Source of the DNA: an uncultured Bacteroidales bacterium | GTDB lineage: Bacteria; Bacteroidota; Bacteroidia; Bacteroidales; F082 | Direction of reading: 5' to 3' | DNA length: 61,569 bases | NCBI GenBank assembly: GCA_946185535.1 | Contig: CAMHJX010000020.1 | Location: 1 to 61,569 of the forward strand | In this document: positions 1 through 61,569 of the stretch, piece by piece | Layout of the letters: the number at the start of each line of letters is the position of its first letter | How positions within the stretch are numbered: the stretch's first letter is position 1 | The notes under the pieces: generated by a model | The model's input: the letters and a program-made list of their open reading frames with translations, nothing else | What the model was told of the DNA's origin: nothing | The model's database searches: none | Translations under genes and position numbers: made by a program

Positions 1-104
1 GTTGATAATCAATCGATAAGAAAAACATGAAATTTTAGCTGTCGAAGTCAGGAAATGAGTTGAAAAACGACTTTGAATTGTGATTTTTATTTCTTGTTTT
101 TTTT

Positions 105-117
105 GCATAATTTATGC
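105..117. promoter_or_regulatory. Perfect 13-base palindrome upstream of the defence operon
   Basis: GCATAATTTATGC reads the same on both strands about the central base. It lies some 60 bases upstream of the -7 box at 179-186, in otherwise AT-rich DNA with no gene (1-223). It is a plausible operator for a regulator encoded elsewhere, but no partner is visible and AT-rich palindromes arise by chance. Confidence 0.25.
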
Positions 118-178
118 GGAATTTGTGTTTAAAATAGGTAAAATCGAGATTTTATATTGTGAAATTGCAAAATAGTTG

Positions 179-186
179 TATTTTTG
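179..186 (+). promoter_or_regulatory. -7 box TATTTTTG for the defence operon
   Basis: TATTTTTG matches the Bacteroidota -7 consensus TAnnTTTG. A TTG at about 157-159 may be the upstream element. It lies 38 bases before the chosen ATG (224) of the ATPase gene, so the in-frame TTG at 176 cannot be the start of a transcript made here. Confidence 0.5.
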
Positions 187-223
187 CATGTCTAAAACGC
201 GAATTCATTTTTTTAGGAATACA

Positions 224-1513
224 ATGATACAAGAGCTTAAAATAAAAAACTTTATGTCGTTCAGGGATGAGGTGACACTCAGTTTCGAAGCGACAAAAGA
301 TAAGACCTTTGAAGATAGCCATATTGTTGAGGTGGCTCCTGGGGTTCGTTTGCTCCGTTTTGCTATGGTTTATGGTGCCAATGCTTCGGGTAAGTCAAAC
401 CTTCTTTATGCGTTAGAATTCCTTCGTAGTTTTGTTTTTGACAAAACAACGGATTTGGAGGAACAAACTGGAACTACTCCATTTAAGTTGGATGCTGTTA
501 CTTCCCAAGAGCCTTCCGAATTTAGCCTGAAGTATTTTCTTGGTGACATCAGATATTGGTATGAGCTTAAGTTGGATCAAAAAAGGGTCTATTTGGAACG
601 GCTGTTTTATTATACTTCTGCGCAACCCACAAAGCTGTTTGAACGAACATGGGAGAGAGGCGAGTCCGTGCTCTATTTTAATCCGGCCGTTGTGAAAATA
701 AGTTCGACTGCTAAAGAAGAACTTTCCTTGAAATGCCTGCCCAATATGTCGTTCTTTGCTGCAAGAGCACAAGTCAATGTGTCTATGCCGGAGATAGATA
801 AGGCAAGAGAGTGGTTCAGAAATGGTGTTATGCCAATCGTTGAGCCTGAAACTGAGATGTTTGAATATGCAAGCGAAAAAATGTTGGATGATGATGGGCT
901 CAAAAAGTATTTGTTGAACTTTGTCAACCATGCTGATTTCAATATCTCAGATGTGAAAACGGATTTGGTCAAAAGACCACTTTCCAAAAGGTTTGTTGAC
1001 ATGATGCTTTTGGACGAAAGCACCCCTGCCAACGTCAAGGAACAGTTGAAAAAGGATACAAGTATTAATAGCGTAAGGACCCAGTTTGTCCATTCTGTCA
1101 GGAATGTTCGAGGGGAAGAAACCTATACATTACCCGCTGGCAGCCAATCAGCTGGCACGATGCGTACCATTGGAATTGAAGCGGGCATCTTTGAGGCCTT
1201 GAACAAACAGGCTTTCCTTTTCATAGATGAAATTGAGTCCTCTTTGCATCCCGATTTGGTGGAGTTTATCATCGAGCAGTTCCTTTCGCAGCACAATAGG
1301 GCGCAATTGCTTGTCACAACTCATTATGATCCCTTGTTAAATACCGTTGGGGATGATCTCATTCGCAAGGATTCCGTTTGGTTTACGGAAAAAGACGAAA
1401 CGGGAAACACCGACCTTTATTCTTTGGTGGAATTCAAGGGATTGAATAGAATTTCATCGTTGCAAAAGGCTTATCGCAATGGAGTCTTTGGGGCATTGCC
1501 GAACATTAAATAA
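224..1513 (+). CDS. AAA-family ATPase, AbiLi/RloA-like (defence)
   Basis: A 429-residue ATPase of the SMC/ABC-like AAA_15/AAA_21 group that pairs with RloB proteins in abortive-infection (AbiL) and restriction-linked (Rlo) loci. Walker A GANASGKSN is at residues 51-59. A signature-like segment (LPAGSQSAGTMR) lies near residue 305. Walker B with FLFIDEIESS (D335, E336) is followed by SLHPD and the H-loop TTHYDP. The reading frame extends upstream to a TTG at 176, but the promoter overlaps that codon, and MIQELKIKNFMSF is the usual family N-terminus, so ATG 224 is chosen. The rloB gene starts 9 bases downstream. It likely senses infection and drives the RloB partner. The family is clear; the trigger is unknown. 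Confidence 0.85.
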   Translation: MIQELKIKNFMSFRDEVTLSFEATKDKTFEDSHIVEVAPGVRLLRFAMVYGANASGKSNLLYALEFLRSFVFDKTTDLEEQTGTTPFKLDAVTSQEPSEFSLKYFLGDIRYWYELKLDQKRVYLERLFYYTSAQPTKLFERTWERGESVLYFNPAVVKISSTAKEELSLKCLPNMSFFAARAQVNVSMPEIDKAREWFRNGVMPIVEPETEMFEYASEKMLDDDGLKKYLLNFVNHADFNISDVKTDLVKRPLSKRFVDMMLLDESTPANVKEQLKKDTSINSVRTQFVHSVRNVRGEETYTLPAGSQSAGTMRTIGIEAGIFEALNKQAFLFIDEIESSLHPDLVEFIIEQFLSQHNRAQLLVTTHYDPLLNTVGDDLIRKDSVWFTEKDETGNTDLYSLVEFKGLNRISSLQKAYRNGVFGALPNIK

Positions 1514-1522
1514 ACCATTCCC

Positions 1523-2116
1523 ATGGCGAGAAAAGCATCCATAAGAATAAAGAAAAGCCCGATACCTACCCTTATTGGGTCGGGTATTACCGAGCAATGG
1601 TATTTCAAGCATTTGAAAACGCTGAAGGATTACCGCGTAAAGATACGCCCTCGCTTTTTTGGAACGGAAACGGCCAATGGCATGGCGAAAAGGATTGAAG
1701 AAGTTCTTCAGAATGATGGCTTTGCCATTTGTGTGTTTGATGCCGATGTGTCAACATGGAATGAGTTGGAACTTAAAAAATGGAATGCCCTGCGGCGAAA
1801 GTACAAGGACAATCCTTCGGTGATGCTTTGCGATTCGCTTCCGTCAATAGAATATTGGTTTTTGCTTCACTACAGAAACACCAGTCGTTATTATGGCACT
1901 TCGCAGGCTGTGATTGAGGATTTGAAGGATTTCATTCCCCAATACGATAAGACTGAAAAGTTCTTGCAGCAGGAGAAATGGGTGGCCGAAATGTTGGATG
2001 ATGGCCGACAGGAAGAAGCTTGTGCAAGGGCAGAGGCTTTTGGAGGTGGGGGTGAGTCCTATACTAATGTGAATAAGGTAATTGATGAGTTAGAAAGGAG
2101 AAGAAAAAATGAGTAG
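1523..2116 (+). CDS. RloB domain protein (AbiLii-like)
   Basis: A 197-residue RloB-family protein, the usual partner of the ATPase immediately upstream. The conserved family features are visible: a GxxTE-like N-terminal motif (GSGITEQWYF, E24), a DxD pair after a hydrophobic strand (CVFDADVS, D73 and D75) and SLPSIEYWFLLH (E110, H116). This arrangement resembles a Toprim-type acidic centre, so the pair may work like an OLD ATPase-nuclease split into two proteins; that is inference. Its 3' end overlaps the TIR gene by 8 bases, which suggests translational coupling. It is full length with no obvious defect. Confidence 0.83.
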   Translation: MARKASIRIKKSPIPTLIGSGITEQWYFKHLKTLKDYRVKIRPRFFGTETANGMAKRIEEVLQNDGFAICVFDADVSTWNELELKKWNALRRKYKDNPSVMLCDSLPSIEYWFLLHYRNTSRYYGTSQAVIEDLKDFIPQYDKTEKFLQQEKWVAEMLDDGRQEEACARAEAFGGGGESYTNVNKVIDELERRRKNE

Positions 2117-2969
2117 TGGTACCTATTTGGACAAAAAGAATAAGTTGTCAAAAGAAATTGCTGAATTAGAGAAGAAAAGAGCGGATTACTCTAAGCAAAT
2201 TGCCGAGAAAAACTCAAAAACCGTCAGCGTACAAAAGTCAATGAAGGGTGCGTCTGCATCTTCTATTATATCGAAACAAAGTCAAATCAATTCATTGAAC
2301 GAAGAGATATCCAAACTTCAAACTAAAATTGCTGATGTTGAAAAAAGAATTGCCCAAAAAAGAGTGGATGAAAACAAAGCATTCCAGCAATACCAAACAG
2401 AATTGGATAGAGAGAATAAGAAAATGCAACAAGAGCAAAAGAAAATAACTGATAGCTATCAAAAGCGCATCAATGAGTTGTCAACCACTTTAAATAGATC
2501 CATTCAAGCGCAAGTTCAACCAGTTTCTACATTGTATTCTCAAATACAAGAAGACGCTACCGAATATGATGTTTTCATTTCTCATGCCCATGAAGACAAA
2601 GAGAGTTTCGTTAATCCTTTTGTTGATGCATTGAAAAAACGAGATGTGAAAGTGTGGTATGATAACGATGAGATTAAATGGGGCGATTCTCTAAGGGCGA
2701 AAATTGATTCTGGTTTAAAGCATTCACATTTTGGAATAGTTGTTATTTCTCGTAGTTTTATAAAGAAAGGTTGGACCAATCATGAATTAGATGGCCTTTT
2801 CAACCTTGAAATGACACAAGGGAAAACTATTCTGCCTATTTGGCATGATATTACTAAAACAGAGGTGCAAAATTTCAGCCCTTCTCTGGCAGGGAAAATG
2901 GCCATTTCAACAGCACTGATGACTCCTGCAGAAATAGCTGATGAATTGGTTAAATTGTTGAATAAATGA
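2109..2969 (+). CDS. Coiled-coil TIR-domain protein
   Basis: A 286-residue protein with two parts. Residues 1 to about 145 are a charged, Lys/Glu/Gln-rich heptad-like region with no tryptophan, predicted to form a long coiled coil. Residues 150-286 are a TIR domain starting YDVFISHAHED (Y153-D163), with KVWYDNDEIKWGDSL, IVVISRSF and the catalytic-type glutamate in TNHELDGLF (E226). Bacterial TIR domains with this glutamate usually cleave NAD+ or make cyclic ADP-ribose signals. The coiled coil could mediate oligomerisation or sensing. The start overlaps rloB by 8 bases and the stop overlaps mod by 4 (ATGA), so it is built into the operon. The gene is AT-rich compared with the 5' part of mod. 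Confidence 0.85.
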   Translation: MSSGTYLDKKNKLSKEIAELEKKRADYSKQIAEKNSKTVSVQKSMKGASASSIISKQSQINSLNEEISKLQTKIADVEKRIAQKRVDENKAFQQYQTELDRENKKMQQEQKKITDSYQKRINELSTTLNRSIQAQVQPVSTLYSQIQEDATEYDVFISHAHEDKESFVNPFVDALKKRDVKVWYDNDEIKWGDSLRAKIDSGLKHSHFGIVVISRSFIKKGWTNHELDGLFNLEMTQGKTILPIWHDITKTEVQNFSPSLAGKMAISTALMTPAEIADELVKLLNK

Positions 2970-4897
2970 AAAAGTTAAATATGGACAAACTAAAACTCCA
3001 AACCCACAACATCGTGGACGAAAACATAAAGAAAATAGCCGAACTCTTCCCCAACTGCCTCACCGAGCGCCTCGACGAGAACGGGAATCCAGAAGTGGCG
3101 ATTGACTTCGACATGCTCCGGCAGGAGCTCTCGAAGGACATCGTGGAAGGCCCCGAGGAACGCTACCAGTTCACCTGGCCCGACAAGCGCAACGCCATCC
3201 GCCTTGCCAACGCGCCGACCACCGACACGCTGCGCCCCTGCCGCGAGGAGAGCGTGGACTTCGACAACACGCAGAACCTCTACATCGAGGGCGACAATCT
3301 CGAAGTGCTGAAACTGCTGCGCGAGAACTACTTGGGGAAGGTGAAGATGATTTACATAGACCCGCCCTACAACACGGGCAACGACTTCGTGTATAACGAC
3401 GACTTCGCACAGACTGCCGGCGACTATGTTCACAACAGCGGGCAGGAGGACGAGGAGGGCAACCGCCTCGTGGCCAATACCGAGAGTAATGGACGCTTCC
3501 ACACCGACTGGCTCAATATGATTTACCCTCGCCTGAAAGTGGCCAAGAACTTGCTGAGCGAGGATGGGGTGGTTTTTATAAGCATTGATGATAATGAGGT
3601 TGAAAATTTAAGACGAATCTGTAATGAAGTTTTTGGTGAGCGTAATTTTTATGCACAAATAGTTTGGCAAAAACGCACTTCTCCTGATGCACGTTTTAAT
3701 CTTGGTGCTGCACATGATTTTATTATTGTATATGCTAGGAATAAAGAATTATTGAAAGATACTTTAAACAAAGAACCCCTTTCAGTTCAACGTTCTTCTG
3801 ATTATAAAAATCCAGACAATGATCCAAGAGGTCCATGGGCTTCTGTTGATATCACTGGTCAAACAGGACATGCTACAAGTAGTCAGTTTTACGAAATTAC
3901 CACTAAAGGCGGAATGAAGATGCGACCACCTCAAGGTAGGTGTTGGGCATTATCTGAAAAGACTTTTTTATCACTTGTTGCAGACAATAGAATATGGTTT
4001 GGCGATGATGGAAATTCTAGACCTCGTCAAAAACGATTTTTATCAGAAAGCGAAGGTGTTAATGCTTGGACATGGTGGGACAATGTTGCTGTTGGACATA
4101 ATCAAGAAGGCACAAAAGATATGAAAGACCTGCTTGGTTCTGGAGATTTATTCACAAATCCTAAGCCAGTTAGACTTCTTTTGCGCATTCTTCGATTGGC
4201 AACATTTAAAGATTCGATTGTCCTTGACTTTTTTTCTGGCTCTGCCACAACTGCCCATGCCGTCATGCAACTCAATGCCGAGGATGGCGGCAACCGTAAG
4301 TTCATCATGGTGCAGTTGCCCGAAGCAACAGATGAAAAGAGCGAAGCATACAAAGCAGGCTACAAGAACATCTGCGAAATCGGCAAGGAACGCATCCGCC
4401 GTGCGGGGAAGAAAATCGTGGAAGAACAAGAAAAGAAACGGATGGAAGAAGGTTTGTTCGCTGGCTCTTCGACAGGTTCAGAGGCCAGGCCGTTGGACAT
4501 CGGATTCCGCGTGCTGAAGCTCGACAGCTCCAACATGCAGGATGTGTATTACTCGCCCGAGCAGTTCAACGAGAACCTTCTCTTCGAGGACAACATCAAG
4601 CCTGACCGCACCGACGAGGACCTGCTCTTCCAAGCCATGATAGAGCTTGGCATTGAGCTTTCGGCCAAGATAGAGCAACGCGAAATCGCGGGCAAGACCG
4701 TCTGGAGCGTCGCCGACAACTACATCATGGCCTGCTTCGACAAGGACGTGAACGAGACCGCCATCACCGAAATTGCCCGCCAGCATCCCTACTACTTCGT
4801 CCTCCGCGACAGTAGCCTCGCCACGGACAACGTAGCGGACAACTTCGAGCAGATTTGGGAGGAGTATAGTAAAGACACTATCAGAAAAATATTGTAA
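2966..4897 (+). CDS. mod: Type III restriction-modification methyltransferase subunit (Mod)
   Basis: A 643-residue beta-class N6-adenine methyltransferase of a type III system. The catalytic motif DPPYNTG is at residues 132-138 and the AdoMet-binding motif DFFSGS at 421-426, the order expected for Mod. The target-recognition region lies between them. Mod methylates the recognition site and is needed for cleavage by Res. The first ATG (2966) overlaps the TIR stop; an in-frame ATG at 2981 (MDKLKLQTHN) matches the usual family start, so either may be used. Base composition changes abruptly: about 2990-3555 and from about 4240 on are GC-rich, while about 3560-4235 is AT-rich, as if the recognition domain was swapped. 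A dispersed-repeat-like segment lies at 4463-4486. The SIR2 gene follows 21 bases later. Confidence 0.93.
   Translation: MKKLNMDKLKLQTHNIVDENIKKIAELFPNCLTERLDENGNPEVAIDFDMLRQELSKDIVEGPEERYQFTWPDKRNAIRLANAPTTDTLRPCREESVDFDNTQNLYIEGDNLEVLKLLRENYLGKVKMIYIDPPYNTGNDFVYNDDFAQTAGDYVHNSGQEDEEGNRLVANTESNGRFHTDWLNMIYPRLKVAKNLLSEDGVVFISIDDNEVENLRRICNEVFGERNFYAQIVWQKRTSPDARFNLGAAHDFIIVYARNKELLKDTLNKEPLSVQRSSDYKNPDNDPRGPWASVDITGQTGHATSSQFYEITTKGGMKMRPPQGRCWALSEKTFLSLVADNRIWFGDDGNSRPRQKRFLSESEGVNAWTWWDNVAVGHNQEGTKDMKDLLGSGDLFTNPKPVRLLLRILRLATFKDSIVLDFFSGSATTAHAVMQLNAEDGGNRKFIMVQLPEATDEKSEAYKAGYKNICEIGKERIRRAGKKIVEEQEKKRMEEGLFAGSSTGSEARPLDIGFRVLKLDSSNMQDVYYSPEQFNENLLFEDNIKPDRTDEDLLFQAMIELGIELSAKIEQREIAGKTVWSVADNYIMACFDKDVNETAITEIARQHPYYFVLRDSSLATDNVADNFEQIWEEYSKDTIRKIL
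4463..4486. repeat. Degenerate copy of the CTTCGACAGG-CTCAGG dispersed repeat inside mod
   Basis: CTCTTCGACAGGTTCAGAGG resembles the 24-base repeat found inside polA (26736-26759) and twice in the LysM gene. It is in frame and encodes GSSTGSEAR, close to the GPSTGSGT peptide of the other copies. It has more mismatches than the others, so the assignment is tentative. Confidence 0.4.
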
Positions 4898-4918
4898 AAC
4901 TATAGAATCATTACAAAC

Positions 4919-5950
4919 ATGACTGAAAGTGATATTTTCAAAAAAATACAAGACATTGTTAATGCCAATCCTGTAATTGTACTTGGCTCAGGAGCATCCA
5001 TTAGTTATGGAATAGCTAGTATGAGCAAATTGTCAGAAGTGCTTTCAGACTTTTTCTCAACTAAAGTATACTCGGATGCAAAAAGTAGCGATGCTGTTTT
5101 TGTTTTTCTTGACAACATTAATACCAAAAAAATGGGGTTGGAAGATGCGCTTTTGGATATTCAAATGCCGTTGCCCGTAGAGAATGATATTAGAGGTTGT
5201 GTATGGAATGAAATCCAAAAGGAAGATGTCAAAGTGTATGAGCGAGTTGTTAATGGTGAGATATTGGCTCTTTCTAATTTACTCGATTATATGGTATATG
5301 ACAGAGCTGATCAAATTGTTAATATTGTTACAACTAATTATGACAGAATTGCAGAATATGCAGTTTCCCAGACAAATGCATATTTAAATACTTGTTTCTC
5401 AAATAAACCAATTGGGACATATGATATTTCTCTTCAACAATGCAAATCACACCCATGCTATGTTGGGAGTGCAAATGTTTTGAAAGTTCACGGCTCACTT
5501 GATTGGTTCGAGAAGGACGGAAAATTGTTTTCTTTTATGAATGTCCGAGATTATCCCAAAGACTATAATCCATGTATTATTACTCCAGGAACAAACAAAT
5601 ATGAGAAAACATCGCAATTGCCATATAGAGATCTCATGCAGCAAATGGATGATGTTTTTAAGTCTACTTCGGGATTTCTTTGCATAGGATATGGGTTTAA
5701 TGATATTCATGTACACCCAAATCTGTTGAGTTATTCTCAAAAGAGAAAGAAACCGATACTTATTGTCACGAAAGACATCACAGATGCTATTCAAAATAAA
5801 GTGATAAATGCAAATACATACCCATATATAATTATATCTGATAACGGGGGCAAAGGCACTTTGATACACAATAGTATTGATAAGGTTCCATTAGAGATTA
5901 ACGGCAAAGATTATTGGAATATTGCTGGATTACTTAAAATCATTAAATAA
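4919..5950 (+). CDS. SIR2-domain protein of a SIR2-HerA defence pair
   Basis: A 343-residue SIR2-like protein. Nucleotide-binding and catalytic motifs are intact: IVLGSGAS near residue 20, TTNYDR with N140, KVHGSLDW with the presumed catalytic H191, and GYGFND at 257-262. Defence SIR2 proteins of this type hydrolyse NAD+ when activated and kill the infected cell or stop its growth. The HerA-type ATPase gene starts 8 bases downstream, the arrangement of the described SIR2-HerA (Nezha) system. The gene is AT-rich, unlike the flanking GC-rich mod end, which suggests a separate origin. It sits between mod and res rather than as a free-standing pair. Confidence 0.87.
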   Translation: MTESDIFKKIQDIVNANPVIVLGSGASISYGIASMSKLSEVLSDFFSTKVYSDAKSSDAVFVFLDNINTKKMGLEDALLDIQMPLPVENDIRGCVWNEIQKEDVKVYERVVNGEILALSNLLDYMVYDRADQIVNIVTTNYDRIAEYAVSQTNAYLNTCFSNKPIGTYDISLQQCKSHPCYVGSANVLKVHGSLDWFEKDGKLFSFMNVRDYPKDYNPCIITPGTNKYEKTSQLPYRDLMQQMDDVFKSTSGFLCIGYGFNDIHVHPNLLSYSQKRKKPILIVTKDITDAIQNKVINANTYPYIIISDNGGKGTLIHNSIDKVPLEINGKDYWNIAGLLKIIK

Positions 5951-5958
5951 CAAATAAT

Positions 5959-7689
5959 ATGGATGATAATCGAATATTTAAATTTCAAAAGCAAGATTCT
6001 ATTGGGTCAATAAATAGTGTTGACACAGGTCTTGCGTATGCGGTAATAAATTCTGATGAGACACTTTCGGCACTGCAAGTTAATCAACTTGTTGCTATTG
6101 AGAGCCCAGAAGCGGGCAAACACATTATTGGAATGATTATCAAAATCTATCGCAAAGCAGATATTAATAATCTGTCAATTGAAGAGTCGGAAGAACTTGA
6201 AGAGGTAGGGGTTTATAACCAAATCAAATTAGTTTTCATCGGGGAATTAAGAGACAAGTTAGGAAATGACCGAAATGTTTTCAAACGCAATGTAAGTAAC
6301 GTTCCAAGAATAAATGCTCAGTGTTATCGAATCGAAGGAGAAGTTTTAACTGATTTGATGCAAAGCATATCCTCGTGCATTAAATCGGGAATACACCCTT
6401 TGTCAATCGGAAAATATTCAATGGATGAATCGTCTGTAGCGTATTTAGACGGCAACAAGTTCTTTCAAAGACATGCAGCTATTGTTGGCTCTACAGGAAG
6501 CGGGAAATCGTATTGTGTTGCCAAGATTATCGAGGAAATGTCTCATCTGAAGAAAGTAAATGCTGTGTTGTTTGATATACATGGTGAATATTCGTCTCCT
6601 GATTTTAAGATGGACGGTATCAAACAGTATAAGATAGCATCTCCTGGGGATTTAGCGACAAAGGACAAGCTGTCTAACGGCATTTTAATGGTTCCTTATT
6701 GGATGCTCAATTATGAAGAAATGCAAGCTTTACTCCTTGATAGAAGCGACCAAAATGCACCGAATCAGGCGATGCTGTTGTCCAAAGAAATAATGATTGG
6801 AAAAGAGAACAAAACAAAGAGTTCCACATATTCTGGTTTGGTGACTTTGGATAGTCCTGTTCCGTACGATTTAAATGAGGTCTTATTAAAATTAAAAGAG
6901 TATGATACTCATTTGGACGAAGGGGCTAAACCAGGCACTACAAAACAGGGTGCATATTATGGAAAACTAACTCGTTTTAATCAGCGCTTAGAAAACAAAC
7001 TTCAAGACAAACGTATGGGATTCATGTTTTCTGTTTCTGACGAAGAGATGAATTTGGATTGGTTGAAGTCATTTTGTCACACCGTAATGGGGGACGACGG
7101 AAGTGTGAAAGTTATTAATTTATCAGAGGTCCCATCTGATGTTTTACCTTTGGTAATCGGTCTTCTTTCACGTATTATTTTTTCCGTTCAACAATGGAGC
7201 GGTCAAGACAAAGCACATCCTGTTGCCTTGCTTTGCGATGAAGCACACTTATATGTCCAGCATTTGGAATCAAGCGATTCCGTCGCGCGAATTGGACTAA
7301 AAAGCTTTGAGAGAATTGCTAAAGAAGGACGGAAATATGGTGTTGGTCTTGTCGTGATAAGCCAAAGGCCATCGGAAGTTAATCGGACGGTATTAAGCCA
7401 ATGCAATAATTTTGTTAGTTTGCGTCTTACAAATGTTGATGATCAAAATGTTATTAAGCGATTGCTCCCGGACAATTTAGGCAATATCGCAGACAACTTA
7501 TCTTTGTTGGATATAGGTGAAGCTATTGTAGTCGGAGATGCGACGCTGTTGCCTTCAAAGATTAGAATTGATGAACCGTCGATAAAACCTTCGAGCCAAA
7601 CCATTCCTTTTTGGGATATTTGGGCTAAAGATAAGTCTTCTCAAGATTTGGATGAGGCTGTTGATAATATGATTAAGCAAAGTAAATAA
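5959..7689 (+). CDS. HerA-family (DUF87) ATPase of the SIR2-HerA pair
   Basis: A 576-residue HerA/FtsK-like ATPase. An N-terminal beta-barrel (HAS-like) region covers roughly residues 1-140. Walker A VGSTGSGKS is at 176-184 and Walker B ALLCDEAH at 423-430. Downstream are a sensor-type segment GLVVISQRP and the DxxVIKRLLPDN region typical of this family. HerA proteins form hexameric rings that move along or unwind DNA. In SIR2-HerA systems the ring binds SIR2 subunits in a large complex, and both nuclease and NADase activities have been reported for such complexes. It follows the SIR2 gene by 8 bases and shares its AT-rich composition, so the two probably moved together. Confidence 0.87.
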   Translation: MDDNRIFKFQKQDSIGSINSVDTGLAYAVINSDETLSALQVNQLVAIESPEAGKHIIGMIIKIYRKADINNLSIEESEELEEVGVYNQIKLVFIGELRDKLGNDRNVFKRNVSNVPRINAQCYRIEGEVLTDLMQSISSCIKSGIHPLSIGKYSMDESSVAYLDGNKFFQRHAAIVGSTGSGKSYCVAKIIEEMSHLKKVNAVLFDIHGEYSSPDFKMDGIKQYKIASPGDLATKDKLSNGILMVPYWMLNYEEMQALLLDRSDQNAPNQAMLLSKEIMIGKENKTKSSTYSGLVTLDSPVPYDLNEVLLKLKEYDTHLDEGAKPGTTKQGAYYGKLTRFNQRLENKLQDKRMGFMFSVSDEEMNLDWLKSFCHTVMGDDGSVKVINLSEVPSDVLPLVIGLLSRIIFSVQQWSGQDKAHPVALLCDEAHLYVQHLESSDSVARIGLKSFERIAKEGRKYGVGLVVISQRPSEVNRTVLSQCNNFVSLRLTNVDDQNVIKRLLPDNLGNIADNLSLLDIGEAIVVGDATLLPSKIRIDEPSIKPSSQTIPFWDIWAKDKSSQDLDEAVDNMIKQSK

Positions 7690-7713
7690 TGTTTTGTTTT
7701 ATATGTTGTGTAG

Positions 7714-7785
7714 ATGAAATTCAAATTCAAAATACAGCAATACCAGACCGATGCAGTGGAAAGCACGGTAAGTATGACCAAATAA
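7714..7785 (+). pseudogene. Relic of the 5' end of res (24 codons)
   Basis: An ATG reading frame of 23 residues, MKFKFKIQQYQTDAVESTVS then MTK and TAA. Its first 20 codons encode exactly the same residues as the first 20 codons of the intact res gene at 9384, with four synonymous base differences. After codon 20 the two diverge. It lies 24 bases after the HerA stop and 34 bases before the AlbA_2 gene. The simplest reading is that res once began here, directly after HerA, and that a segment carrying the AlbA_2 gene plus another res allele recombined in, leaving this stub. A functional leader peptide is possible but less likely. Confidence 0.8.
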
Positions 7786-7819
7786 AAATTGTTTTTGTTG
7801 TCGAAAAAGGGTAAAGAAT

Positions 7820-9394
7820 ATGATCACGAAAGAAGAACTGAAGGAATTGCTTCATAGCACTGAAACCTATCGCGTGGAACGCACAACCTCCCTGAACGAT
7901 ATGGATAAGTTTCAGGAGGCTATTTGTGCTTTCTCAAACGACTTGCCCAATTCAAGGAAGAACGGCTATTTGATATTAGGAGCTTACGACAACGGCACAT
8001 TGTCGGGATTAAAGGTCAATGATGACTTGTTGAAGAAGATTGCCGCCATACGATCGGATGGGAATATCCTGCCCGTACCTGTTATGAGTGTTGACAGGTT
8101 CGTGTTTCCTGATGGCGAGTTATTGGTCGCCGAGGTAACGCCCTCCATGATGCCCCCAGTGCGCTATCGTGGTCGCACATTCATCCGCATTGGCCCGCGA
8201 CGCGACATCGCCACTGAAACCGAAGAACGTATATTGGCCGAAAGACGAACATCGTATATGGCAACGTTCGACACTATGCCTTGCCTTGCCGCCAAGCTCA
8301 ATGATATAGATATGGAGCTGGTACGGAACAAATACATGGAAAAGTTAATTGGCAAGGAACTGCTCGCGGCTGATGGCCGTTCCATTGAGGAACAATTGTC
8401 AGCAGTGGGCATGTATGATACCGAGCATGATTGCCCCACTAATGCTGCTATGGTTTTGTTCGGCAGACATCCACGACGATTTATGCCAGGATTGTATGTG
8501 CAATATGTACGCTTCAAGGGCGAGGACGTGAGCAGTGAAGTGGAAAACGAGATACAGTTGGAAGGCAATTACTGTGAACTGCTGCCTCGTTTGGAATCGC
8601 TGCTGGAATTATCCGTCATCAAGAAGAAGCCTGTGTTCGTCTCTATGTTGCGCGAAGAAATGGTCGGCAACTTCCCCTATACGGCTATCCGCGAGCTGGT
8701 AATGAACGGCTGTATGCACCGCGACCTGCAAAGCAACATGCCCTTACGAATCTATGAGTTTGCTCATCGCCTTGAAATCACGAATGCAGGAGGCTTGTAT
8801 GGCAACGCGCGGCCGGAGAACTTCCCGACAATCAACGACTATCGAAATCCGCTTATCGCCAGTGCCATGAAGACGATGGGCTATGTGAATATGTTCAATC
8901 GAGGTGTGGGACAGGTGCAAGCCGATCTGAAAAAGAACGGAAACCCGCCTGCCGAGTTTGTGGTGGATCTCATAACGGCATTTAGAGTGAATGTGGAGGA
9001 TGTCCCCAAATCGCTTCCCGATGTCACAAGTCTGTCACAAGTCTTGTCACAAGATGAGCAAAAAGATGCAAGTAATGTCGTAAATACAGATTTGTCCCAA
9101 GCTGTCCTAAGCTTGTCCCAGGTTTTGTCCCAAGCTTGTCCTAAGATGTTTTTCAAGTATGTGGAAGATGCCATTGCCGTTATGCGTGCAGTAGAACAAG
9201 CTGGTTTACCCATGACTGCGCTCATGAAAGTTGTCAACGAAAAGAACAGGAACAGATTCAAACGCAACTTGTTGTCACATCTGATAGAAGCAGAATTGGT
9301 CGTTCCTACGCTGACCGATACACCAAGTAGTCCAAACCAACGATATGCCCTTACGGAGAAGGGCAAAGAATTGCTGAAGCCTTATGAAATTTAA
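7820..9394 (+). CDS. AlbA_2 (Schlafen-like) / HATPase_c_4 putative DNA-binding ATP-binding protein
   Basis: A 524-residue protein of the family often annotated as RecG-like transcriptional regulator. An N-terminal AlbA_2 domain (about residues 1-130; NGYLILGAYDNG, PVRYRGRTFIRIG) is followed by a GHKL-type ATPase region (about 240-360; IRELVMNGCMHRDL, RLEITNAGGLYG). A Gln/Ser-rich linker has two LSQVLSQ segments near residues 400-440, and a C-terminal winged helix ends RYALTEKG. Such genes are frequent next to restriction systems and may regulate them or act as accessories; the exact role is not known. The stop lies inside res (11-base overlap, res ATG at 9384), so the two are coupled. The gene probably arrived with this res allele. 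Confidence 0.8.
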   Translation: MITKEELKELLHSTETYRVERTTSLNDMDKFQEAICAFSNDLPNSRKNGYLILGAYDNGTLSGLKVNDDLLKKIAAIRSDGNILPVPVMSVDRFVFPDGELLVAEVTPSMMPPVRYRGRTFIRIGPRRDIATETEERILAERRTSYMATFDTMPCLAAKLNDIDMELVRNKYMEKLIGKELLAADGRSIEEQLSAVGMYDTEHDCPTNAAMVLFGRHPRRFMPGLYVQYVRFKGEDVSSEVENEIQLEGNYCELLPRLESLLELSVIKKKPVFVSMLREEMVGNFPYTAIRELVMNGCMHRDLQSNMPLRIYEFAHRLEITNAGGLYGNARPENFPTINDYRNPLIASAMKTMGYVNMFNRGVGQVQADLKKNGNPPAEFVVDLITAFRVNVEDVPKSLPDVTSLSQVLSQDEQKDASNVVNTDLSQAVLSLSQVLSQACPKMFFKYVEDAIAVMRAVEQAGLPMTALMKVVNEKNRNRFKRNLLSHLIEAELVVPTLTDTPSSPNQRYALTEKGKELLKPYEI

Positions 9395-12300
9395 GTTCAA
9401 AATACAACAATACCAGACCGATGCAGTGGAAAGCACGGTGAGTGTGTTCGCGGGGCAGCCTTCGAAGACCAATGCGCAGTACCGCCGCGACTTGGGCAAG
9501 CAGAAACAGCAGTTGAAAGCCGAGTTTGAGGAGGAGTATGTGGGCTACCGCAATGCCGATGTGGAACTCAACGCTAACCAGTTGTTGGAGAACATCCACC
9601 ATCAGCAGGTGCAGAACGACATCCCGCTGAGCAAGTCCTTAGCGGCCACCAACGGCCTCGGTGCCTGCTCGTTGGATGTGGAGATGGAGACGGGCACGGG
9701 CAAGACCTACGTCTATATCAAGACCATGTTCGAGATGAACAAACGCTTCGGCTGGTCGAAGTTCATCGTGGTGGTGCCCAGCATCGCCATCCGCGAAGGC
9801 GTCTACAAAAGCTTCACCATGCTGGAGGAGCATTTCATGGAACTCTACGGCAAGAAAGCCCGCTATTTCATCTACAACAGCGCCAACCTCACCCAAATCG
9901 ACTCGTTCAGCAGCGATGCCAGCATCAACGTGATGATTATCAACGTGCAGGCGTTCAACACCTCGTTCAAGGAAGGTGCGGCCAATAAGGAGGCGCGTAT
10001 CATCTACTCCAAACGCGACGATTTCCAAAGCCGTCGTCCCATCGATGTGATTGCCGCCAACCGTCCTATCATCATCATGGATGAGCCGCAGAAGATGGAG
10101 GGCGAGGCCACGCAAAGGGCCTTGCGTAACTTTAAGCCGCTGTTTGTGCTCAACTATTCCGCTACCCACAAGACTTCGCACAACTGCATCTATGCGCTGG
10201 ATGCCTATGATGCCTACAAGCAACGCTTGGTGAAGAAAATCCAGGTGAAGGGCATCACGGCGCAAAACCTGTTGGGCACGCAGAGTTACATCTATTTCGA
10301 CAGCGTCATCCTTTCGAAGAACCACGCACCGGTGGTCAGGCTTGAAATCGAGGTGAAAGGCGCCGCTGCCACCCGCCGACAACTTTGCAAGTTCGAGCAA
10401 GGCGATTCGCTGTTTGCCATTTCGCAACTTCCTGCATATAAAGACTTTGTGATTACCGAAATCAATCCCTTGACGAATACTGTCTATTTTCAAAACGGCA
10501 AGCAACTGCGTCAGGGTGAGGTGATGGGCGATGTCAGCGAGAAAGCCATCCAACTGATACAAATACGGGAAACCATCAAGTCGCATTTCGAGAAGGAGAG
10601 AGCCTTGTTCCAGCAGGGCATCAAGACCCTTTCGCTGTTCTTCATCGACGAGGTGGCCAACTACAAGAGCTATGATGCGGACGGAAACGAGGTGCAAGGC
10701 CCGCTGTGGAAAATGTTTGAAGACGAATACAACCGCTATCTGAACGAGAACCTGACCCTGTTTGAGGACGACTATCAGCAATACCTGCGTCGTTTTTCGG
10801 CTGCGGAAGTGCATAATGGTTATTTCTCCATCGACAAGAAAGGCCATTCAATTGATAGTGAGGTGAAACGCGGCAAGGATACATCGGATGACATCTCGGC
10901 TTACGATCTGATTCTAAAGAACAAGGAACGCTTGTTGAGTTTCGATGAACCGACACGTTTTATCTTCTCCCATTCCGCCTTGCGCGAAGGTTGGGATAAT
11001 CCCAATGTGTTCCAAATCTGCACCTTGCGTCACGCCAACTCCAGCACGGCGAAACGGCAGGAGGTAGGTCGCGGTTTGCGTATTTGTGTGGATAACGACG
11101 GCAATCGCATGGACAAAGAACGTTTGGGTGATGCCGTACACGACACCAACAAACTGACTGTCATCGCCAACGAGAACTACAGCACTTTTGTCGATGCCTT
11201 GCAGAAGGAAACCAAAGACACTTTGCGCGAACGTCCGACACAAGCCACGGTCGATTACTTCAAAGGCGTTACCGTCAAAGTGGGTGAAGAGAAGCACACC
11301 ATTTCGGAGCAGGAGGCTGCTAGCATCGTCAGTTATTTGTTCGACAACGACTATATCGACGAAAAGGGCAATATCCTGCAAGACTATCCTGCCGACATGG
11401 AAAAAGGCACTTTGGCCCCGATGAGCAAGAAACTTCAACCCATTGAGGAACAGGTGCACAAACTCATTCAGAGTATCTTTGATCATGCCGCTTTGGATGA
11501 CATGGTAGAAGATGCAAACGGCAAGGCAGAAGTGGTGAACGAGCGTTTGAACGACAATGCCGAGAAGAAGGAATTCAAAGCCTTGTGGAACGAAATCAAC
11601 CACCGCTATGTATATACTGTGCATTACGACAGCGAGGAACTGATACAGAAGGCCATTGCCGCCATCAACAGCGAGTTGAGTGTCACTCAGTTGAAGTATG
11701 TAGTGACCACAGGCACGCAAGGCGATGATGAACTGGACTTCACCGGTGAGCAAAGCACGCGGACAAGGGAGATGCGTGATGTGTCAACCAGCAATGTGCC
11801 CTACGACTTGGTGGGCGACATCGCCAAAGCAGCCACGCTGACCCGCCGCACGGTCACTCGCATTCTGAAGGGCATTCAGCGGTCGAAGCTGTACATGTTC
11901 AAGAACAACCCTGAAGAGTTCATTCGCAAGGTAAGCCATATCATCCGTGAGCAGAAAGCCACGATGATTGTGGAGCACATCAGCTACAATCGCACTGAAA
12001 ACCAATACGATTCCGACATCTTCACCAAGGAGAAGAGCCGCCAAACGGTGGATAAGGCCTACGAAGCAAAGAAACACATTCTCGATTATGTGTTCCCCGA
12101 CAGCCAAGGCGAGCGCACTTTTGCCGAAGACTTGGACAAAGCGGATGAAGTGTGCGTCTATGCCAAATTACCGAGATCTTTCCAAATCCCGACACCAGTA
12201 GGCAACTACGCTCCCGACTGGGCCATTGCCTTCAACGACAACATGGGCGTCAAGCATGTGTTCTTCATCGCCGAAACCAAAGGCTCGATGGATTCCATGC

Positions 12301-12434
12301 AACTGAAAGGCGTGGAAAAGGCAAAGATTGATTGCGCGAAGAAGCTGTTCAACAACTTATCCACATCCAATGTCCGTTACCACGAAGTTGATAGTTACCA
12401 AGCTTTGTTAGAGGTAATGAGAGCGATGGATTGA
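9384..12434 (+). CDS. res: Type III restriction subunit (Res), SF2 helicase-nuclease
   Basis: A 1016-residue Res subunit that translocates or diffuses on DNA with Mod and cleaves between two unmethylated sites. The helicase core has Walker A TGTGKT (103-108), motif II DEPQ (233-236), motif III NYSATH, and motifs V/VI in SALREGWDNPNV and QEVGRGLRI. The C-terminal PD-(D/E)XK nuclease is intact: PDW with D945, then AETKG with E964 and K966. Length matches the family. It is the last gene of the operon. The 5' end is duplicated at 7714. Composition is like the 5' and 3' parts of mod and unlike the AT-rich SIR2-HerA insert, which fits mod and res being an original pair. Confidence 0.94.
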   Translation: MKFKFKIQQYQTDAVESTVSVFAGQPSKTNAQYRRDLGKQKQQLKAEFEEEYVGYRNADVELNANQLLENIHHQQVQNDIPLSKSLAATNGLGACSLDVEMETGTGKTYVYIKTMFEMNKRFGWSKFIVVVPSIAIREGVYKSFTMLEEHFMELYGKKARYFIYNSANLTQIDSFSSDASINVMIINVQAFNTSFKEGAANKEARIIYSKRDDFQSRRPIDVIAANRPIIIMDEPQKMEGEATQRALRNFKPLFVLNYSATHKTSHNCIYALDAYDAYKQRLVKKIQVKGITAQNLLGTQSYIYFDSVILSKNHAPVVRLEIEVKGAAATRRQLCKFEQGDSLFAISQLPAYKDFVITEINPLTNTVYFQNGKQLRQGEVMGDVSEKAIQLIQIRETIKSHFEKERALFQQGIKTLSLFFIDEVANYKSYDADGNEVQGPLWKMFEDEYNRYLNENLTLFEDDYQQYLRRFSAAEVHNGYFSIDKKGHSIDSEVKRGKDTSDDISAYDLILKNKERLLSFDEPTRFIFSHSALREGWDNPNVFQICTLRHANSSTAKRQEVGRGLRICVDNDGNRMDKERLGDAVHDTNKLTVIANENYSTFVDALQKETKDTLRERPTQATVDYFKGVTVKVGEEKHTISEQEAASIVSYLFDNDYIDEKGNILQDYPADMEKGTLAPMSKKLQPIEEQVHKLIQSIFDHAALDDMVEDANGKAEVVNERLNDNAEKKEFKALWNEINHRYVYTVHYDSEELIQKAIAAINSELSVTQLKYVVTTGTQGDDELDFTGEQSTRTREMRDVSTSNVPYDLVGDIAKAATLTRRTVTRILKGIQRSKLYMFKNNPEEFIRKVSHIIREQKATMIVEHISYNRTENQYDSDIFTKEKSRQTVDKAYEAKKHILDYVFPDSQGERTFAEDLDKADEVCVYAKLPRSFQIPTPVGNYAPDWAIAFNDNMGVKHVFFIAETKGSMDSMQLKGVEKAKIDCAKKLFNNLSTSNVRYHEVDSYQALLEVMRAMD

Positions 12435-12778
12435 CACCTACCCTAAAACTCCGTGAGACCCATATCTAAACTTTTTTATACCCACCTCAGAAAAAGTTTA
12501 GATATGGGTGTAAACTATTTTAGAGGTGGGGGCTGTGTTTTTTTGTTTTTATAAACACACCAAATGCTGCTTCGGCGACTTCTCACCTATGAAACGCTGA
12601 CTCGACTGGGACTACTAGATATTGAGTATCAGCGAATAAAACTATCACCCATTACCCTTCACATTCTTGAACACAAACAACACGGATTGCCCTGATACAA
12701 CCATACAAAAAGTAGAGCCACAATAGTGACTCTACTTATTTTTATCCCTGAAAATCAGACAAATCCGCGTTCGCAATC
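12435..12778. other. Gene-free spacer at the right edge of the defence island
   Basis: A 344-base spacer between the convergent res and pheS genes. It holds a long hairpin with a possible pseudoknot (12458-12530) and then AT-rich DNA with no supported gene. No tRNA, integrase or attachment-site duplication was seen at this edge. Confidence 0.6.
12458..12530. terminator. Long hairpin with pseudoknot potential after res
   Basis: ACCCATATCTAAACTTTTTT (12458-12477) pairs with AAAAAGTTTAGATATGGGT (12491-12509), a stem of about 19 pairs with a short loop. The loop octamer CCCACCTC (12481-12488) is exactly complementary to GAGGTGGG (12523-12530) downstream, so an H-type pseudoknot could form. It sits 24 bases after the res stop and is probably the operon terminator, possibly for both convergent transcripts. 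Confidence 0.55.
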
Positions 12779-13810
12779 TTATACCAGCTCAAACTGCTCC
12801 AAGAACTTCAAGTCGTTCTCGAAGAAGAGGCGCAGGTCGTTGATGCCGTATTTCAGCATGGCGATGCGTTCCACACCCATGCCGAAGGCGAAGCCCGTGT
12901 ATTTCTCCGGGTCGATGCCGCTGGCGATGAGGATGTTGGGGTCGCACATGCCGCAGCCCAAAATCTCAACCCAACCTGTGTGCTTGCAGATATTGCAACC
13001 CTTGCCACCGCAGATGTTGCATGAGATGTCCATCTCTGCCGAGGTCTCGGTGAAGGGGAAATAGGACGGACGGAAACGCACCTTGGTGCCCTCGCCAAAG
13101 AACTCCTGCACGAAGTGATACAAGGTCTGCTTCAAGTCGGCGAAAGAGACGCCTTCATCGATATACAAGCCCTCAATCTGATGGAAGATGCAGTGGGCGC
13201 GGGCCGAGATGGCTTCGTTGCGGAACACGCGACCCGGGGCAATGATGCGGATGGGCGGCTGATGGGTCTCCATCACGCGGACCTGCACGCTCGAGGTGTG
13301 GGTGCGCAGCAGCACATCCGAGGCCTTGTTGACGTTGGGTTCCTTACTGATGAAGAAGGTGTCCTGCATGTCGCGGGCGGGATGGTCGAGCGGGAAGTTC
13401 AAGGCCGAGAACACATGGTAGTCGTCCTCAATCTCGGGACCTTCGGCAATGGTGAAGCCGAGGTGCGAGAAGATCTCGTTGATGTCGCGTCGCACGATGG
13501 ACAGGGGGTGACGGGCACCCTTCATGTCGGCAGCGGGCATGCTCATGTCGAAGCCGGCATCGTTGCTGTGCTGGCTCTCAAACTTTTGCAGTTGTTCTTC
13601 CACCTTGTCCTGTACAACATTCTTCAACTCGTTGAGCTTCATACCCATCTCCTTACGGAGCTCAGGAGCCACGTTCTTGAAATCGGCAAACAAAGCGGGG
13701 ATGATGCCTTTCTTGCTCAGATAAGTGATGCGGAAGTTCTCCAAAGCCTCTTTGCTGTCGGCCTGGAAATCACGCACTTGGGATAATATTTCTTCGATTT
13801 TTTCTTTCAT
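12779..13810 (-). CDS. pheS: Phenylalanine-tRNA ligase alpha subunit
   Basis: A 343-residue class II aminoacyl-tRNA synthetase subunit that charges tRNA-Phe together with PheT. The N-terminal coiled-coil arm is followed by the catalytic core: HPLSIVRRDINEIF, GRVFRNEAISARAHCIFHQIEG (motif 2), RPSYFPFTE and GFAFGMGVERIAML (motif 3). A Cys-rich insert, CNICGGKGCNICKHTG, is seen in many Bacteroidota PheS proteins and may bind metal. pheT is not adjacent, as is common in this phylum. Its downstream side faces the end of the defence island, so this is the conserved chromosomal border. A dispersed palindrome (13825-13900) lies just upstream. Confidence 0.97.
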   Translation of the reverse strand: MKEKIEEILSQVRDFQADSKEALENFRITYLSKKGIIPALFADFKNVAPELRKEMGMKLNELKNVVQDKVEEQLQKFESQHSNDAGFDMSMPAADMKGARHPLSIVRRDINEIFSHLGFTIAEGPEIEDDYHVFSALNFPLDHPARDMQDTFFISKEPNVNKASDVLLRTHTSSVQVRVMETHQPPIRIIAPGRVFRNEAISARAHCIFHQIEGLYIDEGVSFADLKQTLYHFVQEFFGEGTKVRFRPSYFPFTETSAEMDISCNICGGKGCNICKHTGWVEILGCGMCDPNILIASGIDPEKYTGFAFGMGVERIAMLKYGINDLRLFFENDLKFLEQFELV

Positions 13811-13824
13811 AGGAATATTTTTTT

Positions 13825-13900
13825 GGCTTTCAGCTATCAGCCATCAGCATTCAGCTTAGTCAAACCGAAGCTGATAGCTGATGGCTGACTGCTGACAGCT
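13825..13900. repeat. Dispersed palindromic repeat, family with GCTGATAGCTGA arms (copy 1)
   Basis: An imperfect inverted repeat with a left arm around CAGCTATCAGCCATCAGC and a right arm around GCTGATAGCTGATGGCTGA. A second copy is at 36029-36104. It lies between pheS and the cyclophilin gene, both on the minus strand, and could form a hairpin in RNA. Confidence 0.7.
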
Positions 13901-13902
13901 TT

Positions 13903-14538
13903 TTATTTTTCAATCGTAATGGAAACAATGGTCACAGGATCAACAGGGACGTCCATGCGGCCGGTCTTGACGGCAGCAATCTTGTCGACAATATCCAAAC
14001 CTTCGGTAACTTCGCCAAAGACGGTGTAGTCGCCATCGAGATGCGGAGTGCCACCTACAGTCTTGTAAGCTTGGCGCTGACGGGCGCTGAACACTTTGCC
14101 CATGCGGCTCTCAAACATATCCAAGGTCCTGTCATCATACACTTTGCCTTGCACGATATAGAACTGCGAGCCGCTGGAGGCCTTCTGAGGATTCACCTGG
14201 TCAGGCTGACGGGCAGCACAAAGGGCACCTTTCTTGTGGAAATGATTGTCCTTGATCTCGGCAGGGACTCTATAACCTGGGTCGAGGCGACCATCGGCAT
14301 TCTGTCCGCCTTGAATCATGAACTGGTTGATGACGCGGTGGAAGGGCGAACCGTTGTACCAGCCTTCGTTCACCAACTTGATGAAGTTGTCGCGGTGCTG
14401 CGGCGTGTCGTTATACAATTTGGCCTTTATGGTTCCCATAGTGGTCTTGATGACGACGACGGTTTCCTTCTCATTTGCTTTCTGTGCTTGGCAGGTCAAT
14501 CCAACCAAAACCAAAGCAGCGATAATCAGTTTTTTCAT
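13903..14538 (-). CDS. Peptidyl-prolyl cis-trans isomerase, cyclophilin type, exported
   Basis: A 211-residue cyclophilin. The N-terminus MKKLIIAALVLVGLTCQAQ is a signal peptide, so it acts in the periplasm or outer layers. The fold is recognised from TTMGTIKAKLYNDTPQHRDNF and the catalytic-type segment SPFHRVINQFMIQGG. A loop rich in polar residues (QVNPQKASSGSQFYIVQ) corresponds to the active-site SGSQFFI region. It catalyses proline isomerisation during folding of exported proteins. Its neighbours on the same strand are unrelated in function, and it is probably transcribed alone or with DUF4270 upstream. AT-rich direct repeats (TTCAAAATT-like) fill the 50 bases upstream. Confidence 0.92.
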   Translation of the reverse strand: MKKLIIAALVLVGLTCQAQKANEKETVVVIKTTMGTIKAKLYNDTPQHRDNFIKLVNEGWYNGSPFHRVINQFMIQGGQNADGRLDPGYRVPAEIKDNHFHKKGALCAARQPDQVNPQKASSGSQFYIVQGKVYDDRTLDMFESRMGKVFSARQRQAYKTVGGTPHLDGDYTVFGEVTEGLDIVDKIAAVKTGRMDVPVDPVTIVSITIEK

Positions 14539-14588
14539 ATTTCTAAGTATTTAAAATTCAAAATTTAAGATTCAAAATTCAAAATTCC

Positions 14589-15932
14589 TCATTCATTCAC
14601 GATGGAATAAGTAACTTCGAGCCTCATCTTCTCACCAGTTGTGGCTTCGGGACCGTTGATGACATAACGCGTTGCGTTGTAGGCAGCACCATTGATACCC
14701 AAACTGAGACCCAGATTTTCTTTCTTGTTCATGATCATGTTTTGCAAATACTCCGTGATGCGGAAACTCACCGAATGCTTGCTTGAGCTGTAGGCACCGT
14801 CATAGAAACCGCTGCCTTCGAAGTAATCGGGCAAGACATAGGTGGTAGTGTCGCTATTGAAGCCCAAAAGAATCAGGTTGCTCGGAGCTTTATACACAGA
14901 GTCCATCAAAGTCATCGAAGCGGGCAGAACGAGCTTGGCCTCGTTGACCACGAGACGGCAACCCTCCAACGTGTCGGCCCAATGACAGATATTAGGGAAT
15001 AACACCTTAGCTTTCACTCCACCCATGGACTGCAAGTAAAGGGTCGACTGACCCAATGCCGTCTGGTCATCCAACAGCTGGTTCACAAACTCGGGACTAC
15101 CCTGCGAATAGTCATGATCGAAATGGTTGAAATAAGTATCGGATGAGGTCACATAGAAGTTGTAGCGCTTGGGCTTCTCGGGAGTGGCCGCATTGTGATA
15201 GTAGAGCTGCAACAGCGTATAAGTATTGTTGGTCAGGTTGATGGAGCTAATGGCACCATTCATACCCACAGGAGCGCAAGTCACGTAAAGGCCTTTGAAG
15301 TATTGCTTGAAGAGGTCGGGGCGAGAATAGGCCGCGGTGTCGAGGTTGACAAGGTAATTGCCCAACTCCTGACTCAACGGAATGCGGATGATGGGCTGGG
15401 TTATTGTATCAGTGCCAATGATATGCACTTTAGTCCTCGGATGAGGTCTGAATTGATACCCGTTGGCATGGTCGACATTGCCCGTAGCCGCCGTGGAATG
15501 GTTGTAATAGGTGGTCTCATACGAAAGCGTGTCGGTCAGTTCGTAGGCATGTGCCGTCTGCATCATCGTGGTGTCGCCATAATAGCCAATGAGGCAGAGT
15601 TGCAGCACCAACGAGTCGACCACAGGGTTACTACCGAAACTCTGTCCAGCCACCGAGGGGCGGAACTGGGTATAGAATCCAGCCTCTGTATTGCCGAAGA
15701 CGGGGTCGTGCATGGCACCCAACAAGGCGTTGATTGCATTGTCTGTCGCCACAGAGTCTAGAAATGAATGACAGATGATTTCGGTGGTGTCAGTATGATA
15801 GATGGCGATGTAATTGTCATCAGAAATAAGGTTGTTGCCGATGGTCTCAGGCGACTTCTTGCACGAGGCAAAAGCCAACATACCAATCATTAACGCCAAG
15901 CCAATCAGAGCAGTTGAATGATGTGTTTTCAT
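14589..15932 (-). CDS. DUF4270 domain lipoprotein
   Basis: A 447-residue predicted lipoprotein. The frame continues upstream, but MKTHHSTALIGLALMIGML at 15932 followed by the lipobox LAFASC is the natural start. After the cysteine comes KKSPETIGNNLI, typical of DUF4270. The body is beta-rich, with an alternating hydrophobic pattern and many Tyr/Thr residues. The gene lies directly downstream of the glycogen synthase on the same strand (53 bases apart), a pairing common in Bacteroidota. Its function is not known; a surface or periplasmic role is inferred from the lipobox. No defect is seen. Confidence 0.85.
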   Translation of the reverse strand: MKTHHSTALIGLALMIGMLAFASCKKSPETIGNNLISDDNYIAIYHTDTTEIICHSFLDSVATDNAINALLGAMHDPVFGNTEAGFYTQFRPSVAGQSFGSNPVVDSLVLQLCLIGYYGDTTMMQTAHAYELTDTLSYETTYYNHSTAATGNVDHANGYQFRPHPRTKVHIIGTDTITQPIIRIPLSQELGNYLVNLDTAAYSRPDLFKQYFKGLYVTCAPVGMNGAISSINLTNNTYTLLQLYYHNAATPEKPKRYNFYVTSSDTYFNHFDHDYSQGSPEFVNQLLDDQTALGQSTLYLQSMGGVKAKVLFPNICHWADTLEGCRLVVNEAKLVLPASMTLMDSVYKAPSNLILLGFNSDTTTYVLPDYFEGSGFYDGAYSSSKHSVSFRITEYLQNMIMNKKENLGLSLGINGAAYNATRYVINGPEATTGEKMRLEVTYSIVNE

Positions 15933-15985
15933 CAGGTCGAAAATTAGTTGAGGTATTCTTGTGAGATAACTCAAAAACGCTGTCC

Positions 15986-16810
15986 TTATTGTTTTTGAAG
16001 GAGAAGGTCGTAAAACTCGTTGCAAGCCTGAGCGTAGTGCACCTGCTCCGGATAGGTAAGCACGGGCTTCTTGATGGTTTGCAGATAGGCGGCAATCTCG
16101 GGATGCAGGTTCTCCGTGCAGACCACAATGCCGTCGGAATAGTCGATGGCGGCCTTGGTGAGGTTGACGTAGTTGCCTTCTTTGAAATACTTGAGGTCCT
16201 TGGCCGTCATGCCCGGCAACTTCATCATCTTGTCGAACCCAGGCTTGAAATCCTCCTTGAAGCCGTCATCGTAGATGGAATAAACAATCTTTGTCTCGTT
16301 GAAAAGCGGGTTGTCCTTGACGTTCATGGCACGCTTGATGTAGACTGGCATCAAGGCCGAAATCCAACCGTGGCAGTGAATGACATCGGGCGACCAGTTG
16401 AGTTTTTTCACCGTCTCGATGACGCCACGCGTGAAGAACACGCAGCGATAGTCGTTGTCATCGCTAAACACGCCCTTTTCGTCATACATCAAGTACTTTT
16501 TCTTCGTAAAAAAGTCATCGTTGTCAATGAAATAGATCTGCATCCTTGCCTTCTGGATGGAGGCCACCTTGATAATCAGCGGGTGGTCCGTGTCGTTGAT
16601 GATGAGGTTCATACCCGAAAGGCGGATCACCTCGTGAAGTTGGTTGCGGCGCTCGTTGATGACACCGTAGCGAGGCATGAAGATGCGGATTTCCTTACCG
16701 CTTTCTTGCGTGGCCTGTGGCAGGTAGCGACCGATGAGGCTCATCGGGGTCTCCGGCAGATAGGGTGCGATTTCCTGATGGACGAACAGTACTCTTGTCT
16801 TGCTAGTCAT
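15986..16810 (-). CDS. Glycogen/starch synthase, short GT5 form
   Basis: A 274-residue protein matching the N-terminal half of glycogen synthases (GT5): VLFVHQEIAPYLPETPMS, RIFMPRYGVINER, VIHCHGWISALMPVYIK, and a last helix around TYPEQVHYAQACNEFYDLLL. The usual C-terminal GT-B half is absent. This short form is normal in Bacteroidota and not a truncation by stop codon. It probably takes part in glycogen synthesis, but with the second GT-B half missing its activity is uncertain. The promoter TAATTTTG (16835-16842, minus strand) lies 25 bases upstream, divergent from meaB. DUF4270 follows in the same operon. Confidence 0.85.
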   Translation of the reverse strand: MTSKTRVLFVHQEIAPYLPETPMSLIGRYLPQATQESGKEIRIFMPRYGVINERRNQLHEVIRLSGMNLIINDTDHPLIIKVASIQKARMQIYFIDNDDFFTKKKYLMYDEKGVFSDDNDYRCVFFTRGVIETVKKLNWSPDVIHCHGWISALMPVYIKRAMNVKDNPLFNETKIVYSIYDDGFKEDFKPGFDKMMKLPGMTAKDLKYFKEGNYVNLTKAAIDYSDGIVVCTENLHPEIAAYLQTIKKPVLTYPEQVHYAQACNEFYDLLLQKQ

Positions 16811-16834
16811 GGGCGTTAGTTTGCTTAGAAACTA

Positions 16835-16842
16835 CAAAATTA
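16835..16842 (-). promoter_or_regulatory. -7 box TAATTTTG for glycogen synthase-DUF4270
   Basis: On the minus strand TAATTTTG matches TAnnTTTG, 25 bases before the start at 16810. It shares an intergenic region with the divergent meaB promoter. Confidence 0.55.
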
Positions 16843-16883
16843 CGCATTTTTTTTGGAATAACGCAAATAAAAATAAAAAACCC

Positions 16884-16891
16884 TACCTTTG
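16884..16891 (+). promoter_or_regulatory. -7 box TACCTTTG for meaB
   Basis: TACCTTTG matches the consensus and lies 22 bases before the chosen ATG at 16914. It rules out the in-frame upstream start at 16800. Confidence 0.6.
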
Positions 16892-16913
16892 CCAAATCAA
16901 ATCGCAGCCCGCT

Positions 16914-18032
16914 ATGGAATACGAACACTTTGAAAATCAGGAACATGAATGGGAATCGAACCTTAAGGTCACCGAAGGCGTGGAAGGTCCCATCCAAGTC
17001 AACCCGAACGCTTTGGAGCGCATGAAGCGCAACCAGCAGCAGCTGATGCCGCTGGAATGGTATGTCAACGGCATCCTCAAAGGCGACCGCGTGGCGCTCA
17101 GCAAGGCCATCACCTTGGTGGAGAGTGCCCTGCCCAAGCATCAGGATTTGGCGCAACAGATCATAGCGGCTTGTCTTCCCCATGCGGGAAAGGCTCTTCG
17201 TTTGGGTATCACTGGCGTTCCAGGCGCGGGCAAAAGTACCTTCATCGAGGCTTTGGGCGTGCATCTCTGCAACAAAGGACAAAAGCTGGCGGTGTTGGCC
17301 ATCGACCCTTCGAGCCAACGCTCAAAGGGTAGCATCCTTGGCGACAAGACTCGCATGGAAACGCTCTCCGTGCATCCCAATGCCTATATCCGTCCCTCGG
17401 CCTCGGCAGGCACTTTAGGTGGTGTGGCAAGAAAAACCAGGGAAACCATTATCCTTTGTGAGGCAGCGGGATATGATACGATTTTCGTGGAGACCGTGGG
17501 TGTAGGCCAATCAGAAACGGCGGTGCATTCCATGGTCGATTTCTTCCTTTTGATATTAATCAGCGGAGCTGGTGATGAGTTGCAAGGCATCAAGCGCGGC
17601 ATCATGGAGATGGCTGACGGCATCGCGGTGAACAAAGCCGATGGCGACAATGTGATGCGCGCCAACCGCGCTGCTGCCGAATGCAGAAATGCTCTACATT
17701 TGTTCCCCTTACCCGAATCGGGACAAGAGACCAAGGTACTGACCTGCTCGGCTCTTTCTGGCTTTAATATTGACGAGGTGTGGAAGATGGTCGCCGACCA
17801 CGTGCAGGCCATCCGCGACAACGGCTATCTTTATAAGAAACGCGCCCAACAAGACGTGCAGATGATGTACGACTCGATGGACAGCGCACTGAAAAACGAT
17901 TTCTACCAGAACCAACTGGTTTCCGACTTGCTTCCTCTAGTCGAAGCCGATGTGCGCGGCCAGCGCATGAGCGCGTATATTGGGGCGCAGAAATTGTTGG
18001 ATGCTTATTTCAATATGTTGAAACGGGAATAA
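16914..18032 (+). CDS. meaB: MeaB/ArgK-family GTPase, methylmalonyl-CoA mutase chaperone
   Basis: A 372-residue G3E GTPase that protects and reloads adenosylcobalamin-dependent methylmalonyl-CoA mutase, part of propionate/succinate metabolism in Bacteroidota. The P-loop GVPGAGKST is at residues 101-109. LAVLAIDPSSQRSKGSILGDKTRM is the conserved switch region, FVETVGVGQSE contains the G3-like motif, and NKADGDN gives base recognition. The C-terminal helices support dimer formation. The mutase genes are not in this window. The start is set by the promoter at 16884. A perfect 28-base palindrome follows the stop. Confidence 0.93.
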   Translation: MEYEHFENQEHEWESNLKVTEGVEGPIQVNPNALERMKRNQQQLMPLEWYVNGILKGDRVALSKAITLVESALPKHQDLAQQIIAACLPHAGKALRLGITGVPGAGKSTFIEALGVHLCNKGQKLAVLAIDPSSQRSKGSILGDKTRMETLSVHPNAYIRPSASAGTLGGVARKTRETIILCEAAGYDTIFVETVGVGQSETAVHSMVDFFLLILISGAGDELQGIKRGIMEMADGIAVNKADGDNVMRANRAAAECRNALHLFPLPESGQETKVLTCSALSGFNIDEVWKMVADHVQAIRDNGYLYKKRAQQDVQMMYDSMDSALKNDFYQNQLVSDLLPLVEADVRGQRMSAYIGAQKLLDAYFNMLKRE

Positions 18033-18037
18033 TATTA

Positions 18038-18065
18038 GTAGAGACGTAGCGCGCTACGTCTCTAC
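18038..18065. repeat. Perfect 28-base palindrome, copy 1 (GTAGAGACGTAGC type)
   Basis: The sequence begins GTAGAGACGTAGCG and is its own reverse complement across 28 bases. An identical copy is at 20107-20134. Each copy lies just downstream of a gene (meaB, glnA), so it can serve as a bidirectional terminator or RNA 3'-end hairpin. It is a dispersed repeat rather than a gene-specific element. Confidence 0.85.
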
Positions 18066-18074
18066 AAAACCATA

Positions 18075-18311
18075 TCATTCCGACATTTTACGATATTCCC
18101 CCGCCTTCTCCTCTTCCCCATTGAGGGCATATAATTCGCTAAGGTTCCGACAAACCTCCTTACGGACGTTTTCTTGCGCCTCGGTGAGCGGCCCTTCGCC
18201 CAATTTGGACAAAACGCGTTCGTATTCCGCTATCAGTTCAGGGCCTTCCTCGCTGTTCGACTCCATCGTCTTGGCGTTGTTGAAGGCAATCATCCAGTCT
18301 CTTAGTGCCAT
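18075..18311 (-). CDS. Small hypothetical protein
   Basis: A 78-residue acidic, helical protein starting MALRDWMIAFNNAKTMES. The promoter-like TACTTTTG at 18332-18339 on the minus strand sits 20 bases upstream, which supports ATG 18311 over the longer frame beginning at 18374. No known domain is recognised and there is no signal peptide or membrane segment. It is convergent with meaB, with the palindrome between them. Coding is likely but not certain. Confidence 0.6.
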   Translation of the reverse strand: MALRDWMIAFNNAKTMESNSEEGPELIAEYERVLSKLGEGPLTEAQENVRKEVCRNLSELYALNGEEEKAGEYRKMSE

Positions 18312-18331
18312 AATTCTTGCTTTTGTTAGTG

Positions 18332-18339
18332 CAAAAGTA
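18332..18339 (-). promoter_or_regulatory. -7 box TACTTTTG for the small hypothetical gene
   Basis: TACTTTTG on the minus strand matches the consensus and lies 20 bases before the start at 18311. Confidence 0.45.
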
Positions 18340-18411
18340 GAAAAAAACCATGGATTCAAAGGAAAAAACAGCATTTATTCTTCTTTTGAACAAGGATGAC
18401 GGAATAATTAC

Positions 18412-18419
18412 TATCTTTG
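18412..18419 (+). promoter_or_regulatory. -7 box TATCTTTG for glutamine synthetase
   Basis: TATCTTTG matches the consensus, with a TTTTG about 20 bases upstream as a possible -33 element. It gives a leader of about 150 bases containing a hairpin-forming repeat (18461-18490). Confidence 0.5.
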
Positions 18420-18460
18420 CGCAAAATCTCGGGCTATGGGACTAACACCACCCCTTGAAT

Positions 18461-18490
18461 CGTCATTGCGGAGAAGCATCCGCCATGACG
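18461..18490. repeat. Hairpin repeat in the glutamine synthetase leader
   Basis: CGTCATTGCGGA and TCCGCCATGACG form an imperfect stem around GAAGCA. It resembles the GTCATTGCGAG-type dispersed repeats found in polA and the ArnT-like gene, and the hairpin at 41573-41594. It may affect leader folding; no riboswitch class is recognised. Confidence 0.5.
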
Positions 18491-18577
18491 ACAAAAAGCG
18501 CAAGAATTGTTCATCCCAGTCCCGAGTCAAACGAATCTTTGAATTTTTAAATCTTTAAATCTGAAATACAAATCGTA

Positions 18578-20089
18578 ATGGACCAAAGAATTGCCATGAA
18601 CCCCAATCGTCTGGTGCAGTACCTTCAGAAGCCTGCAGCAGAGTTCACTCGCGCCGACATCATTCGTTACTGCGAGGAAAACCAAATCGAATTCGTCAAC
18701 TTCCACTATTGTGGCTGGGACGGCAAACTGAAGACCTTGAACTTCGTGATCCACAGCCTCGAACACCTTGAGAACATCCTCACCGCCGGTGAGCGCGTCG
18801 ATGGTTCGAGCCTCTTCCCCTTCATCGAAGCCGGCAAGAGCGACCTCTATGTGGTGCCGAAGTACCGCACGGCCTTCCGCAACCCCTTCAGTGAGACGCC
18901 CACCCTGGACATCCTCTGTTCGTTCTACAACCGTGACGGCGAACCTTTCGAAAGCTCACCCGAACACATCCTCCACAAAGCCCATGAAGTGTTCAAAAAG
19001 ACCACTGGCTTGCAGATGGAAACCATGGGCGAGTTGGAGTATTATATCATCGCCGATGACGAGGAAATCTACGAAGTGCCCGACCAACGTGGCTACCATG
19101 AGAGCGCCCCGTTCAACAAGTTCACCGAATACCGCGTGGAGGCCATGCGCCTCATTGCCCAAGCTGGCGGCTTGATCAAGTACGGTCACTCCGAAGTGGG
19201 TAACTTCACCCTCGACGGCAAGATCTATGAGCAGAACGAAATCGAGTTCCTACCCACCAACATCGAAGACGCTGCCGACCAACTCGTGGTCGCCAAGTGG
19301 ATTATGCGCCAATTGGCCTACGAATATGGCGTCACATTGACCTTCGCCCCAAAGATCACTGTGGGCAAAGCCGGATCGGGCATGCATGTGCACTGCAAGT
19401 TCACCAAAGACGGCAGGAGCGTGATGGTCAACAAGGGCGAACTCAGCGATTACGGCAAGAAAGCCATCGCCGGCTATATGGACGCTGGCACTTCGCTGCC
19501 TGCCTTCGGCAACCCCAACCCGCTGTCGTTCCTCCGCCTAGTGCCTCATCAGGAAGCCCCGACCTCGCTGTGCTGGTCCTACTCGAACCGCAGCGCCTTG
19601 GTGCGCGTGCCGCTCGGCTGGATCAACAACGGCAAGGACATGGCCGCCAACGCCAACCCGCTTGAGAAGAAGTCGAACAAGGACTTCAGCGAGAAGCAGA
19701 CCTTCGAATGGCGTGCCTCCGACGGCTGCGCCGACATGTACCTGCTGATGGCCGCCCTCTGCTGCGCCGCCCGTCACGGCTTCGAGATGACTAACGCCCT
19801 CGAAGTGGCCGAAAAGACCTATGTCGGCCTCGGCGTCAACATCCACGACGACAAGAACAAGAAGCTCCAAGAGAGCCTCGAACAACTGCCCGACAGCTGC
19901 GTGGCCGCCGCCAAGGAACTGGCCAAGGACCGCAAGATCTACACCGACAAGGGCGTGTTCTCCGACAGCATCGTCGACTATATGATCAAATTCCTCACCG
20001 ACTTCAACGATGCCAACCTCCGCAAGGAATTGGGCAACGACACCGAGAAGATTTTGAAACTGGTGAAGGAAAACATTCATGTGGGATAA
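18578..20089 (+). CDS. glnA: Glutamine synthetase, type I-like
   Basis: A 503-residue glutamine synthetase that makes glutamine from glutamate, ammonia and ATP. Metal and substrate residues are in place: GELEYY (E152, E154), SEVGN (E206), NEIEF (E221, E223), KAGSGMHVH (264-272) and NRSALVRVP (337-345). The beta-grasp N-terminal domain contains FVNFHYCGWDGKLK. No classical adenylylation-loop tyrosine motif was seen, as expected outside proteobacteria. A second ATG at 18596 is possible. It is probably a single-gene unit, bounded by its own promoter and the palindrome at 20107. Confidence 0.95.
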   Translation: MDQRIAMNPNRLVQYLQKPAAEFTRADIIRYCEENQIEFVNFHYCGWDGKLKTLNFVIHSLEHLENILTAGERVDGSSLFPFIEAGKSDLYVVPKYRTAFRNPFSETPTLDILCSFYNRDGEPFESSPEHILHKAHEVFKKTTGLQMETMGELEYYIIADDEEIYEVPDQRGYHESAPFNKFTEYRVEAMRLIAQAGGLIKYGHSEVGNFTLDGKIYEQNEIEFLPTNIEDAADQLVVAKWIMRQLAYEYGVTLTFAPKITVGKAGSGMHVHCKFTKDGRSVMVNKGELSDYGKKAIAGYMDAGTSLPAFGNPNPLSFLRLVPHQEAPTSLCWSYSNRSALVRVPLGWINNGKDMAANANPLEKKSNKDFSEKQTFEWRASDGCADMYLLMAALCCAARHGFEMTNALEVAEKTYVGLGVNIHDDKNKKLQESLEQLPDSCVAAAKELAKDRKIYTDKGVFSDSIVDYMIKFLTDFNDANLRKELGNDTEKILKLVKENIHVG

Positions 20090-20106
20090 TTTTCCGGTAT
20101 AATCTG

Positions 20107-20134
20107 GTAGAGACGTAGCGCGCTACGTCTCTAC
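20107..20134. repeat. Perfect 28-base palindrome, copy 2 (GTAGAGACGTAGC type)
   Basis: Identical to the copy at 18038-18065. It lies 17 bases after the glnA stop and 20 bases before the next start, so it probably ends the glnA transcript. Confidence 0.85.
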
Positions 20135-20154
20135 AAACCGACCGAAAACGAGAA

Positions 20155-21975
20155 ATGGCCATGACAAAGGACAAATTCAATTGGAAATTTTGCCTTTGTT
20201 GTGGCCTTTTCTTTTGGTTTGTCGTCAACCTGTTGCAAGGCATCTTCACCGAGATACAGGAAGACGAGGCCTATTACCACCTTTGGGGCGAGCACCTCGC
20301 CTGGGGCTATTTCGACCACCCGCCCATGGTGGCTTTGATGACCTTTCTCAGTAGCAAATTGTTTTCTGGAACCTTGGGCGTGAGGTTTTTCACGATTATT
20401 GCGTCGTGTTTGACGCTTTGGGTGATGTGGGAGATTGCGGATCAAGTCCGCAATGACACGATAAAAAAGAGTCCGCTATTATTCTTTGTCCTGGCGTTTT
20501 CCATCGTGATGTTCAACATTTACGGTTTCGTCACCACGCCCGACTCGGCTTTGATCCTGTTTTCGGCCCTGTTTTTGTTGGTTTACCAGCAATATCTGCA
20601 AGACCAAACCTGGAAAAACGCCCTGCTGATGGGGCTTACAATGGCCTTGATGGTCTACAGCAAATACCACGCATTCTTGTTGTTAGGCTTGATTGTGCTA
20701 TCCAACCTTCGATTGTTGAAAGACGGCAAGTTTTGGGTGGCCTGCCTTTTGGCTTTGGCCTTGCTGACGCCGCATATCCTATGGCAAGTCAGCAATGGCT
20801 TTCCGAGCTTCAGGTACCACCTGTCTGGGCGCAATGAAGCGTTCCGCTGGAGCTATTTCTTGGAGTATTTGCCCAATCAGCTGCTCATTTTCAATCCGTT
20901 TACGTTTGGGGCGGTGGTGTATGTGTTATTCAAGCACAAGCCCTGGATTGCTTCGTCGTGCCTCCTCGCAATGACGAACAATCCCAACGCTCATGACCCT
21001 CAAAAAGTGGGGAGTGACGTCATTGCGAGCGAAGCGAAGCAATCCAGAGAAAGGACCCCTCAAGAAGTATTTGAACGAGGCTTATGCTTCGTTATCATCG
21101 GGTTCTTTTTCTTCTTCTGGCTGATGGCTTTCCGCGGACATGTAGAGCCTCATTGGACAATCGTATGCGTCATTCCTATGGTAGTGCTGGTTTACCGTAA
21201 AGCATTGATTGACGAGAAGTTAATGAAATACACCAAGCGTTTCATCTTACCTTCCCTCCTATTGGTTTTGACTCTAAGAATCCTCTTGTTGACGCCTTTG
21301 GCCGACCGCTTCGGCTATCATGGCAAGGAAAAATACTATAAGGCCGTTGAACAGGTGGCGGGCGACCGTCCCATGATGTATCAAGGTTCTTTCCAACAAG
21401 CTGCTTTGTACCATTATTTTACAGGCAAGGAAAGTTCGCCGCTACAAAGCTATTACGACCGCATGACGCAGTACGACCTCTGGCAGTTCGACAAAGCATG
21501 GATTGGAAAGCCTGTATTCATCTGCGGCCATGTCGACGGACGCTCGGAGACCTACCAAGTGGGCAATGTAGAAATCGAGGGTTTCCTCACCGACGACTTC
21601 TCCTCCGCCAACCGTTTGGTGACCACCTTCGAAATCACCAATGCGGGCAGTGATAAAACTCCTGTCTTTCATCATGGCGACACCATCCGTGTCGACTTCT
21701 CCATCTACAATCCTTGCGAAGCACCCATCGATTTCCACCACAAGGACTTTGGCATGGTCATCAAGGCGCATTATCTGCCTGGCAATGCGTTTAGCTATTG
21801 TTTCTATAAGGACATTGGAATAATAGAAAGTCAGACCTCATACCATGGGCAATTCTACACCATCGTGAATGAGGAAATTCCCCTTGGTGAGCATCTTTTC
21901 AACCTCGGCATCGGCGACCGCGTATCGGCTTTTGCCACCGAGGATAGTAGTGTGAAAATCAAGATTGTGCCCTAA
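20155..21975 (+). CDS. ArnT-like GT83 integral membrane glycosyltransferase
   Basis: A 606-residue membrane protein of the PMT_2/ArnT superfamily. The N-terminal loop carries EIQEDEAYYHLWGEHLAWGYFDHPP, with the acidic pair typical of lipid-linked sugar transfer. About ten hydrophobic segments follow, then a soluble beta-rich C-terminal domain from about residue 430. It probably moves a sugar from a polyprenyl phosphate carrier to a glycolipid or protein; the acceptor is unknown. Residues of about 264-298 (IASSCLLAMTNNPNAH to SEAKQSRE) come from an inverted pair of dispersed repeats inserted in frame in a loop between membrane segments. The last 17 bases overlap the convergent gene at 21959. 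Confidence 0.85.
   Translation: MAMTKDKFNWKFCLCCGLFFWFVVNLLQGIFTEIQEDEAYYHLWGEHLAWGYFDHPPMVALMTFLSSKLFSGTLGVRFFTIIASCLTLWVMWEIADQVRNDTIKKSPLLFFVLAFSIVMFNIYGFVTTPDSALILFSALFLLVYQQYLQDQTWKNALLMGLTMALMVYSKYHAFLLLGLIVLSNLRLLKDGKFWVACLLALALLTPHILWQVSNGFPSFRYHLSGRNEAFRWSYFLEYLPNQLLIFNPFTFGAVVYVLFKHKPWIASSCLLAMTNNPNAHDPQKVGSDVIASEAKQSRERTPQEVFERGLCFVIIGFFFFFWLMAFRGHVEPHWTIVCVIPMVVLVYRKALIDEKLMKYTKRFILPSLLLVLTLRILLLTPLADRFGYHGKEKYYKAVEQVAGDRPMMYQGSFQQAALYHYFTGKESSPLQSYYDRMTQYDLWQFDKAWIGKPVFICGHVDGRSETYQVGNVEIEGFLTDDFSSANRLVTTFEITNAGSDKTPVFHHGDTIRVDFSIYNPCEAPIDFHHKDFGMVIKAHYLPGNAFSYCFYKDIGIIESQTSYHGQFYTIVNEEIPLGEHLFNLGIGDRVSAFATEDSSVKIKIVP
20943..21049. repeat. In-frame inverted pair of dispersed repeats inside the ArnT-like gene
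   Basis: CTGGATTGCTTCGTCGTGCC (from 20943, ending GCAATGAC at 20975) and GTCATTGCGAGCGAAGCGAA (from 21019, ending AATCCAGAG at 21049) are reverse-complement relatives. Together they would form a long hairpin in the mRNA while keeping the frame open. A related single copy is in polA at 26771-26806. Confidence 0.8.
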
Positions 21976-22480
21976 GTGCGGCTAATTGCGCTTCCTGTTC
22001 GCGCATTAATTCGCGTACAGCGTTGATGTCGGCTTGTTTCTTCTTCTTATTAATCATTTGCTGCTCGCAATCGGCGATGGTCTCCAGCACCTGACGCAAG
22101 TTCTTGTCTTTCTCCAACACAAAGGCGTGAACGATGCCCTCGATTTCGCGAAGGCTGTGCATGATGTTGATTTGCCGCTCGGGGCTGAGGGTGTTTTGGA
22201 TGAGGAATAGGTAATCCAAACGCGGCTTGAAGGGAAACAGCACCTTGTCCTTACACACCAGCGACACGAGATTGTAGACGTTGTAGTTCTCACCCGCCGT
22301 ATAGTAGAAAAAGGAAAATGGCGCACCTTCGAAGATGAGGTCGTCATGGCGAGCAAGATCGAGGGAGAGCTTGTTGTTGATGCTACAAGCCAACTTGTAG
22401 TCGACCAAGGCGGAGTTGATGCCGACGACGGTGGTGTCGTCGAACGAGGCAATCTGTATCTTGTTGCTTTTGGGTTTCAT
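21959..22480 (-). CDS. IPExxxVDY-type family protein
   Basis: A 173-residue protein of the Bacteroidota family named for an IPExxxVDY motif, usually encoded beside rnc. Here the motif appears as FPFKPRLDY, so only part of it is kept. Other features are LVDYKLACSINNKL near the N-terminus, aromatic FSFFYY, and a charged C-terminal helix. The start MKPKSNKIQ at 22480 lies 4 bases from a -7 box (22485-22492), so the mRNA is probably nearly leaderless. The function is not established. The 3' end overlaps the ArnT-like gene tail by 17 bases on the opposite strand. Confidence 0.75.
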   Translation of the reverse strand: MKPKSNKIQIASFDDTTVVGINSALVDYKLACSINNKLSLDLARHDDLIFEGAPFSFFYYTAGENYNVYNLVSLVCKDKVLFPFKPRLDYLFLIQNTLSPERQINIMHSLREIEGIVHAFVLEKDKNLRQVLETIADCEQQMINKKKKQADINAVRELMREQEAQLAALRAQS

Positions 22481-22484
22481 GCCG

Positions 22485-22492
22485 CAAAGATA
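22485..22492 (-). promoter_or_regulatory. -7 box TATCTTTG for the IPExxxVDY-type gene
   Basis: TATCTTTG on the minus strand, with its edge 4 bases from the start codon, which would leave almost no untranslated leader. Confidence 0.5.
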
Positions 22493-22511
22493 TACAATTG
22501 TCCGGAGAAAA

Positions 22512-23234
22512 CTAGTTTTCACCAAACAATTGTTTCCACGTTTTTTCGGCGGCCAGCTGCTCGGCACCGCGGATGGAACGGTCGATGGCATCGGCATAGG
22601 GTTGCTCGTCGATGACAATCTGCACGTGGAATTGTTTCTTGTGCCCCTCCCCGATTTCCTCCAACATCTTGAACACGGTGCTTTTCTTGTTTTTCTGCGA
22701 CCATTCGAGGAGCTTGCTCTTGAAGTTGACATCGGTGGTCTGGAGTTGTTCCAAGTCGATGTGGATGCGAACGATGCGGTCGATGATGATGTGTTTGGCG
22801 AAGTCGAAGCCACGGTCGAGGTAGATGGCACCCATGAGGGCTTCGAAGGCATTGCCGCCCATCGAATGAGCGTTGCTACCCACATCGGGGGTGTGGCGGA
22901 TGTAGTCGCCGAAGCCAAGCTTCTCCGACAACTTGTTAAGGGAGGCACGGCTAACGATGCGCGAACGCATCTCAGTAAGAAAACCTTCGGGCTGGGTGGG
23001 ATAAGTGTGGAAGAGGTAGTCAGCTACAGCAGTGCTCAGCACGGCATCGCCAAGGTATTCCATGCGTTCGTTGCTGACGTGGTAATTGCCCACAGTCTCG
23101 GCAGCCACCGACTTATGGGTGAAGGCCACCCGATACAAAGCGATGTTTTTGGGATAGAAACCAAAGATGTTGTGGATATAGTCGAAAAGCGCTTTATCGG
23201 CCGGGTCTTTGGGGGAAGCGTGAAAGAGTGGCAT
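22512..23234 (-). CDS. rnc: Ribonuclease III
   Basis: A 240-residue double-strand-specific endoribonuclease for rRNA and mRNA processing. The catalytic signature NERMEYLGDAVL is intact, and the second acidic cluster is in GGNAFEALMGAIYLDRGF. A C-terminal dsRNA-binding domain begins near FKSKLLEWSQKNKKSTVF. ATG 23234 is chosen; a GTG at 23240 would overlap the fabF stop by four bases (GTGA), so translational coupling is likely either way. The order acpP-fabF-rnc is conserved in Bacteroidota. Confidence 0.96.
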   Translation of the reverse strand: MPLFHASPKDPADKALFDYIHNIFGFYPKNIALYRVAFTHKSVAAETVGNYHVSNERMEYLGDAVLSTAVADYLFHTYPTQPEGFLTEMRSRIVSRASLNKLSEKLGFGDYIRHTPDVGSNAHSMGGNAFEALMGAIYLDRGFDFAKHIIIDRIVRIHIDLEQLQTTDVNFKSKLLEWSQKNKKSTVFKMLEEIGEGHKKQFHVQIVIDEQPYADAIDRSIRGAEQLAAEKTWKQLFGEN

Positions 23235-23236
23235 GA

Positions 23237-24487
23237 TCACTCAAACTTTTTGAAGATTACGGTGGCGTTTTGTCCGCCGAATCCGAATGAGTTGGAAAGT
23301 CCGTAGTGGATGTCGCGCTGACGGGCTTTGTTGAAGACGATATCGAGTTTGGAATCGATTTGCGGATCGTCATCAAAATGGTTGATGGTTGGGGGAATGA
23401 TGCCGTTCTTGAGGGCGAGGATCGTGGCTATGGCTTCAACGGCGCCAGCTCCTCCGAGGAGGTGACCCGTCATCGACTTGGTGGAGTTGATGCTGATGTT
23501 GTAGGCATGTTCGCCAAACACCTTTTGAATAGCCATACACTCAGCCAAATCGCCCATCGGCGTCGAGGTGCCGTGCGCATTGATATGGTCGATGGCCTCT
23601 GGACCTATTCCAGCGTCGTTGAGGGCGCGTTGCATGCTGAGGACGCCGCCAGCGCCTTCGGGGTGAGGCGCGGTGATGTGGTAAGCATCGGCTGATGAGC
23701 CGCCACCCACGACTTCGGCATAAATCTTGGCACCACGGGCGATGGCGTGCTCGTATTCCTCAAGGACGAGGCTTCCGGCACCTTCGCCCATGACGAAACC
23801 GTCGCGGTTGAGGTCAAAGGGACGGGAGGCCGTCATCGGGTCGTCGTTGCGCGTCGAGAGGGCTTTCATAGCGTTGAAGCCACCAATGCCGAGTTGGCCG
23901 ATGGCCGCTCCGCCACCTCCGGCAACCACGGCGATGCACTTGCCAACGCGGATTTTGTCGAAGGCTTCGATGATAGAGTGCGTCGAAGAGGCGCAGGCCG
24001 AAACGGTGGCATAGTTGGGGCCACGGAAGCCGTATTTGATGGAGATGACGCCGCCAATCATGTTGACGATCATCTTAGTGATGAGGAATGGACCGAAACG
24101 CGGCGTGCCGTCGCCTTGTGCATACTCCATCGTCTCATGATAAAGGTGGTTGACGCCGCCGATGCCTGAGGTCATCATGACGCCCACCTCATCCAAGTCG
24201 CAGTTTTCGGCGGAGATACCCGAGTCGGCGATGGCTTCGTCAGCGGCGATGAGGCCAAATTGAGCGAAGTGGTCATACTTACGCACGTTTTTCTTCTCGA
24301 AATAGTCCTCGGGATTGTAGTCCTTCACCTCGCAGGCGAAATGCGTCTTGTATAAAGTAGAATCGAAACGGGTAATCTCGCCAGCGCCGTTTCTACCATT
24401 CACCAATCCTTCCCAATATTCAGGAAGGGTTTTCCCAATGGGCGTGATGGCACCGAGGCCAGTGACGACTACGCGTTTCGATTCCAT
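23237..24487 (-). CDS. fabF: 3-oxoacyl-ACP synthase II (beta-ketoacyl-ACP synthase)
   Basis: A 416-residue condensing enzyme that elongates acyl-ACP with malonyl-ACP in fatty acid synthesis. The Cys-His-His triad is in SACASSTHS (C165), NAHGTSTPMGD (H305) and MTGHLLGGAG (H342), with the conserved lysine in NSTKSMTGH (K337). The start MESKRVVVTGLGAITPIG is typical. It lies 32 bases after acpP and next to rnc on the same strand, forming one operon. Confidence 0.97.
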   Translation of the reverse strand: MESKRVVVTGLGAITPIGKTLPEYWEGLVNGRNGAGEITRFDSTLYKTHFACEVKDYNPEDYFEKKNVRKYDHFAQFGLIAADEAIADSGISAENCDLDEVGVMMTSGIGGVNHLYHETMEYAQGDGTPRFGPFLITKMIVNMIGGVISIKYGFRGPNYATVSACASSTHSIIEAFDKIRVGKCIAVVAGGGGAAIGQLGIGGFNAMKALSTRNDDPMTASRPFDLNRDGFVMGEGAGSLVLEEYEHAIARGAKIYAEVVGGGSSADAYHITAPHPEGAGGVLSMQRALNDAGIGPEAIDHINAHGTSTPMGDLAECMAIQKVFGEHAYNISINSTKSMTGHLLGGAGAVEAIATILALKNGIIPPTINHFDDDPQIDSKLDIVFNKARQRDIHYGLSNSFGFGGQNATVIFKKFE

Positions 24488-24519
24488 GAAAAAGTTTATT
24501 TTTCTAAATTAATGAAAAA

Positions 24520-24765
24520 TCAATTGTTTTCAGCACGCATCTTTTCGATGAGCTTCACAACATCACCCACAGTCTGGATGTTTTCCTGTTGATCGTCCGG
24601 GATGGAGAGATTGAAGCTCTTTTCAAATTCCATCATCAGTTCGACGGTGTCCAGTGAATCGGCACCCAGGTCGTTGGTAAAGCTGGCTTCCATAGTGACT
24701 TCCGAAGGATCCACGCCGAGTTTCTCAGCAATGATCGGAACGATTTCATTCAAAATTTCTTGCAT
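24520..24765 (-). CDS. acpP: Acyl carrier protein
   Basis: An 81-residue ACP that carries growing acyl chains on 4'-phosphopantetheine. The attachment site is S37 in [11 protein letters not shown], followed by a typical acidic helix ([15 protein letters not shown]). It is first in the acpP-fabF-rnc operon, with two candidate promoters upstream at 24797 and 24914. Confidence 0.97.
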
Positions 24766-24796
24766 AGTTCTCTTTTTTTAGTTGATAAATAGGCCG

Positions 24797-24804
24797 CAAA
24801 AGTA
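24797..24804 (-). promoter_or_regulatory. -7 box TACTTTTG, proximal acpP promoter
   Basis: TACTTTTG on the minus strand, 31 bases before the acpP start. Confidence 0.55.
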
Positions 24805-24913
24805 AGACTTATTTCCGTTTCAAATCCAACCATCTTACCAATAAATTGATAATCAGTTGTTTATAAAAGAATGTCGGTCTTGCTTGTGACCAATAATTAC
24901 TCGTTTTCGATTG

Positions 24914-24921
24914 CAAAGGTA
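24914..24921 (-). promoter_or_regulatory. -7 box TACCTTTG, possible distal acpP promoter
   Basis: A second consensus match on the minus strand, about 150 bases before acpP, with TTTTTTTG upstream. It would give tandem promoters and a longer leader. The 24766-24975 spacer holds nothing else recognisable. Confidence 0.4.
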
Positions 24922-24975
24922 CAACTTTTTTTGAAAATGATGTTTTTTTTCGGTTTTTTGGCAATTCAATATCTA

Positions 24976-25293
24976 TTATTCCATTTCATCTCGATTATAA
25001 AACACTTTCCCTTCACGATGAATACTGTCAAGTAAATCAGGGTCTTTCAACATGGAATACAAGCTCAAATCCACAAAATACGGCAAATACAATTCATCTA
25101 TCCTCTCATCAAGAAGAGCCAATTGCAAATAAGTAAGACTATTGCCTTTCAATGTCAAATCGATGTCGGATGCTATACGGTTTGTACCTCTTGCCCTAGA
25201 TCCATAAATAATGGCTTCTTCGACCTCCGGTACCGATGCCAAAGCATCACGCAAAGCTTGTAATTCTATGTCTGCAAGTCCAAAAGTCATCAT
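24976..25293 (-). CDS. MNT-type nucleotidyltransferase (antitoxin of an MNT/HEPN pair)
   Basis: A 105-residue minimal nucleotidyltransferase. The fold signature GSRARG followed by SDIDLTLKG gives the metal-binding acidic pair. In MNT/HEPN modules this protein can inactivate the HEPN toxin by adding AMP groups. Two ATGs (25293 and 25290) begin the frame. It follows the HEPN gene with no real gap (stop at 25296), so the two are cotranscribed. The size is normal and all key residues are present. Confidence 0.85.
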   Translation of the reverse strand: MMTFGLADIELQALRDALASVPEVEEAIIYGSRARGTNRIASDIDLTLKGNSLTYLQLALLDERIDELYLPYFVDLSLYSMLKDPDLLDSIHREGKVFYNRDEME

Positions 25294-25295
25294 GT

Positions 25296-25742
25296 TTAGG
25301 TTTGGGAAAACAAATCTTGCTGGCCTTTAGAAGCAAGACCCTTCATTCTATCATACAATGCCATAAAAGCCTGGTAATATGAATCTTTAATACGTATTAC
25401 CACCTCAGCAGCAGTCTCCTCATCATAAGTATGTGAAGTGTCATTTCTCCTTTTCACCATCTCAATCCATATACCGCTGTCATTTATAATCTTGTTTTCA
25501 AACGCCCAACGAATAGCATCTCTTGAGCCCATAATTTCTTTGTCTGTACCTTGAAACTCTGCATAACTTTTCATCAACTTCCAGGCCAACTCAAAAGTGA
25601 ACTCAAACCTTTGAATCAGTCCATCGGCTTCAAAATCATTCAATTGCCGCTTGTCCATCACATTAACAACCTCCGCAACACGATTCAAGGCCTTATGATA
25701 ACTTTGTAACTTCTGTTCCCATCGTGGGATATTGTTCTCCAT
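25296..25742 (-). CDS. HEPN-type protein, HI0074 family (toxin of an MNT/HEPN pair)
   Basis: A 148-residue helical protein of the nucleotidyltransferase-substrate-binding HI0074 family. FEFTFELAWKLMKSYAEFQG is the family core, and RRNDTSHTYDE contains the Rx4-6H motif used for RNA cleavage in HEPN toxins (R-NDTS-H). The start is set at ATG 25742 (MENNIPRWEQKL) because the -7 box at 25761-25768 lies inside the longer frame that begins at 25781. It is divergent from polA. It may act as a toxin or stress RNase; activity is inferred from the motif. Confidence 0.83.
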   Translation of the reverse strand: MENNIPRWEQKLQSYHKALNRVAEVVNVMDKRQLNDFEADGLIQRFEFTFELAWKLMKSYAEFQGTDKEIMGSRDAIRWAFENKIINDSGIWIEMVKRRNDTSHTYDEETAAEVVIRIKDSYYQAFMALYDRMKGLASKGQQDLFSQT

Positions 25743-25760
25743 AATTGATTTATTTACCTG

Positions 25761-25768
25761 CAAAAATA
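25761..25768 (-). promoter_or_regulatory. -7 box TATTTTTG for the MNT/HEPN operon
   Basis: TATTTTTG on the minus strand, 19 bases before the HEPN start, giving a very short leader. It is divergent from polA. Confidence 0.5.
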
Positions 25769-25829
25769 GCAAAAATCTCATCCATATTATTCCGAAACTT
25801 TGTATTTTTACATTTTCAAACGGAACACT

Positions 25830-28712
25830 ATGGAAACCACAGAAAAGAAACTCTTCCTTTTGGATGCCTACGCATTGATATACAGGGCTTTCTTCGCCAT
25901 GAGCAAGAACCCGCGAATGAACTCGAAAGGGGTCAACACCTCGGCGGTGATGGGCTTTTTGAACTCACTTTACGAAATCCTACAGAAAGAAAAGCCCACC
26001 CATATCGGCGTGGCCTTCGATGTGGCCGGCACCGCACAACGACAGGCCGAATACAGCGAATACAAAGCCAACCGCGAGAAGATGCCCGACGACCTCCGCG
26101 ATGCCATACCCTATATCATCAGGCTCATCGAAGCTTTCAACATCCCCGTCTACGGCGTGGAAGGCTACGAGGCCGATGATGTCATTGGCACCCTGTCGAA
26201 AAAAGCTGAGAAACAAGGATTCACCACCTATATGATGACCCTGGACAAAGACTTTGGGCAACTCGTCACCGACAAAATTCTGCTCTACAAACCCGCCAAA
26301 TTCGGCGAGCCAGCACAGGTATGGGGGCCGAAAGAAGTCTGCGAACGCTACGGCATCCAGGAACCCAAGCAACTCATCGACATCCTCGGTCTCTGGGGCG
26401 ATGCCGCCGACAATATCCCCGGCATCCCAGGCATCGGCGAGAAGACGGCTGCGGTTTTGGTGGGAAAATACGGCAGCGTGGAGAACCTCATCGCCCATGC
26501 CGACGAGCTGAAAGGCAAACAAAAGGAAAACGTCATCAATTTCGCTGAGCAAGGACTGATGTCGAAAGCGTTGGCGACCATTAATTTAGAGGTACCCGTC
26601 GACTTCGATGAGGAAGAACTGAAAGCCAAGGAGCCTGATGTGCCCGCACTGATGGCTTTGTTTGAGGAGTTGGAGTTCAGGACCTTTGCCAAACGATTCT
26701 TGGAAGATTATAAGTCAAAACAATCTACTTTGGACGGCCCTTCGACAGGCTCAGGGACCTCAGCCTCACCGTCATTGCGAGGAACGAAGCAATCCAGGGA
26801 GATGACCGAAGGGAGTCAACAACCGGACCTGTTCTCCTCTAACGAGACCTTCGACCTCTTCAACCAAGGCGACAACAGTGGTCTACTGGAGTTCTCCGAG
26901 AAGGACTCAGCCAAGACGTTGGCACACGACTACAAACTTGTGGAAACTGAAACCGACATCAAAGCTTTGGTGGATTTGCTGTCCAAACAAAAGCAATTTG
27001 TCTTCGACACCGAAACCACCAACATCGACGTGTACTCCGCCGAATTGGTGGGACTTTCCTTCGCCATCAAGGCGCACGAGGCTTGGTATCTGTCCATGCC
27101 CGCCAACCAAGAAGAATGCCAGAAAAAGCTGGAGCTGCTACGCCCTTTGTTTGAGGATGAGAGCATCTTGAAGATTGGCCAAAACCTGAAATACGACATC
27201 TCGATGCTGGCGCAATACGGCATCAGCGTAAAGGGCAAGCTGTTCGACACGATGCTGGCGCATTATCTCCTCGAACCCGAGCAACGCCACAACATGGACT
27301 ACCTCGCCGAGGCTTACCTCAACTACCTCACCATCCCCATCGAGGACCTGATTGGCAAAGGCCGACAGCAGAAGACCATGCGAGAGGTGCCCGTTGAACT
27401 GGTGAAGGAATATGCCGCTGAAGATGCCGACATCACCCTGCAACTCTACGAGAAGCTGCTTCCCCTGCTCAAGGAAAACGGTGTGGAGAAGCTGTTTTAT
27501 GAGATTGAGATGCCGCTCGTGCCTGTTTTGAGTCGCATGGAGGCTAATGGCGTGCGCATCGACACTGAAAACCTCCAACAAATCAGCGAGGCCTTTGGCG
27601 TCGAGATTCATAAGATTGAGGAAGAAATCTATAAAGCCGCTGGTATGCCTTTCAACATCGCCTCACCGAAACAATTGGGCGAAGTCCTGTTCGAGCGCTT
27701 ACGCATCGACGAGAAGGCTAAGAAAACCAAGACGGGACAGTATGCCACAGGTGAGGATGTCTTGCAGAAACTGTCGCACAAGCATCCTATCATCCAGATG
27801 ATTTTGGACTACCGCTCATTCACCAAGCTGAAGTCGACTTATCTGGATGCCCTGCCAGCTTTGGTCAACCCGAAGGATGGACTGATTCACACCTCATACA
27901 ACCAAGCCGTGACGGCCACGGGGCGCTTGAGTTCCAACAACCCCAACCTGCAGAACATCCCAGTACGCACTGAGAAAGGCCGCGAGATCCGTCGTGCCTT
28001 CGTGCCTCGCAGCCCTCAATACACCCTCCTTGCTGCCGATTACAGCCAAATCGAGTTGCGCATCATTGCCCATTTGAGTCAAGACCCTGCCATGGTCAAC
28101 GACTTCAACCTCGGCCACGACATCCACGCTGCCACAGCGGCCAAGGTGTTTCATGTGCCCATGGACCAAGTCACCAAGGGGCAACGCAGCCGAGCCAAGG
28201 CGGTCAACTTCGGCATCATCTACGGCATGTCGGCCTTCGGTCTGGCGGAACGCATGGAGCTCTCGCGCAGCGAGGCGGCCGACATCATCAAGAAATACTT
28301 CGAGGAGTATGCCGGCATCAAGGAATACATGAACCGCAGTATCGCCTTGGCACGTGAACGCGGCTATGCCGAAACCATCCTAGGCCGCCGCCGTTACCTC
28401 CGCGACATCAACGGCGCCAACAGCGTGGTGCGTGGCTTCGCCGAACGCAACGCCATCAACGCGCCCATCCAAGGCAGCTCGGCCGACATGATCAAGATTG
28501 CCATGATCGGCATACATCAGGAGCTGGAACGCTTGAAGATGCAGTCGAAGATGATCCTTCAGGTGCACGACGAATTGGTCTTCGATGCGCATCTCGATGA
28601 ACTCGACACGCTGAAATCCATTGTCAATGATAAGATGGTGAATGCCTTGCCGTTGTCGGTGCCGGTGGTTGTGGAGATGAACACGGGGGCGAACTGGCTG
28701 GAGGCGCATTAG
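25830..28712 (+). CDS. polA: DNA polymerase I
   Basis: A 960-residue DNA polymerase I for Okazaki-fragment processing and repair. The 5' nuclease domain (LFLLDAYALIYRAFF, GYEADDVIGTL, GLWGDAADNIPGIPGIGEKT) covers about 1-290. A 3'-5' exonuclease domain starts near residue 390 (FDTETTNID), and the polymerase domain carries AADYSQIELRI, RAKAVNFGIIYGMSAFGL and LQVHDELVFD. The start is METTEKKLFLL at 25830. Residues of about 303-326, in the linker between the first two domains, encode GPSTGSGT and SLRGTKQSRE and derive from two dispersed repeats inserted in frame. It is bounded downstream by a palindrome. Confidence 0.97.
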   Translation: METTEKKLFLLDAYALIYRAFFAMSKNPRMNSKGVNTSAVMGFLNSLYEILQKEKPTHIGVAFDVAGTAQRQAEYSEYKANREKMPDDLRDAIPYIIRLIEAFNIPVYGVEGYEADDVIGTLSKKAEKQGFTTYMMTLDKDFGQLVTDKILLYKPAKFGEPAQVWGPKEVCERYGIQEPKQLIDILGLWGDAADNIPGIPGIGEKTAAVLVGKYGSVENLIAHADELKGKQKENVINFAEQGLMSKALATINLEVPVDFDEEELKAKEPDVPALMALFEELEFRTFAKRFLEDYKSKQSTLDGPSTGSGTSASPSLRGTKQSREMTEGSQQPDLFSSNETFDLFNQGDNSGLLEFSEKDSAKTLAHDYKLVETETDIKALVDLLSKQKQFVFDTETTNIDVYSAELVGLSFAIKAHEAWYLSMPANQEECQKKLELLRPLFEDESILKIGQNLKYDISMLAQYGISVKGKLFDTMLAHYLLEPEQRHNMDYLAEAYLNYLTIPIEDLIGKGRQQKTMREVPVELVKEYAAEDADITLQLYEKLLPLLKENGVEKLFYEIEMPLVPVLSRMEANGVRIDTENLQQISEAFGVEIHKIEEEIYKAAGMPFNIASPKQLGEVLFERLRIDEKAKKTKTGQYATGEDVLQKLSHKHPIIQMILDYRSFTKLKSTYLDALPALVNPKDGLIHTSYNQAVTATGRLSSNNPNLQNIPVRTEKGREIRRAFVPRSPQYTLLAADYSQIELRIIAHLSQDPAMVNDFNLGHDIHAATAAKVFHVPMDQVTKGQRSRAKAVNFGIIYGMSAFGLAERMELSRSEAADIIKKYFEEYAGIKEYMNRSIALARERGYAETILGRRRYLRDINGANSVVRGFAERNAINAPIQGSSADMIKIAMIGIHQELERLKMQSKMILQVHDELVFDAHLDELDTLKSIVNDKMVNALPLSVPVVVEMNTGANWLEAH
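26736..26806. repeat. Two dispersed repeats inserted in frame in polA
   Basis: GGCCCTTCGACAGGCTCAGG (from 26736, encoding GPSTGSGT) and, at 26771-26806, GTCATTGCGAGGAACGAAGC followed by AATCCAGGG (encoding SLRGTKQSRE). Related copies lie at 20943-21049, 44225-44248 and 44364-44387. They occupy an interdomain linker and keep the frame open. Confidence 0.85.
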
Positions 28713-28732
28713 CGAATACAGCGAAGATTTAT

Positions 28733-28806
28733 AACGGCGAATTAGACGAATTCTGCGAATTTGATTTTTCGACAAATGTAATTCGTTTCATTTGGATAAT
28801 TCGCCG
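28733..28806. repeat. Palindromic repeat left of the GxxExxY gene
   Basis: About 74 bases beginning AACGGCGAATTAGACGAATT and ending ATAATTCGCCG, so the ends are complementary. A related copy with the same orientation lies at 29234-29309, on the other side of the GxxExxY gene. It probably also ends polA transcription. Confidence 0.75.
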
Positions 28807-28822
28807 ACAAAAATATAAAGCT

Positions 28823-29212
28823 ATGGAAGACAGAATACTATTCAAGGAAGAGTCGTATAAAATTATCGGAGCGGCAATGGAAGTGCATAAAGTGCTCGGT
28901 TGTGGTTTTACAGAACCTGTATATCAAGAGGCTTTGGAACTTGAATTCCAATTGCGTGACATTCCGTATGTGCGCGAAAAGAATTTCAAAATAACTTATA
29001 AAGGTCAAGTTCTAGACAAAGAGTTTCGGCCTGATTTTGTTTGTTACGATGAAATCATCGTTGAGTTGAAAGCGATTTCGGATTTTACCGATGAGCATTA
29101 CGCCCAAGTATACAATTACTTGAAAGCCTGCCACATGGACTTAGGTCTACTTATCAACTTCGGCAAAAAATCCTTGGAACATAAGCGAATCCCATGCACC
29201 CAAAAATGGTAG
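28823..29212 (+). CDS. GxxExxY protein (PDDEXK_3 family), copy 1
   Basis: A 129-residue protein of the GxxExxY family. The name motif is GFTEPVY, inside MEVHKVLGCGFTEPVYQEAL. A PD-(D/E)XK-like core is visible in RPDFVCYDEIIVELKAI (D then ExK), which suggests nuclease ancestry. The biological role of the family is not established. The gene is flanked on both sides by palindromic repeats of one family, and a second GxxExxY gene at 56978 also has flanking repeats, which hints that these genes move as small cassettes. The frame ends CTQKW. Confidence 0.8.
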   Translation: MEDRILFKEESYKIIGAAMEVHKVLGCGFTEPVYQEALELEFQLRDIPYVREKNFKITYKGQVLDKEFRPDFVCYDEIIVELKAISDFTDEHYAQVYNYLKACHMDLGLLINFGKKSLEHKRIPCTQKW

Positions 29213-29233
29213 CAGAACGGCAAATTATGTAAC

Positions 29234-29309
29234 AACGGCGAATTAAACAAATTTTGCGAATTTGATTCTGTAGTGAATGCAATTCGCTTAATTCGAATAA
29301 TTCGCCGTT
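29234..29309. repeat. Palindromic repeat right of the GxxExxY gene
   Basis: About 76 bases beginning AACGGCGAATTAAACAAATT and ending AATAATTCGCCGTT. It matches the 28733-28806 copy in layout and most bases. It also sits 20 bases past the metG stop (minus strand) and could end that transcript. Confidence 0.75.
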
Positions 29310-29328
29310 GAAAAATCCAGCCGTTCTC

Positions 29329-31389
29329 TTAGCCGACGCTGCATCCCGGCGCAACCAAGTCGCTAGGCGTCAGCAACACGAGACGGCCGTCCTTGTCCTC
29401 GGCGGAAAGGATCATGCCTTCGCTCACCACACCCTTCAGCTTGCGCGGCTCGAAGTTGGCGACGAAGCAGACCTGCTTGCCCACCAACTTCTCGGGTTCA
29501 GTGTAGTATTTGGCAATACCGCTCACGATGGTGCGCTTCTGCATGCCATCATCGATGAGGAACTGCAACAACTTGTCGGCCTTCGGCACCTTCTGACACT
29601 CGAGGATGGTGCCCACGCGGACATCTACCTTCATGTAGTCATCAAAGCTGACCACGGGCTTCACCTCGGCAGGCTTCCAAGCGTTCAGCTGGTTGGCCTT
29701 CTTGGTGTCTTCCAGTTTCTGTAACTGAGCGGCCACCACACTGTCTTCCACTTTTTCGAACAACAGTTCGGGCTGGTTGATGACATGACCTTCAGGCAGC
29801 AGAACGGTGTTCTCGGCATCGTTCCAACCCTTCACTTCCAGACCAATCATCTGCTGGAGCTTCTTTGCGCTGAACGGCAGGAAAGGTTCGCTGAGGATGG
29901 CCAAGTGCGCCACAATCTGCAACGACAAAGCCATCACGGTCTTCACGCGCTCGGGGTCGGTCTTGATTTGCTTCCAAGGCTCGTTGTCGGTGAGGTATTT
30001 GTTACCCAAACGGGCCAAGTTCATCAGTTCGGAGAGGGCCTCGCGGAACTTGTATGTGTCAATCAGGTGACCGATTTTGGCGGGATAGGCGTTCATCTCT
30101 TCGATGACGGCCTTGTCAGTGTCGTTGAGGTTACCCAAGGCAGGCACGGCACCTTCATAATACTTATGCGTAAGCACCAAGGTACGGTTGACAAAGTTGC
30201 CGAAGATGGCCAACAACTCGTTGTTGTTGCGGTCCTGATAGTCCTTCCAAGTGAAGTTGTTGTCCTTGGTTTCAGGAGCATTGGCGGTAAGCACATAACG
30301 CAACACATCCTGCTTGCCAGGAAACTCCTGCAGGTATTCATGCAGCCACACGGCCCAGTTGCGTGAGGTCGAGATCTTGTCGTTCTCGAGGTTGAGGAAC
30401 TCGTTGGCGGGCACGTTGTCGGGCATGATATAGTCGCCATAGGCTTTCATCATGCAGGGGAAGATGATGCAGTGGAACACGATGTTGTCCTTGCCGATGA
30501 AATGCACCAGCTTGGTCTCGGGGTCTTTCCACCACTTCTCCCAGTCTTCGCCGCGTTGTTCGCAGATCTCCTTGGTGTTGGAGATATAGCCAATGGGGGC
30601 ATCGAACCAAACATACAGCACCTTGCCGTCGGCACCCTCAATCGGGACGGGAACGCCCCAGTCCAAGTCGCGGGTGACAGCACGTGGCTGCAGACCACCG
30701 TCGAGCCAGCTCTTCACCTGGCCATAGACGTTGCTCTTCCACTCCTTATGGCCTTCGAGGATCCACTCGCGGAGCCAAGGTTCATATTGGTCGAGAGGCA
30801 GATACCAGTGTTTGGTCGGTTTCTTCACCAAGGCCGCACCACTAAGTTGCGAGTGTGGGTTGATGAGCTCATCAGGGCTGAGAGAGCTGCCGCATTTCTC
30901 ACATTGGTCGCCGTAGGCGCCTTCTGCGCCGCATTTCGGGCAGGTGCCCACAATATATCTGTCGGAAAGGAATTTCTGACGTTCGGGGTCGAAGTATTGC
31001 TCCGTCTCTTTTTCGATGAACTTCCCTTCGTCGTAAAGTTTCTTGAAGAACTCTTGGGCCGTGGCACGGTGCATCTTCGAAGAGGTGCGCGAGTAGATGT
31101 CGTAGCTGATGCCCAACTCCTCGAACGACTTCTTAATGATCTCGTGGTAACGGTCCACGATGTCCTGCGGCGTGCAGCCTTCCTTTTCGGCTTTGATGGT
31201 AATCGGCACGCCGTGTTCGTCGGAACCACCGACAAACAAGACGTCCTCACCACGCATTCGCAGATAGCGGACATAGGTGTCGGCGGGGATGTAGACGCCG
31301 GCAAGGTGACCGATGTGGACGGGGCCATTGGCATAGGGCAAGGCCGTGGTTACTGTGTAACGCTTAAAGGGTTTGTTCGTTGATTCCAT
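29329..31389 (-). CDS. metG: Methionine-tRNA ligase
   Basis: A 686-residue class I synthetase. HIGHLAG near residue 24 is the HIGH motif, and DKISTSRNW is the KMSKS counterpart. A zinc-knuckle insert, [18 protein letters not shown], is present. The C-terminal EMAP-type tRNA-binding domain ([21 protein letters not shown]) is fused, as usual in this phylum. The start METNK-like [13 protein letters not shown] at 31389 is chosen over the longer frame because TACCTTTG at 31416-31423 is a promoter just upstream. Confidence 0.97.
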
Positions 31390-31415
31390 ATTGTAGTTAT
31401 TTTTAAAAACGGGTG

Positions 31416-31423
31416 CAAAGGTA
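31416..31423 (-). promoter_or_regulatory. -7 box TACCTTTG for metG
   Basis: TACCTTTG on the minus strand, 26 bases before the metG start. Confidence 0.6.
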
Positions 31424-31480
31424 ATGATTAATTGTTGAAGTTTGAGTTGTTGAATCATTTAATTGTTGAAAAACGTTTTG

Positions 31481-31631
31481 GGATTCCCTTCGGGAATGGA
31501 GTATTGTCATTAATCAACAAGCGGCGGCAAGTAACGCATACGAACCGTAAACGCTATATGCCGCCGCGGTTTACAAAACACGAGGCAATCCATTGACCTC
31601 GTCGAATCTTCGATTTCCCGAAGGGAATCTC
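31481..31631. repeat. Structured GCGGCGGCAAG repeat element, copy A
   Basis: A roughly 150-base element with three stems. The end modules are GGATTCCCTTCGGGAAT and TTCCCGAAGGGAATC. The middle stem pairs GCGGCGGCAAGTAACG (from 31521) with CGCTATATGCCGCCGC (to 31567). Copies B and C are at 35057-35177 and 52217-52346. It abuts the stop codon of the T9SS gene at 31633. It may be a MITE-like element or a structured RNA; no protein is encoded. Confidence 0.75.
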
Positions 31632-31632
31632 T

Positions 31633-34239
31633 TTATCTCACCACAATCTTCTGTGTCTTTACGTCACTGCCATTCACAAGACGGATGAAATACACACCAG
31701 GCGCGACATCAAGACGTTTATCGATGCTGCCGTTGAAGCTTTCGGTACTGAGCATGCGGCCCATCACGTCGAGCACCTGCAGGGTGGCTTCGCCTTCAAT
31801 GCCGAAGATGCTGAAGTTGCCGTTGCTGTTGAGGAACGTGAAGTTGTCGCCATCGATACTGCTGCCCGTGGCATACACCAGCTTGAAGCGGCTCTCATAG
31901 TCCGTGGTGGTGGCATCGAATGTATAAGTGATTGGCCCTTCGGCATGCTCAGGGGCAAGCAAGTCGATGTCGTTGCCGGTCTTGTTGTCGAAGAGGTGCA
32001 GGTAGCTGAACTCAACGTTCTCGACGGTGAGACTCAGGGTATAGGTGCCATCTTCGTCGGCTCGGAAATTGACAGGCATTTCGCCTTGGCCTTCGGCGGA
32101 GACCACGGCGTAGTCCTGACCGTTTTGTGGGATGTAGAGTTTTGCATTCTGCTCGTTGAGTTGGAACTTTGGCAACATATCGCCTTCATCGAAACGAAGG
32201 ATGGCGCGGTCGATGGCATTAGTGAAGCCATTTCGCGTTAACTTATTGACGTCGACAAATAACTGTTCATTGTTTCTGTCGGAAGGCATAGTAGTGAACG
32301 TGAGAATTTCACCATTATTCAAAGTATGCACAAATATGCCTTCCATAGCTTCGATAGGCGAACCGTTACTCTCTGGCACATAATCCGAGCCTGAGCTGTT
32401 CATCCTATAATACGACTTATCTCCTAATATATAAGCTGGGACGCTGAAGGGGTTGCCCACAAGATTCCAACCTTTATACCGTGCATTTTCGTCCCTTTGC
32501 AACGTAACGGAGAAAGTACTGTCTTCGATAGGCATGCCAATAAAGGAAAGTGTGACATCCTTGCTATTAGCATAAAGATAACCTTGACCTGGTTCAAAGT
32601 TGAAGGGTTCTTGCTTCCAGTTTTCCCACACCAAGAGCCATTCTTCAGGATTTTGATTAAAACGATAAAGGTCAAAACTAGAATCATCGTCATTAATAAG
32701 ATGTGCCACATCTTCCGGATTGGTTTCGTCAACCAAAGGAGAGGATATCAGATACCAGCCAGCTGAGGTTCCGCCATGTGAAGGAATTGTCCTAGTGAAC
32801 ACAGGTAATCCTTCCACCTCAATGTTGTCAATAAAAACGCCCCCATAATAAACATTGGGCACCTCCATCCAGATGGCAATACGATCGCCAGAACCTCCAT
32901 AATTATCAAAATCAATCGTATAAGGCTGATACTCACTAGTCGTAGTAATCTCTTTGATTTCGATGAATTCTGGACCTGTTTCGGTTACTTCCATCACTCC
33001 TACTTTGAATGTCTTGGCGAAAGAATTGTCAGAAACATACGATCTTGCATAGAGTTTCATGCGCAATCCGCTAATGCTCTGCATTGGGGGTAATATGACA
33101 TATTGTGGCTTGGGGTCAAAATATGATAAATGATTGTCGATATAGAAGCACAAACTATTAGGTTGAGAATAAGCATATTGAGAAAGAGTACTACGAAAAT
33201 GCAGAGATGGATACACATTATCCATAGGGTTCGTGGATGCATTGATATAATCCCAACAATCTGGTAACGTTCGTCTACTAGGACTCCATTCATCAGCAAC
33301 CACATACGAGTCGAAGTCTTCATAGTATGGAATTGTGGCAAAATCAGGACAGGTGGTTTTAAAGTCAACGATGGTCATAGCACTTTCGTGTTCTCCATAA
33401 CATGCCTTTATCCGGAAGAAATACTTGGTGGTTGGATCCAAGCCCTCGAGGGTCACTGAAGTTGCCGTTGGAGGAAGTTCAATCCAAACGTCATCAAACG
33501 TTTCAGAAACTTTATTGTATTGATATTTATATCCTGTGACATCGGAACTCGGCATTTCCCACGAAAATGAAGCGGTATAAGTATCGATATCGTCTTCAGT
33601 AACCTCCACCATCGGATAATCAAGAATATAGTATTCGAAGGTCATTTTAGGAAGGAATCGTGAACCTTGATAAAAAAGTGAATTAGAATAAGAGGAGCCA
33701 GAAGCATACACAGATGTATAATTAATAGAAGATGACACTTTGACTCCAGACCATAGATTCAAAACATTTGAGCCCATTGCATCTTCCTGAAAACCAATCA
33801 TAAGGTTGCCTCCATAATAAGTGAAAGCACTATCAAGTACAATCTCCATCATGTAATTGTCATTCACAGAAAGACTACCACTATAGACAGTACTCAACGA
33901 ATTCCAATCGGCAAAAACCGCTTCTGAAAAGCCATCGCTAGTTACTTCAGCCATACAAACAGAAAACCTAGCAGAACCCCAGCTTAAATTCTTGTAAAGG
34001 CAGTAAAATGACAACTTAGTCATTGTACCTCCTCTCATAGCAGTTAAATCTGCTTGAGGAATGATGAACTGGCTATAGGTGCCATATTGGGCACAATCAC
34101 CTCGAAATGGCACAGAGGAACTCACAGTATTCCCATTGTTTATCGTCAAAGGATTCGCAAAGATTATATCTTGGCCTTTTGCAGTCCATGGCGCACAAAA
34201 CGCCAATAAAAACAATAGAAGTAAATGCTTTATCTTCAT
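31633..34239 (-). CDS. T9SS-sorted surface protein with fibronectin III and choice-of-anchor regions
   Basis: An 868-residue secreted protein. A signal peptide (MKIKHLLLLFLLAFCAPWTAKG) is followed by a beta-rich N-terminal region, a fibronectin type III domain near residues 205-300 (YKYQYNKVSETFDDVW, LDPTTKYFFRIKACYG), and a jelly-roll region of the choice-of-anchor J kind (YYEDFDSY, PSRRTLPDCWDY). The C-terminal T9SS sorting domain ends GVYFIRLVNGSDVKTQKIVV. The protein is expected to cross the outer membrane and be anchored or released. No enzyme motif is seen, so an adhesive or binding role is only inferred. Its middle is more AT-rich than its 3' end. Confidence 0.83.
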   Translation of the reverse strand: MKIKHLLLLFLLAFCAPWTAKGQDIIFANPLTINNGNTVSSSVPFRGDCAQYGTYSQFIIPQADLTAMRGGTMTKLSFYCLYKNLSWGSARFSVCMAEVTSDGFSEAVFADWNSLSTVYSGSLSVNDNYMMEIVLDSAFTYYGGNLMIGFQEDAMGSNVLNLWSGVKVSSSINYTSVYASGSSYSNSLFYQGSRFLPKMTFEYYILDYPMVEVTEDDIDTYTASFSWEMPSSDVTGYKYQYNKVSETFDDVWIELPPTATSVTLEGLDPTTKYFFRIKACYGEHESAMTIVDFKTTCPDFATIPYYEDFDSYVVADEWSPSRRTLPDCWDYINASTNPMDNVYPSLHFRSTLSQYAYSQPNSLCFYIDNHLSYFDPKPQYVILPPMQSISGLRMKLYARSYVSDNSFAKTFKVGVMEVTETGPEFIEIKEITTTSEYQPYTIDFDNYGGSGDRIAIWMEVPNVYYGGVFIDNIEVEGLPVFTRTIPSHGGTSAGWYLISSPLVDETNPEDVAHLINDDDSSFDLYRFNQNPEEWLLVWENWKQEPFNFEPGQGYLYANSKDVTLSFIGMPIEDSTFSVTLQRDENARYKGWNLVGNPFSVPAYILGDKSYYRMNSSGSDYVPESNGSPIEAMEGIFVHTLNNGEILTFTTMPSDRNNEQLFVDVNKLTRNGFTNAIDRAILRFDEGDMLPKFQLNEQNAKLYIPQNGQDYAVVSAEGQGEMPVNFRADEDGTYTLSLTVENVEFSYLHLFDNKTGNDIDLLAPEHAEGPITYTFDATTTDYESRFKLVYATGSSIDGDNFTFLNSNGNFSIFGIEGEATLQVLDVMGRMLSTESFNGSIDKRLDVAPGVYFIRLVNGSDVKTQKIVVR

Positions 34240-34556
34240 AATGTATAAATTTAAATAACAGTTGTTCAGTTGTTTAATAAAAAAATGGCTTGCAAATATA
34301 GGGATAAATCTTTACATGACAATATTTTGGCAAAAAAAAATGCCACCAGCCTGCGCCAATGGTATTTTTCAAACAATGTTTATACAAGAAATAAGCATTA
34401 CAGTTACTATAAAAGCAACGATAATATGGTGAGGGAGATGGAGTGATTTATTAAGATACATAAATAATTATAACTTGGGGCATTTACGCTAGGTAAACAC
34501 CTCAAGCTCTAACTAAATAAAGGAGCGAACTCCTCTTCCCTAAAAGTGGGAATTTA
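34240..34556. other. AT-rich spacer between two minus-strand genes
   Basis: A 317-base spacer. It holds a -7 box TATATTTG on the minus strand at 34293-34300 that serves the T9SS gene. The rest is AT-rich with no supported gene or clear repeat. Confidence 0.55.
34293..34300 (-). promoter_or_regulatory. -7 box TATATTTG for the T9SS surface protein
   Basis: TATATTTG on the minus strand, 53 bases before the start at 34239. Confidence 0.5.
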
Positions 34557-34817
34557 TTATTCTTCGTTACGTTTCTTACCAACGAGATATGCTACGCCAA
34601 GGCCGAGCAACACAGCAACGCCACTGCCCAAAGGTGCTCCAGGCTGATTTCCTGTTAAGCCGTGTCCACCAGGTGGGAGGGGAATTTCATCCCCCTTTAT
34701 TAAGCTTCTATCCTGTTTATCGAATGAGACACCTCTATTCAACAGGCCACCATCTTGCGCGTAGACACTCAATCCCATTGTAAGAACGACAGCGATTGTC
34801 AATGCTAATTTCTTCAT
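34557..34817 (-). CDS. Small exported protein with a C-terminal membrane tether
   Basis: An 86-residue protein with a signal peptide (MKKLALTIAVVLTMGLSVYAQ), a short polar middle containing PLPPGGHGLTG, and a C-terminal hydrophobic helix followed by a basic tail: PLGSGVAVLLGLGVAYLVG then KKRNEE. This tripartite end (PLG-type motif, membrane helix, positive residues) resembles sorting signals and is seen in many small Bacteroidota proteins. Its function is unknown. The start is at 34817; a promoter TATTTTTG lies at 34869-34876. Confidence 0.7.
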   Translation of the reverse strand: MKKLALTIAVVLTMGLSVYAQDGGLLNRGVSFDKQDRSLIKGDEIPLPPGGHGLTGNQPGAPLGSGVAVLLGLGVAYLVGKKRNEE

Positions 34818-34868
34818 TTTCAGATATTCAGTGTTGATTAGTTGATTTTTTATTCCACATTCAAGCTG

Positions 34869-34876
34869 CAAAAATA
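34869..34876 (-). promoter_or_regulatory. -7 box TATTTTTG for the small tethered protein
   Basis: TATTTTTG on the minus strand, 52 bases before the start at 34817. Confidence 0.5.
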
Positions 34877-35013
34877 GTAATTAATATGATACGTTGAACT
34901 TTTTTTTGTTTTTTTTACTATTTTTTGCTTTTGGCCATTAGCTTCTGGCAGCCTCACAACTTGTTTCTTTCGTTAAGCTGCCAGTAGCCATGGCTAGTTT
35001 AGTTAACCTAACA

Positions 35014-35058
35014 TTATTTCACAACCACTTTCTGCGTCTTCACGCTGTCGCCGTAGGA
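35014..35058 (-). pseudogene. Relic of a T9SS C-terminal sorting domain
   Basis: Read on the minus strand, this stretch encodes SYGDSVKTQKVVVK and a TAA stop at 35014-35016. It matches the last residues of the T9SS domain of the gene at 31633 (SDVKTQKIVVR). Upstream of it the frame runs straight into the repeat element at 35057-35177, and no further coding sequence is found. It is therefore the last 14 codons of a lost T9SS gene, cut off at the edge of the repeat. Confidence 0.75.
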
Positions 35059-35177
35059 GATTCCCTCCGAAAATGGAGATTAATATGCCAGCGGCGGCAA
35101 GTAACGCTTACAGATGGTAAACGTTACAAGCCGCCGCTAATTACAGATTAATTGTTCCTTTTCCCTAAGGGAATCTC
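35057..35177. repeat. Structured GCGGCGGCAAG repeat element, copy B
   Basis: About 120 bases: GAGATTCCCTCC at the left, then GCGGCGGCAAGTAACGC (from 35091) pairing with ACGTTACAAGCCGCCGC (to 35137), and CCCTAAGGGAATCTC at the right end. It shares the core and ends with copies A and C. The variable loop differs between copies. Its left edge coincides with the break in the T9SS relic. Confidence 0.75.
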
Positions 35178-35199
35178 ATCGCGGGCTTGTGCCTGAGGT

Positions 35200-35814
35200 T
35201 TATTTCACCGCTGCGGCCCACTTCTCGATGTCGGCCTTGTTGATGCGGTTCAAGAGCTTGCCGTCGCCGAACTTGTACTTCGGATAGGCAGCCTTGAGGT
35301 CCTTACAGGCCTGGTCGATGCTGCTACCACCCGAGGTGGCGAAAGGCACGATGGTCTTGCCCGTGAAGTCGTTGGCCTCGAGGAAGGTGTTGATGATGGT
35401 CGGGGCGGTGTACCACCAGATGGGGAAGCCGACATACACCACGTCATACTGGGCGAGGTTCTTCACCTTGCCACCGTCTTTGAGGGCCGGACGCGAACTC
35501 TTATCGTTCATCTCGATGGTCGAGCGCGATTTCTTGTCGCGCCAGTCGAGGTCGGCGTCGGTGTAGAGCTTTTCAGGGGTGATTTCGAAGAGGTCGGCAC
35601 CAATGATGCCCGCCAGTTCGTTGGCGGCATTGCGGGTCACGCCCGAAGCCGAGAAATAGGTCACTAATGCTTTCATGTTTTTACATTGTTTGGTTTCGTT
35701 TGACTTTGAACAGCAGTCTTTTTTCGAGTCGTTCTTTGCCTTCGAGCAGCAGTCTTGCGCCGTGGCGCCAAGCGTCATCGCTGCAAGGACAATCAATAAT
35801 GCTATCTTTTTCAT
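35200..35814 (-). CDS. Exported flavodoxin-like protein with Cys-rich N-terminal extension
   Basis: A 204-residue protein. A signal peptide (MKKIALLIVLAAMTLGATAQ) precedes a Cys-rich stretch DCCSKAKNDSKKDCCSK, and then a flavodoxin fold from about residue 47: ALVTYFSASGVTRNAANELA (FMN-phosphate loop), VYVGFPIWWYTAPTIINTFL and VPFATSGGSSI. Flavodoxins normally carry electrons in the cytoplasm on FMN, so an exported form is unusual. The cysteine pairs may form disulfides or bind metal. An internal ATG at 35676 (MKALVTYF) could yield a cytoplasmic form. The promoter TATTTTTG is at 35841-35848. Confidence 0.83.
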   Translation of the reverse strand: MKKIALLIVLAAMTLGATAQDCCSKAKNDSKKDCCSKSNETKQCKNMKALVTYFSASGVTRNAANELAGIIGADLFEITPEKLYTDADLDWRDKKSRSTIEMNDKSSRPALKDGGKVKNLAQYDVVYVGFPIWWYTAPTIINTFLEANDFTGKTIVPFATSGGSSIDQACKDLKAAYPKYKFGDGKLLNRINKADIEKWAAAVK

Positions 35815-35840
35815 TCGTAGTAGGATTTGAATTTCGTCCG

Positions 35841-35848
35841 CAAAAATA
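35841..35848 (-). promoter_or_regulatory. -7 box TATTTTTG for the exported flavodoxin
   Basis: TATTTTTG on the minus strand, 26 bases before the start at 35814. Confidence 0.55.
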
Positions 35849-36028
35849 CACTTTTTTTTCGGTATGTCGATTTCCTTTGCTATTTTTGCAAGGAGTTTCC
35901 CCTCGGGGAATGGCGGTTTTTCTTTTGTTTCCTGCGGGGAGAATTGTGACAGCCCAATAACTGAACAACTCTCAATTTTTAATTAAGTAAATGAGCAATT
36001 ATAGTTTACATAAAAGGCAAAAGAATTT

Positions 36029-36104
36029 GGCCGTCAGCAGTCAGCCATCAGCGGTCAGCCTTGGTGCTACCGAGCTGATAGCTGACGGCTGATAGCTTAC
36101 AGCC
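36029..36104. repeat. Dispersed palindromic repeat, family with GCTGATAGCTGA arms (copy 2)
   Basis: GGCCGTCAGCAGTCAGCCAT at the left and GAGCTGATAGCTGACGGCTG at the right form an imperfect inverted repeat. It is the same family as 13825-13900. Confidence 0.7.
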
Positions 36105-36179
36105 AAGAATACTGTACATTATTTTGAACGTTTACTTATCAATTATCAACTATCAATTATCAATTATAAACTGATTACC

Positions 36180-36716
36180 ATGGACATAACGAACATCTTA
36201 GGCGCTTTGACGGGCAATGATGCCATCGACGCCATCTCGCAAAACCTCAAAATCGACCAAAAGCAAGTGTCTTCGGTCGTCACCGCAGCCCTGCCTTATC
36301 TGTTAGGCGCGATGCAGAAGAACGCTTCCTCGCAAGCTGGCGCGGCCTCCTTGGCCGACGCTCTCGGCTACCATGCCGGCAACGCGGGCAACATCGTCAA
36401 CAACCTGAAGGCCGCCGACCTCACCGATGGCAACAAGATCCTGAGCCATATCTTTGGCGGCAACCTCTCTTCCATACTGGGCGGCATCTCCAAGAACACG
36501 GGCGTGGGCTCCAACGCAGTGGGCAGCATCCTCGCATCCATCGCCCCAAGCTTGCTCGCCTTGCTGGGTAAAGGACAGCAAAGCAGCGGCACCAACGCGG
36601 CTGGACTGGAGAGCATGCTAGGCATGATTCTGGGCGGTATGTCGTCGAGCGGCAAGAGCAACACAGGCGGCCTCGGCAGCATCCTGGGCGGCCTGGGGAG
36701 TATCTTCGGGAAGTAA
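36180..36716 (+). CDS. DUF937 domain protein
   Basis: A 178-residue protein of the DUF937/YidB-like group. The N-terminal helical half reads LGALTGNDAIDAISQNLKID, VSSVVTAALPYLLGAMQKNA and ILSHIFGG. The C-terminal half is Gly/Ser-rich with repeated ILGG/LGSILGGL units. There is no signal peptide, so it is cytoplasmic or exported by another route. The function is unknown. A palindromic spacer with CGCAGAA repeats follows (36740-36827). Confidence 0.75.
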   Translation: MDITNILGALTGNDAIDAISQNLKIDQKQVSSVVTAALPYLLGAMQKNASSQAGAASLADALGYHAGNAGNIVNNLKAADLTDGNKILSHIFGGNLSSILGGISKNTGVGSNAVGSILASIAPSLLALLGKGQQSSGTNAAGLESMLGMILGGMSSSGKSNTGGLGSILGGLGSIFGK

Positions 36717-36739
36717 AGTTTCTCGCTGAGAATCTATTT

Positions 36740-36827
36740 CACGCAGAAATCGCAGAAATCGCAGAAGCCTATCAGACATTTAGTTGACGGCGCTTTGCAT
36801 TTCCTATAATTCTGCGAATTCTGCGTG
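36740..36827. repeat. CGCAGAA palindrome after the DUF937 gene
   Basis: CACGCAGAAATCGCAGAA (36740-36757) and TTCTGCGAATTCTGCGTG (36810-36827) form an inverted repeat with internal CGCAGAA units. It may act as a terminator for the DUF937 gene. Confidence 0.5.
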
Positions 36828-36899
36828 CTTAAAAAACACCTAATAATCAATATCTTACATCTCTAGAGATGTACGAAACTTGAATAAAACCGTACCATT

Positions 36900-38090
36900 A
36901 TGAAAAGCATTTCTTCCTTATTCAGAATAGCGGCATGCGCTGTCTTATCCGTTCTTTTTCTGGGAGTTATGGGGACGACGCATCTGCAAGGCCAAGAGGT
37001 CTTCACCGTAGGGGATTTCCTGTACCAACTCAATGGCGACGGCGTCTCCGCCACGCTGGTATGTCATGTTGACGCCTCTGGGGTAAGTGGCGAATTAAGT
37101 CTCCCGACCAGCATCACCTATAACGGAAACAACTATACCGTGACCCGGATCCAAAAGAACGCTTTCATCTCGTGCGGAAAACTGAGTGGTCACTTGACCA
37201 TTCCCAACACGGTGACCTATATCGGCGAAAACGCTTTCTTGGCCTGCAGCGGACTGACTTCAGTGGACCTGGGCAGCTCCGTGGACACCATCGGACCCGC
37301 TGCATTCTATGGTTGCAAGGGCATGACAGGTTCGTTGACCATCCCCAATTCCGTGAGGTTCTTAGGGATTGCCGCATTCTACGGGTGCACAGGGTTCGAC
37401 GGTGCACTGACCATCGGCAATGCCTTGAATCGCATCGAGGTGGCGGCGTTCTATAAGTGCAACAAATTCACCAGCTTGACCCTTGGCAATGCCGTGACTT
37501 CCATCGGCACATCTGCCTTCTGGGGTTGCACTGGCTTCACTGGCGACCTGACCATCCCGAATTCCGTGAAAAACATCGAACCCAGTGCCTTCAAAAACTG
37601 TGGATTTACGGGCAAACTGACCCTTGGAAACGCCTTGGAAAGCATTGGTGGGATGGCGTTCTACCATTGCAGCGGATTTACCGAAGTCGCTTCCTTGGCT
37701 ACCGTGCCGCCCGTGTTTTCATACGAAGAGGTGTTTGAGGGATGCAACTGCACAACGCTCACCGTGTCTTGCCACTGCATCCCCGCCTACCAAAACTCGG
37801 ATTGGCATGGCTATTTCCCCACGATTGTCGAAGACTGCAGCATTGTGCCCGAGCTTGACGAGGAGATGGCCACCGTTTATCCCAACCCGACCAGTGGGAC
37901 AATCAGAATCGAGGCCGAAAACATCGTAGCCGTCAGCATTTACAACCTGTTGGGAGAAAAACTGTTTGAAGCCTCAGCAAGCGGAAACAGCTTTGAGTAC
38001 GATTTCAGCCCTCACGATGCAGGGCTTTATTTCGTCAGCATCCAAACGGATAAAGGAATGGTGACCGAACGAGTTATAGTAAAAGACTAA
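36900..38090 (+). CDS. BspA-type leucine-rich repeat protein with T9SS sorting domain
   Basis: A 396-residue secreted protein. A signal peptide covers about residues 1-32 (SVLFLGVMGTTHLQG). From about residue 75 to 290 run LRR_5 (BspA-like) repeats of the pattern LTIPNSVxxIGxxAFxxCxGLT; at least eight are visible. A C-terminal T9SS domain begins YPNPTSGTIRIEAENI and ends GLYFVSIQTDKGMVTERVIV. Such proteins are surface-exposed and often bind host or matrix proteins; the ligand is not predictable. A tandem palindromic array follows the stop. Confidence 0.88.
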   Translation: MKSISSLFRIAACAVLSVLFLGVMGTTHLQGQEVFTVGDFLYQLNGDGVSATLVCHVDASGVSGELSLPTSITYNGNNYTVTRIQKNAFISCGKLSGHLTIPNTVTYIGENAFLACSGLTSVDLGSSVDTIGPAAFYGCKGMTGSLTIPNSVRFLGIAAFYGCTGFDGALTIGNALNRIEVAAFYKCNKFTSLTLGNAVTSIGTSAFWGCTGFTGDLTIPNSVKNIEPSAFKNCGFTGKLTLGNALESIGGMAFYHCSGFTEVASLATVPPVFSYEEVFEGCNCTTLTVSCHCIPAYQNSDWHGYFPTIVEDCSIVPELDEEMATVYPNPTSGTIRIEAENIVAVSIYNLLGEKLFEASASGNSFEYDFSPHDAGLYFVSIQTDKGMVTERVIVKD

Positions 38091-38457
38091 AGACCGATTC
38101 TATTTCTCTAACCGAACCAACCCGAAAACACCAGAAAACCATCGGTTTAGTTCGGATTCATTCGGTTAGAGATTATTCCACAATTGCCTTTCTTTTATTC
38201 CTCTATCCGAATCAACCCGAAAACATCAGAAAATCATCGGATTAATTCGGATCAATTCGGTTAGAGATTTTCCCACAATTGCCTTTCTTTTATTCCTCTA
38301 TCCGAATCAACCCGAAAACATCAGAAAAAACTGGGATTAGTTCGGATTCATTCGGTTAGAGATTTTTATTTGCCTTTCTTTTATTCCTCTATCCGAACCA
38401 ACCCGAAAACATCAGAAAACCATCGGATTAATTCGGATCTGTTCGGTTAGAGATTAC
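38091..38457. other. Spacer filled by a tandem palindromic array
   Basis: The 367 bases between two convergent genes are almost wholly occupied by four 66-base palindromic units (38106-38452). There is no gene. Confidence 0.7.
38106..38452. repeat. Four tandem 66-base palindromic units
   Basis: Units at 38106-38171, 38201-38266, 38296-38361 and 38387-38452. Each starts CTCTAACCGAA or CTCTATCCGAA and ends TTCGGTTAGAG, so unit ends are complementary. The 25-29-base joins are nearly the same (ATTGCCTTTCTTTTATTC), so the period is about 91-95 bases and the array grew by tandem duplication. The convergent LRR and S46 peptidase genes end at its two sides. Confidence 0.9.
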
Positions 38458-40596
38458 TTATTCCACAATCGTCATCTCATCAATCAGGTGCCCTGCACCG
38501 GCAAACTTGTCGATGATGAAGAGCACATAACGGATGTCGACACTGATGTTACGACAGATGTCGGGGTCGTAGATGAGGTCGCTCATCGTGCCTTCCCAGC
38601 AGCGGTCGAAGTTGAGGCCGAGGAGCTGTCCTTCGGCGTTCAAGATGGGGCTTCCTGAGTTGCCGCCCGTGGTGTGCACGCTGGCGGTGAAAGCCACATG
38701 CATGGTGCCGTCCTTGTCGGCATAACGGCCATAGTCCTTATTAATATACAGCTGCTTCAGACGCGGCTCCACCACATAGTCGTAGATGTCGGGGTTCTCC
38801 TTCTGCATGATGCCCTCGAGGGTGGTGAAGTGGCGGTAGGTCTTACCGTCTTGCGGCTTGAAGCCTTCCACCTTGCCGTAGGTGACGCGCAACGTGAAGT
38901 TGGCATCGGGGAAGAGACGCTTCTCGGTTTGCATCTCCATCTGACCTTTCATGTAGATGCGGCGCAGGCGGTCGTTGGCCTTATTGATGCTTGAGATGTG
39001 CTCGTAGACATTATTGCGGTAGAAGTCAAGCAAGCTCTGATAAACCTGCAAAGCAGGGTCTTTGGTAAGTTTCTTGGCTTTGCCGGGCTTGAAGTCGTTC
39101 AGCAGCTCGTTCACCTTTTCCTCGTCTCTAAACATCGACTTGGCGAAGAGTTTGTCGACAAATTCATTCACATCCTTGATGTCGTTGAGGAAGGCAGGGC
39201 GGAAGTCGGCGGGCTGGGCTTTCAGGTATTCGTTGAGTGCCATGACGGCCACCTCGCGGTCGATGGGCTCGTAATAGTCCTTGAAGAAGCTGGCAGAGGT
39301 GGCTTTCAGCTGGTGGATCATGCGGTCGATGTCATCTTGTGGCGTGTCCTTGGTCACCTCGGAGAGTTTGGCAAAACGACCTGCGAAAGTGACCAACTCG
39401 ATGCGCAGTCCTGCTTCGGCCATATAGGTGTAGGCCAGCTGGTAAGGCTCAAGTTCCTTGTAGTTTTTCTCGAAGTCTTTCAGCAGGTCGATGTACATGT
39501 AACGATTGCGCGCGCCCAAGGCCCATTCCTGGAAGTCCTTCTCAAAGGCTTGTTTCTTCTCCACACCGTGGAAGTGATTAATACCTTCTGTGACACCCAT
39601 CCACTTCTTCCAGCCATTGCCGAGTCCGGCGTGCTTGGAGGCATACTGGATGCGCACCTTGGGGTCTTGTTCCTGATATTTGTTGTAGATGTCGAGCACC
39701 TTGCCACGCAGGTCGACGGTGATGGGGTCGATGAGGTTGGCCTCTTGGTCGACGGCTACGGCAGGCAGGTATTCGTTGGTGCGGGCAGGATAGCCGAACA
39801 CGAAGGCGAAGTCGCCTTCATCGGCACCTTTCAGCGAGATGTCGAGGTGCTTGGCGGGCTTGTAAGGCACATTGTCCTTGTCGTACACGGCGGGATGACC
39901 TTCCTTGTCGGCATAGACGCGGAAGATGCTGAAGTCGCCCGTGTGGCGCGGCCAGACCCAGTTGTCGGTGTCGCCGCCAAACTTGCCGATGTTGCTCGGC
40001 GGGCAGCCCACGAGGCGCACATCGGTGTAGACCTCGTTGAGCAGCAGGTAGTACTCGTTGCCCAAGAAGAACGGCTTGATGCTGACCTTATATGGGGTCT
40101 CCTTCTCGACGGTGGCGATGATTTTCTTCATGTTCTCGTCGATTTTGGCCTGACGTTCGTCTTCAGGGGTGTCGGGGGTGATGCCATGCAACACCTTTTC
40201 GGTCACGTCGCGCATCTCGCGGAGGAAGATGACGCTGAGGCCGGGGCAAGGCAGCTCCTCTCCCCTATTCATGGCCCAGAATCCGTTGGTGAGGTAGTCG
40301 TGCTCCACCGAGCTGTGTTTCTGGATGTAGTCGAAACCGCAATGGTGGTTGGTGAGCAGCAAGCCATAATCGCTGACGATTTCGCCCGTGCAGCCACCGC
40401 CAAAGAGCACGATGGCGTCTTTTAGGCTACTGTGATTAATGGAATAAATGTCATCAGCGGTGATTTTCATGCCCATCTCCTGCATTTCTTTCTCATTGTA
40501 TTGCAGCAGCATGGGAATCCACATGCCTTCGCCGGCCTTGGCAATGCCGATGGAGAGCGTGAGGACGAAGGTGATTAATAATGTGATGCGTTTCAT
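38458..40596 (-). CDS. S46 dipeptidyl-peptidase, DPP11-like
   Basis: A 712-residue serine exopeptidase of family S46 that removes dipeptides from peptide N-termini in the periplasm, feeding amino-acid fermentation. A signal peptide ends near residue 21. The triad is visible: H85 in LTNHHCG, a likely D221 in HTGDFSIFR and S647 in GGNSGSP. The residue 18 positions after the serine is arginine (R665 in FDRCWEG). In S46 enzymes an arginine there marks the acidic-specific DPP11 type, whereas glycine marks DPP7. Specificity for Asp/Glu at P1 is therefore predicted. The gene follows the unknown gene at 40625 by 28 bases on the same strand. Confidence 0.92.
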   Translation of the reverse strand: MKRITLLITFVLTLSIGIAKAGEGMWIPMLLQYNEKEMQEMGMKITADDIYSINHSSLKDAIVLFGGGCTGEIVSDYGLLLTNHHCGFDYIQKHSSVEHDYLTNGFWAMNRGEELPCPGLSVIFLREMRDVTEKVLHGITPDTPEDERQAKIDENMKKIIATVEKETPYKVSIKPFFLGNEYYLLLNEVYTDVRLVGCPPSNIGKFGGDTDNWVWPRHTGDFSIFRVYADKEGHPAVYDKDNVPYKPAKHLDISLKGADEGDFAFVFGYPARTNEYLPAVAVDQEANLIDPITVDLRGKVLDIYNKYQEQDPKVRIQYASKHAGLGNGWKKWMGVTEGINHFHGVEKKQAFEKDFQEWALGARNRYMYIDLLKDFEKNYKELEPYQLAYTYMAEAGLRIELVTFAGRFAKLSEVTKDTPQDDIDRMIHQLKATSASFFKDYYEPIDREVAVMALNEYLKAQPADFRPAFLNDIKDVNEFVDKLFAKSMFRDEEKVNELLNDFKPGKAKKLTKDPALQVYQSLLDFYRNNVYEHISSINKANDRLRRIYMKGQMEMQTEKRLFPDANFTLRVTYGKVEGFKPQDGKTYRHFTTLEGIMQKENPDIYDYVVEPRLKQLYINKDYGRYADKDGTMHVAFTASVHTTGGNSGSPILNAEGQLLGLNFDRCWEGTMSDLIYDPDICRNISVDIRYVLFIIDKFAGAGHLIDEMTIVE

Positions 40597-40624
40597 TGGG
40601 TGTTGTTTTAATCAAAGCATTCTG

Positions 40625-41284
40625 TTATTCCAATCCATGCCATTCGTCAGTGGCGTCGAAATCGATTTCCTTGCACTGGGTGAGGATGGCGGGGCAGTTG
40701 GAGACGCGATAGTATGGATCGCCTTGCTGTTGCACCACTTCGACGTTGCGCCAATGGGTATCCCATCCATCGCTGTAGAGTTGGAAGTATTTCACATAGC
40801 CTCTCAGCATCTGTGAGCGTTCGTCGTTGGGACGGACAGGGTCTCTACGCAATTCGATGGTGAAGGGTTTGGTAGGATTGTAGCCGTTGGCGGGCGTTGC
40901 CCCTTTGAAGCACGCTGACACCAGATAAGGTCTGGCATAAGAGTCGTTCGGGCGATAAAGTTCGTTCAAACGACGTGTCACCGACGAGAGGTTGGTGCTC
41001 GTGTTGTTGAGGCTCAGGCATTCTTGGCCAACGTTCTTGTCGCGGCGATACATTTCCATGGCCACGAGTTGCAGCATGATGCAGCCTTCGGGTGTGGTGC
41101 CCAGCTCGGCTTGCAGGGCTTTGAACTCATCGAGGGTGGCCGGAATGGACTCGATGCTTACTTTGCCGTCTTGAATTTTAGTGGTTGAATTGTTCATGGT
41201 TTTGTCGTTTTGTGCGTTGACTGAAGTGGCTCCCACCATCATGATGATGAGCAAAGCCAAAGTGGATAATATTGTTTTTTTCAT
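40625..41284 (-). CDS. Exported protein of unknown function
   Basis: A 219-residue protein with a signal peptide (MKKTILSTLALLIIMMVGATSVNAQ). The mature part has TLDEFKALQAELGTTPEGCIMLQLVAMEMYRRD and ends in a region with conserved-looking aromatic residues (GYVKYFQLYSDGWDTHWRNV). It resembles Bacteroides exported proteins of the DUF6935 kind, but that match is from memory of pattern and not checked. It has its own promoter at 41345-41352 and could be cotranscribed with the S46 peptidase downstream. No catalytic motif is recognised. Confidence 0.7.
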   Translation of the reverse strand: MKKTILSTLALLIIMMVGATSVNAQNDKTMNNSTTKIQDGKVSIESIPATLDEFKALQAELGTTPEGCIMLQLVAMEMYRRDKNVGQECLSLNNTSTNLSSVTRRLNELYRPNDSYARPYLVSACFKGATPANGYNPTKPFTIELRRDPVRPNDERSQMLRGYVKYFQLYSDGWDTHWRNVEVVQQQGDPYYRVSNCPAILTQCKEIDFDATDEWHGLE

Positions 41285-41344
41285 TGGTATAAGGTTTGGT
41301 TATTAATCATTCAATGTATCATTACATAACTAGGTTTAGCCCTG

Positions 41345-41352
41345 CAAAAGTA
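41345..41352 (-). promoter_or_regulatory. -7 box TACTTTTG for the unknown exported protein
   Basis: TACTTTTG on the minus strand, 60 bases before the start at 41284. Confidence 0.5.
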
Positions 41353-41479
41353 ATGACATTTTTGGGAAAAACAAAAACAAAATGGAGTTTGAGTTTTAAT
41401 GATGGCCGGTTACATGCTAGGTCATTCCTGTAAGCAATAACAACAAAGAAACTCCTTCAACGACAATCCTTCCCCCGAG

Positions 41480-41600
41480 GCCCTCATAGCGGACGGCCAC
41501 GATCCGCTATCCCTGACACGAAACGACTGCATGAAAAAGACGCTTTTCGATTGTCTCCCAATAGCGTAAGGGATGGCGGATGCCTCTCCGCCATGAGGGC
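41480..41600. repeat. Nested hairpin element
   Basis: GCCCTCAT (41480-41487) pairs with ATGAGGGC (41593-41600), enclosing a hairpin AGCGGA...TCCGCT (41488-41508) and a second one ATGGCGGA...TCCGCCAT (41573-41594) that competes for the closing bases. It looks like another dispersed structured repeat, with only one copy in this window; the 41573 hairpin is like the one in the glnA leader. Confidence 0.45.
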
Positions 41601-41669
41601 AAGGGGAGCAATAGTAGTCCGACGAAGGGAGGATGTGAGCGCGGGGATGACATGCTTTCTGAAGCCTGC

Positions 41670-41969
41670 TTAATCCCAAAAATAAAAGAAACTCACCACA
41701 CGGCAAAACAGTTCGCGATACCAGGGTTGTTTCAGCTCAAGGTCGACATCGCAGGTGCGGCTGCGAAACACATGGAGGTTGTAGAAAAAGTTGTGCGCCC
41801 GCCATTCGTGTACCTGCGACTCAATATCGCGCTTACACACCGCCATTTCAGGATCAGCCATCTTGCGCACTTGTTCCAAATAGTCACGCATGGCCTGCTT
41901 GCTCTTGACAAGAAAGGAATCGATGATATGAGTGCCGTCTTTGGCTGTTAATGCGTTGGAGAGGTTCAT
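41670..41969 (-). CDS. Small hypothetical protein
   Basis: A 99-residue protein starting MNLSNALTAKDGTHIIDSFL, with a helical charged N-terminal half and an aromatic C-terminal half (YRELFCRVVSFFYFWD). No family is recognised. It is on the same strand as the MATE gene, 65 bases downstream of it, with a degenerate CTTCGAC/CTCAGG repeat between (about 41987-42052). Codon use looks acceptable, so coding is plausible. Confidence 0.5.
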   Translation of the reverse strand: MNLSNALTAKDGTHIIDSFLVKSKQAMRDYLEQVRKMADPEMAVCKRDIESQVHEWRAHNFFYNLHVFRSRTCDVDLELKQPWYRELFCRVVSFFYFWD

Positions 41970-42034
41970 GTTTTAGTTGTTTTGTCGACCCTTCGACCCT
42001 TCGATTGGTCTTAGGGACCGTAGGCTCAGGGGCC

Positions 42035-43405
42035 TTAGCTTGTTGAGGGTTTAAACACATGTCGTTGTGTGAGCATAAGCAAGAAGGCAAGCACAGCGCC
42101 CAGCACGTCGGAGATGGTCATCGAGGCCCAGACACCCGTCAGACCCGCACCGCCTGCGTTGACGAAAATGGGCGGAATGAGGTAAATCATCGGGGTGAGG
42201 AACAGCACCTGACGCGAAAGGCTAGTGACAATGGCAATCCAAGGCTTATCGATGCTTTGGAAGAAGTTGGAGTTGGTGATAGTGAAGCCCACCAAGGGGA
42301 ACATCACCATGATGAAACGCATGGCAGGGATGCCGATTTGAATCAATTCCTCTTCTTTGGTGAACAGTCGCAACATGGCGTGGGGCAATATCAAGGCGAG
42401 CAAGGCACCAACAGCACCTATCAGGATGTTGATTTTCATGGTCAAAGTATAAACAGACTTCAACCTATCAGGATGACCTGCTCCATAGTTGTATCCGGCT
42501 ATGGGTTGCATGCCTTGACACAGGCCAAGGATGAGCATCACGCTGAGGCTAGCAAAGGTGTTACACAAGCCGTATGCTCCCACAGCCAAGTCGCCACCAT
42601 AACGGATGAGCTGGTTGTTGAGCAATGCCACCACCGCCGAGGCAGCCAAGTTCATCAGGAACGGACTCATACCGATAAGCAGGATATTGCGGAAGATGTA
42701 AAGTTTTGGTTTCCAAGCATGACGGCGAAATCGGATGAATGAACTCTTTTGCAGGAAATGAATCACTGCGAGGATACCCGTGCCCGTCATGGAGATGGTG
42801 GTGGCCCAGGCCGCTCCCGCAATGCCCCAATCCAAGACATAGATGAAGAGCGCATCCAAAAAGATGTTGACAATGGCGCCCCCCGCCATAATCCACATCG
42901 ACTTCTTGGGATAGCCCGTAGCGCGCATCAAGCCAGTGAGGTTGAACGACAAGGTGGTCATGAACATGCCAGGAAGCACGATGTCCATATACTCGCGTGC
43001 ATAGGCGATGGTATCGTCGGAAGCACCGAAAGCTGTCAAGATGCGGTCCATGAAAAGGTAGCCGCCGGTGACAAAAAGGAAACCGAAGAAAAAGGTCAGC
43101 AGCAAGCTGTTACCCAAGATGTCCTCGGCCCATTTGTAGTCCTTCTTGCCCAAGATGATGGACATGCGCGCCGCCGAGCCTGCGCCCACGAGCGAGCCGA
43201 AGGCGTGTATGATGTTCATGATAGGCATGGTGATGGCCAAGCCTGCAATGGCCAAAGCCCCCACATACTGTCCCAAAAACACACGGTCAACGATGTTATA
43301 AATCGAGGCGATGATATGGCTGACGATGCTGGGCAACGCATACATCCACAACAGCTGACTGATTTTTCGTGTCTCTAATTCCCTTGTCCTGTCGATTTGC
43401 TCCAT
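42035..43405 (-). CDS. MATE family multidrug/Na+ exporter
   Basis: A 456-residue integral membrane transporter with about twelve hydrophobic helices in two halves. MATE features include LPSIVSHIIASIYNIVDRVFLGQYVG in helix 1, GSLVGAGSAARMSIILG, and the second-half counterpart LCQGMQPIAGYNYGAG. It exports cationic drugs or metabolites using Na+ or H+ gradients; the substrate is unknown. ATG 43405 is chosen over the TTG six bases upstream. Promoter TACTTTTG is at 43446-43453. The neighbouring LysM gene is divergent. Confidence 0.9.
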   Translation of the reverse strand: MEQIDRTRELETRKISQLLWMYALPSIVSHIIASIYNIVDRVFLGQYVGALAIAGLAITMPIMNIIHAFGSLVGAGSAARMSIILGKKDYKWAEDILGNSLLLTFFFGFLFVTGGYLFMDRILTAFGASDDTIAYAREYMDIVLPGMFMTTLSFNLTGLMRATGYPKKSMWIMAGGAIVNIFLDALFIYVLDWGIAGAAWATTISMTGTGILAVIHFLQKSSFIRFRRHAWKPKLYIFRNILLIGMSPFLMNLAASAVVALLNNQLIRYGGDLAVGAYGLCNTFASLSVMLILGLCQGMQPIAGYNYGAGHPDRLKSVYTLTMKINILIGAVGALLALILPHAMLRLFTKEEELIQIGIPAMRFIMVMFPLVGFTITNSNFFQSIDKPWIAIVTSLSRQVLFLTPMIYLIPPIFVNAGGAGLTGVWASMTISDVLGAVLAFLLMLTQRHVFKPSTS

Positions 43406-43445
43406 TTCCAAACCTCATTCCGCACTTGATGCGGAATTGAGGGTG

Positions 43446-43453
43446 CAAAAGTA
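43446..43453 (-). promoter_or_regulatory. -7 box TACTTTTG for the MATE transporter
   Basis: TACTTTTG on the minus strand, 40 bases before the start at 43405. Confidence 0.5.
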
Positions 43454-43488
43454 GTAAAAAAGCGGGTGTCAGATTCAAACATTTTGTG

Positions 43489-43496
43489 TATTTTTG
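43489..43496 (+). promoter_or_regulatory. -7 box TATTTTTG for the envelope acetylation operon
   Basis: TATTTTTG on the plus strand, 63 bases before the LysM gene start at 43560. The four genes downstream overlap, so this is likely the only promoter for all of them. Confidence 0.5.
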
Positions 43497-43559
43497 CCGC
43501 TCCTTAGCCTCAAGGCTCGGATAGCGATGTCGAGCGAGGCATTTTAGCGGTATAATCTT

Positions 43560-44537
43560 ATGAGATTCAGGATGTTATTCATAATATGGACCTGCCTTTT
43601 CTGCCTTGCGGCACACAATTGTTGTGTGTCATCGGATAGCGACAAGCTGACCCAAGGGCTGAAAAAAACGGAGAAAAGCATCCCCCTACCCTATCATGAA
43701 GGTTTGGAAAAGACAGTACTCAACTACACTTCCACACCCTTTTCCAACCAATTCCTGACCTATTCCGCATTCATCGACACCGCCCTGTCGCAACGCAACA
43801 TGCCTTCAGAACTGCGGTATTTGCCTTTGGCACTCAGCGGAATGCGTCGCAACTACTGTCAAGGCGACCGCTGCGGCGTTTGGCAGCTGCCCACCTTGAC
43901 CGCATTGCACTACGGATTGACCATCGACGGAACCCGTGACGAGCGCACGGATGTGGAAGCCTCCACCAACGCCGCCTTGGACTGCTTGAACGAATTGTAC
44001 CAAAAATATGGTGACTGGTGGCATAGCATCTTGGCTTATACCAACAGTCCCGTTGCGCTGCAACATGCATTAATCCGTCACGGCGAGACCCCCGAATTGT
44101 GGGACTTCAAGGAGCAAAACCTCTTGCCCAACACCGACGTCATTCCCAACTTCATCGCCTGCGTCTACTTGGGCGATGAAGGCCAGCTCAAGTTCGGTGA
44201 GGTTGCCGACCCTGTCATCACCAAGGTCCCTGAGCCTGTCGAAGGGCCGACCACAACAGTGAAAGATACCGCAAATACCTTTGAGCCCGCAGTCGCTGAG
44301 CAAGGTCGAAGCGTCGAAAGGCCGACCACAATAGTAAAAGACACCACGAACAATAAAAAAACCGGCCCTTCGACAAGCTCAGGGACCGCAAAAACCAAGA
44401 AATACACCGTCAAAAAAGGCGACAACCTGACCAGAATCGCCGCCAAGCACCATGTCACAATCTCCGACTTGATGAAATGGAACAACTTGAAAAACGATAA
44501 AATCTTTGAAGGCCAAACATTGATTATAAAGAAATGA
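43560..44537 (+). CDS. LysM protein with a degenerate lytic-transglycosylase domain
   Basis: A 325-residue exported protein with an N-terminal signal ([17 protein letters not shown], possibly a lipoprotein). Residues 75-200 align with MltD-type transglycosylases: [51 protein letters not shown] and [10 protein letters not shown]. The catalytic glutamate of the usual LPxxES motif is replaced by leucine (L92 in PLALSGM), so it is probably not an active enzyme. A linker (about 222-278) is built partly from three dispersed repeats, and a LysM domain ([17 protein letters not shown], about 279-325) binds peptidoglycan. It overlaps the next gene by 4 bases. It may position the acetylation machinery on the cell wall. 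Confidence 0.83.
44225..44387. repeat. Three dispersed repeats in the LysM protein linker
   Basis: GGTCCCTGAGCCTGTCGAAG (from 44225, encoding VPEPVEGP), GTCGCTGAGCAAGGTCGAAG (from 44292, encoding VAEQGRSVE) and GGCCCTTCGACAAGCTCAGG (44364-44387, encoding GPSTSSGT). The first and third are reverse complements of each other, and all belong to the family in polA at 26736. All stay in frame. Confidence 0.85.
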
Positions 44538-46054
44538 AATCCATACGCACACTTGCATTTATCCTAACCATCATCCTGATATTAGGCGCAGGCTGGTTCT
44601 TCTTCCCCGCCGAGGGCATCACCATTGGCAACCAGAACCTCCGCTTCCCATCGTATGCCGAAGACAGCAAACCCGCCGAAAAGGAAGTCGATGTCGACGA
44701 TGTGCTGAACAAGGTGACAAAGAGCTTTGAGATGACCTGTTCCGACAATATGTTGGACAGCATGCGCTTCTTCCGCAGCTACCTCAAGGAAAACCCCAAC
44801 CGCATCTACCTGCCCAACGACGACTATACCTATTTCGACCCGCTGTTCCATCAACTGGAGCAAGCCCAAAGCCAAGGCAAGACCTACCGCGTGATGCACT
44901 ACGGCGACTCGCAGATTGAGATGGACCGCATCTCGTCGGTACTACGCCAAAACCTGCAAGAGCTCTTTGGCGGCTCGGGGCCTAATATGGTTCCTGCCGT
45001 GCAACCCGTGCCCACCATCTCGGTGTCGCAACACGCTTCGGGACTTAGCCGTTATGCCGTTTATGGCGACGCCACCAACGCCCGAGCCTCGCACAACCGC
45101 TATGGCGTGATGGCGCAGTTCAGCCAAGTGGTCGGCGGTGGCACCATCACCTTCCGTCAGACCAGCCACTCGCAGGCCTTAAATAAAGCCAAAGAAATAT
45201 CGACTGTCTCCGTCCTGTTGGGCAAAAACAGCAAAGGCTTCAAAGCCACACTGAAATGTGACGGCATCACCACAGAACCTAAGGTGCTGCCTGCCCGCGA
45301 CAGCGTATCGCTCATCACCTGGATCCTGCCAGAAGATGTCAAGAAAGGCACCATTTCCTTCACAGGCAACGCCGAAATCTATGCCGTCCTGCTGGATGGT
45401 GACCCCGGCGTGGCTATCGACAACGTGGCCTTGCGCGGCTGCTCGGGCACCATCTTCACCCGTATGAACGAATCCATTGCCCGCCAGTCGTTCGACCTCT
45501 TGAACACCCGACTCATCATCCTGCAATTTGGAGGCAACCGCATGCCCGACATTAATTCGCCAAAGAGCATCACACCCTATCTGGCTGAACTCGAGAAACA
45601 AATCCACTATATGAGACGCGTCGCCCCGAAAGCCACGCTGCTCTTCATCGGTCCCGCCGACATGGGTCGCAGATACAACGGCAAGATGGGCACCTGGAAA
45701 GGCCTGCCCGAGCTCAACGACTCGCTCCGCGCCATGGCACTGCGCAACAAGGTGGCCTATTGGGACATGTTCAACGTGATGGGCGGCGAGGGCTCGATGG
45801 CCCAATGGGTGAAACACAAACCCGCCTTGGCTGGTCCCGACTACATCCACTTCACCTTCAATGGTGCACAGGAAATCGGTGCCGACCTTGCCCGTTCGTT
45901 CACCACCTATTACGACTTCTACAAACTGCGCCAACACGTGCCAAGCGATAAAGTCATCGAGTTCGTCAACCTCGACCGTAAAGAAGACTCCATCCGCACT
46001 GCAGGCCGCATCAAGTTGCCGACTTATAACCCCTACGGAATCAAGAACAGATGA
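44534..46054 (+). CDS. SGNH/GDSL-like membrane-anchored protein (O-acetylation partner 1)
   Basis: A 506-residue protein with an N-terminal membrane anchor ([18 protein letters not shown]) and an SGNH-like domain. Block I is [11 protein letters not shown] (D125, S126), a middle block is [13 protein letters not shown], and a C-terminal D-x-x-H is in [10 protein letters not shown]. Such proteins accompany MBOAT acyltransferases (AlgJ/AlgX, PatB, DltD) and transfer acetyl groups to cell-wall or exopolysaccharide sugars outside the membrane. It overlaps the LysM gene by 4 bases and the next gene by 4 (ATGA). The exact acceptor is unknown. Confidence 0.83.
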
Positions 46055-47334
46055 AAAAACTGCTGGTAGCCATAGGATTATTGCTGGCTTTGTGCCCTGT
46101 TTTCGCCCAAACCGAGCCCTTGCTGAGGCCTATCGAGGACCTGAGTTTCGCCCACTTTGAACGCAACCGTCTCATTTTCCCTGGCGACAGCCTCGCCATA
46201 GAGCGTTTCTTCACCAAGATGGATTCGGTGGTTTTCCTCGGCGAAGGCAATGTCAGCATCATGCACATCGGTGGCTCACATGTGCAGGCTGGCGTGTTCA
46301 CCCAGCAGTTTCGCGACAACCTGCTAAGCATCGGCACCGACTTGATTGGCGGACAAAACTTCATCTTCCCCTTCTCGGCAGGCGGCACCAACAATCCCTC
46401 CCACTTCCGCGTCAGTTCCACTGGTTTTTGGGAGTATTGCCGCAACGCCGTGCGCAAAGAGACCGACAAACGCATGGGTCTGGCCGGCGCTGCCATCACC
46501 ACCTCTGATTCCTTGGCCTCAGTGAGCATCGTCAGCCGCGAGCGTCGTATCACCGAGCTCAGCCCCGATTTCAAATTCAACAAGGTGACCTTGATTGGCT
46601 TTTCGGAGACTGAAAATGTGGTGCCCGTCCTTGGCGTCCAAGGCGACACCCTCAAAGGACAATACGATGAGCGCCTATCCACATACACTTTCCAATTACC
46701 AACATATACCGACTCCATCTGCATCTTCTTTGAGAAAATGCCGGGCGAGTTCACCCTCACAGGCGTGCTGCTTGAAAACGGCATGCCAGGCATCAGCGTG
46801 CATGGCGTGGGCGTGAACGGAGCCCGAGTATCCTCTTACCTGCGCTGCGACGACTTCGAGCGCGACCTCAACCTCATCCGTCCCGACCTCATCATCTTCG
46901 GCATCGGCATCAACGACGCGGCGGACAAAGACTTTGAGGTAAAGTATTTCAAGAGGAACTACAACGAGCTCATCCAAGTCATCAAGCGCGTCAACCCCGA
47001 CTGCGCCATACTCTTCGTGACCAACAACGACAGCTATAGCAAGGTGAAAGGCAGACGGAAAAAAGTGCGTTACGAGGTCAATCCCAATGGCAAAGTCGTT
47101 GAGGAGGCTTTCATGGAGTTGGGCAAACAACATAATGCCGCCGTTTGGGACCAATTCGACATCATGGGCGGGTTGCGCTCGATGCAAAACTGGGAAAACG
47201 CCGAACTGGCTCAGAAAGACAAGGTGCACTTCACCAGCAGCGGATACCGACTCATCGGCGACCTGCTTTATAACGCCTTGATCAGCCGCTATATAGAACA
47301 TGTTAAAGCCAATGCAAAGCAACAAATGAAATGA
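46051..47334 (+). CDS. SGNH/GDSL-like exported protein (O-acetylation partner 2)
   Basis: A 427-residue protein with a signal peptide ([20 protein letters not shown]). Block I is degenerate (IMHIGGSHVQAG, with S76), block III is FGIGINDAADKDF, and a terminal Asp/His block is in KVHFTSSGYRLIG. It is a second SGNH paralogue in the same operon and overlaps both neighbours by 4 bases. The two SGNH proteins may act as a donor-relay and a transferase, or on different acceptors; this is inference from AlgJ/AlgX. Confidence 0.8.
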   Translation: MKKLLVAIGLLLALCPVFAQTEPLLRPIEDLSFAHFERNRLIFPGDSLAIERFFTKMDSVVFLGEGNVSIMHIGGSHVQAGVFTQQFRDNLLSIGTDLIGGQNFIFPFSAGGTNNPSHFRVSSTGFWEYCRNAVRKETDKRMGLAGAAITTSDSLASVSIVSRERRITELSPDFKFNKVTLIGFSETENVVPVLGVQGDTLKGQYDERLSTYTFQLPTYTDSICIFFEKMPGEFTLTGVLLENGMPGISVHGVGVNGARVSSYLRCDDFERDLNLIRPDLIIFGIGINDAADKDFEVKYFKRNYNELIQVIKRVNPDCAILFVTNNDSYSKVKGRRKKVRYEVNPNGKVVEEAFMELGKQHNAAVWDQFDIMGGLRSMQNWENAELAQKDKVHFTSSGYRLIGDLLYNALISRYIEHVKANAKQQMK

Positions 47335-49196
47335 TGAGTTTCGCCGACATAGCATTGGATTTCCTGAAAAATCTGTTCTCGTTCGACAAGGCACACCCCT
47401 TGCTGTTCACCCAATTCTATTTTTGGGCGTTCTTCGCATTGGTGTTCGCCGTGTTCTGCTTGATTAAGAACAAGTGCCTGTTGCGCAACATCTTCCTGTT
47501 TTTCGTCAGTTTGTTCTTCTACTTCAAGACCAGCGGACTCTTTGTTTTAATACTGATCTTCATCACCTTATATAACTTCTTCGCGGCCAAATGGCTCAAT
47601 ACGAGGAAGAAAAACGGAAGCCGCAATGTCATTTTGGGGCTTAGCGTTATCGTCAACCTATCCATCCTCTGTTATTTCAAATACGCCTATTTCCTCACCG
47701 ATGTCGTCAACAACCTGACGGGCTTGGAGTTTCGCGTGTTCGATATTTTCTCGTGGGCAGGAAACCAAATCACGGGCGACACCCGATTCAGCGTCGATGT
47801 CATCGTGCTTCCTGTGGGTATCTCATTCTATACCTTCCAGGCCATCAGCTACATTATGGATGTGTACCGCAAGCGCATCGAGCCTGTCCGCAACATCTTC
47901 GACTTCGGTTTCTATGTCAGCTTCTTCCCGCAGTTGGTAGCAGGTCCCATCGTGAGGGCCAACGAATTCATCCCGCAACTGCACAAGAAATATTTCCTCA
48001 GCCGCCGCCAGTTCGGCATCGCCGTGTTCTGGATCATGAACGGTTTGGTGAAGAAAATCGTCTTGAGCGACTACATCGCCGTCAACTTCATCGACCGCGT
48101 CTTCGACCAGCCCTTGCTTTATACAGGCTTTGAGAACCTGATGGCGCTGTTCGGCTATTCCTTACAGGTCTATGCCGACTTTTCGGGCTATACCGACATC
48201 GCCATCGGCGTGGCCATGCTGATGGGATTCTATCTGCCCAAGAACTTCAACTCACCGTACAAAGCCAAAAACCCGGGTGAGTTCTGGAAACGCTGGCACA
48301 TCTCACTTTCACGATGGTTGCAGGATTATCTTTACATCCCTTTGGGCGGCAACCGCAATGCCACCTTTGGCACTTTCTGCATCATCATCATGATTGCAGC
48401 TATTGCCGTCTTTTTGTCGGGCAGCTGGTGGGTCGGACTGGGTGTAGGCGTGTTGGCGCTCGTCCTCACCTTGGTAGCCATCTTCAAGCCTGAAAAACGC
48501 AAGACCATCACCACCGAAATCAACCGCATGGACACCATGTTGCTCGGCGGTCTGTGGCACGGTGCCTCATGGAACTTCGTGATTTGGGGCGGACTGAACG
48601 GCATCGGCATGATCTTCTACCATTTCTGGAAAGACTGGAGCATCTACGGCCGCACCTTATTTATAATGGCGGTTACCTTCCTGCTGCGCGTGCTGTGCGT
48701 CTATGTGCCACAGCCTGTGTTCACGCTGCTATTCGTATGGTGTATGATAGTACTAGGTGGCAATGTGTTACGGATGCTCTACAACCTCTTTGGCTTCAAG
48801 AAGCCCTTGCAGTGGTTGCAAGACGCTTGGGCGGTCTTCCAGACCTTCACCTTCATCACCTTCACCCGACTCTTCTTCCGCAGCGGCTCCAACCTCGACC
48901 CTGCCGTGGCCAACGAAACCGCTTGGAGCACGGCCAAGAACATGGTCAACCAGATGGGCAGCCGTTGGGACTGGAAAATCGTGCCCGACATCATTGTCCA
49001 CTATCGTGTGGTGTTCTCCCTCATATTGATAGGCATGGTCATCCATTGGTTGCCCGAGAACTTCAAGCGACGCTATCGGATTTGGTTTGCCAAGATGCCC
49101 ATCCTGCTGATGATTGTGGTGTGTGCCGCCATCGTGTTCATCATCTACCAGTTCATCACCGCTGACTTGCAGGCGTTCATTTATTTCCAGTTCTGA
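47331..49196 (+). CDS. MBOAT family O-acyltransferase, AlgI/DltB-like
   Basis: A 621-residue polytopic membrane protein that passes acyl (usually acetyl) groups across the membrane to SGNH partners. MBOAT landmarks include PVGISFYTFQAISYIMDVYR, FFPQLVAGPIVRANEF, NFNSPYKAKNPGEFWKRWHISLSRWLQDYLYIPLGGNR and the catalytic histidine in GGLWHGASWNF. It is longer than AlgI. An extra hydrophobic pair of about 55 residues (FGTFCIIIMIAAIAVFLSG to KRKTITTEINRMDTM) separates the GGNR and WHG motifs. The start overlaps the second SGNH gene by 4 bases. It ends the operon. Confidence 0.92.
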   Translation: MMSFADIALDFLKNLFSFDKAHPLLFTQFYFWAFFALVFAVFCLIKNKCLLRNIFLFFVSLFFYFKTSGLFVLILIFITLYNFFAAKWLNTRKKNGSRNVILGLSVIVNLSILCYFKYAYFLTDVVNNLTGLEFRVFDIFSWAGNQITGDTRFSVDVIVLPVGISFYTFQAISYIMDVYRKRIEPVRNIFDFGFYVSFFPQLVAGPIVRANEFIPQLHKKYFLSRRQFGIAVFWIMNGLVKKIVLSDYIAVNFIDRVFDQPLLYTGFENLMALFGYSLQVYADFSGYTDIAIGVAMLMGFYLPKNFNSPYKAKNPGEFWKRWHISLSRWLQDYLYIPLGGNRNATFGTFCIIIMIAAIAVFLSGSWWVGLGVGVLALVLTLVAIFKPEKRKTITTEINRMDTMLLGGLWHGASWNFVIWGGLNGIGMIFYHFWKDWSIYGRTLFIMAVTFLLRVLCVYVPQPVFTLLFVWCMIVLGGNVLRMLYNLFGFKKPLQWLQDAWAVFQTFTFITFTRLFFRSGSNLDPAVANETAWSTAKNMVNQMGSRWDWKIVPDIIVHYRVVFSLILIGMVIHWLPENFKRRYRIWFAKMPILLMIVVCAAIVFIIYQFITADLQAFIYFQF

Positions 49197-49197
49197 A

Positions 49198-49758
49198 TTA
49201 TTTCTGCATCATCCTTTCAAGTCTACTATACCAATCCTCCCCAAACTTCCGTATCATCGGTGCTTTGAGGAATTTCCACAATGGGATGCCCTCATGTTCG
49301 CCCTTACGCTTGGCAGGTACGCAAACGCTCCATTCGTGGTAAAGGATGTGCGTGAAGCCGTCTTTCTCCACCAAGCGGATGGGATAGAGATGGCACGAAA
49401 TGGGCTTCCAGAAGTCGCATTTGTCCTCCAAGTAGGCCTTCTCGATGGCGCAGAGGGCCGTGCCGTTCTCGTGGAAATAAACAAAGGCGCATTCTTCGCC
49501 ATTCACCAAAGGCGTGACGAGCTCGCCCGTCTCGTCATAATCGTAGACATCGTTGTCTTCTACGACTTTGATGCCTTCAGGGCGCATATAGGGCTTGATG
49601 GCTTCAAGGTTGTCTTCTATTTGCTCTATTTCAGAGGCTTCGAGTGGTGCGCCAGCATCGCCAGCCACACAGCACCAGCCTTTGCAACGCGGCAGGCAGC
49701 AACAGAACTGGGCATTCAGGAATTCGTCGGTGACGACTACATTGTCGAGGATAATCAT
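49198..49758 (-). CDS. DUF3109 family protein
   Basis: A 186-residue protein typical of DUF3109. It has a Cys-rich N-terminal part (CCCLPRCKGWCC), a C-x-I motif (ALCAIEKAY), CDFWKPISCHLYPIR and VCVPAKR, eight or more cysteines in all that likely bind Fe-S or zinc, as in the YkgJ group. The function is not established. The stop is only 1 base from the MBOAT stop, convergent. The promoter TAATTTTG at 49763-49770 lies 4 bases from the start codon, so the mRNA is nearly leaderless. Confidence 0.87.
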   Translation of the reverse strand: MIILDNVVVTDEFLNAQFCCCLPRCKGWCCVAGDAGAPLEASEIEQIEDNLEAIKPYMRPEGIKVVEDNDVYDYDETGELVTPLVNGEECAFVYFHENGTALCAIEKAYLEDKCDFWKPISCHLYPIRLVEKDGFTHILYHEWSVCVPAKRKGEHEGIPLWKFLKAPMIRKFGEDWYSRLERMMQK

Positions 49759-49762
49759 GCTG

Positions 49763-49770
49763 CAAAATTA
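49763..49770 (-). promoter_or_regulatory. -7 box TAATTTTG for the DUF3109 gene
   Basis: TAATTTTG on the minus strand, 4 bases upstream of the start codon, implying a leaderless or nearly leaderless mRNA. Confidence 0.5.
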
Positions 49771-49810
49771 ATTTTTTTCTAAAAACACTTGCCATGTAAA
49801 ACAAAAGTTG

Positions 49811-49834
49811 TAACTTTGCGGTGCAAAGTACTTT
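49811..49834 (+). promoter_or_regulatory. Promoter plus AAAGTACTTT operator, membrane protein-regulator operon
   Basis: The -7 box TAACTTTG (49811-49818) is followed after exactly 6 bases by the palindrome AAAGTACTTT (49825-49834). The same layout is at the creD promoter (50772-50795). The palindrome falls around the expected transcription start, so a bound repressor would block initiation. Confidence 0.65.
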
Positions 49835-49841
49835 AAAAACC

Positions 49842-50444
49842 ATGGAAAACAAGGAAGCTCTCAATACGCTGAACGACATCAAGGATATGATGGAGCGTTC
49901 ATCCAAATTCAAGGCTATCAGTGGATTATCGATTGTCATTGTGGGGATTTTGGCCTCGCTGGTGTCGGCCTACATCTATTTCTTCTTGGGCGATTATCAC
50001 ATCAATACCCCTTCCAAGTGGCGCACCACTATTATTGTAGCTCTTGTACTTTTGGTTGTGGCCTTCTTGACGGTGTTCCTCATGGCCTATTTGAAGGCCA
50101 AGCGTCATCAGCTTCGCTTCACCATGGACGCGACGATGCGTCGCCTGTTGGTCAATTTCTTTGTGCCGATGCTTGCTGGCGGGTTGCTTTGCACAGCCTT
50201 GCTGCTGCAGCAACACTATGGCCTTGTCTCATCAATAACGCTGATATTCTATGGCTTGTCACTCATTAGCGCCAGCCATTTCAGTTATCCCGCTTTGCGC
50301 TATTTGGGTTATGCCGAGTTGGCCTTGGGCCTCATCGATTGCTTCTTGGTCGATTACACCCTGCTGACTTGGTTCATCGGCTTCGGGGTGCTGCACATCG
50401 TTTTCGGAATCGTCTTCATGCTGAAATATGAAAGGAGCAAGTGA
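49842..50444 (+). CDS. Membrane protein of unknown function
   Basis: A 200-residue protein with a short soluble N-terminus (MENKEALNTLNDIKDMMERSSKF) and about six hydrophobic helices. ATG 49842 is used because the promoter and operator occupy the upstream in-frame GTG at 49821. It is followed 3 bases later by the winged-helix regulator, so the pair is cotranscribed. Genes of this type accompany a regulator and creD in Bacteroidota. It may act as a sensor or partner for the regulator; no motif shows how. Confidence 0.78.
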   Translation: MENKEALNTLNDIKDMMERSSKFKAISGLSIVIVGILASLVSAYIYFFLGDYHINTPSKWRTTIIVALVLLVVAFLTVFLMAYLKAKRHQLRFTMDATMRRLLVNFFVPMLAGGLLCTALLLQQHYGLVSSITLIFYGLSLISASHFSYPALRYLGYAELALGLIDCFLVDYTLLTWFIGFGVLHIVFGIVFMLKYERSK

Positions 50445-50447
50445 GCC

Positions 50448-50747
50448 ATGATTGCCAATTTGGATGGTTTGAACAAGGCTTTTGAGAGCAAGATCAGGCT
50501 CGGCATCATGTCGGTGCTGATGGCCAACGAGTCGGTCGATTTCACTACGTTGAAATCGCTGCTCGAACTCACCGACGGCAACCTGGCCAGCCATGCCCGC
50601 AGTCTTGAGGAGTTGGGCTACATCCGCTGCGAAAAGAAATTCATCGGCCGTAAGCCCAACACGAGTTATGCCATAACGGATTTGGGAAGGGCTGAGTTTT
50701 CGGCACATATTCAAGCACTTGCCTCATTTGTCAATAGCCAACAATAA
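50448..50747 (+). CDS. Winged-helix transcriptional regulator (ArsR/MarR-like)
   Basis: A 99-residue DNA-binding protein. The winged helix is seen in FESKIRLGIMSVLMANESVDFTTLKSLLELTDGNLASHARSLEELGYI, with a wing in KKFIGRKPNTSYAITDLGR. It is the second gene of the operon and lies directly before creD. The AAAGTACTTT palindrome in front of its own operon and again in front of creD is the obvious candidate operator, which predicts autoregulation and control of creD. Confidence 0.85.
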   Translation: MIANLDGLNKAFESKIRLGIMSVLMANESVDFTTLKSLLELTDGNLASHARSLEELGYIRCEKKFIGRKPNTSYAITDLGRAEFSAHIQALASFVNSQQ

Positions 50748-50771
50748 CGGACTCTTTTTTTTTTGATATAT

Positions 50772-50795
50772 CAACTTTGAATTTCAAAGTACTTT
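50772..50795 (+). promoter_or_regulatory. Promoter plus AAAGTACTTT operator for creD
   Basis: CAACTTTG (50772-50779), 6 bases, then AAAGTACTTT (50786-50795). The blocks around the palindrome match the 49811-49834 site: CAAAGTACTTTA, then one variable base, then AAA. It sits 33 bases before the creD start. Confidence 0.65.
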
Positions 50796-50827
50796 ATAAA
50801 ATAAACAAACTATTAAAACTAAACATC

Positions 50828-52195
50828 ATGACAACAGAAGAAAACATGGAAGTTTTGGGAGCCCAAAAAGAGGAAACCCAGAACAAGGAAAACAAGAGAC
50901 AAAACGAAAAGAAAGCCCGTCCGGGTTTGAAACTTTTGCTCATCGCTGGGATGTGCGTGGCGTTTCTCATCCCACAACTCCTTTTGAAGAATCTGGTTTC
51001 GGAGCGCAAAAGCACGGAAAGCCTCGCCGAAAACGAGGTCTTCGAGAAATGGGCTGGACCACAAACGGTCACAGGACCCGTGATCAAGGTCTATTATTCT
51101 GAAGAGAAAGACAACAAAAAAGAAACCTACGCCAAGATTGTGTTGCCCGAGCAACTGGGTGTGAAAGGCGATGTGAAGGCCAAACACTTGAAACGCGGCA
51201 TCTACGACTTTACCGTATACGAAACCGGTCTTGACCTTACAGGGCAGTTCAAGTTACCCAACGACTTCGAGAAAATGCAGGATGGACATGAATGGTGTTT
51301 CGAGAAAGCCAAAATCGTTGTTGGCCTGCCCAACCTACGCGGTTTGAGCGATAATGTGACGCTCAATTTTGGTGGAATGACCTATGCCATGGTTGCTGAA
51401 ACGGGTAACTTGAAGGGATTGTCCTGTGAGGTTGACCTTTCGCGGGTTTTGGCGGGCGAAACCGTTGATTTTTCGTTGGTTTTACCTTTCAAAGGGGCAG
51501 GAGATCTTATGTTTGCACCCGTCGGACAGACTACTACTGTCAACTTAACCTCGGATTGTGTGACGCCGAGTTTCACGGGCTATTACCTCCCCGACGAGCG
51601 TCAGGTGACCGACACGGGCTTCCAAGCCGAATGGAAAGTGTTGGCCATCAACCGTGATTATCCACAAGTTCTCAACGATTCTTTTTTTGATAGTTATGAG
51701 TTTAGTAGGTCGGAATTCGAAAATTCGACTTTTGGCGTGGAACTGAAAGTGCCAGTGGAGCAATACCTCCAAACCGATCGCGCTATCAAGTATGCCTTTC
51801 TTATTATCCTCCTCACTTTTGCTGCGGTATTTTTCGTAGAGATGCGCAAGGCCAAGCCTATCCATCCCGTACAATACCTGCTCATCGGCATCGCGCTCAT
51901 TGTGTTCTACACTTTGCTTCTGTCGTTCTCCGAGCATATCAATTTCGGCCTCTCCTACCTCATTGCCTGTGTGATGACCATCGCAATGATTGTGGTATTT
52001 ATGGCTTCAATTACGAAGGACAAAAAGACCGCCTTGGGCATCGGCCTTTTGCTGGCTGTGCTTTATACTTTTGTCTATGTTTTGCTACAGTTGGAGAGCT
52101 ATGCCCTGCTTGTGGGAAGTGTCGGCCTCTTCATTATTTTGGGAATTGCCATGTTTGCGACACAAAAGATTGATTGGTACAAGAAAAAAGACTAA
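50828..52195 (+). CDS. creD: CreD family inner membrane protein
   Basis: A 455-residue CreD family protein. A Lys/Glu-rich cytoplasmic N-terminus is followed by one membrane helix (LKLLLIAGMCVAFLIPQLLL), a large periplasmic domain with ENEVFEKWAGPQTVTGPVIKVYY, and five C-terminal helices (AFLIILLTFAAVFFVEMRKAKPIHPVQYLLIG). In E. coli CreD is linked to the CreBC response and envelope integrity. The start is at ATG 50828, since the upstream frame lies in the operator. It is a separate transcript from, but coregulated with, the membrane protein-regulator pair just upstream. Confidence 0.9.
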   Translation: MTTEENMEVLGAQKEETQNKENKRQNEKKARPGLKLLLIAGMCVAFLIPQLLLKNLVSERKSTESLAENEVFEKWAGPQTVTGPVIKVYYSEEKDNKKETYAKIVLPEQLGVKGDVKAKHLKRGIYDFTVYETGLDLTGQFKLPNDFEKMQDGHEWCFEKAKIVVGLPNLRGLSDNVTLNFGGMTYAMVAETGNLKGLSCEVDLSRVLAGETVDFSLVLPFKGAGDLMFAPVGQTTTVNLTSDCVTPSFTGYYLPDERQVTDTGFQAEWKVLAINRDYPQVLNDSFFDSYEFSRSEFENSTFGVELKVPVEQYLQTDRAIKYAFLIILLTFAAVFFVEMRKAKPIHPVQYLLIGIALIVFYTLLLSFSEHINFGLSYLIACVMTIAMIVVFMASITKDKKTALGIGLLLAVLYTFVYVLLQLESYALLVGSVGLFIILGIAMFATQKIDWYKKKD

Positions 52196-52200
52196 TTTTG
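52193..52200 (+). promoter_or_regulatory. -7 box TAATTTTG, candidate argF promoter
   Basis: TAATTTTG overlaps the creD stop codon. A transcript starting here would have a leader of about 190 bases that contains the structured repeat copy C. Confidence 0.4.
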
Positions 52201-52216
52201 CAGCCGCAAAGGAGTT

Positions 52217-52346
52217 GAGATTCCCCTGCGGGGAATGGAGTAAAAGGTTGTAGTCATAAAGCGGCGGCAAGAGCATGTTGCCAACTCGTAACACCACAAG
52301 CCGCCGCAGTACACAAAAAACAAACTCCATTCCCGAAGGGAAACTC
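52217..52346. repeat. Structured GCGGCGGCAAG repeat element, copy C
   Basis: About 130 bases. The end modules are GAGATTCCCCTGCGGGGAAT and TCCCGAAGGGAAACTC, and the long middle stem pairs GCGGCGGCAAG (from 52261) with ACAAGCCGCCGC (to 52307). The outer parts TGGAGT and ACTCCA also pair, giving a three-stem fold. It is the most complete copy and lies in the argF leader. Confidence 0.75.
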
Positions 52347-52398
52347 AATTTTGAATCTTTGAATCTTTAAATCCTTAAATCTTTAAATAAACAAAAAC

Positions 52399-53400
52399 AT
52401 GGCATTTAACCTCAGAAACAGAAACTTCCTGAAGTTGTTGGACTTCACTCCGGAAGAGATTAAGTTCTTACTGAAACTTGCTGCCGACCTCAAGGCCGCC
52501 AAGTATGCAGGCACCGAACAACCCAAACTGACGGGCAAGAACATTGCCCTCATCTTCGAAAAGACCTCAACCCGCACCCGCTGCGCTTTCGAGGTTGGCG
52601 CCAAGGACCAAGGTGCTCATGTCACCTATCTCGGCCCTACTGGCTCACAGATTGGCATCAAGGAATCGATGGCTGACACCGCCCGCGTGCTGGGTCGCAT
52701 GTTCGACGGCATCGAGTATCGTGGCTTCGACCAGGCCACTGTCGAGGAACTGGCCAAATATGCCGGCGTACCCGTGTGGAACGGTCTTACCGCCGAAGCT
52801 CACCCCACTCAGATTCTGGCTGACTTCCTCACCATTCAGGAGCATACCGATAAGCCCCTCAACCAGGTGAAGTTCGCTTATATCGGCGATGCCCGTTACA
52901 ATATGGGCAACAGCTTGATGGTCGGTGGTGTGAAGATGGGTATGGACATCCGCATTATCGCCCCCAAGAAACTGCAGCCTGCCAAAGATCTTGTCAAGAA
53001 GTGCCAGGAAATCGCCAAGGAAACCGGTGCCAAGCTTACCGTCACCGACGATGTGGAGAAGGGCGTGAAGGGTCTTGACTTCATCTACACCGACATCTGG
53101 GTGTCGATGGGCGAGCCCGACAACGTGTGGAAAGAGCGCATCGATATGCTGATGCCCTACCAGGTCAATGCAGAACTGATGAAAAAGACAGGCAACCCCA
53201 AGTGCAAGTTTATGCACTGCCTTCCTTCGTATCACAATCTGGAGACCAAGGCCGGCCGCGACGTTTATGAGAAGTTCGGCTTGAACGGTATCGAGGTCAC
53301 CGAGGACGTATTCGAAAGCGAGAACAGCATCGTCTTCGACGAAGCCGAGAACCGCATGCACACCATCAAGGCCGTTATGGTGGCCACGTTGGGTGACTAA
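52399..53400 (+). CDS. argF: Ornithine carbamoyltransferase
   Basis: A 333-residue OTCase that makes citrulline from ornithine and carbamoyl phosphate. The carbamoyl-phosphate loop STRTR is at 57-61, HPTQ at 135-138 and the ornithine-site loop HCLP at 273-276. The order and length match canonical OTCase and not the acetylornithine-specific enzyme of some Bacteroidota. A strong symmetric terminator follows. No other arg genes are nearby. Confidence 0.93.
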
Positions 53401-53419
53401 TCACAGTCCAAGTGCATCA

Positions 53420-53457
53420 AACCAAAAAAGGGAACCCGCGGGTTCCCTTTTTTGGTT
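53420..53457. terminator. Strong symmetric terminator between argF and the T9SS gene
   Basis: AACCAAAAAAGGGAACCC pairs perfectly with GGGTTCCCTTTTTTGGTT around a two-base loop core, with A-tracts and T-tracts on both sides. It is a bidirectional rho-independent terminator for the convergent argF and 53475 genes. Confidence 0.92.
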
Positions 53458-53474
53458 GAATGACTTCAACATCA

Positions 53475-55829
53475 TCAATGATTCACGACCACGCGTTGGT
53501 TGCTGACCGTGCCGTCGCTTTGGCGGATGTTGAAGAAATAGGTGCCTTCGCTGTATTGGCTCAAGTTCACATTGAGCATCATGCTGTTAGCAGGGATAGT
53601 CTCCACCAAAACACCCATCATATTGTAAACCATCACGCTCTCAATACCTTTGGCTGACTCAATGCGCACTTGGTCGTTGGCGGGGTTAGGATAGATCTTG
53701 GTCATCGCTGAAATCTCGGAGATGCTCAGCAGTTCACCGTCAACGGTCACATAGTAGACCACTTCTCCATCACTGGATTCAACCTTAACGGCAGTTTCTG
53801 CCACACTTCTGCCAACAGCCGCATTGGGGCTGATGTTGAAGTGGAACTCTTCTCCTTCCTCAATAACTACAGGAAGCTCGGTTGCAGGTTCAATGATCAA
53901 ATATTGGTCGTCCGTAGGATTGAATTCGGTGATGGCTGTAATCTCAATACGATTATGCGAGGCGTAATTGCCATTGGTCACAAAGACATCGGCTTCAGGT
54001 TCATCGACGGTCAAATCAATATAGGGCGAGCCAGGGATATACAATCCCATGTCTTGCAGGTTTTCCGTAACAACGGCCACAACTTTGACAGAAGTTTTTT
54101 CTTCGGGATACAATGCGACCACACCAACCACATAGAACATGTCGGGATCGCCTTCAAACGCATACTCGGTTTCAGTGATGCTTTCGGCCACCAATTCATT
54201 GTTGACATACACATCATATCCGATAGGATTGCCATTGGCAGGGGCATTCCAAGTAGCCTCAAACATACCTCTAGGAGCAGCGGCTTCAGTCAATGTCAAA
54301 TTCTCAACAGGATAAGGGTGCACATCGGTGTACTCGTAGGCATAACGGCTATTGAAGATCTCTTGTGTGTTGTAGTTCTGCACCCAGATGGAGACTTCAA
54401 GGTCGCTCATTTCCTCAACATGGGTTCCCGACATGTCTTGCGTGAATTCCAGATGTTGAAGTTCGCCAGAAACGAAGTCAATCGTTGTGCCTTCCGCATT
54501 AGGCAACATCTTCATGAAAATGTGGTGGAACACTGTTTCGCCGTTGCTTCCCACATTGCCGTGGGTTTCCTTCTCGTTCACAGAGATGTAAACACGGGCA
54601 TTGGCGTCAATGTAAGGCATAATGTCGGCCAATACCGTAATGGTGTTGCCTTCAACCGAGAACGAGCCTTTGATATCCATAAAGGCTGTGATTTCTGCAT
54701 GTTGGTTGAATTGGTTCTGTACATTGTTGAAGTTCAACGACTCTGAATCAAGGAAAGCCATAGGAACAGCATTCACGCCATAGTAGTCACGACGCACGCC
54801 GCCTTCTGCAGTGTAGTACGGGTCACCGTTTCCAGGCCAGTTCATCTGATATTTGGTGTAGGTATAACGACCATCGTTGTTGTTGCAGAAATTGTGCATC
54901 AGAGTGTTGGGTTGCACGCACGGACCGCAGGTCGATGACGAGAAGTGTTCAATCATAGGCTTGCGTTCGGCAGAGCTAACGGCCACGCTAACGGTTTTCG
55001 AGATCATATTGTTGCTCGGGTCATCATCGGCTTGGCCATTGACCAAGTTGATACTATAATTGACGTTGTAGCTTCCGGGAATCAACAGGGTGGGGGTCGT
55101 GAAATTCAAGGTCGCGGTGCCGAGTGAGGCAACATTGACCGTAAAGGTTTCGGTGACAGGCTCCATGCCTTCCACTTCGTAGGTGGCTTCAACAGAAGTA
55201 ACGGTGGTGGTACCATAGCTGAAGACCGTCATGCCGAATGAAGTCTCGCCGCTACTGATGAAGCTAGGAAGCGTAGCAGCTGAAACGCCGAGGTCAAGAT
55301 TTTCAAGCGTGAAGATCACGATGTCGTCGAAGAACCAGTCGTTAATGTTGTAGCTGCTGCCGTTGAAGAAGATGCAGAACTGCACACTAGCTTGACCCAT
55401 ATCGGGAGTGTTGATTTCCTGTGAAACAGAATAGCTGTTGCTGGCGCTGTAGCCTTGGCTCCAACCTTGGTTCCAAGTGGTACCACCATCAGATGACGTA
55501 GCCACACCGATGGTGTTACTGCCCGAGTAATTGTCAAGTGCATGCTTAAATGAGAACACGACACTGCTGATACCGGTCAAATCGATGGCAGGAGAGACGA
55601 GTCGCGTCATGCCATTGAATTGGGGACTCCAGGTAAGGTGCATTTCATTGGGAGTGCCGCCTGCATTGGCAGTGGCCGACACTGACCAGTTGTTCGGTTG
55701 TCCGTTGATGGACCATCCAGCAGGCATGGTTGAGCCGTCAAAAGATTCTTGCAGCAAAACAGCGCGGTTTTGTGCCATCATTGCCATTGCAAACAGCATA
55801 GCAAAGGCAAAAAGTAAGGTTTTCTTCAT
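53475..55829 (-). CDS. T9SS-sorted surface protein with Omp28-like domain
   Basis: A 784-residue secreted protein. After a signal peptide (MKKTLLFAFAMLFAMAMMA) comes a jelly-roll domain of the choice-of-anchor type (QESFDGSTMPAGWSINGQ), a CARDB-like beta domain, and from about residue 290 an Omp28-like thioredoxin-fold part with EHFSSSTCGPCVQPN (a CxxC pair, C-G-P-C). A fibronectin-like part (APRGMFEATWNAP) and a T9SS domain (YPNPANDQVRIESAKG to VSNQRVVVNH) end the protein. The CGPC pair suggests a redox or metal role at the cell surface, but this is inferred. The promoter is at 55877. Confidence 0.87.
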   Translation of the reverse strand: MKKTLLFAFAMLFAMAMMAQNRAVLLQESFDGSTMPAGWSINGQPNNWSVSATANAGGTPNEMHLTWSPQFNGMTRLVSPAIDLTGISSVVFSFKHALDNYSGSNTIGVATSSDGGTTWNQGWSQGYSASNSYSVSQEINTPDMGQASVQFCIFFNGSSYNINDWFFDDIVIFTLENLDLGVSAATLPSFISSGETSFGMTVFSYGTTTVTSVEATYEVEGMEPVTETFTVNVASLGTATLNFTTPTLLIPGSYNVNYSINLVNGQADDDPSNNMISKTVSVAVSSAERKPMIEHFSSSTCGPCVQPNTLMHNFCNNNDGRYTYTKYQMNWPGNGDPYYTAEGGVRRDYYGVNAVPMAFLDSESLNFNNVQNQFNQHAEITAFMDIKGSFSVEGNTITVLADIMPYIDANARVYISVNEKETHGNVGSNGETVFHHIFMKMLPNAEGTTIDFVSGELQHLEFTQDMSGTHVEEMSDLEVSIWVQNYNTQEIFNSRYAYEYTDVHPYPVENLTLTEAAAPRGMFEATWNAPANGNPIGYDVYVNNELVAESITETEYAFEGDPDMFYVVGVVALYPEEKTSVKVVAVVTENLQDMGLYIPGSPYIDLTVDEPEADVFVTNGNYASHNRIEITAITEFNPTDDQYLIIEPATELPVVIEEGEEFHFNISPNAAVGRSVAETAVKVESSDGEVVYYVTVDGELLSISEISAMTKIYPNPANDQVRIESAKGIESVMVYNMMGVLVETIPANSMMLNVNLSQYSEGTYFFNIRQSDGTVSNQRVVVNH

Positions 55830-55876
55830 AGTGTTAAAATTTTAATGTTTAGATAATTAGATTAGATTTTACGATG

Positions 55877-55884
55877 CAAAAATA
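55877..55884 (-). promoter_or_regulatory. -7 box TATTTTTG for the Omp28-like gene
   Basis: TATTTTTG on the minus strand, 47 bases before the start at 55829. Confidence 0.5.
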
Positions 55885-55931
55885 AGAACTATTTTGGATA
55901 ATATACCATTAATTAGGTGAAAAATACCTAA

Positions 55932-56867
55932 TCAAACTAACATCAGAATTCCATAAACCAATACCAGCAAAAAACTATGCTTCACTTGCCGCCCCAAAAA
56001 CGGGTCAAGTTGCTCGGGTTTTGTCGTTTTGATGGCAATGAGGTCCTTCAAAAAGAAAAGAAACAACACCACAAACAGGTAGGAATACCAGGCGGCATGG
56101 TGCAAAACGAGATAAACAGCGAGGCAGACGAAAGCCCCTACGATGAGCAGGCAATGGTAAATAAAAGCCTTTTTCAGGCCTAACTTCACCACGAGGCTGT
56201 TCTTGCCCGAGACCTTGTCGTTCTCATAGTCGCGCATGTTGTTGATGTTGAGCACGGCATTGGAGAGAAAGCCCATGGCCGTTGCCGGAAGCAAGACGCT
56301 GAAATCGAACCAAGGAGCGGACAAATAATAGGTACCTGCCACGGCCGCCCAACCGAAGAATAGGAAGCAGAACAGGTCGCCCAGGCCGCGATAGCCATAA
56401 GGACGTTTGCCCAAGGTATAAAGCAAGGCTGCCAAAATAGCCCCTATGCCAAGGGCAATAAAGAACGACAGCACAAACAAAAAGCGATAATGAGGCACCA
56501 CAGCTACTTGGGCAACGTAATACACAAAAAGCAACAAGAAACCAGACAACAAGCATAATCCACTCACTATGACTAACGCCCATTTCATTTCCTTCTCCGT
56601 GATGGCACCACTCTGCATCTCCCGCTGGGGACCAACGCGCTTCGCGTTGTCTGTGCCTTTCTTGAAGTCGCCGTAGTCGTTGGCGAGGTTAGAGAGAATT
56701 TGAAGCAACACGGCTGTGATAGCAGCGAAAAGGATGGGAAAAGGATAAAAGAACTCCCCGTTGATGGCCAGGCGAGCTGCCAAAAAACCTCCTAGTAGCA
56801 CCCCTGAAAAAGAGAGCAGCACCGTCCTCGGACGGGCTGCTTTTATCCATGTCTTAAACTTTGCCAT
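55932..56867 (-). CDS. menA: 1,4-dihydroxy-2-naphthoate polyprenyltransferase
   Basis: A 311-residue UbiA-superfamily membrane enzyme that attaches the polyprenyl tail in menaquinone synthesis. The two Asp-rich motifs are NDYGDFKKGTDN (first) and NNMRDYENDKVSGK (second), with about nine membrane helices. The first-motif context GTDNAKRVGPQREMQSGAI is typical of MenA. The start is MAKFKTWIKAARPRT. Other men genes are not in the window. A GxxExxY cassette lies just upstream. Confidence 0.93.
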   Translation of the reverse strand: MAKFKTWIKAARPRTVLLSFSGVLLGGFLAARLAINGEFFYPFPILFAAITAVLLQILSNLANDYGDFKKGTDNAKRVGPQREMQSGAITEKEMKWALVIVSGLCLLSGFLLLFVYYVAQVAVVPHYRFLFVLSFFIALGIGAILAALLYTLGKRPYGYRGLGDLFCFLFFGWAAVAGTYYLSAPWFDFSVLLPATAMGFLSNAVLNINNMRDYENDKVSGKNSLVVKLGLKKAFIYHCLLIVGAFVCLAVYLVLHHAAWYSYLFVVLFLFFLKDLIAIKTTKPEQLDPFLGRQVKHSFLLVLVYGILMLV

Positions 56868-56879
56868 AGTTGTTTATTT

Positions 56880-56907
56880 CACAAAACCTACAAAACTCAC
56901 AAAACCG
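56880..56907. repeat. Inverted repeat, left of GxxExxY copy 2
   Basis: CACAAAACCTACAAAACTCA followed by CAAAACCG is the reverse complement, with a few changes, of the stretch at 57492-57520 (AGTTTTGAAGGTTTTGTCGG, then TTTTGTGAC). The two flank the GxxExxY gene. Confidence 0.65.
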
Positions 56908-56921
56908 CTTTTATTAGACAA

Positions 56922-56967
56922 GGAAAGCAGCCAACCGGCATGCTTTCCTACGCATCCTTACGGATGC
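56922..56967. terminator. Two hairpins after GxxExxY copy 2
   Basis: GGAAAGCA (56922-56929) pairs with TGCTTTCC (56941-56948), and GCATCC pairs with GGATGC at 56952-56967. They lie 11 bases after the stop of the minus-strand GxxExxY gene and may end it, although no strong T-tract follows. Confidence 0.45.
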
Positions 56968-56977
56968 CTCTTGGGTT

Positions 56978-57412
56978 TTAACTGTATTTTCTGATGGGGA
57001 AGCCATCGGAGGCGTATACTTCATTGCTTTCTGAATCAAAGAAATAGCGTTCAATTTCGGCAAATCTTGGGTAGAAGTTCACCAAAATACCTACTGAAGC
57101 CTTCATCAGTCTCATATAGTTGAACAACTGAGCCTTATGTTCATTGCTTAAACTTTCAACAGACTTCAACTCAACAATAATGTCATCGTTTACCAAGAAA
57201 TCCAACCGATATGTAGATTCCATTTCCTTGCCGTGATACAAGGGATGAAACGTCAATTCTTTCTGAAAAGGGATATTTCTTTCCGACAACTCCAGTTGAA
57301 GTCCTTCTTGATAGACTTTTTCATTCAGTCCAGGCCCAAGTTCCTTATGGACTTCGTGAATCGCCCCTATCGTATCATAAGCATAAGCCTTTAGTGCTTC
57401 AACATCTATCAT
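56978..57412 (-). CDS. GxxExxY protein (PDDEXK_3 family), copy 2
   Basis: A 144-residue GxxExxY protein with IGAIHEVHKELGPGLNEKVYQEG and the nuclease-like core YRLDFLVNDDIIVELKSV (D and ExK). It is a diverged paralogue of the gene at 28823, not a recent duplicate. It lies between menA and the DEAD-box gene, with an inverted repeat (56880-56907 and 57492-57520) on its two sides and a hairpin (57448-57475) before its start. The function of the family is unknown; the repeats suggest a small mobile cassette. Confidence 0.8.
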   Translation of the reverse strand: MIDVEALKAYAYDTIGAIHEVHKELGPGLNEKVYQEGLQLELSERNIPFQKELTFHPLYHGKEMESTYRLDFLVNDDIIVELKSVESLSNEHKAQLFNYMRLMKASVGILVNFYPRFAEIERYFFDSESNEVYASDGFPIRKYS

Positions 57413-57447
57413 ATCAATTGAGTTTTAAGCCCGATTTAGTCGGGGTG

Positions 57448-57475
57448 GCAACGGCAAGCGGTTGCGAGCCGTTGC
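57448..57475. repeat. Hairpin upstream of GxxExxY copy 2
   Basis: GCAACGGC (57448-57455) pairs with GCCGTTGC (57468-57475) around AAGCGGTTGCGA. It sits 36 bases before the GxxExxY start, inside the flanking repeat, and could be the DEAD-box gene's terminator or part of the cassette. Confidence 0.45.
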
Positions 57476-57491
57476 ATGTTCCCATGACTAT

Positions 57492-57520
57492 AGTTTTGAA
57501 GGTTTTGTCGGTTTTGTGAC
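57492..57520. repeat. Inverted repeat, right of GxxExxY copy 2
   Basis: Partner of 56880-56907. It begins 80 bases after the GxxExxY start and ends 8 bases before the helicase stop codon. Confidence 0.65.
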
Positions 57521-57527
57521 AAAAAAA

Positions 57528-59663
57528 TCATCTCCGACGTCCTCCTCCACGGCGGCGAGGCGAGTAATAATCGTTGTCATCATAACGGCTGGCACCACGG
57601 CGACCACGGCCTGAGTCTCTCGATGAAGACCTTGATGAACCGCCTCTCGAAGAGCCTCCTCTTGAGCTACCACCTCTCGATGAGCTGCTCTTTGAATAAC
57701 TACCGCTGCTCTTCTTAGCCCCAAAGCCACGCTCAGCGTTGCGCTGCTTGCGGCTCGGACGGTCATCATCGTCGATGAAGACCTCGATGTCGTCCAAATG
57801 TTCCCTCCAGTCAGGGTCGAGCCACTCACGGCCATCGCGCGAACGCTCCGACTTGTAGTAAGTCCTGTCGTCGTCGAAGTCCTTCTTTTTCTTCTTCGAT
57901 TTCTTCTCGAAGAAGTCGTCATCATGACGGTCGCGTTTTTCGCGACGGTCGTCACGGAACTCATCGCGATCGTGGCGTTCCTTGCGTTCCTTTTTCTCGC
58001 CGAAGTCTTTTTTCTCGCTGCTCTTCTTGCGCTCAGGCTGGTCTTTGGCCACCTCCACCACGATGCCGCGCGGGTTGTTGTGCGGGTCGGCGAAGCAGTC
58101 GAGAATCATCGGAACGAAGCTCTCTTCCACGTCGACGTAGGAATAGTCGCCATAGAGGTCGATGCGGCCAATTGGGATGTTCTTCGAACGGGTGACATCA
58201 TTAATTTTGCCGATGATCTTCTGCGGCAGGATGTGATCGTTCTTACCCATGCCGAAGTAAAGGCGCATCATGGTCTCGTCGCGGTGCTCACGCTCTTTCT
58301 TGAGTTCCTTGCGGTCTTTCTTCTCATCTTTTTCGTTGACGTTGAGGTCAACAGCGTCTTTGTAGTAATCCAAGAAACGGTTGAAGTTGAGCGCGACCAT
58401 GCGGGTGATGAGTTCCTCGCGGCTCATCCAGTCCAACTTGCGGAACACGACGGGCAGGTAATCATCAATCTCCTCACGATTGATGTCGACATGCTCGATG
58501 CGGTCGATGTGGTTGAAGAGCTGCTTCTCGCACACTTCCTTACCGGTCGGAATCATGGCCTTTTCGAAAGGTCTGCCCACAATCTTCTCAATCCTCTTGA
58601 TCTTGCTCTTTTCGCGCAAGTTGATGAGGCTGAGGCAGAGACCGCGCTTGTCGGCGCGACCTGTACGTCCGCTGCGATGCACGTAGGTCTCGATGTCGTC
58701 GGGCAGGTTATAGTTGATGATGTGGGTCAGTTCCTTCACGTCGATGCCACGGGCGGCTACGTCGGTAGCCACCAGCAGCTGCAGGCTGCGCTTGCGGAAG
58801 TGGTCCATCACATTGTCGCGCATGCCTTGCGAGAGGTCGCCATGCAATGCGGCGGCGTTGTAGCCGTCTTGGATGAGGTTGTCGGCAATCTCTTGGGTCT
58901 CCAGCTTGGTGCGGCAGAAGATGATGCCATAGATGGACGGCGTGTAGTCGATGATGCGCTTCAGCACCGAATAACGGTCCTTGGCGGCCATCATGTAGTA
59001 GATGTGGTCGACGTTGGCGGTGCCGCTGTTGCGTTCGCCCACGGCCACCTTCACGGGGTTGGTCATGTACTTGTTGAGGATGGCCTCCACCTCCTTCGGC
59101 ATGGTGGCCGAGAAGAGCATGGTGTGGCGGCCTTCCTTAGGCATGTACTCGAGGATGTCGTCGACTTCCTCTTGGAAGCCCATGTTGAGCATCTCGTCGG
59201 CCTCGTCGAGGATCATCGTCTTCACGTTGCTGAAGTCGACGCGGTTGCGGCGGATCATATCGCGCAGACGGCCGGGCGTAGCCACGATAATCTGCGGTTT
59301 CTTGGCTAAGTCTTTGAACTGAAGTTCGATGCTGGCGCCGCCATAGACGGGCACAATCAGGATTTCTGGAATGTACTTGGCATAGTTGCGCAAGTCGCGG
59401 GTGATCTGCATGCAAAGCTCACGTGTCGGACAAAGGATCAACGCCTGGACGCAACGTTGCTCGGCATCGATTTTGTTCAACAGGGGCAAGCCGAATGCGG
59501 CAGTCTTACCCGTTCCCGTCTGTGCAAGGCCCACAAAGTCAACATCTTTCTCCAGGAGCACAGGAATGGTCTTTTCCTGGATGGGCATAGGATTCTCGAA
59601 CCCCAGCTCCTTAATAGCCCTCAGCAGAGCGGGATTCAATCCAAAATCTGTAAATTGTGACAT
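57528..59663 (-). CDS. DEAD-box RNA helicase, DeaD/CsdA-like
   Basis: A 711-residue ATP-dependent RNA helicase. The core has AQTGTGKT (47-54), PTREL, TPGR, DEAD (153-156), SAT and HRSGRTGR. A DbpA-type RNA-binding domain (YFGMGKNDHILPQKIIGKIND) starts near residue 465. The C-terminal 150 residues are highly charged and end in SRGG/RGG-type repeats (GGSSRGGSSRGGSSR) suited to RNA binding. It helps unfold rRNA and mRNA, often under cold stress. The promoter is at 59695. Confidence 0.95.
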   Translation of the reverse strand: MSQFTDFGLNPALLRAIKELGFENPMPIQEKTIPVLLEKDVDFVGLAQTGTGKTAAFGLPLLNKIDAEQRCVQALILCPTRELCMQITRDLRNYAKYIPEILIVPVYGGASIELQFKDLAKKPQIIVATPGRLRDMIRRNRVDFSNVKTMILDEADEMLNMGFQEEVDDILEYMPKEGRHTMLFSATMPKEVEAILNKYMTNPVKVAVGERNSGTANVDHIYYMMAAKDRYSVLKRIIDYTPSIYGIIFCRTKLETQEIADNLIQDGYNAAALHGDLSQGMRDNVMDHFRKRSLQLLVATDVAARGIDVKELTHIINYNLPDDIETYVHRSGRTGRADKRGLCLSLINLREKSKIKRIEKIVGRPFEKAMIPTGKEVCEKQLFNHIDRIEHVDINREEIDDYLPVVFRKLDWMSREELITRMVALNFNRFLDYYKDAVDLNVNEKDEKKDRKELKKEREHRDETMMRLYFGMGKNDHILPQKIIGKINDVTRSKNIPIGRIDLYGDYSYVDVEESFVPMILDCFADPHNNPRGIVVEVAKDQPERKKSSEKKDFGEKKERKERHDRDEFRDDRREKRDRHDDDFFEKKSKKKKKDFDDDRTYYKSERSRDGREWLDPDWREHLDDIEVFIDDDDRPSRKQRNAERGFGAKKSSGSYSKSSSSRGGSSRGGSSRGGSSRSSSRDSGRGRRGASRYDDNDYYSPRRRGGGRRR

Positions 59664-59694
59664 GAAATATGATTAAGGTGTTTAAATGAGGCTG

Positions 59695-59702
59695 CAAAAG
59701 TA
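59695..59702 (-). promoter_or_regulatory. -7 box TACTTTTG for the DEAD-box helicase
   Basis: TACTTTTG on the minus strand, 31 bases before the start at 59663. Confidence 0.55.
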
Positions 59703-59775
59703 GTAATTATTAACGAATTAAGCCGTATCCGACTACAATTTTGCCGAAAAAAAGCGGTTTTATGCCATTTTTGCG

Positions 59776-59783
59776 TACATTTG
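59776..59783 (+). promoter_or_regulatory. -7 box TACATTTG for the serine hydrolase
   Basis: TACATTTG on the plus strand, 10 bases before the ATG at 59794, so the leader is very short. Confidence 0.45.
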
Positions 59784-59793
59784 CCCCTCGAAA

Positions 59794-60987
59794 ATGAGAC
59801 GGAGATCCTTTTTAGTCCTTTTACTGCTGTTCATCGTAGTGGTTGCCTCGGTTTTCTTCTTCGGGAAACGGTGCAATCGTGTTGTACCTGACATTAATGT
59901 TGACAGCCTTTTCATCAACTTGAACGATGAAATCGCGGCCAAACGCGCCAAGCAGGCCGACAAGGTGTTCACCGGTTTGAATAAGGCAGGACTTAATGGC
60001 GTAGTGCTTTATGCCGAACAAGGACGGGTGGTTTACGAGAAAGCCTTCGGTTGGCGCGACCTAAGCAAACGCCAAAAGGATTCACTCCGTGTGGATGATG
60101 CCTTCCAGCTCTCTTCCGACTCAAAGATGTTCACCGCCGAAGCCATCATGCTCTTGAAAGCCGAAGGCAAACTCGATTACGACGATGACGTGCGGAAATA
60201 CATTCCCCAATTGCCTTATGAAGGCATCACGATAAGAATGCTACTCCACCATCGCTCCGGTTTGCCGCGCTACGATGCTTTGGCCGACAAACATTGGCCC
60301 GACCGCAAGAAGCCCTTCTCGAATGAGGCGATGATCAAGATGCTGGCCGAAAAGAAACCCGAGCCTTACGGCACGCCCGATGGCTCCTATTTCTACAACA
60401 ACATCAACTATGCCCTGCTGGCAACAGTAGTGGAACGAGCCAGCGGACAGCACTTCGAGGACTTCATGCGCGAGCGCATCTTCGAACCCGTAGGCATGAA
60501 CAGCTCCTATATCTATTCCATGCGCAATGATAATGAGGTCTCGATGTATGTGCCTACCGAAGTGCAAGGTCATGACATGTATCGCAGTGGTCCGGTGAAG
60601 ACGCAAAACGACTATCTCAATGGTGTGATGGGCGACAAGATCATGTATTCGACGGTGGAGGACATCTGGAAATACAACCAGGCCTTGGACGCGCACCTGT
60701 TGCTGCCCGACAGCCTGCAAGCCGAGGCCTTCGTGCCGGGCTCGCCCGACTGGAAGAACGGTGAGAATTATGGCTTCGGCTGGCGCATGAGCAAGGAACG
60801 CCCTGGCATGTATTTCCATTTCGGTTGGTGGAAAGGCTACCGCAGCGCCATCATCCGCGACACGAACAAAAACCGTTTCCTCGCCGTGCTGACCAACACC
60901 ACCTTCAACTTCCCCCCCGATCCTTTATGGGAGTTCCTTTGCGACACCACGGTGCAGCTGCCTGAGGCGGAGGCGTTGCCGGAATAA
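59794..60987 (+). CDS. Class C beta-lactamase-like serine hydrolase, membrane-anchored
   Basis: A 397-residue protein. An N-terminal basic cluster and hydrophobic helix (MRRRSFLVLLLLFIVVVASV) anchor it. The beta-lactamase/transpeptidase fold has SxxK in SSDSKMF (S108, K111), YxN in YNNINY (Y201, N203) and a late HxG-type motif in FHFGWWKGY. Such proteins are usually D-alanyl or amide esterases/peptidases rather than true beta-lactamases. The physiological substrate is unknown. The neighbouring T9SS gene is convergent across a palindromic spacer. Confidence 0.88.
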   Translation: MRRRSFLVLLLLFIVVVASVFFFGKRCNRVVPDINVDSLFINLNDEIAAKRAKQADKVFTGLNKAGLNGVVLYAEQGRVVYEKAFGWRDLSKRQKDSLRVDDAFQLSSDSKMFTAEAIMLLKAEGKLDYDDDVRKYIPQLPYEGITIRMLLHHRSGLPRYDALADKHWPDRKKPFSNEAMIKMLAEKKPEPYGTPDGSYFYNNINYALLATVVERASGQHFEDFMRERIFEPVGMNSSYIYSMRNDNEVSMYVPTEVQGHDMYRSGPVKTQNDYLNGVMGDKIMYSTVEDIWKYNQALDAHLLLPDSLQAEAFVPGSPDWKNGENYGFGWRMSKERPGMYFHFGWWKGYRSAIIRDTNKNRFLAVLTNTTFNFPPDPLWEFLCDTTVQLPEAEALPE

Positions 60988-61011
60988 AGACCTTTTTCTA
61001 CTATGACTATA

Positions 61012-61083
61012 GACTATGACAATGACCGCTTTTATTAAATATAGAAGATTCTTGGCTTCGTTAAAGCGGTCATAGTCATTGTC
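61012..61083. repeat. Palindrome between the serine hydrolase and the T9SS gene
   Basis: GACTATGACAATGACCGCTT (from 61012) pairs with AAGCGGTCATAGTCATTGTC (to 61083), with the inner order of the TATGAC and AATGAC units exchanged. It lies between the two convergent stops and may be a bidirectional terminator. Confidence 0.6.
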
Positions 61084-61093
61084 TCTCTCGTCA

Positions 61094-61569
61094 TCACTCC
61101 TTCACCACTTTATCCGAATAAGCCTTCCCATCCTCCATGATGACGCGCATCGTGTAGGTTCCTGCGGGCAGTTGGCTCATGTCGATGCTCTCAAAGGCTT
61201 TGCTTTGCGTGCGCACCAGGCGGCCTTGCAGGTCGTAGAGCTCGATTTGCTTGGGCTGAACATCGGGGGAAAAATGCATGTACAACTGTTCCCTTGTGGG
61301 GTTGGGATAGAAGGCGTAGGGGCGCACTTCTATGCCGCTTTCATTTATGCTCACTGTGCCATCGTGATTGAGAAAGAAGTAAATCAAATACGTTGCGTTA
61401 TTGGCATCTGTGCCGCCTCCTGCCCACGAAATGCCTTGCTCCTTTCCTTGCTCATCTTCATACAAGATGGGGGAATGAAAAGGAACCATCCCATGGAATA
61501 TGATGTTGTCAGTTTTGCAGAAGCGTTTCCATATCACGTTCAGGTCAGTGTCCATTTTCACGGCAACGA
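61094..61569 (-). CDS. T9SS-sorted protein, C-terminal part (runs off the window)
   Basis: At least 158 residues; the frame is still open at the right edge, so the N-terminus is missing. The visible part has a beta-rich stretch (GGTDANNATYLIYFF) and a complete T9SS sorting domain: YPNPTREQLYMHFSPDV, IELYDLQGRLVRTQ, LPAGTYTMRVIMEDG and the end SDKVVKE. An in-frame GTG and ATG near 61561 and 61555 are not taken as starts, because a T9SS protein needs a signal peptide upstream. No function can be given from this part. Confidence 0.8.
   Translation of the reverse strand, partial: VAVKMDTDLNVIWKRFCKTDNIIFHGMVPFHSPILYEDEQGKEQGISWAGGGTDANNATYLIYFFLNHDGTVSINESGIEVRPYAFYPNPTREQLYMHFSPDVQPKQIELYDLQGRLVRTQSKAFESIDMSQLPAGTYTMRVIMEDGKAYSDKVVKE

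Follow-up and report, generated by a model that had tools for sequence, protein, structure and literature searches.

The window, by which the whole analysed stretch of 61,569 nucleotides is meant, is contig C20 of the genome of an uncultured Bacteroidales bacterium, from base 1. At 224..12434 it carries eight ORFs, all open and all co-directional on the + strand (Table 1). ORF translation, Pfam and PADLOC returned the same genes, domains and strands that an earlier note on this DNA had given, and the recomputed gaps of 9, −8, −4, 21, 8, 24, 34 and −11 bases were identical to its values. The hairpin that it had placed behind the last gene is real, with arms at 12437–12476 and 12491–12530, a folding energy of −40.8 kcal/mol and a z-score of −6.0. 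Ten large ORFs farther downstream (window 18578–59663) were assigned by Pfam to glutamine synthetase, DNA polymerase I, peptidase S46, MBOAT, DEAD helicase and others; one ORF was matchless, and no defence family was found among the Pfam matches of the ten.

Table 1. Features at the 5′ end of the window. Slot A denotes the stretch before mod, and slot B the stretch between mod and res.
Feature	Position	Strand	Evidence
IS terminal inverted repeat, 13 bases	40..52	+	reverse-complement repeat near the end of contig C81
9-bp target duplication AAATGAGTT	53–61	+	identical 9-mer near the end of contig C81
Last DUF4391 codons, cut by the IS; remainder on contig C81	53..83	+	L134 alignment
TAnnTTTG box, promoter-like	179–186	+	45 nt upstream of the ATPase ATG
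Slot A, ABC/OLD-like ATPase (AAA_21, AbiLi; weak AriA similarity)	224..1513	+	Pfam, PADLOC, sequence match
Slot A, RloB/AbiLii with TOPRIM-like motifs E24, D73, D75	1523..2116	+	Pfam, PADLOC, motif script
Slot A, coiled coil + TIR (PDC-S66)	2109..2969	+	Pfam, PADLOC, AbTIR match
Core, type III methyltransferase subunit Mod	2966..4897	+	Pfam, PADLOC
Slot B, SIR2 NADase-like subunit (SIR2_2)	4919..5950	+	Pfam, PADLOC, solved-structure match
Slot B, HerA ATPase	5959..7689	+	Pfam, PADLOC, solved-structure matches
Res-start relic, open 23-codon mini-ORF	7714..7785	+	copy of the first ~63 nt of res
Slot B, AlbA_2 (Schlafen-like) + HATPase_c_4 + winged-helix protein (SLFN_AlbA_2)	7820..9394	+	Pfam, model matching
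Core, type III restriction subunit Res (helicase + endonuclease domain)	9384..12434	+	Pfam, PADLOC
Terminator-like hairpin, then T run	12437..12530	+	folding computation

The type III restriction–modification (R-M) subunits are a Mod with DPPY and SAM-binding motifs (PADLOC E-value 1e-241) and a Res with helicase and endonuclease domains (4e-290). The SIR2 and HerA genes are adjacent, belong to anti-phage families and have intact motifs (9e-218 for HerA). The ATPase adjoins an RloB-type partner, as in AbiL (4e-79 for AbiLi and 3e-16 for AbiLii), and the TIR protein, a PDC-S66 candidate NADase, has its catalytic glutamate aligned to that of a known NAD hydrolase. NCBIfam matches for the operon proteins were all below the cut-offs of that collection. 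The claim that all catalytic motifs are intact held for the most part: a script found DPPY in Mod, GSTGSGKS and DEAH in HerA, GSGAS/TTNYD/HGS in SIR2, W...EL in TIR, E24 and D73-x-D75 in RloB, and TGTGKT and DEPQ in Res. GANASGKS of the ATPase and PD...ETK of Res were seen by eye in the translations, the scripted patterns for both giving nothing, and one scripted AlbA_2 motif pattern had no match in the AlbA_2 protein.

In comparison with solved proteins, the SIR2 subunit aligned to a SIR2-family protein across TTNYD and HGS, with 8yhx among its relatives of solved structure, and HerA aligned to several solved HerA proteins, among them 9c1m and 8xau. The best solved sequence match of the TIR protein was the NAD hydrolase AbTIR, with W-T-N-x-E-L aligned and a glutamate that we take to be catalytic from its role in AbTIR. 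RloB E24, D73 and D75 were conserved in six aligned sequences; the predicted RloB model was of low confidence (pLDDT 58.6), and its fold matches in the TOPRIM comparison were at background level. The ATPase matched AriA profiles, and AriA chains weakly (E 0.004). A weak model of the AlbA_2 protein matched 3lmm and, more poorly, the tRNase domains of Schlafen and SAMD9, consistent with a putative Schlafen-like nucleic-acid enzyme or regulator.

The start of the unit at 224, as given earlier, was not borne out, as the first bases of the window belong to an IS copy cut by the contig edge, and directly behind this copy a DUF4391 gene ends. Window positions 53–330 matched locus L134 at 8635–8909 (95% identity), where DUF4391 ends at 8665. 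The sole DUF4391 match of the genome at E 0.001 (94% identity) lies on contig C81 (4,017 bases), beside the best HKD/SNF2 helicase match of the genome (96%); four weaker helicase matches lie elsewhere. The 13-base IS repeat was found at six places in the genome, including the starts of C4, C20 and C73 (reversed control, 0), and the inverted repeat and 9-base duplication identify the C81 end and the C20 start as carrying the two ends of an insertion sequence. The assembly was thus broken by a multi-copy IS inside the last DUF4391 codons, and we infer the adjacency of C81 and C20 from the IS ends, the duplication and synteny. The full cluster would then comprise ten genes, with the helicase and DUF4391 upstream of the eight. 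The −7 box described upstream of the operon is present, and its position is kept among three relatives with the ATPase–RloB pair (−45 in L134 and L008, −51 in L129). With the helicase and DUF4391 upstream, however, it falls inside the ten-gene cluster, before the slot A cassette, and boxes of this kind are no rarity: up to 12434 the + strand has 6, against 3.8 expected from base composition.

For comparison, a genome scan with Mod supplied 80 loci, the best by Mod similarity among at least 583. A Res search of 173 family genomes gave matches in 39, and 32 stretches were taken, mostly around Res and some around HerA or TIR. Together with the window, Mod preceded Res in 98, and removal of 7 duplicates left 91 loci. 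ORFs were grouped by single-linkage BLAST clustering, and one member per cluster was annotated. The ORFs came from a simple script, which places their starts and the outer boundary of slot A only approximately; slot A is truncated where contigs end.

A recurrent frame of helicase, DUF4391, slot A, mod, slot B and res emerged, occurring in Bacteroidales and some other bacteria of the set. Where a locus extended more than 5.5 kb ahead of Mod (n = 67), the DUF4391 cluster was present in 53 and the helicase cluster in 50 (annotated as DUF4391 and HKD+Snf2 from one scanned member each). A literature search of partial coverage for DUF4391 with restriction found no paper. The contents of the frame varied widely. 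Slot B had 43 distinct contents, the empty state of 28/91 loci included, and 106 of the 148 ORF clusters in the 91 loci were singletons. The 24 non-core clusters with at least three members were confined to slot A (15) or slot B (5) or occurred in both (4). Other cargo included Fic, RhuM, AlbA_2 (two clusters), TPR, Abi_C/AbiJ, YhcG, ATPase+RloB pairs and, in part, a Ppl-like protein; several cargo clusters had no family match (one member each scanned). The set thereby points to candidate defence genes: its 91 loci hold 146 clusters of non-core ORFs, with some flanking or spurious ones among them.

The earlier note had put the eight genes forward as a candidate for one undescribed system. A conserved system is not supported: the same order occurred in none of the 90 other mod+res loci, which are the best 80 of at least 583 by Mod similarity plus the family loci, and the line-up was met in this genome alone, an outcome that the note itself had named as refuting; the chassis recurs, the line-up does not, and the eight-gene set is one assortment among many. 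What deserves attention is less this single line-up than the design behind it, in which a restriction operon combines a shared core with two slots for cargo. The note had also read the overlapping junctions as a sign of coordinated use. In the 91 loci, the median intergenic gap was 3.5 nt (n = 182, 10 gaps exceeding 150 nt) and junctions were equally tight whatever the cargo, so that tightness, being general in these operons, is no proof that these modules work together. None of the 59 ORFs of at least 100 aa lying wholly between Mod and Res was on the opposite strand. Certain pairings recurred: the ATPase cluster was followed by RloB in 11/11 loci carrying it, TIR overlapped Mod in 3/3, AlbA_2 cluster c3 was last before res in 16/17, and AlbA_2 cluster c16 was first rather than last in 3/3.

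Exchange of the cargo was observed at one chromosomal site. pheS lies behind Res, as in the window, only in genome G129 (locus L137; 98.8% protein identity), a sister species, among the 91 loci, 80 of which hold at least 1.5 kb after res. The two genomes share 91.6% DNA identity over helicase–DUF4391 and 89.5% from res through pheS. The ends of Mod are 87% and 94% identical, and its middle, where the specificity part is expected, is poorly aligned or unaligned apart from one 174-base piece at 77%; window positions 3650–4206 are left unaligned. Neither slot aligns, with a core of 87–94% DNA identity around them: slot A of G129 holds a different ATPase gene and further genes, and slot B a TPR protein. 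More generally, 23 of 35 preselected loci have a partner whose Res is at least 86% DNA-identical, and in the 113 such pairs slot B was identical in 5, shared at least one cluster in 36 and shared none in 77. Res distance was uncorrelated with that of Mod (r = 0.02 for its C-terminal and 0.08 for its N-terminal part) over a narrow range of Res identity.

Usable alignments of the res start were obtained for 230 of 253 possible pairs. Where the last cargo differed, homology started within −10 to +3 nt of the res ATG in 178/180 pairs, 14 of the 180 involving an empty slot B; where the last cluster was the same (n = 50), it started at the ATG in 19 and further upstream in 31. Homology starting at the ATG means that the cargo abuts the res start and does not by itself locate crossovers. 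The window's own cargo has relatives in different loci: ATPase–RloB is 96% DNA-identical to L134, TIR with the N-terminal part of Mod 83% to L139, and the relic with most of AlbA_2 82% to L008. The Mod–SIR2 and HerA–relic junctions occur only in this draft assembly (86 contigs), and misjoining there is conceivable.

The relic between HerA and AlbA_2, noted earlier, was confirmed: positions 7714–7776 duplicate the opening ~63 nt of res, with agreement at 53/57 positions. With each locus's own res as reference, such copies were found in 10/91 loci (39–55 of 57 positions); the maximum of the reversed-reference control over the 91 loci was 36/57, the next best locus scored 34, and L080 at 39 is borderline. 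In seven loci (the window, L126, L130, L128, L139, L140 and L008) the relic sits in slot B, immediately ahead of the final cassette, which is one of three kinds of AlbA_2 gene or a TPR-cluster gene. These seven relics start −4 to +24 nt from the preceding stop with an intact ATG (in L126 the ATG homologous to that of L130, instead of the scripted TTG), stay open for 17–33 codons and end −14 to +34 nt from the next gene start. The L142 relic has no cassette behind it and its start reads GTA; those of L019 and L080 lie between two tandem Mods. Such a second copy has the look of a trace left when something inserted at the start of res. A piece made of another gene joined to res would enter just inside the resident res and leave the old res 5′ end upstream, one rule that would cover all relic placements. 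Such relics may serve as a sequence footprint for tracing defence-module exchange inside the operon.

It is rather likely that the relics are passive traces of past insertions and neither docking nor coupling elements. The relic and AlbA_2 are common to the window and L008 as one block, and most relics are young and differ little from the res starts of today, so selection is not needed to explain their open frames. On the other side, relics precede four unlike cassette types and occur between tandem Mods, the diverged L140 relic is still open, and the cassette-less L142 relic lacks its ATG (one case each). That the res start is the docking site of an integrase-free cassette array, in which gene-plus-res pieces recombine at the res 5′ end and the relics act as 17–33-codon leader ORFs that keep cargo-to-res translational coupling and later as homology arms, we consider unlikely. 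Were it true, the operon would resemble an integron without an integrase, with type III restriction constant and abortive-infection modules variable.

The contexts of SIR2–HerA were examined beyond the 91 loci. The closest relative found, in G134 (86/94% protein identity), lies in a 20-kb stretch with no Mod or Res, and the type III locus of G134 (L125) carries a TPR-cluster gene instead of SIR2–HerA. The family and order searches gave 17 HerA places, at least 6 of which, the window among them, have R-M genes next to HerA. An N6_N4 methylase is nearby in G044, G165 and contig C80 of G032, with ResIII genes too in G044 and G165. The SIR2–HerA pairs of G082 (L154) and G518 (L174), both on reverse strands, are embedded in type I operons, with HsdM, HsdS and HsdR around them; the operon of G082 also lodges an AlbA_2 gene. 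The remaining 11 places had no relative of the window's Mod or Res, their neighbours being mostly unscanned, and in some of them the HerA partner is other than SIR2. The sole other pair among the 91 loci, a distant SIR2_2 + HerA at L043:5171–8706 (Firmicutes), sits in slot A, suggesting that SIR2–HerA can occupy either slot. The R-M neighbourhoods, L043 and the G134 pair without Mod or Res show that SIR2–HerA often resides in R-M loci, of more than one type, and is also found without R-M. The window's pair resembles the known SIR2–HerA system (GAO_19) in having both proteins adjacent, with relatives of solved structure, but here it lies inside a type III operon, between mod and res. According to one report, SIR2/HerA of S. 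thermophilus lie between or downstream of R/M systems, and the pair protects when cloned (PMC11514479). As a separate observation, the oriented stretch 1902–5067 of L177 (reverse strand) holds a HerA (35%) followed directly by an AlbA_2 protein 55% identical to that of the window; no relative of Mod or Res was found in this stretch, and the two genes are a possible pair.

Taken from gene content and alignments, the locus is probably a type III R-M operon that serves as a chassis for interchangeable defence cassettes, kept for co-expression. Slot A here holds the ATPase–RloB pair, in an AbiL/PARIS-like layout, and TIR, and slot B holds SIR2–HerA and AlbA_2; some cassettes would arrive joined to a res copy. 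Mod and Res would restrict unmodified phage DNA as the first line, and when restriction fails the cargo would act as separate abortive-infection layers. From what is known of the families, TIR and SIR2–HerA would deplete NAD+, and RloB, a putative TOPRIM-type nuclease, would act on nucleic acid. A layered defence with predicted NAD-depleting effectors is plausible by analogy with PrrC and PARIS. What holds the modules together may be shared expression and shared transfer, without their forming a single machine; the loci amount to a natural test of whether the back-up modules need restriction. The empty slot B in 28/91 loci counts against the chassis reading, and the repeated pairings (TIR–Mod, c3–res and SIR2–HerA by R-M genes) allow for functional coupling beyond a pure carrier.

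A coordinated eight-gene system, in which Mod/Res, ATPase–RloB, TIR, SIR2–HerA and AlbA_2 are mutually dependent, would account for the co-direction and overlaps, for the recurrent adjacency of TIR to Mod and of c3 AlbA_2 to Res, and for SIR2–HerA beside R-M genes in at least 6/17 places. This last count makes the chassis reading slightly weaker and the single machine slightly stronger. Mutual dependence is nevertheless very improbable, given that the order is absent from the 90 other loci (the best 80 of at least 583 and the family loci), that a close SIR2–HerA relative occurs without Mod/Res in G134, that unrelated cargo is packed as tightly and that all cargo is replaced at the same site in G129. 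Chance accumulation of defence genes in a hotspot, with an unselected arrangement, fits the great variety of the cargo and its many singleton clusters; it is improbable in view of the uniform orientation of the internal ORFs, the short gaps and the different vocabularies of the two slots.

Separate but co-expressed layers are the most economical reading, and a guard link between restriction and cargo is possible. In such a link, the ATPase–RloB pair, and perhaps other cargo, would monitor the restriction enzyme and be triggered by phage inhibition of Mod/Res, so that chassis and cargo would be linked through anti-restriction sensing. We hold this only tentatively. The AriA profile matches, the weak AriA chain similarity and the constant ATPase–RloB pairing speak for it, whereas the low confidence of the RloB model, its background-level fold matches and the absence of the pair from most of the 91 loci speak against it. 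Further points in its favour come from two publications. RloB occurs in type I R-M operons and in AbiL and is related to OLD TOPRIM domains, and a related pair of ATPase and OLD-type nuclease has the AriAB layout (PMC10440598). A review describes both PrrC, which is housed within a type IC locus, and PARIS, which reacts to Ocr, as restriction guards; it also mentions R-M accessory genes that are proposed as toxins (PMC12707154).

With regard to known systems, the window's R-M genes are like other type III systems in having full-length Mod and Res, the expected motifs and strong PADLOC type III scores, and unlike them in the 4.5 kb of cargo between mod and res and in the helicase and DUF4391 upstream. 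The ATPase–RloB pair shares its two-gene layout with AbiL and PARIS (ATPase and TOPRIM-type partner) but has weak similarity to AriA chains, and its nuclease fold is putative. Accessory genes inside R-M operons are already known for type I. Extra genes inside type I operons, such as RloB and the PrrC of ecoprrI, are mentioned in PMC10440598 and PMC12707154, where Miller 2005 is cited; in contrast, the present locus is of type III, with two slots, several complete modules and res-start relics. Among the titles and abstracts that the literature searches listed, which is weak evidence of absence, none described type III mod/res loci with such slots, and the two-slot type III form with res-start relics was not encountered.

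Some of the other loci have features of their own. The c4 TPR/coiled-coil proteins of slot B (14 members, e.g. L128:12771–15589 and L137:13729–15225) include several copies that open with an apparent signal peptide by eye (e.g. MKLKYLAIGLMMLFCLNVFGQQ), and an exported protein would be odd in a restriction operon. The c7 protein of slot A, mostly ~600 aa, is last before Mod in 8 loci (L129:10750–12540 and 7 others); the scanned member matched nothing in Pfam, nor in PADLOC at E 1e-8. Tandem Mods with a truncated res start between them are present at L019:10001–14319 and L080:7958–11865, as if a mod–res insertion had superseded a specificity gene.
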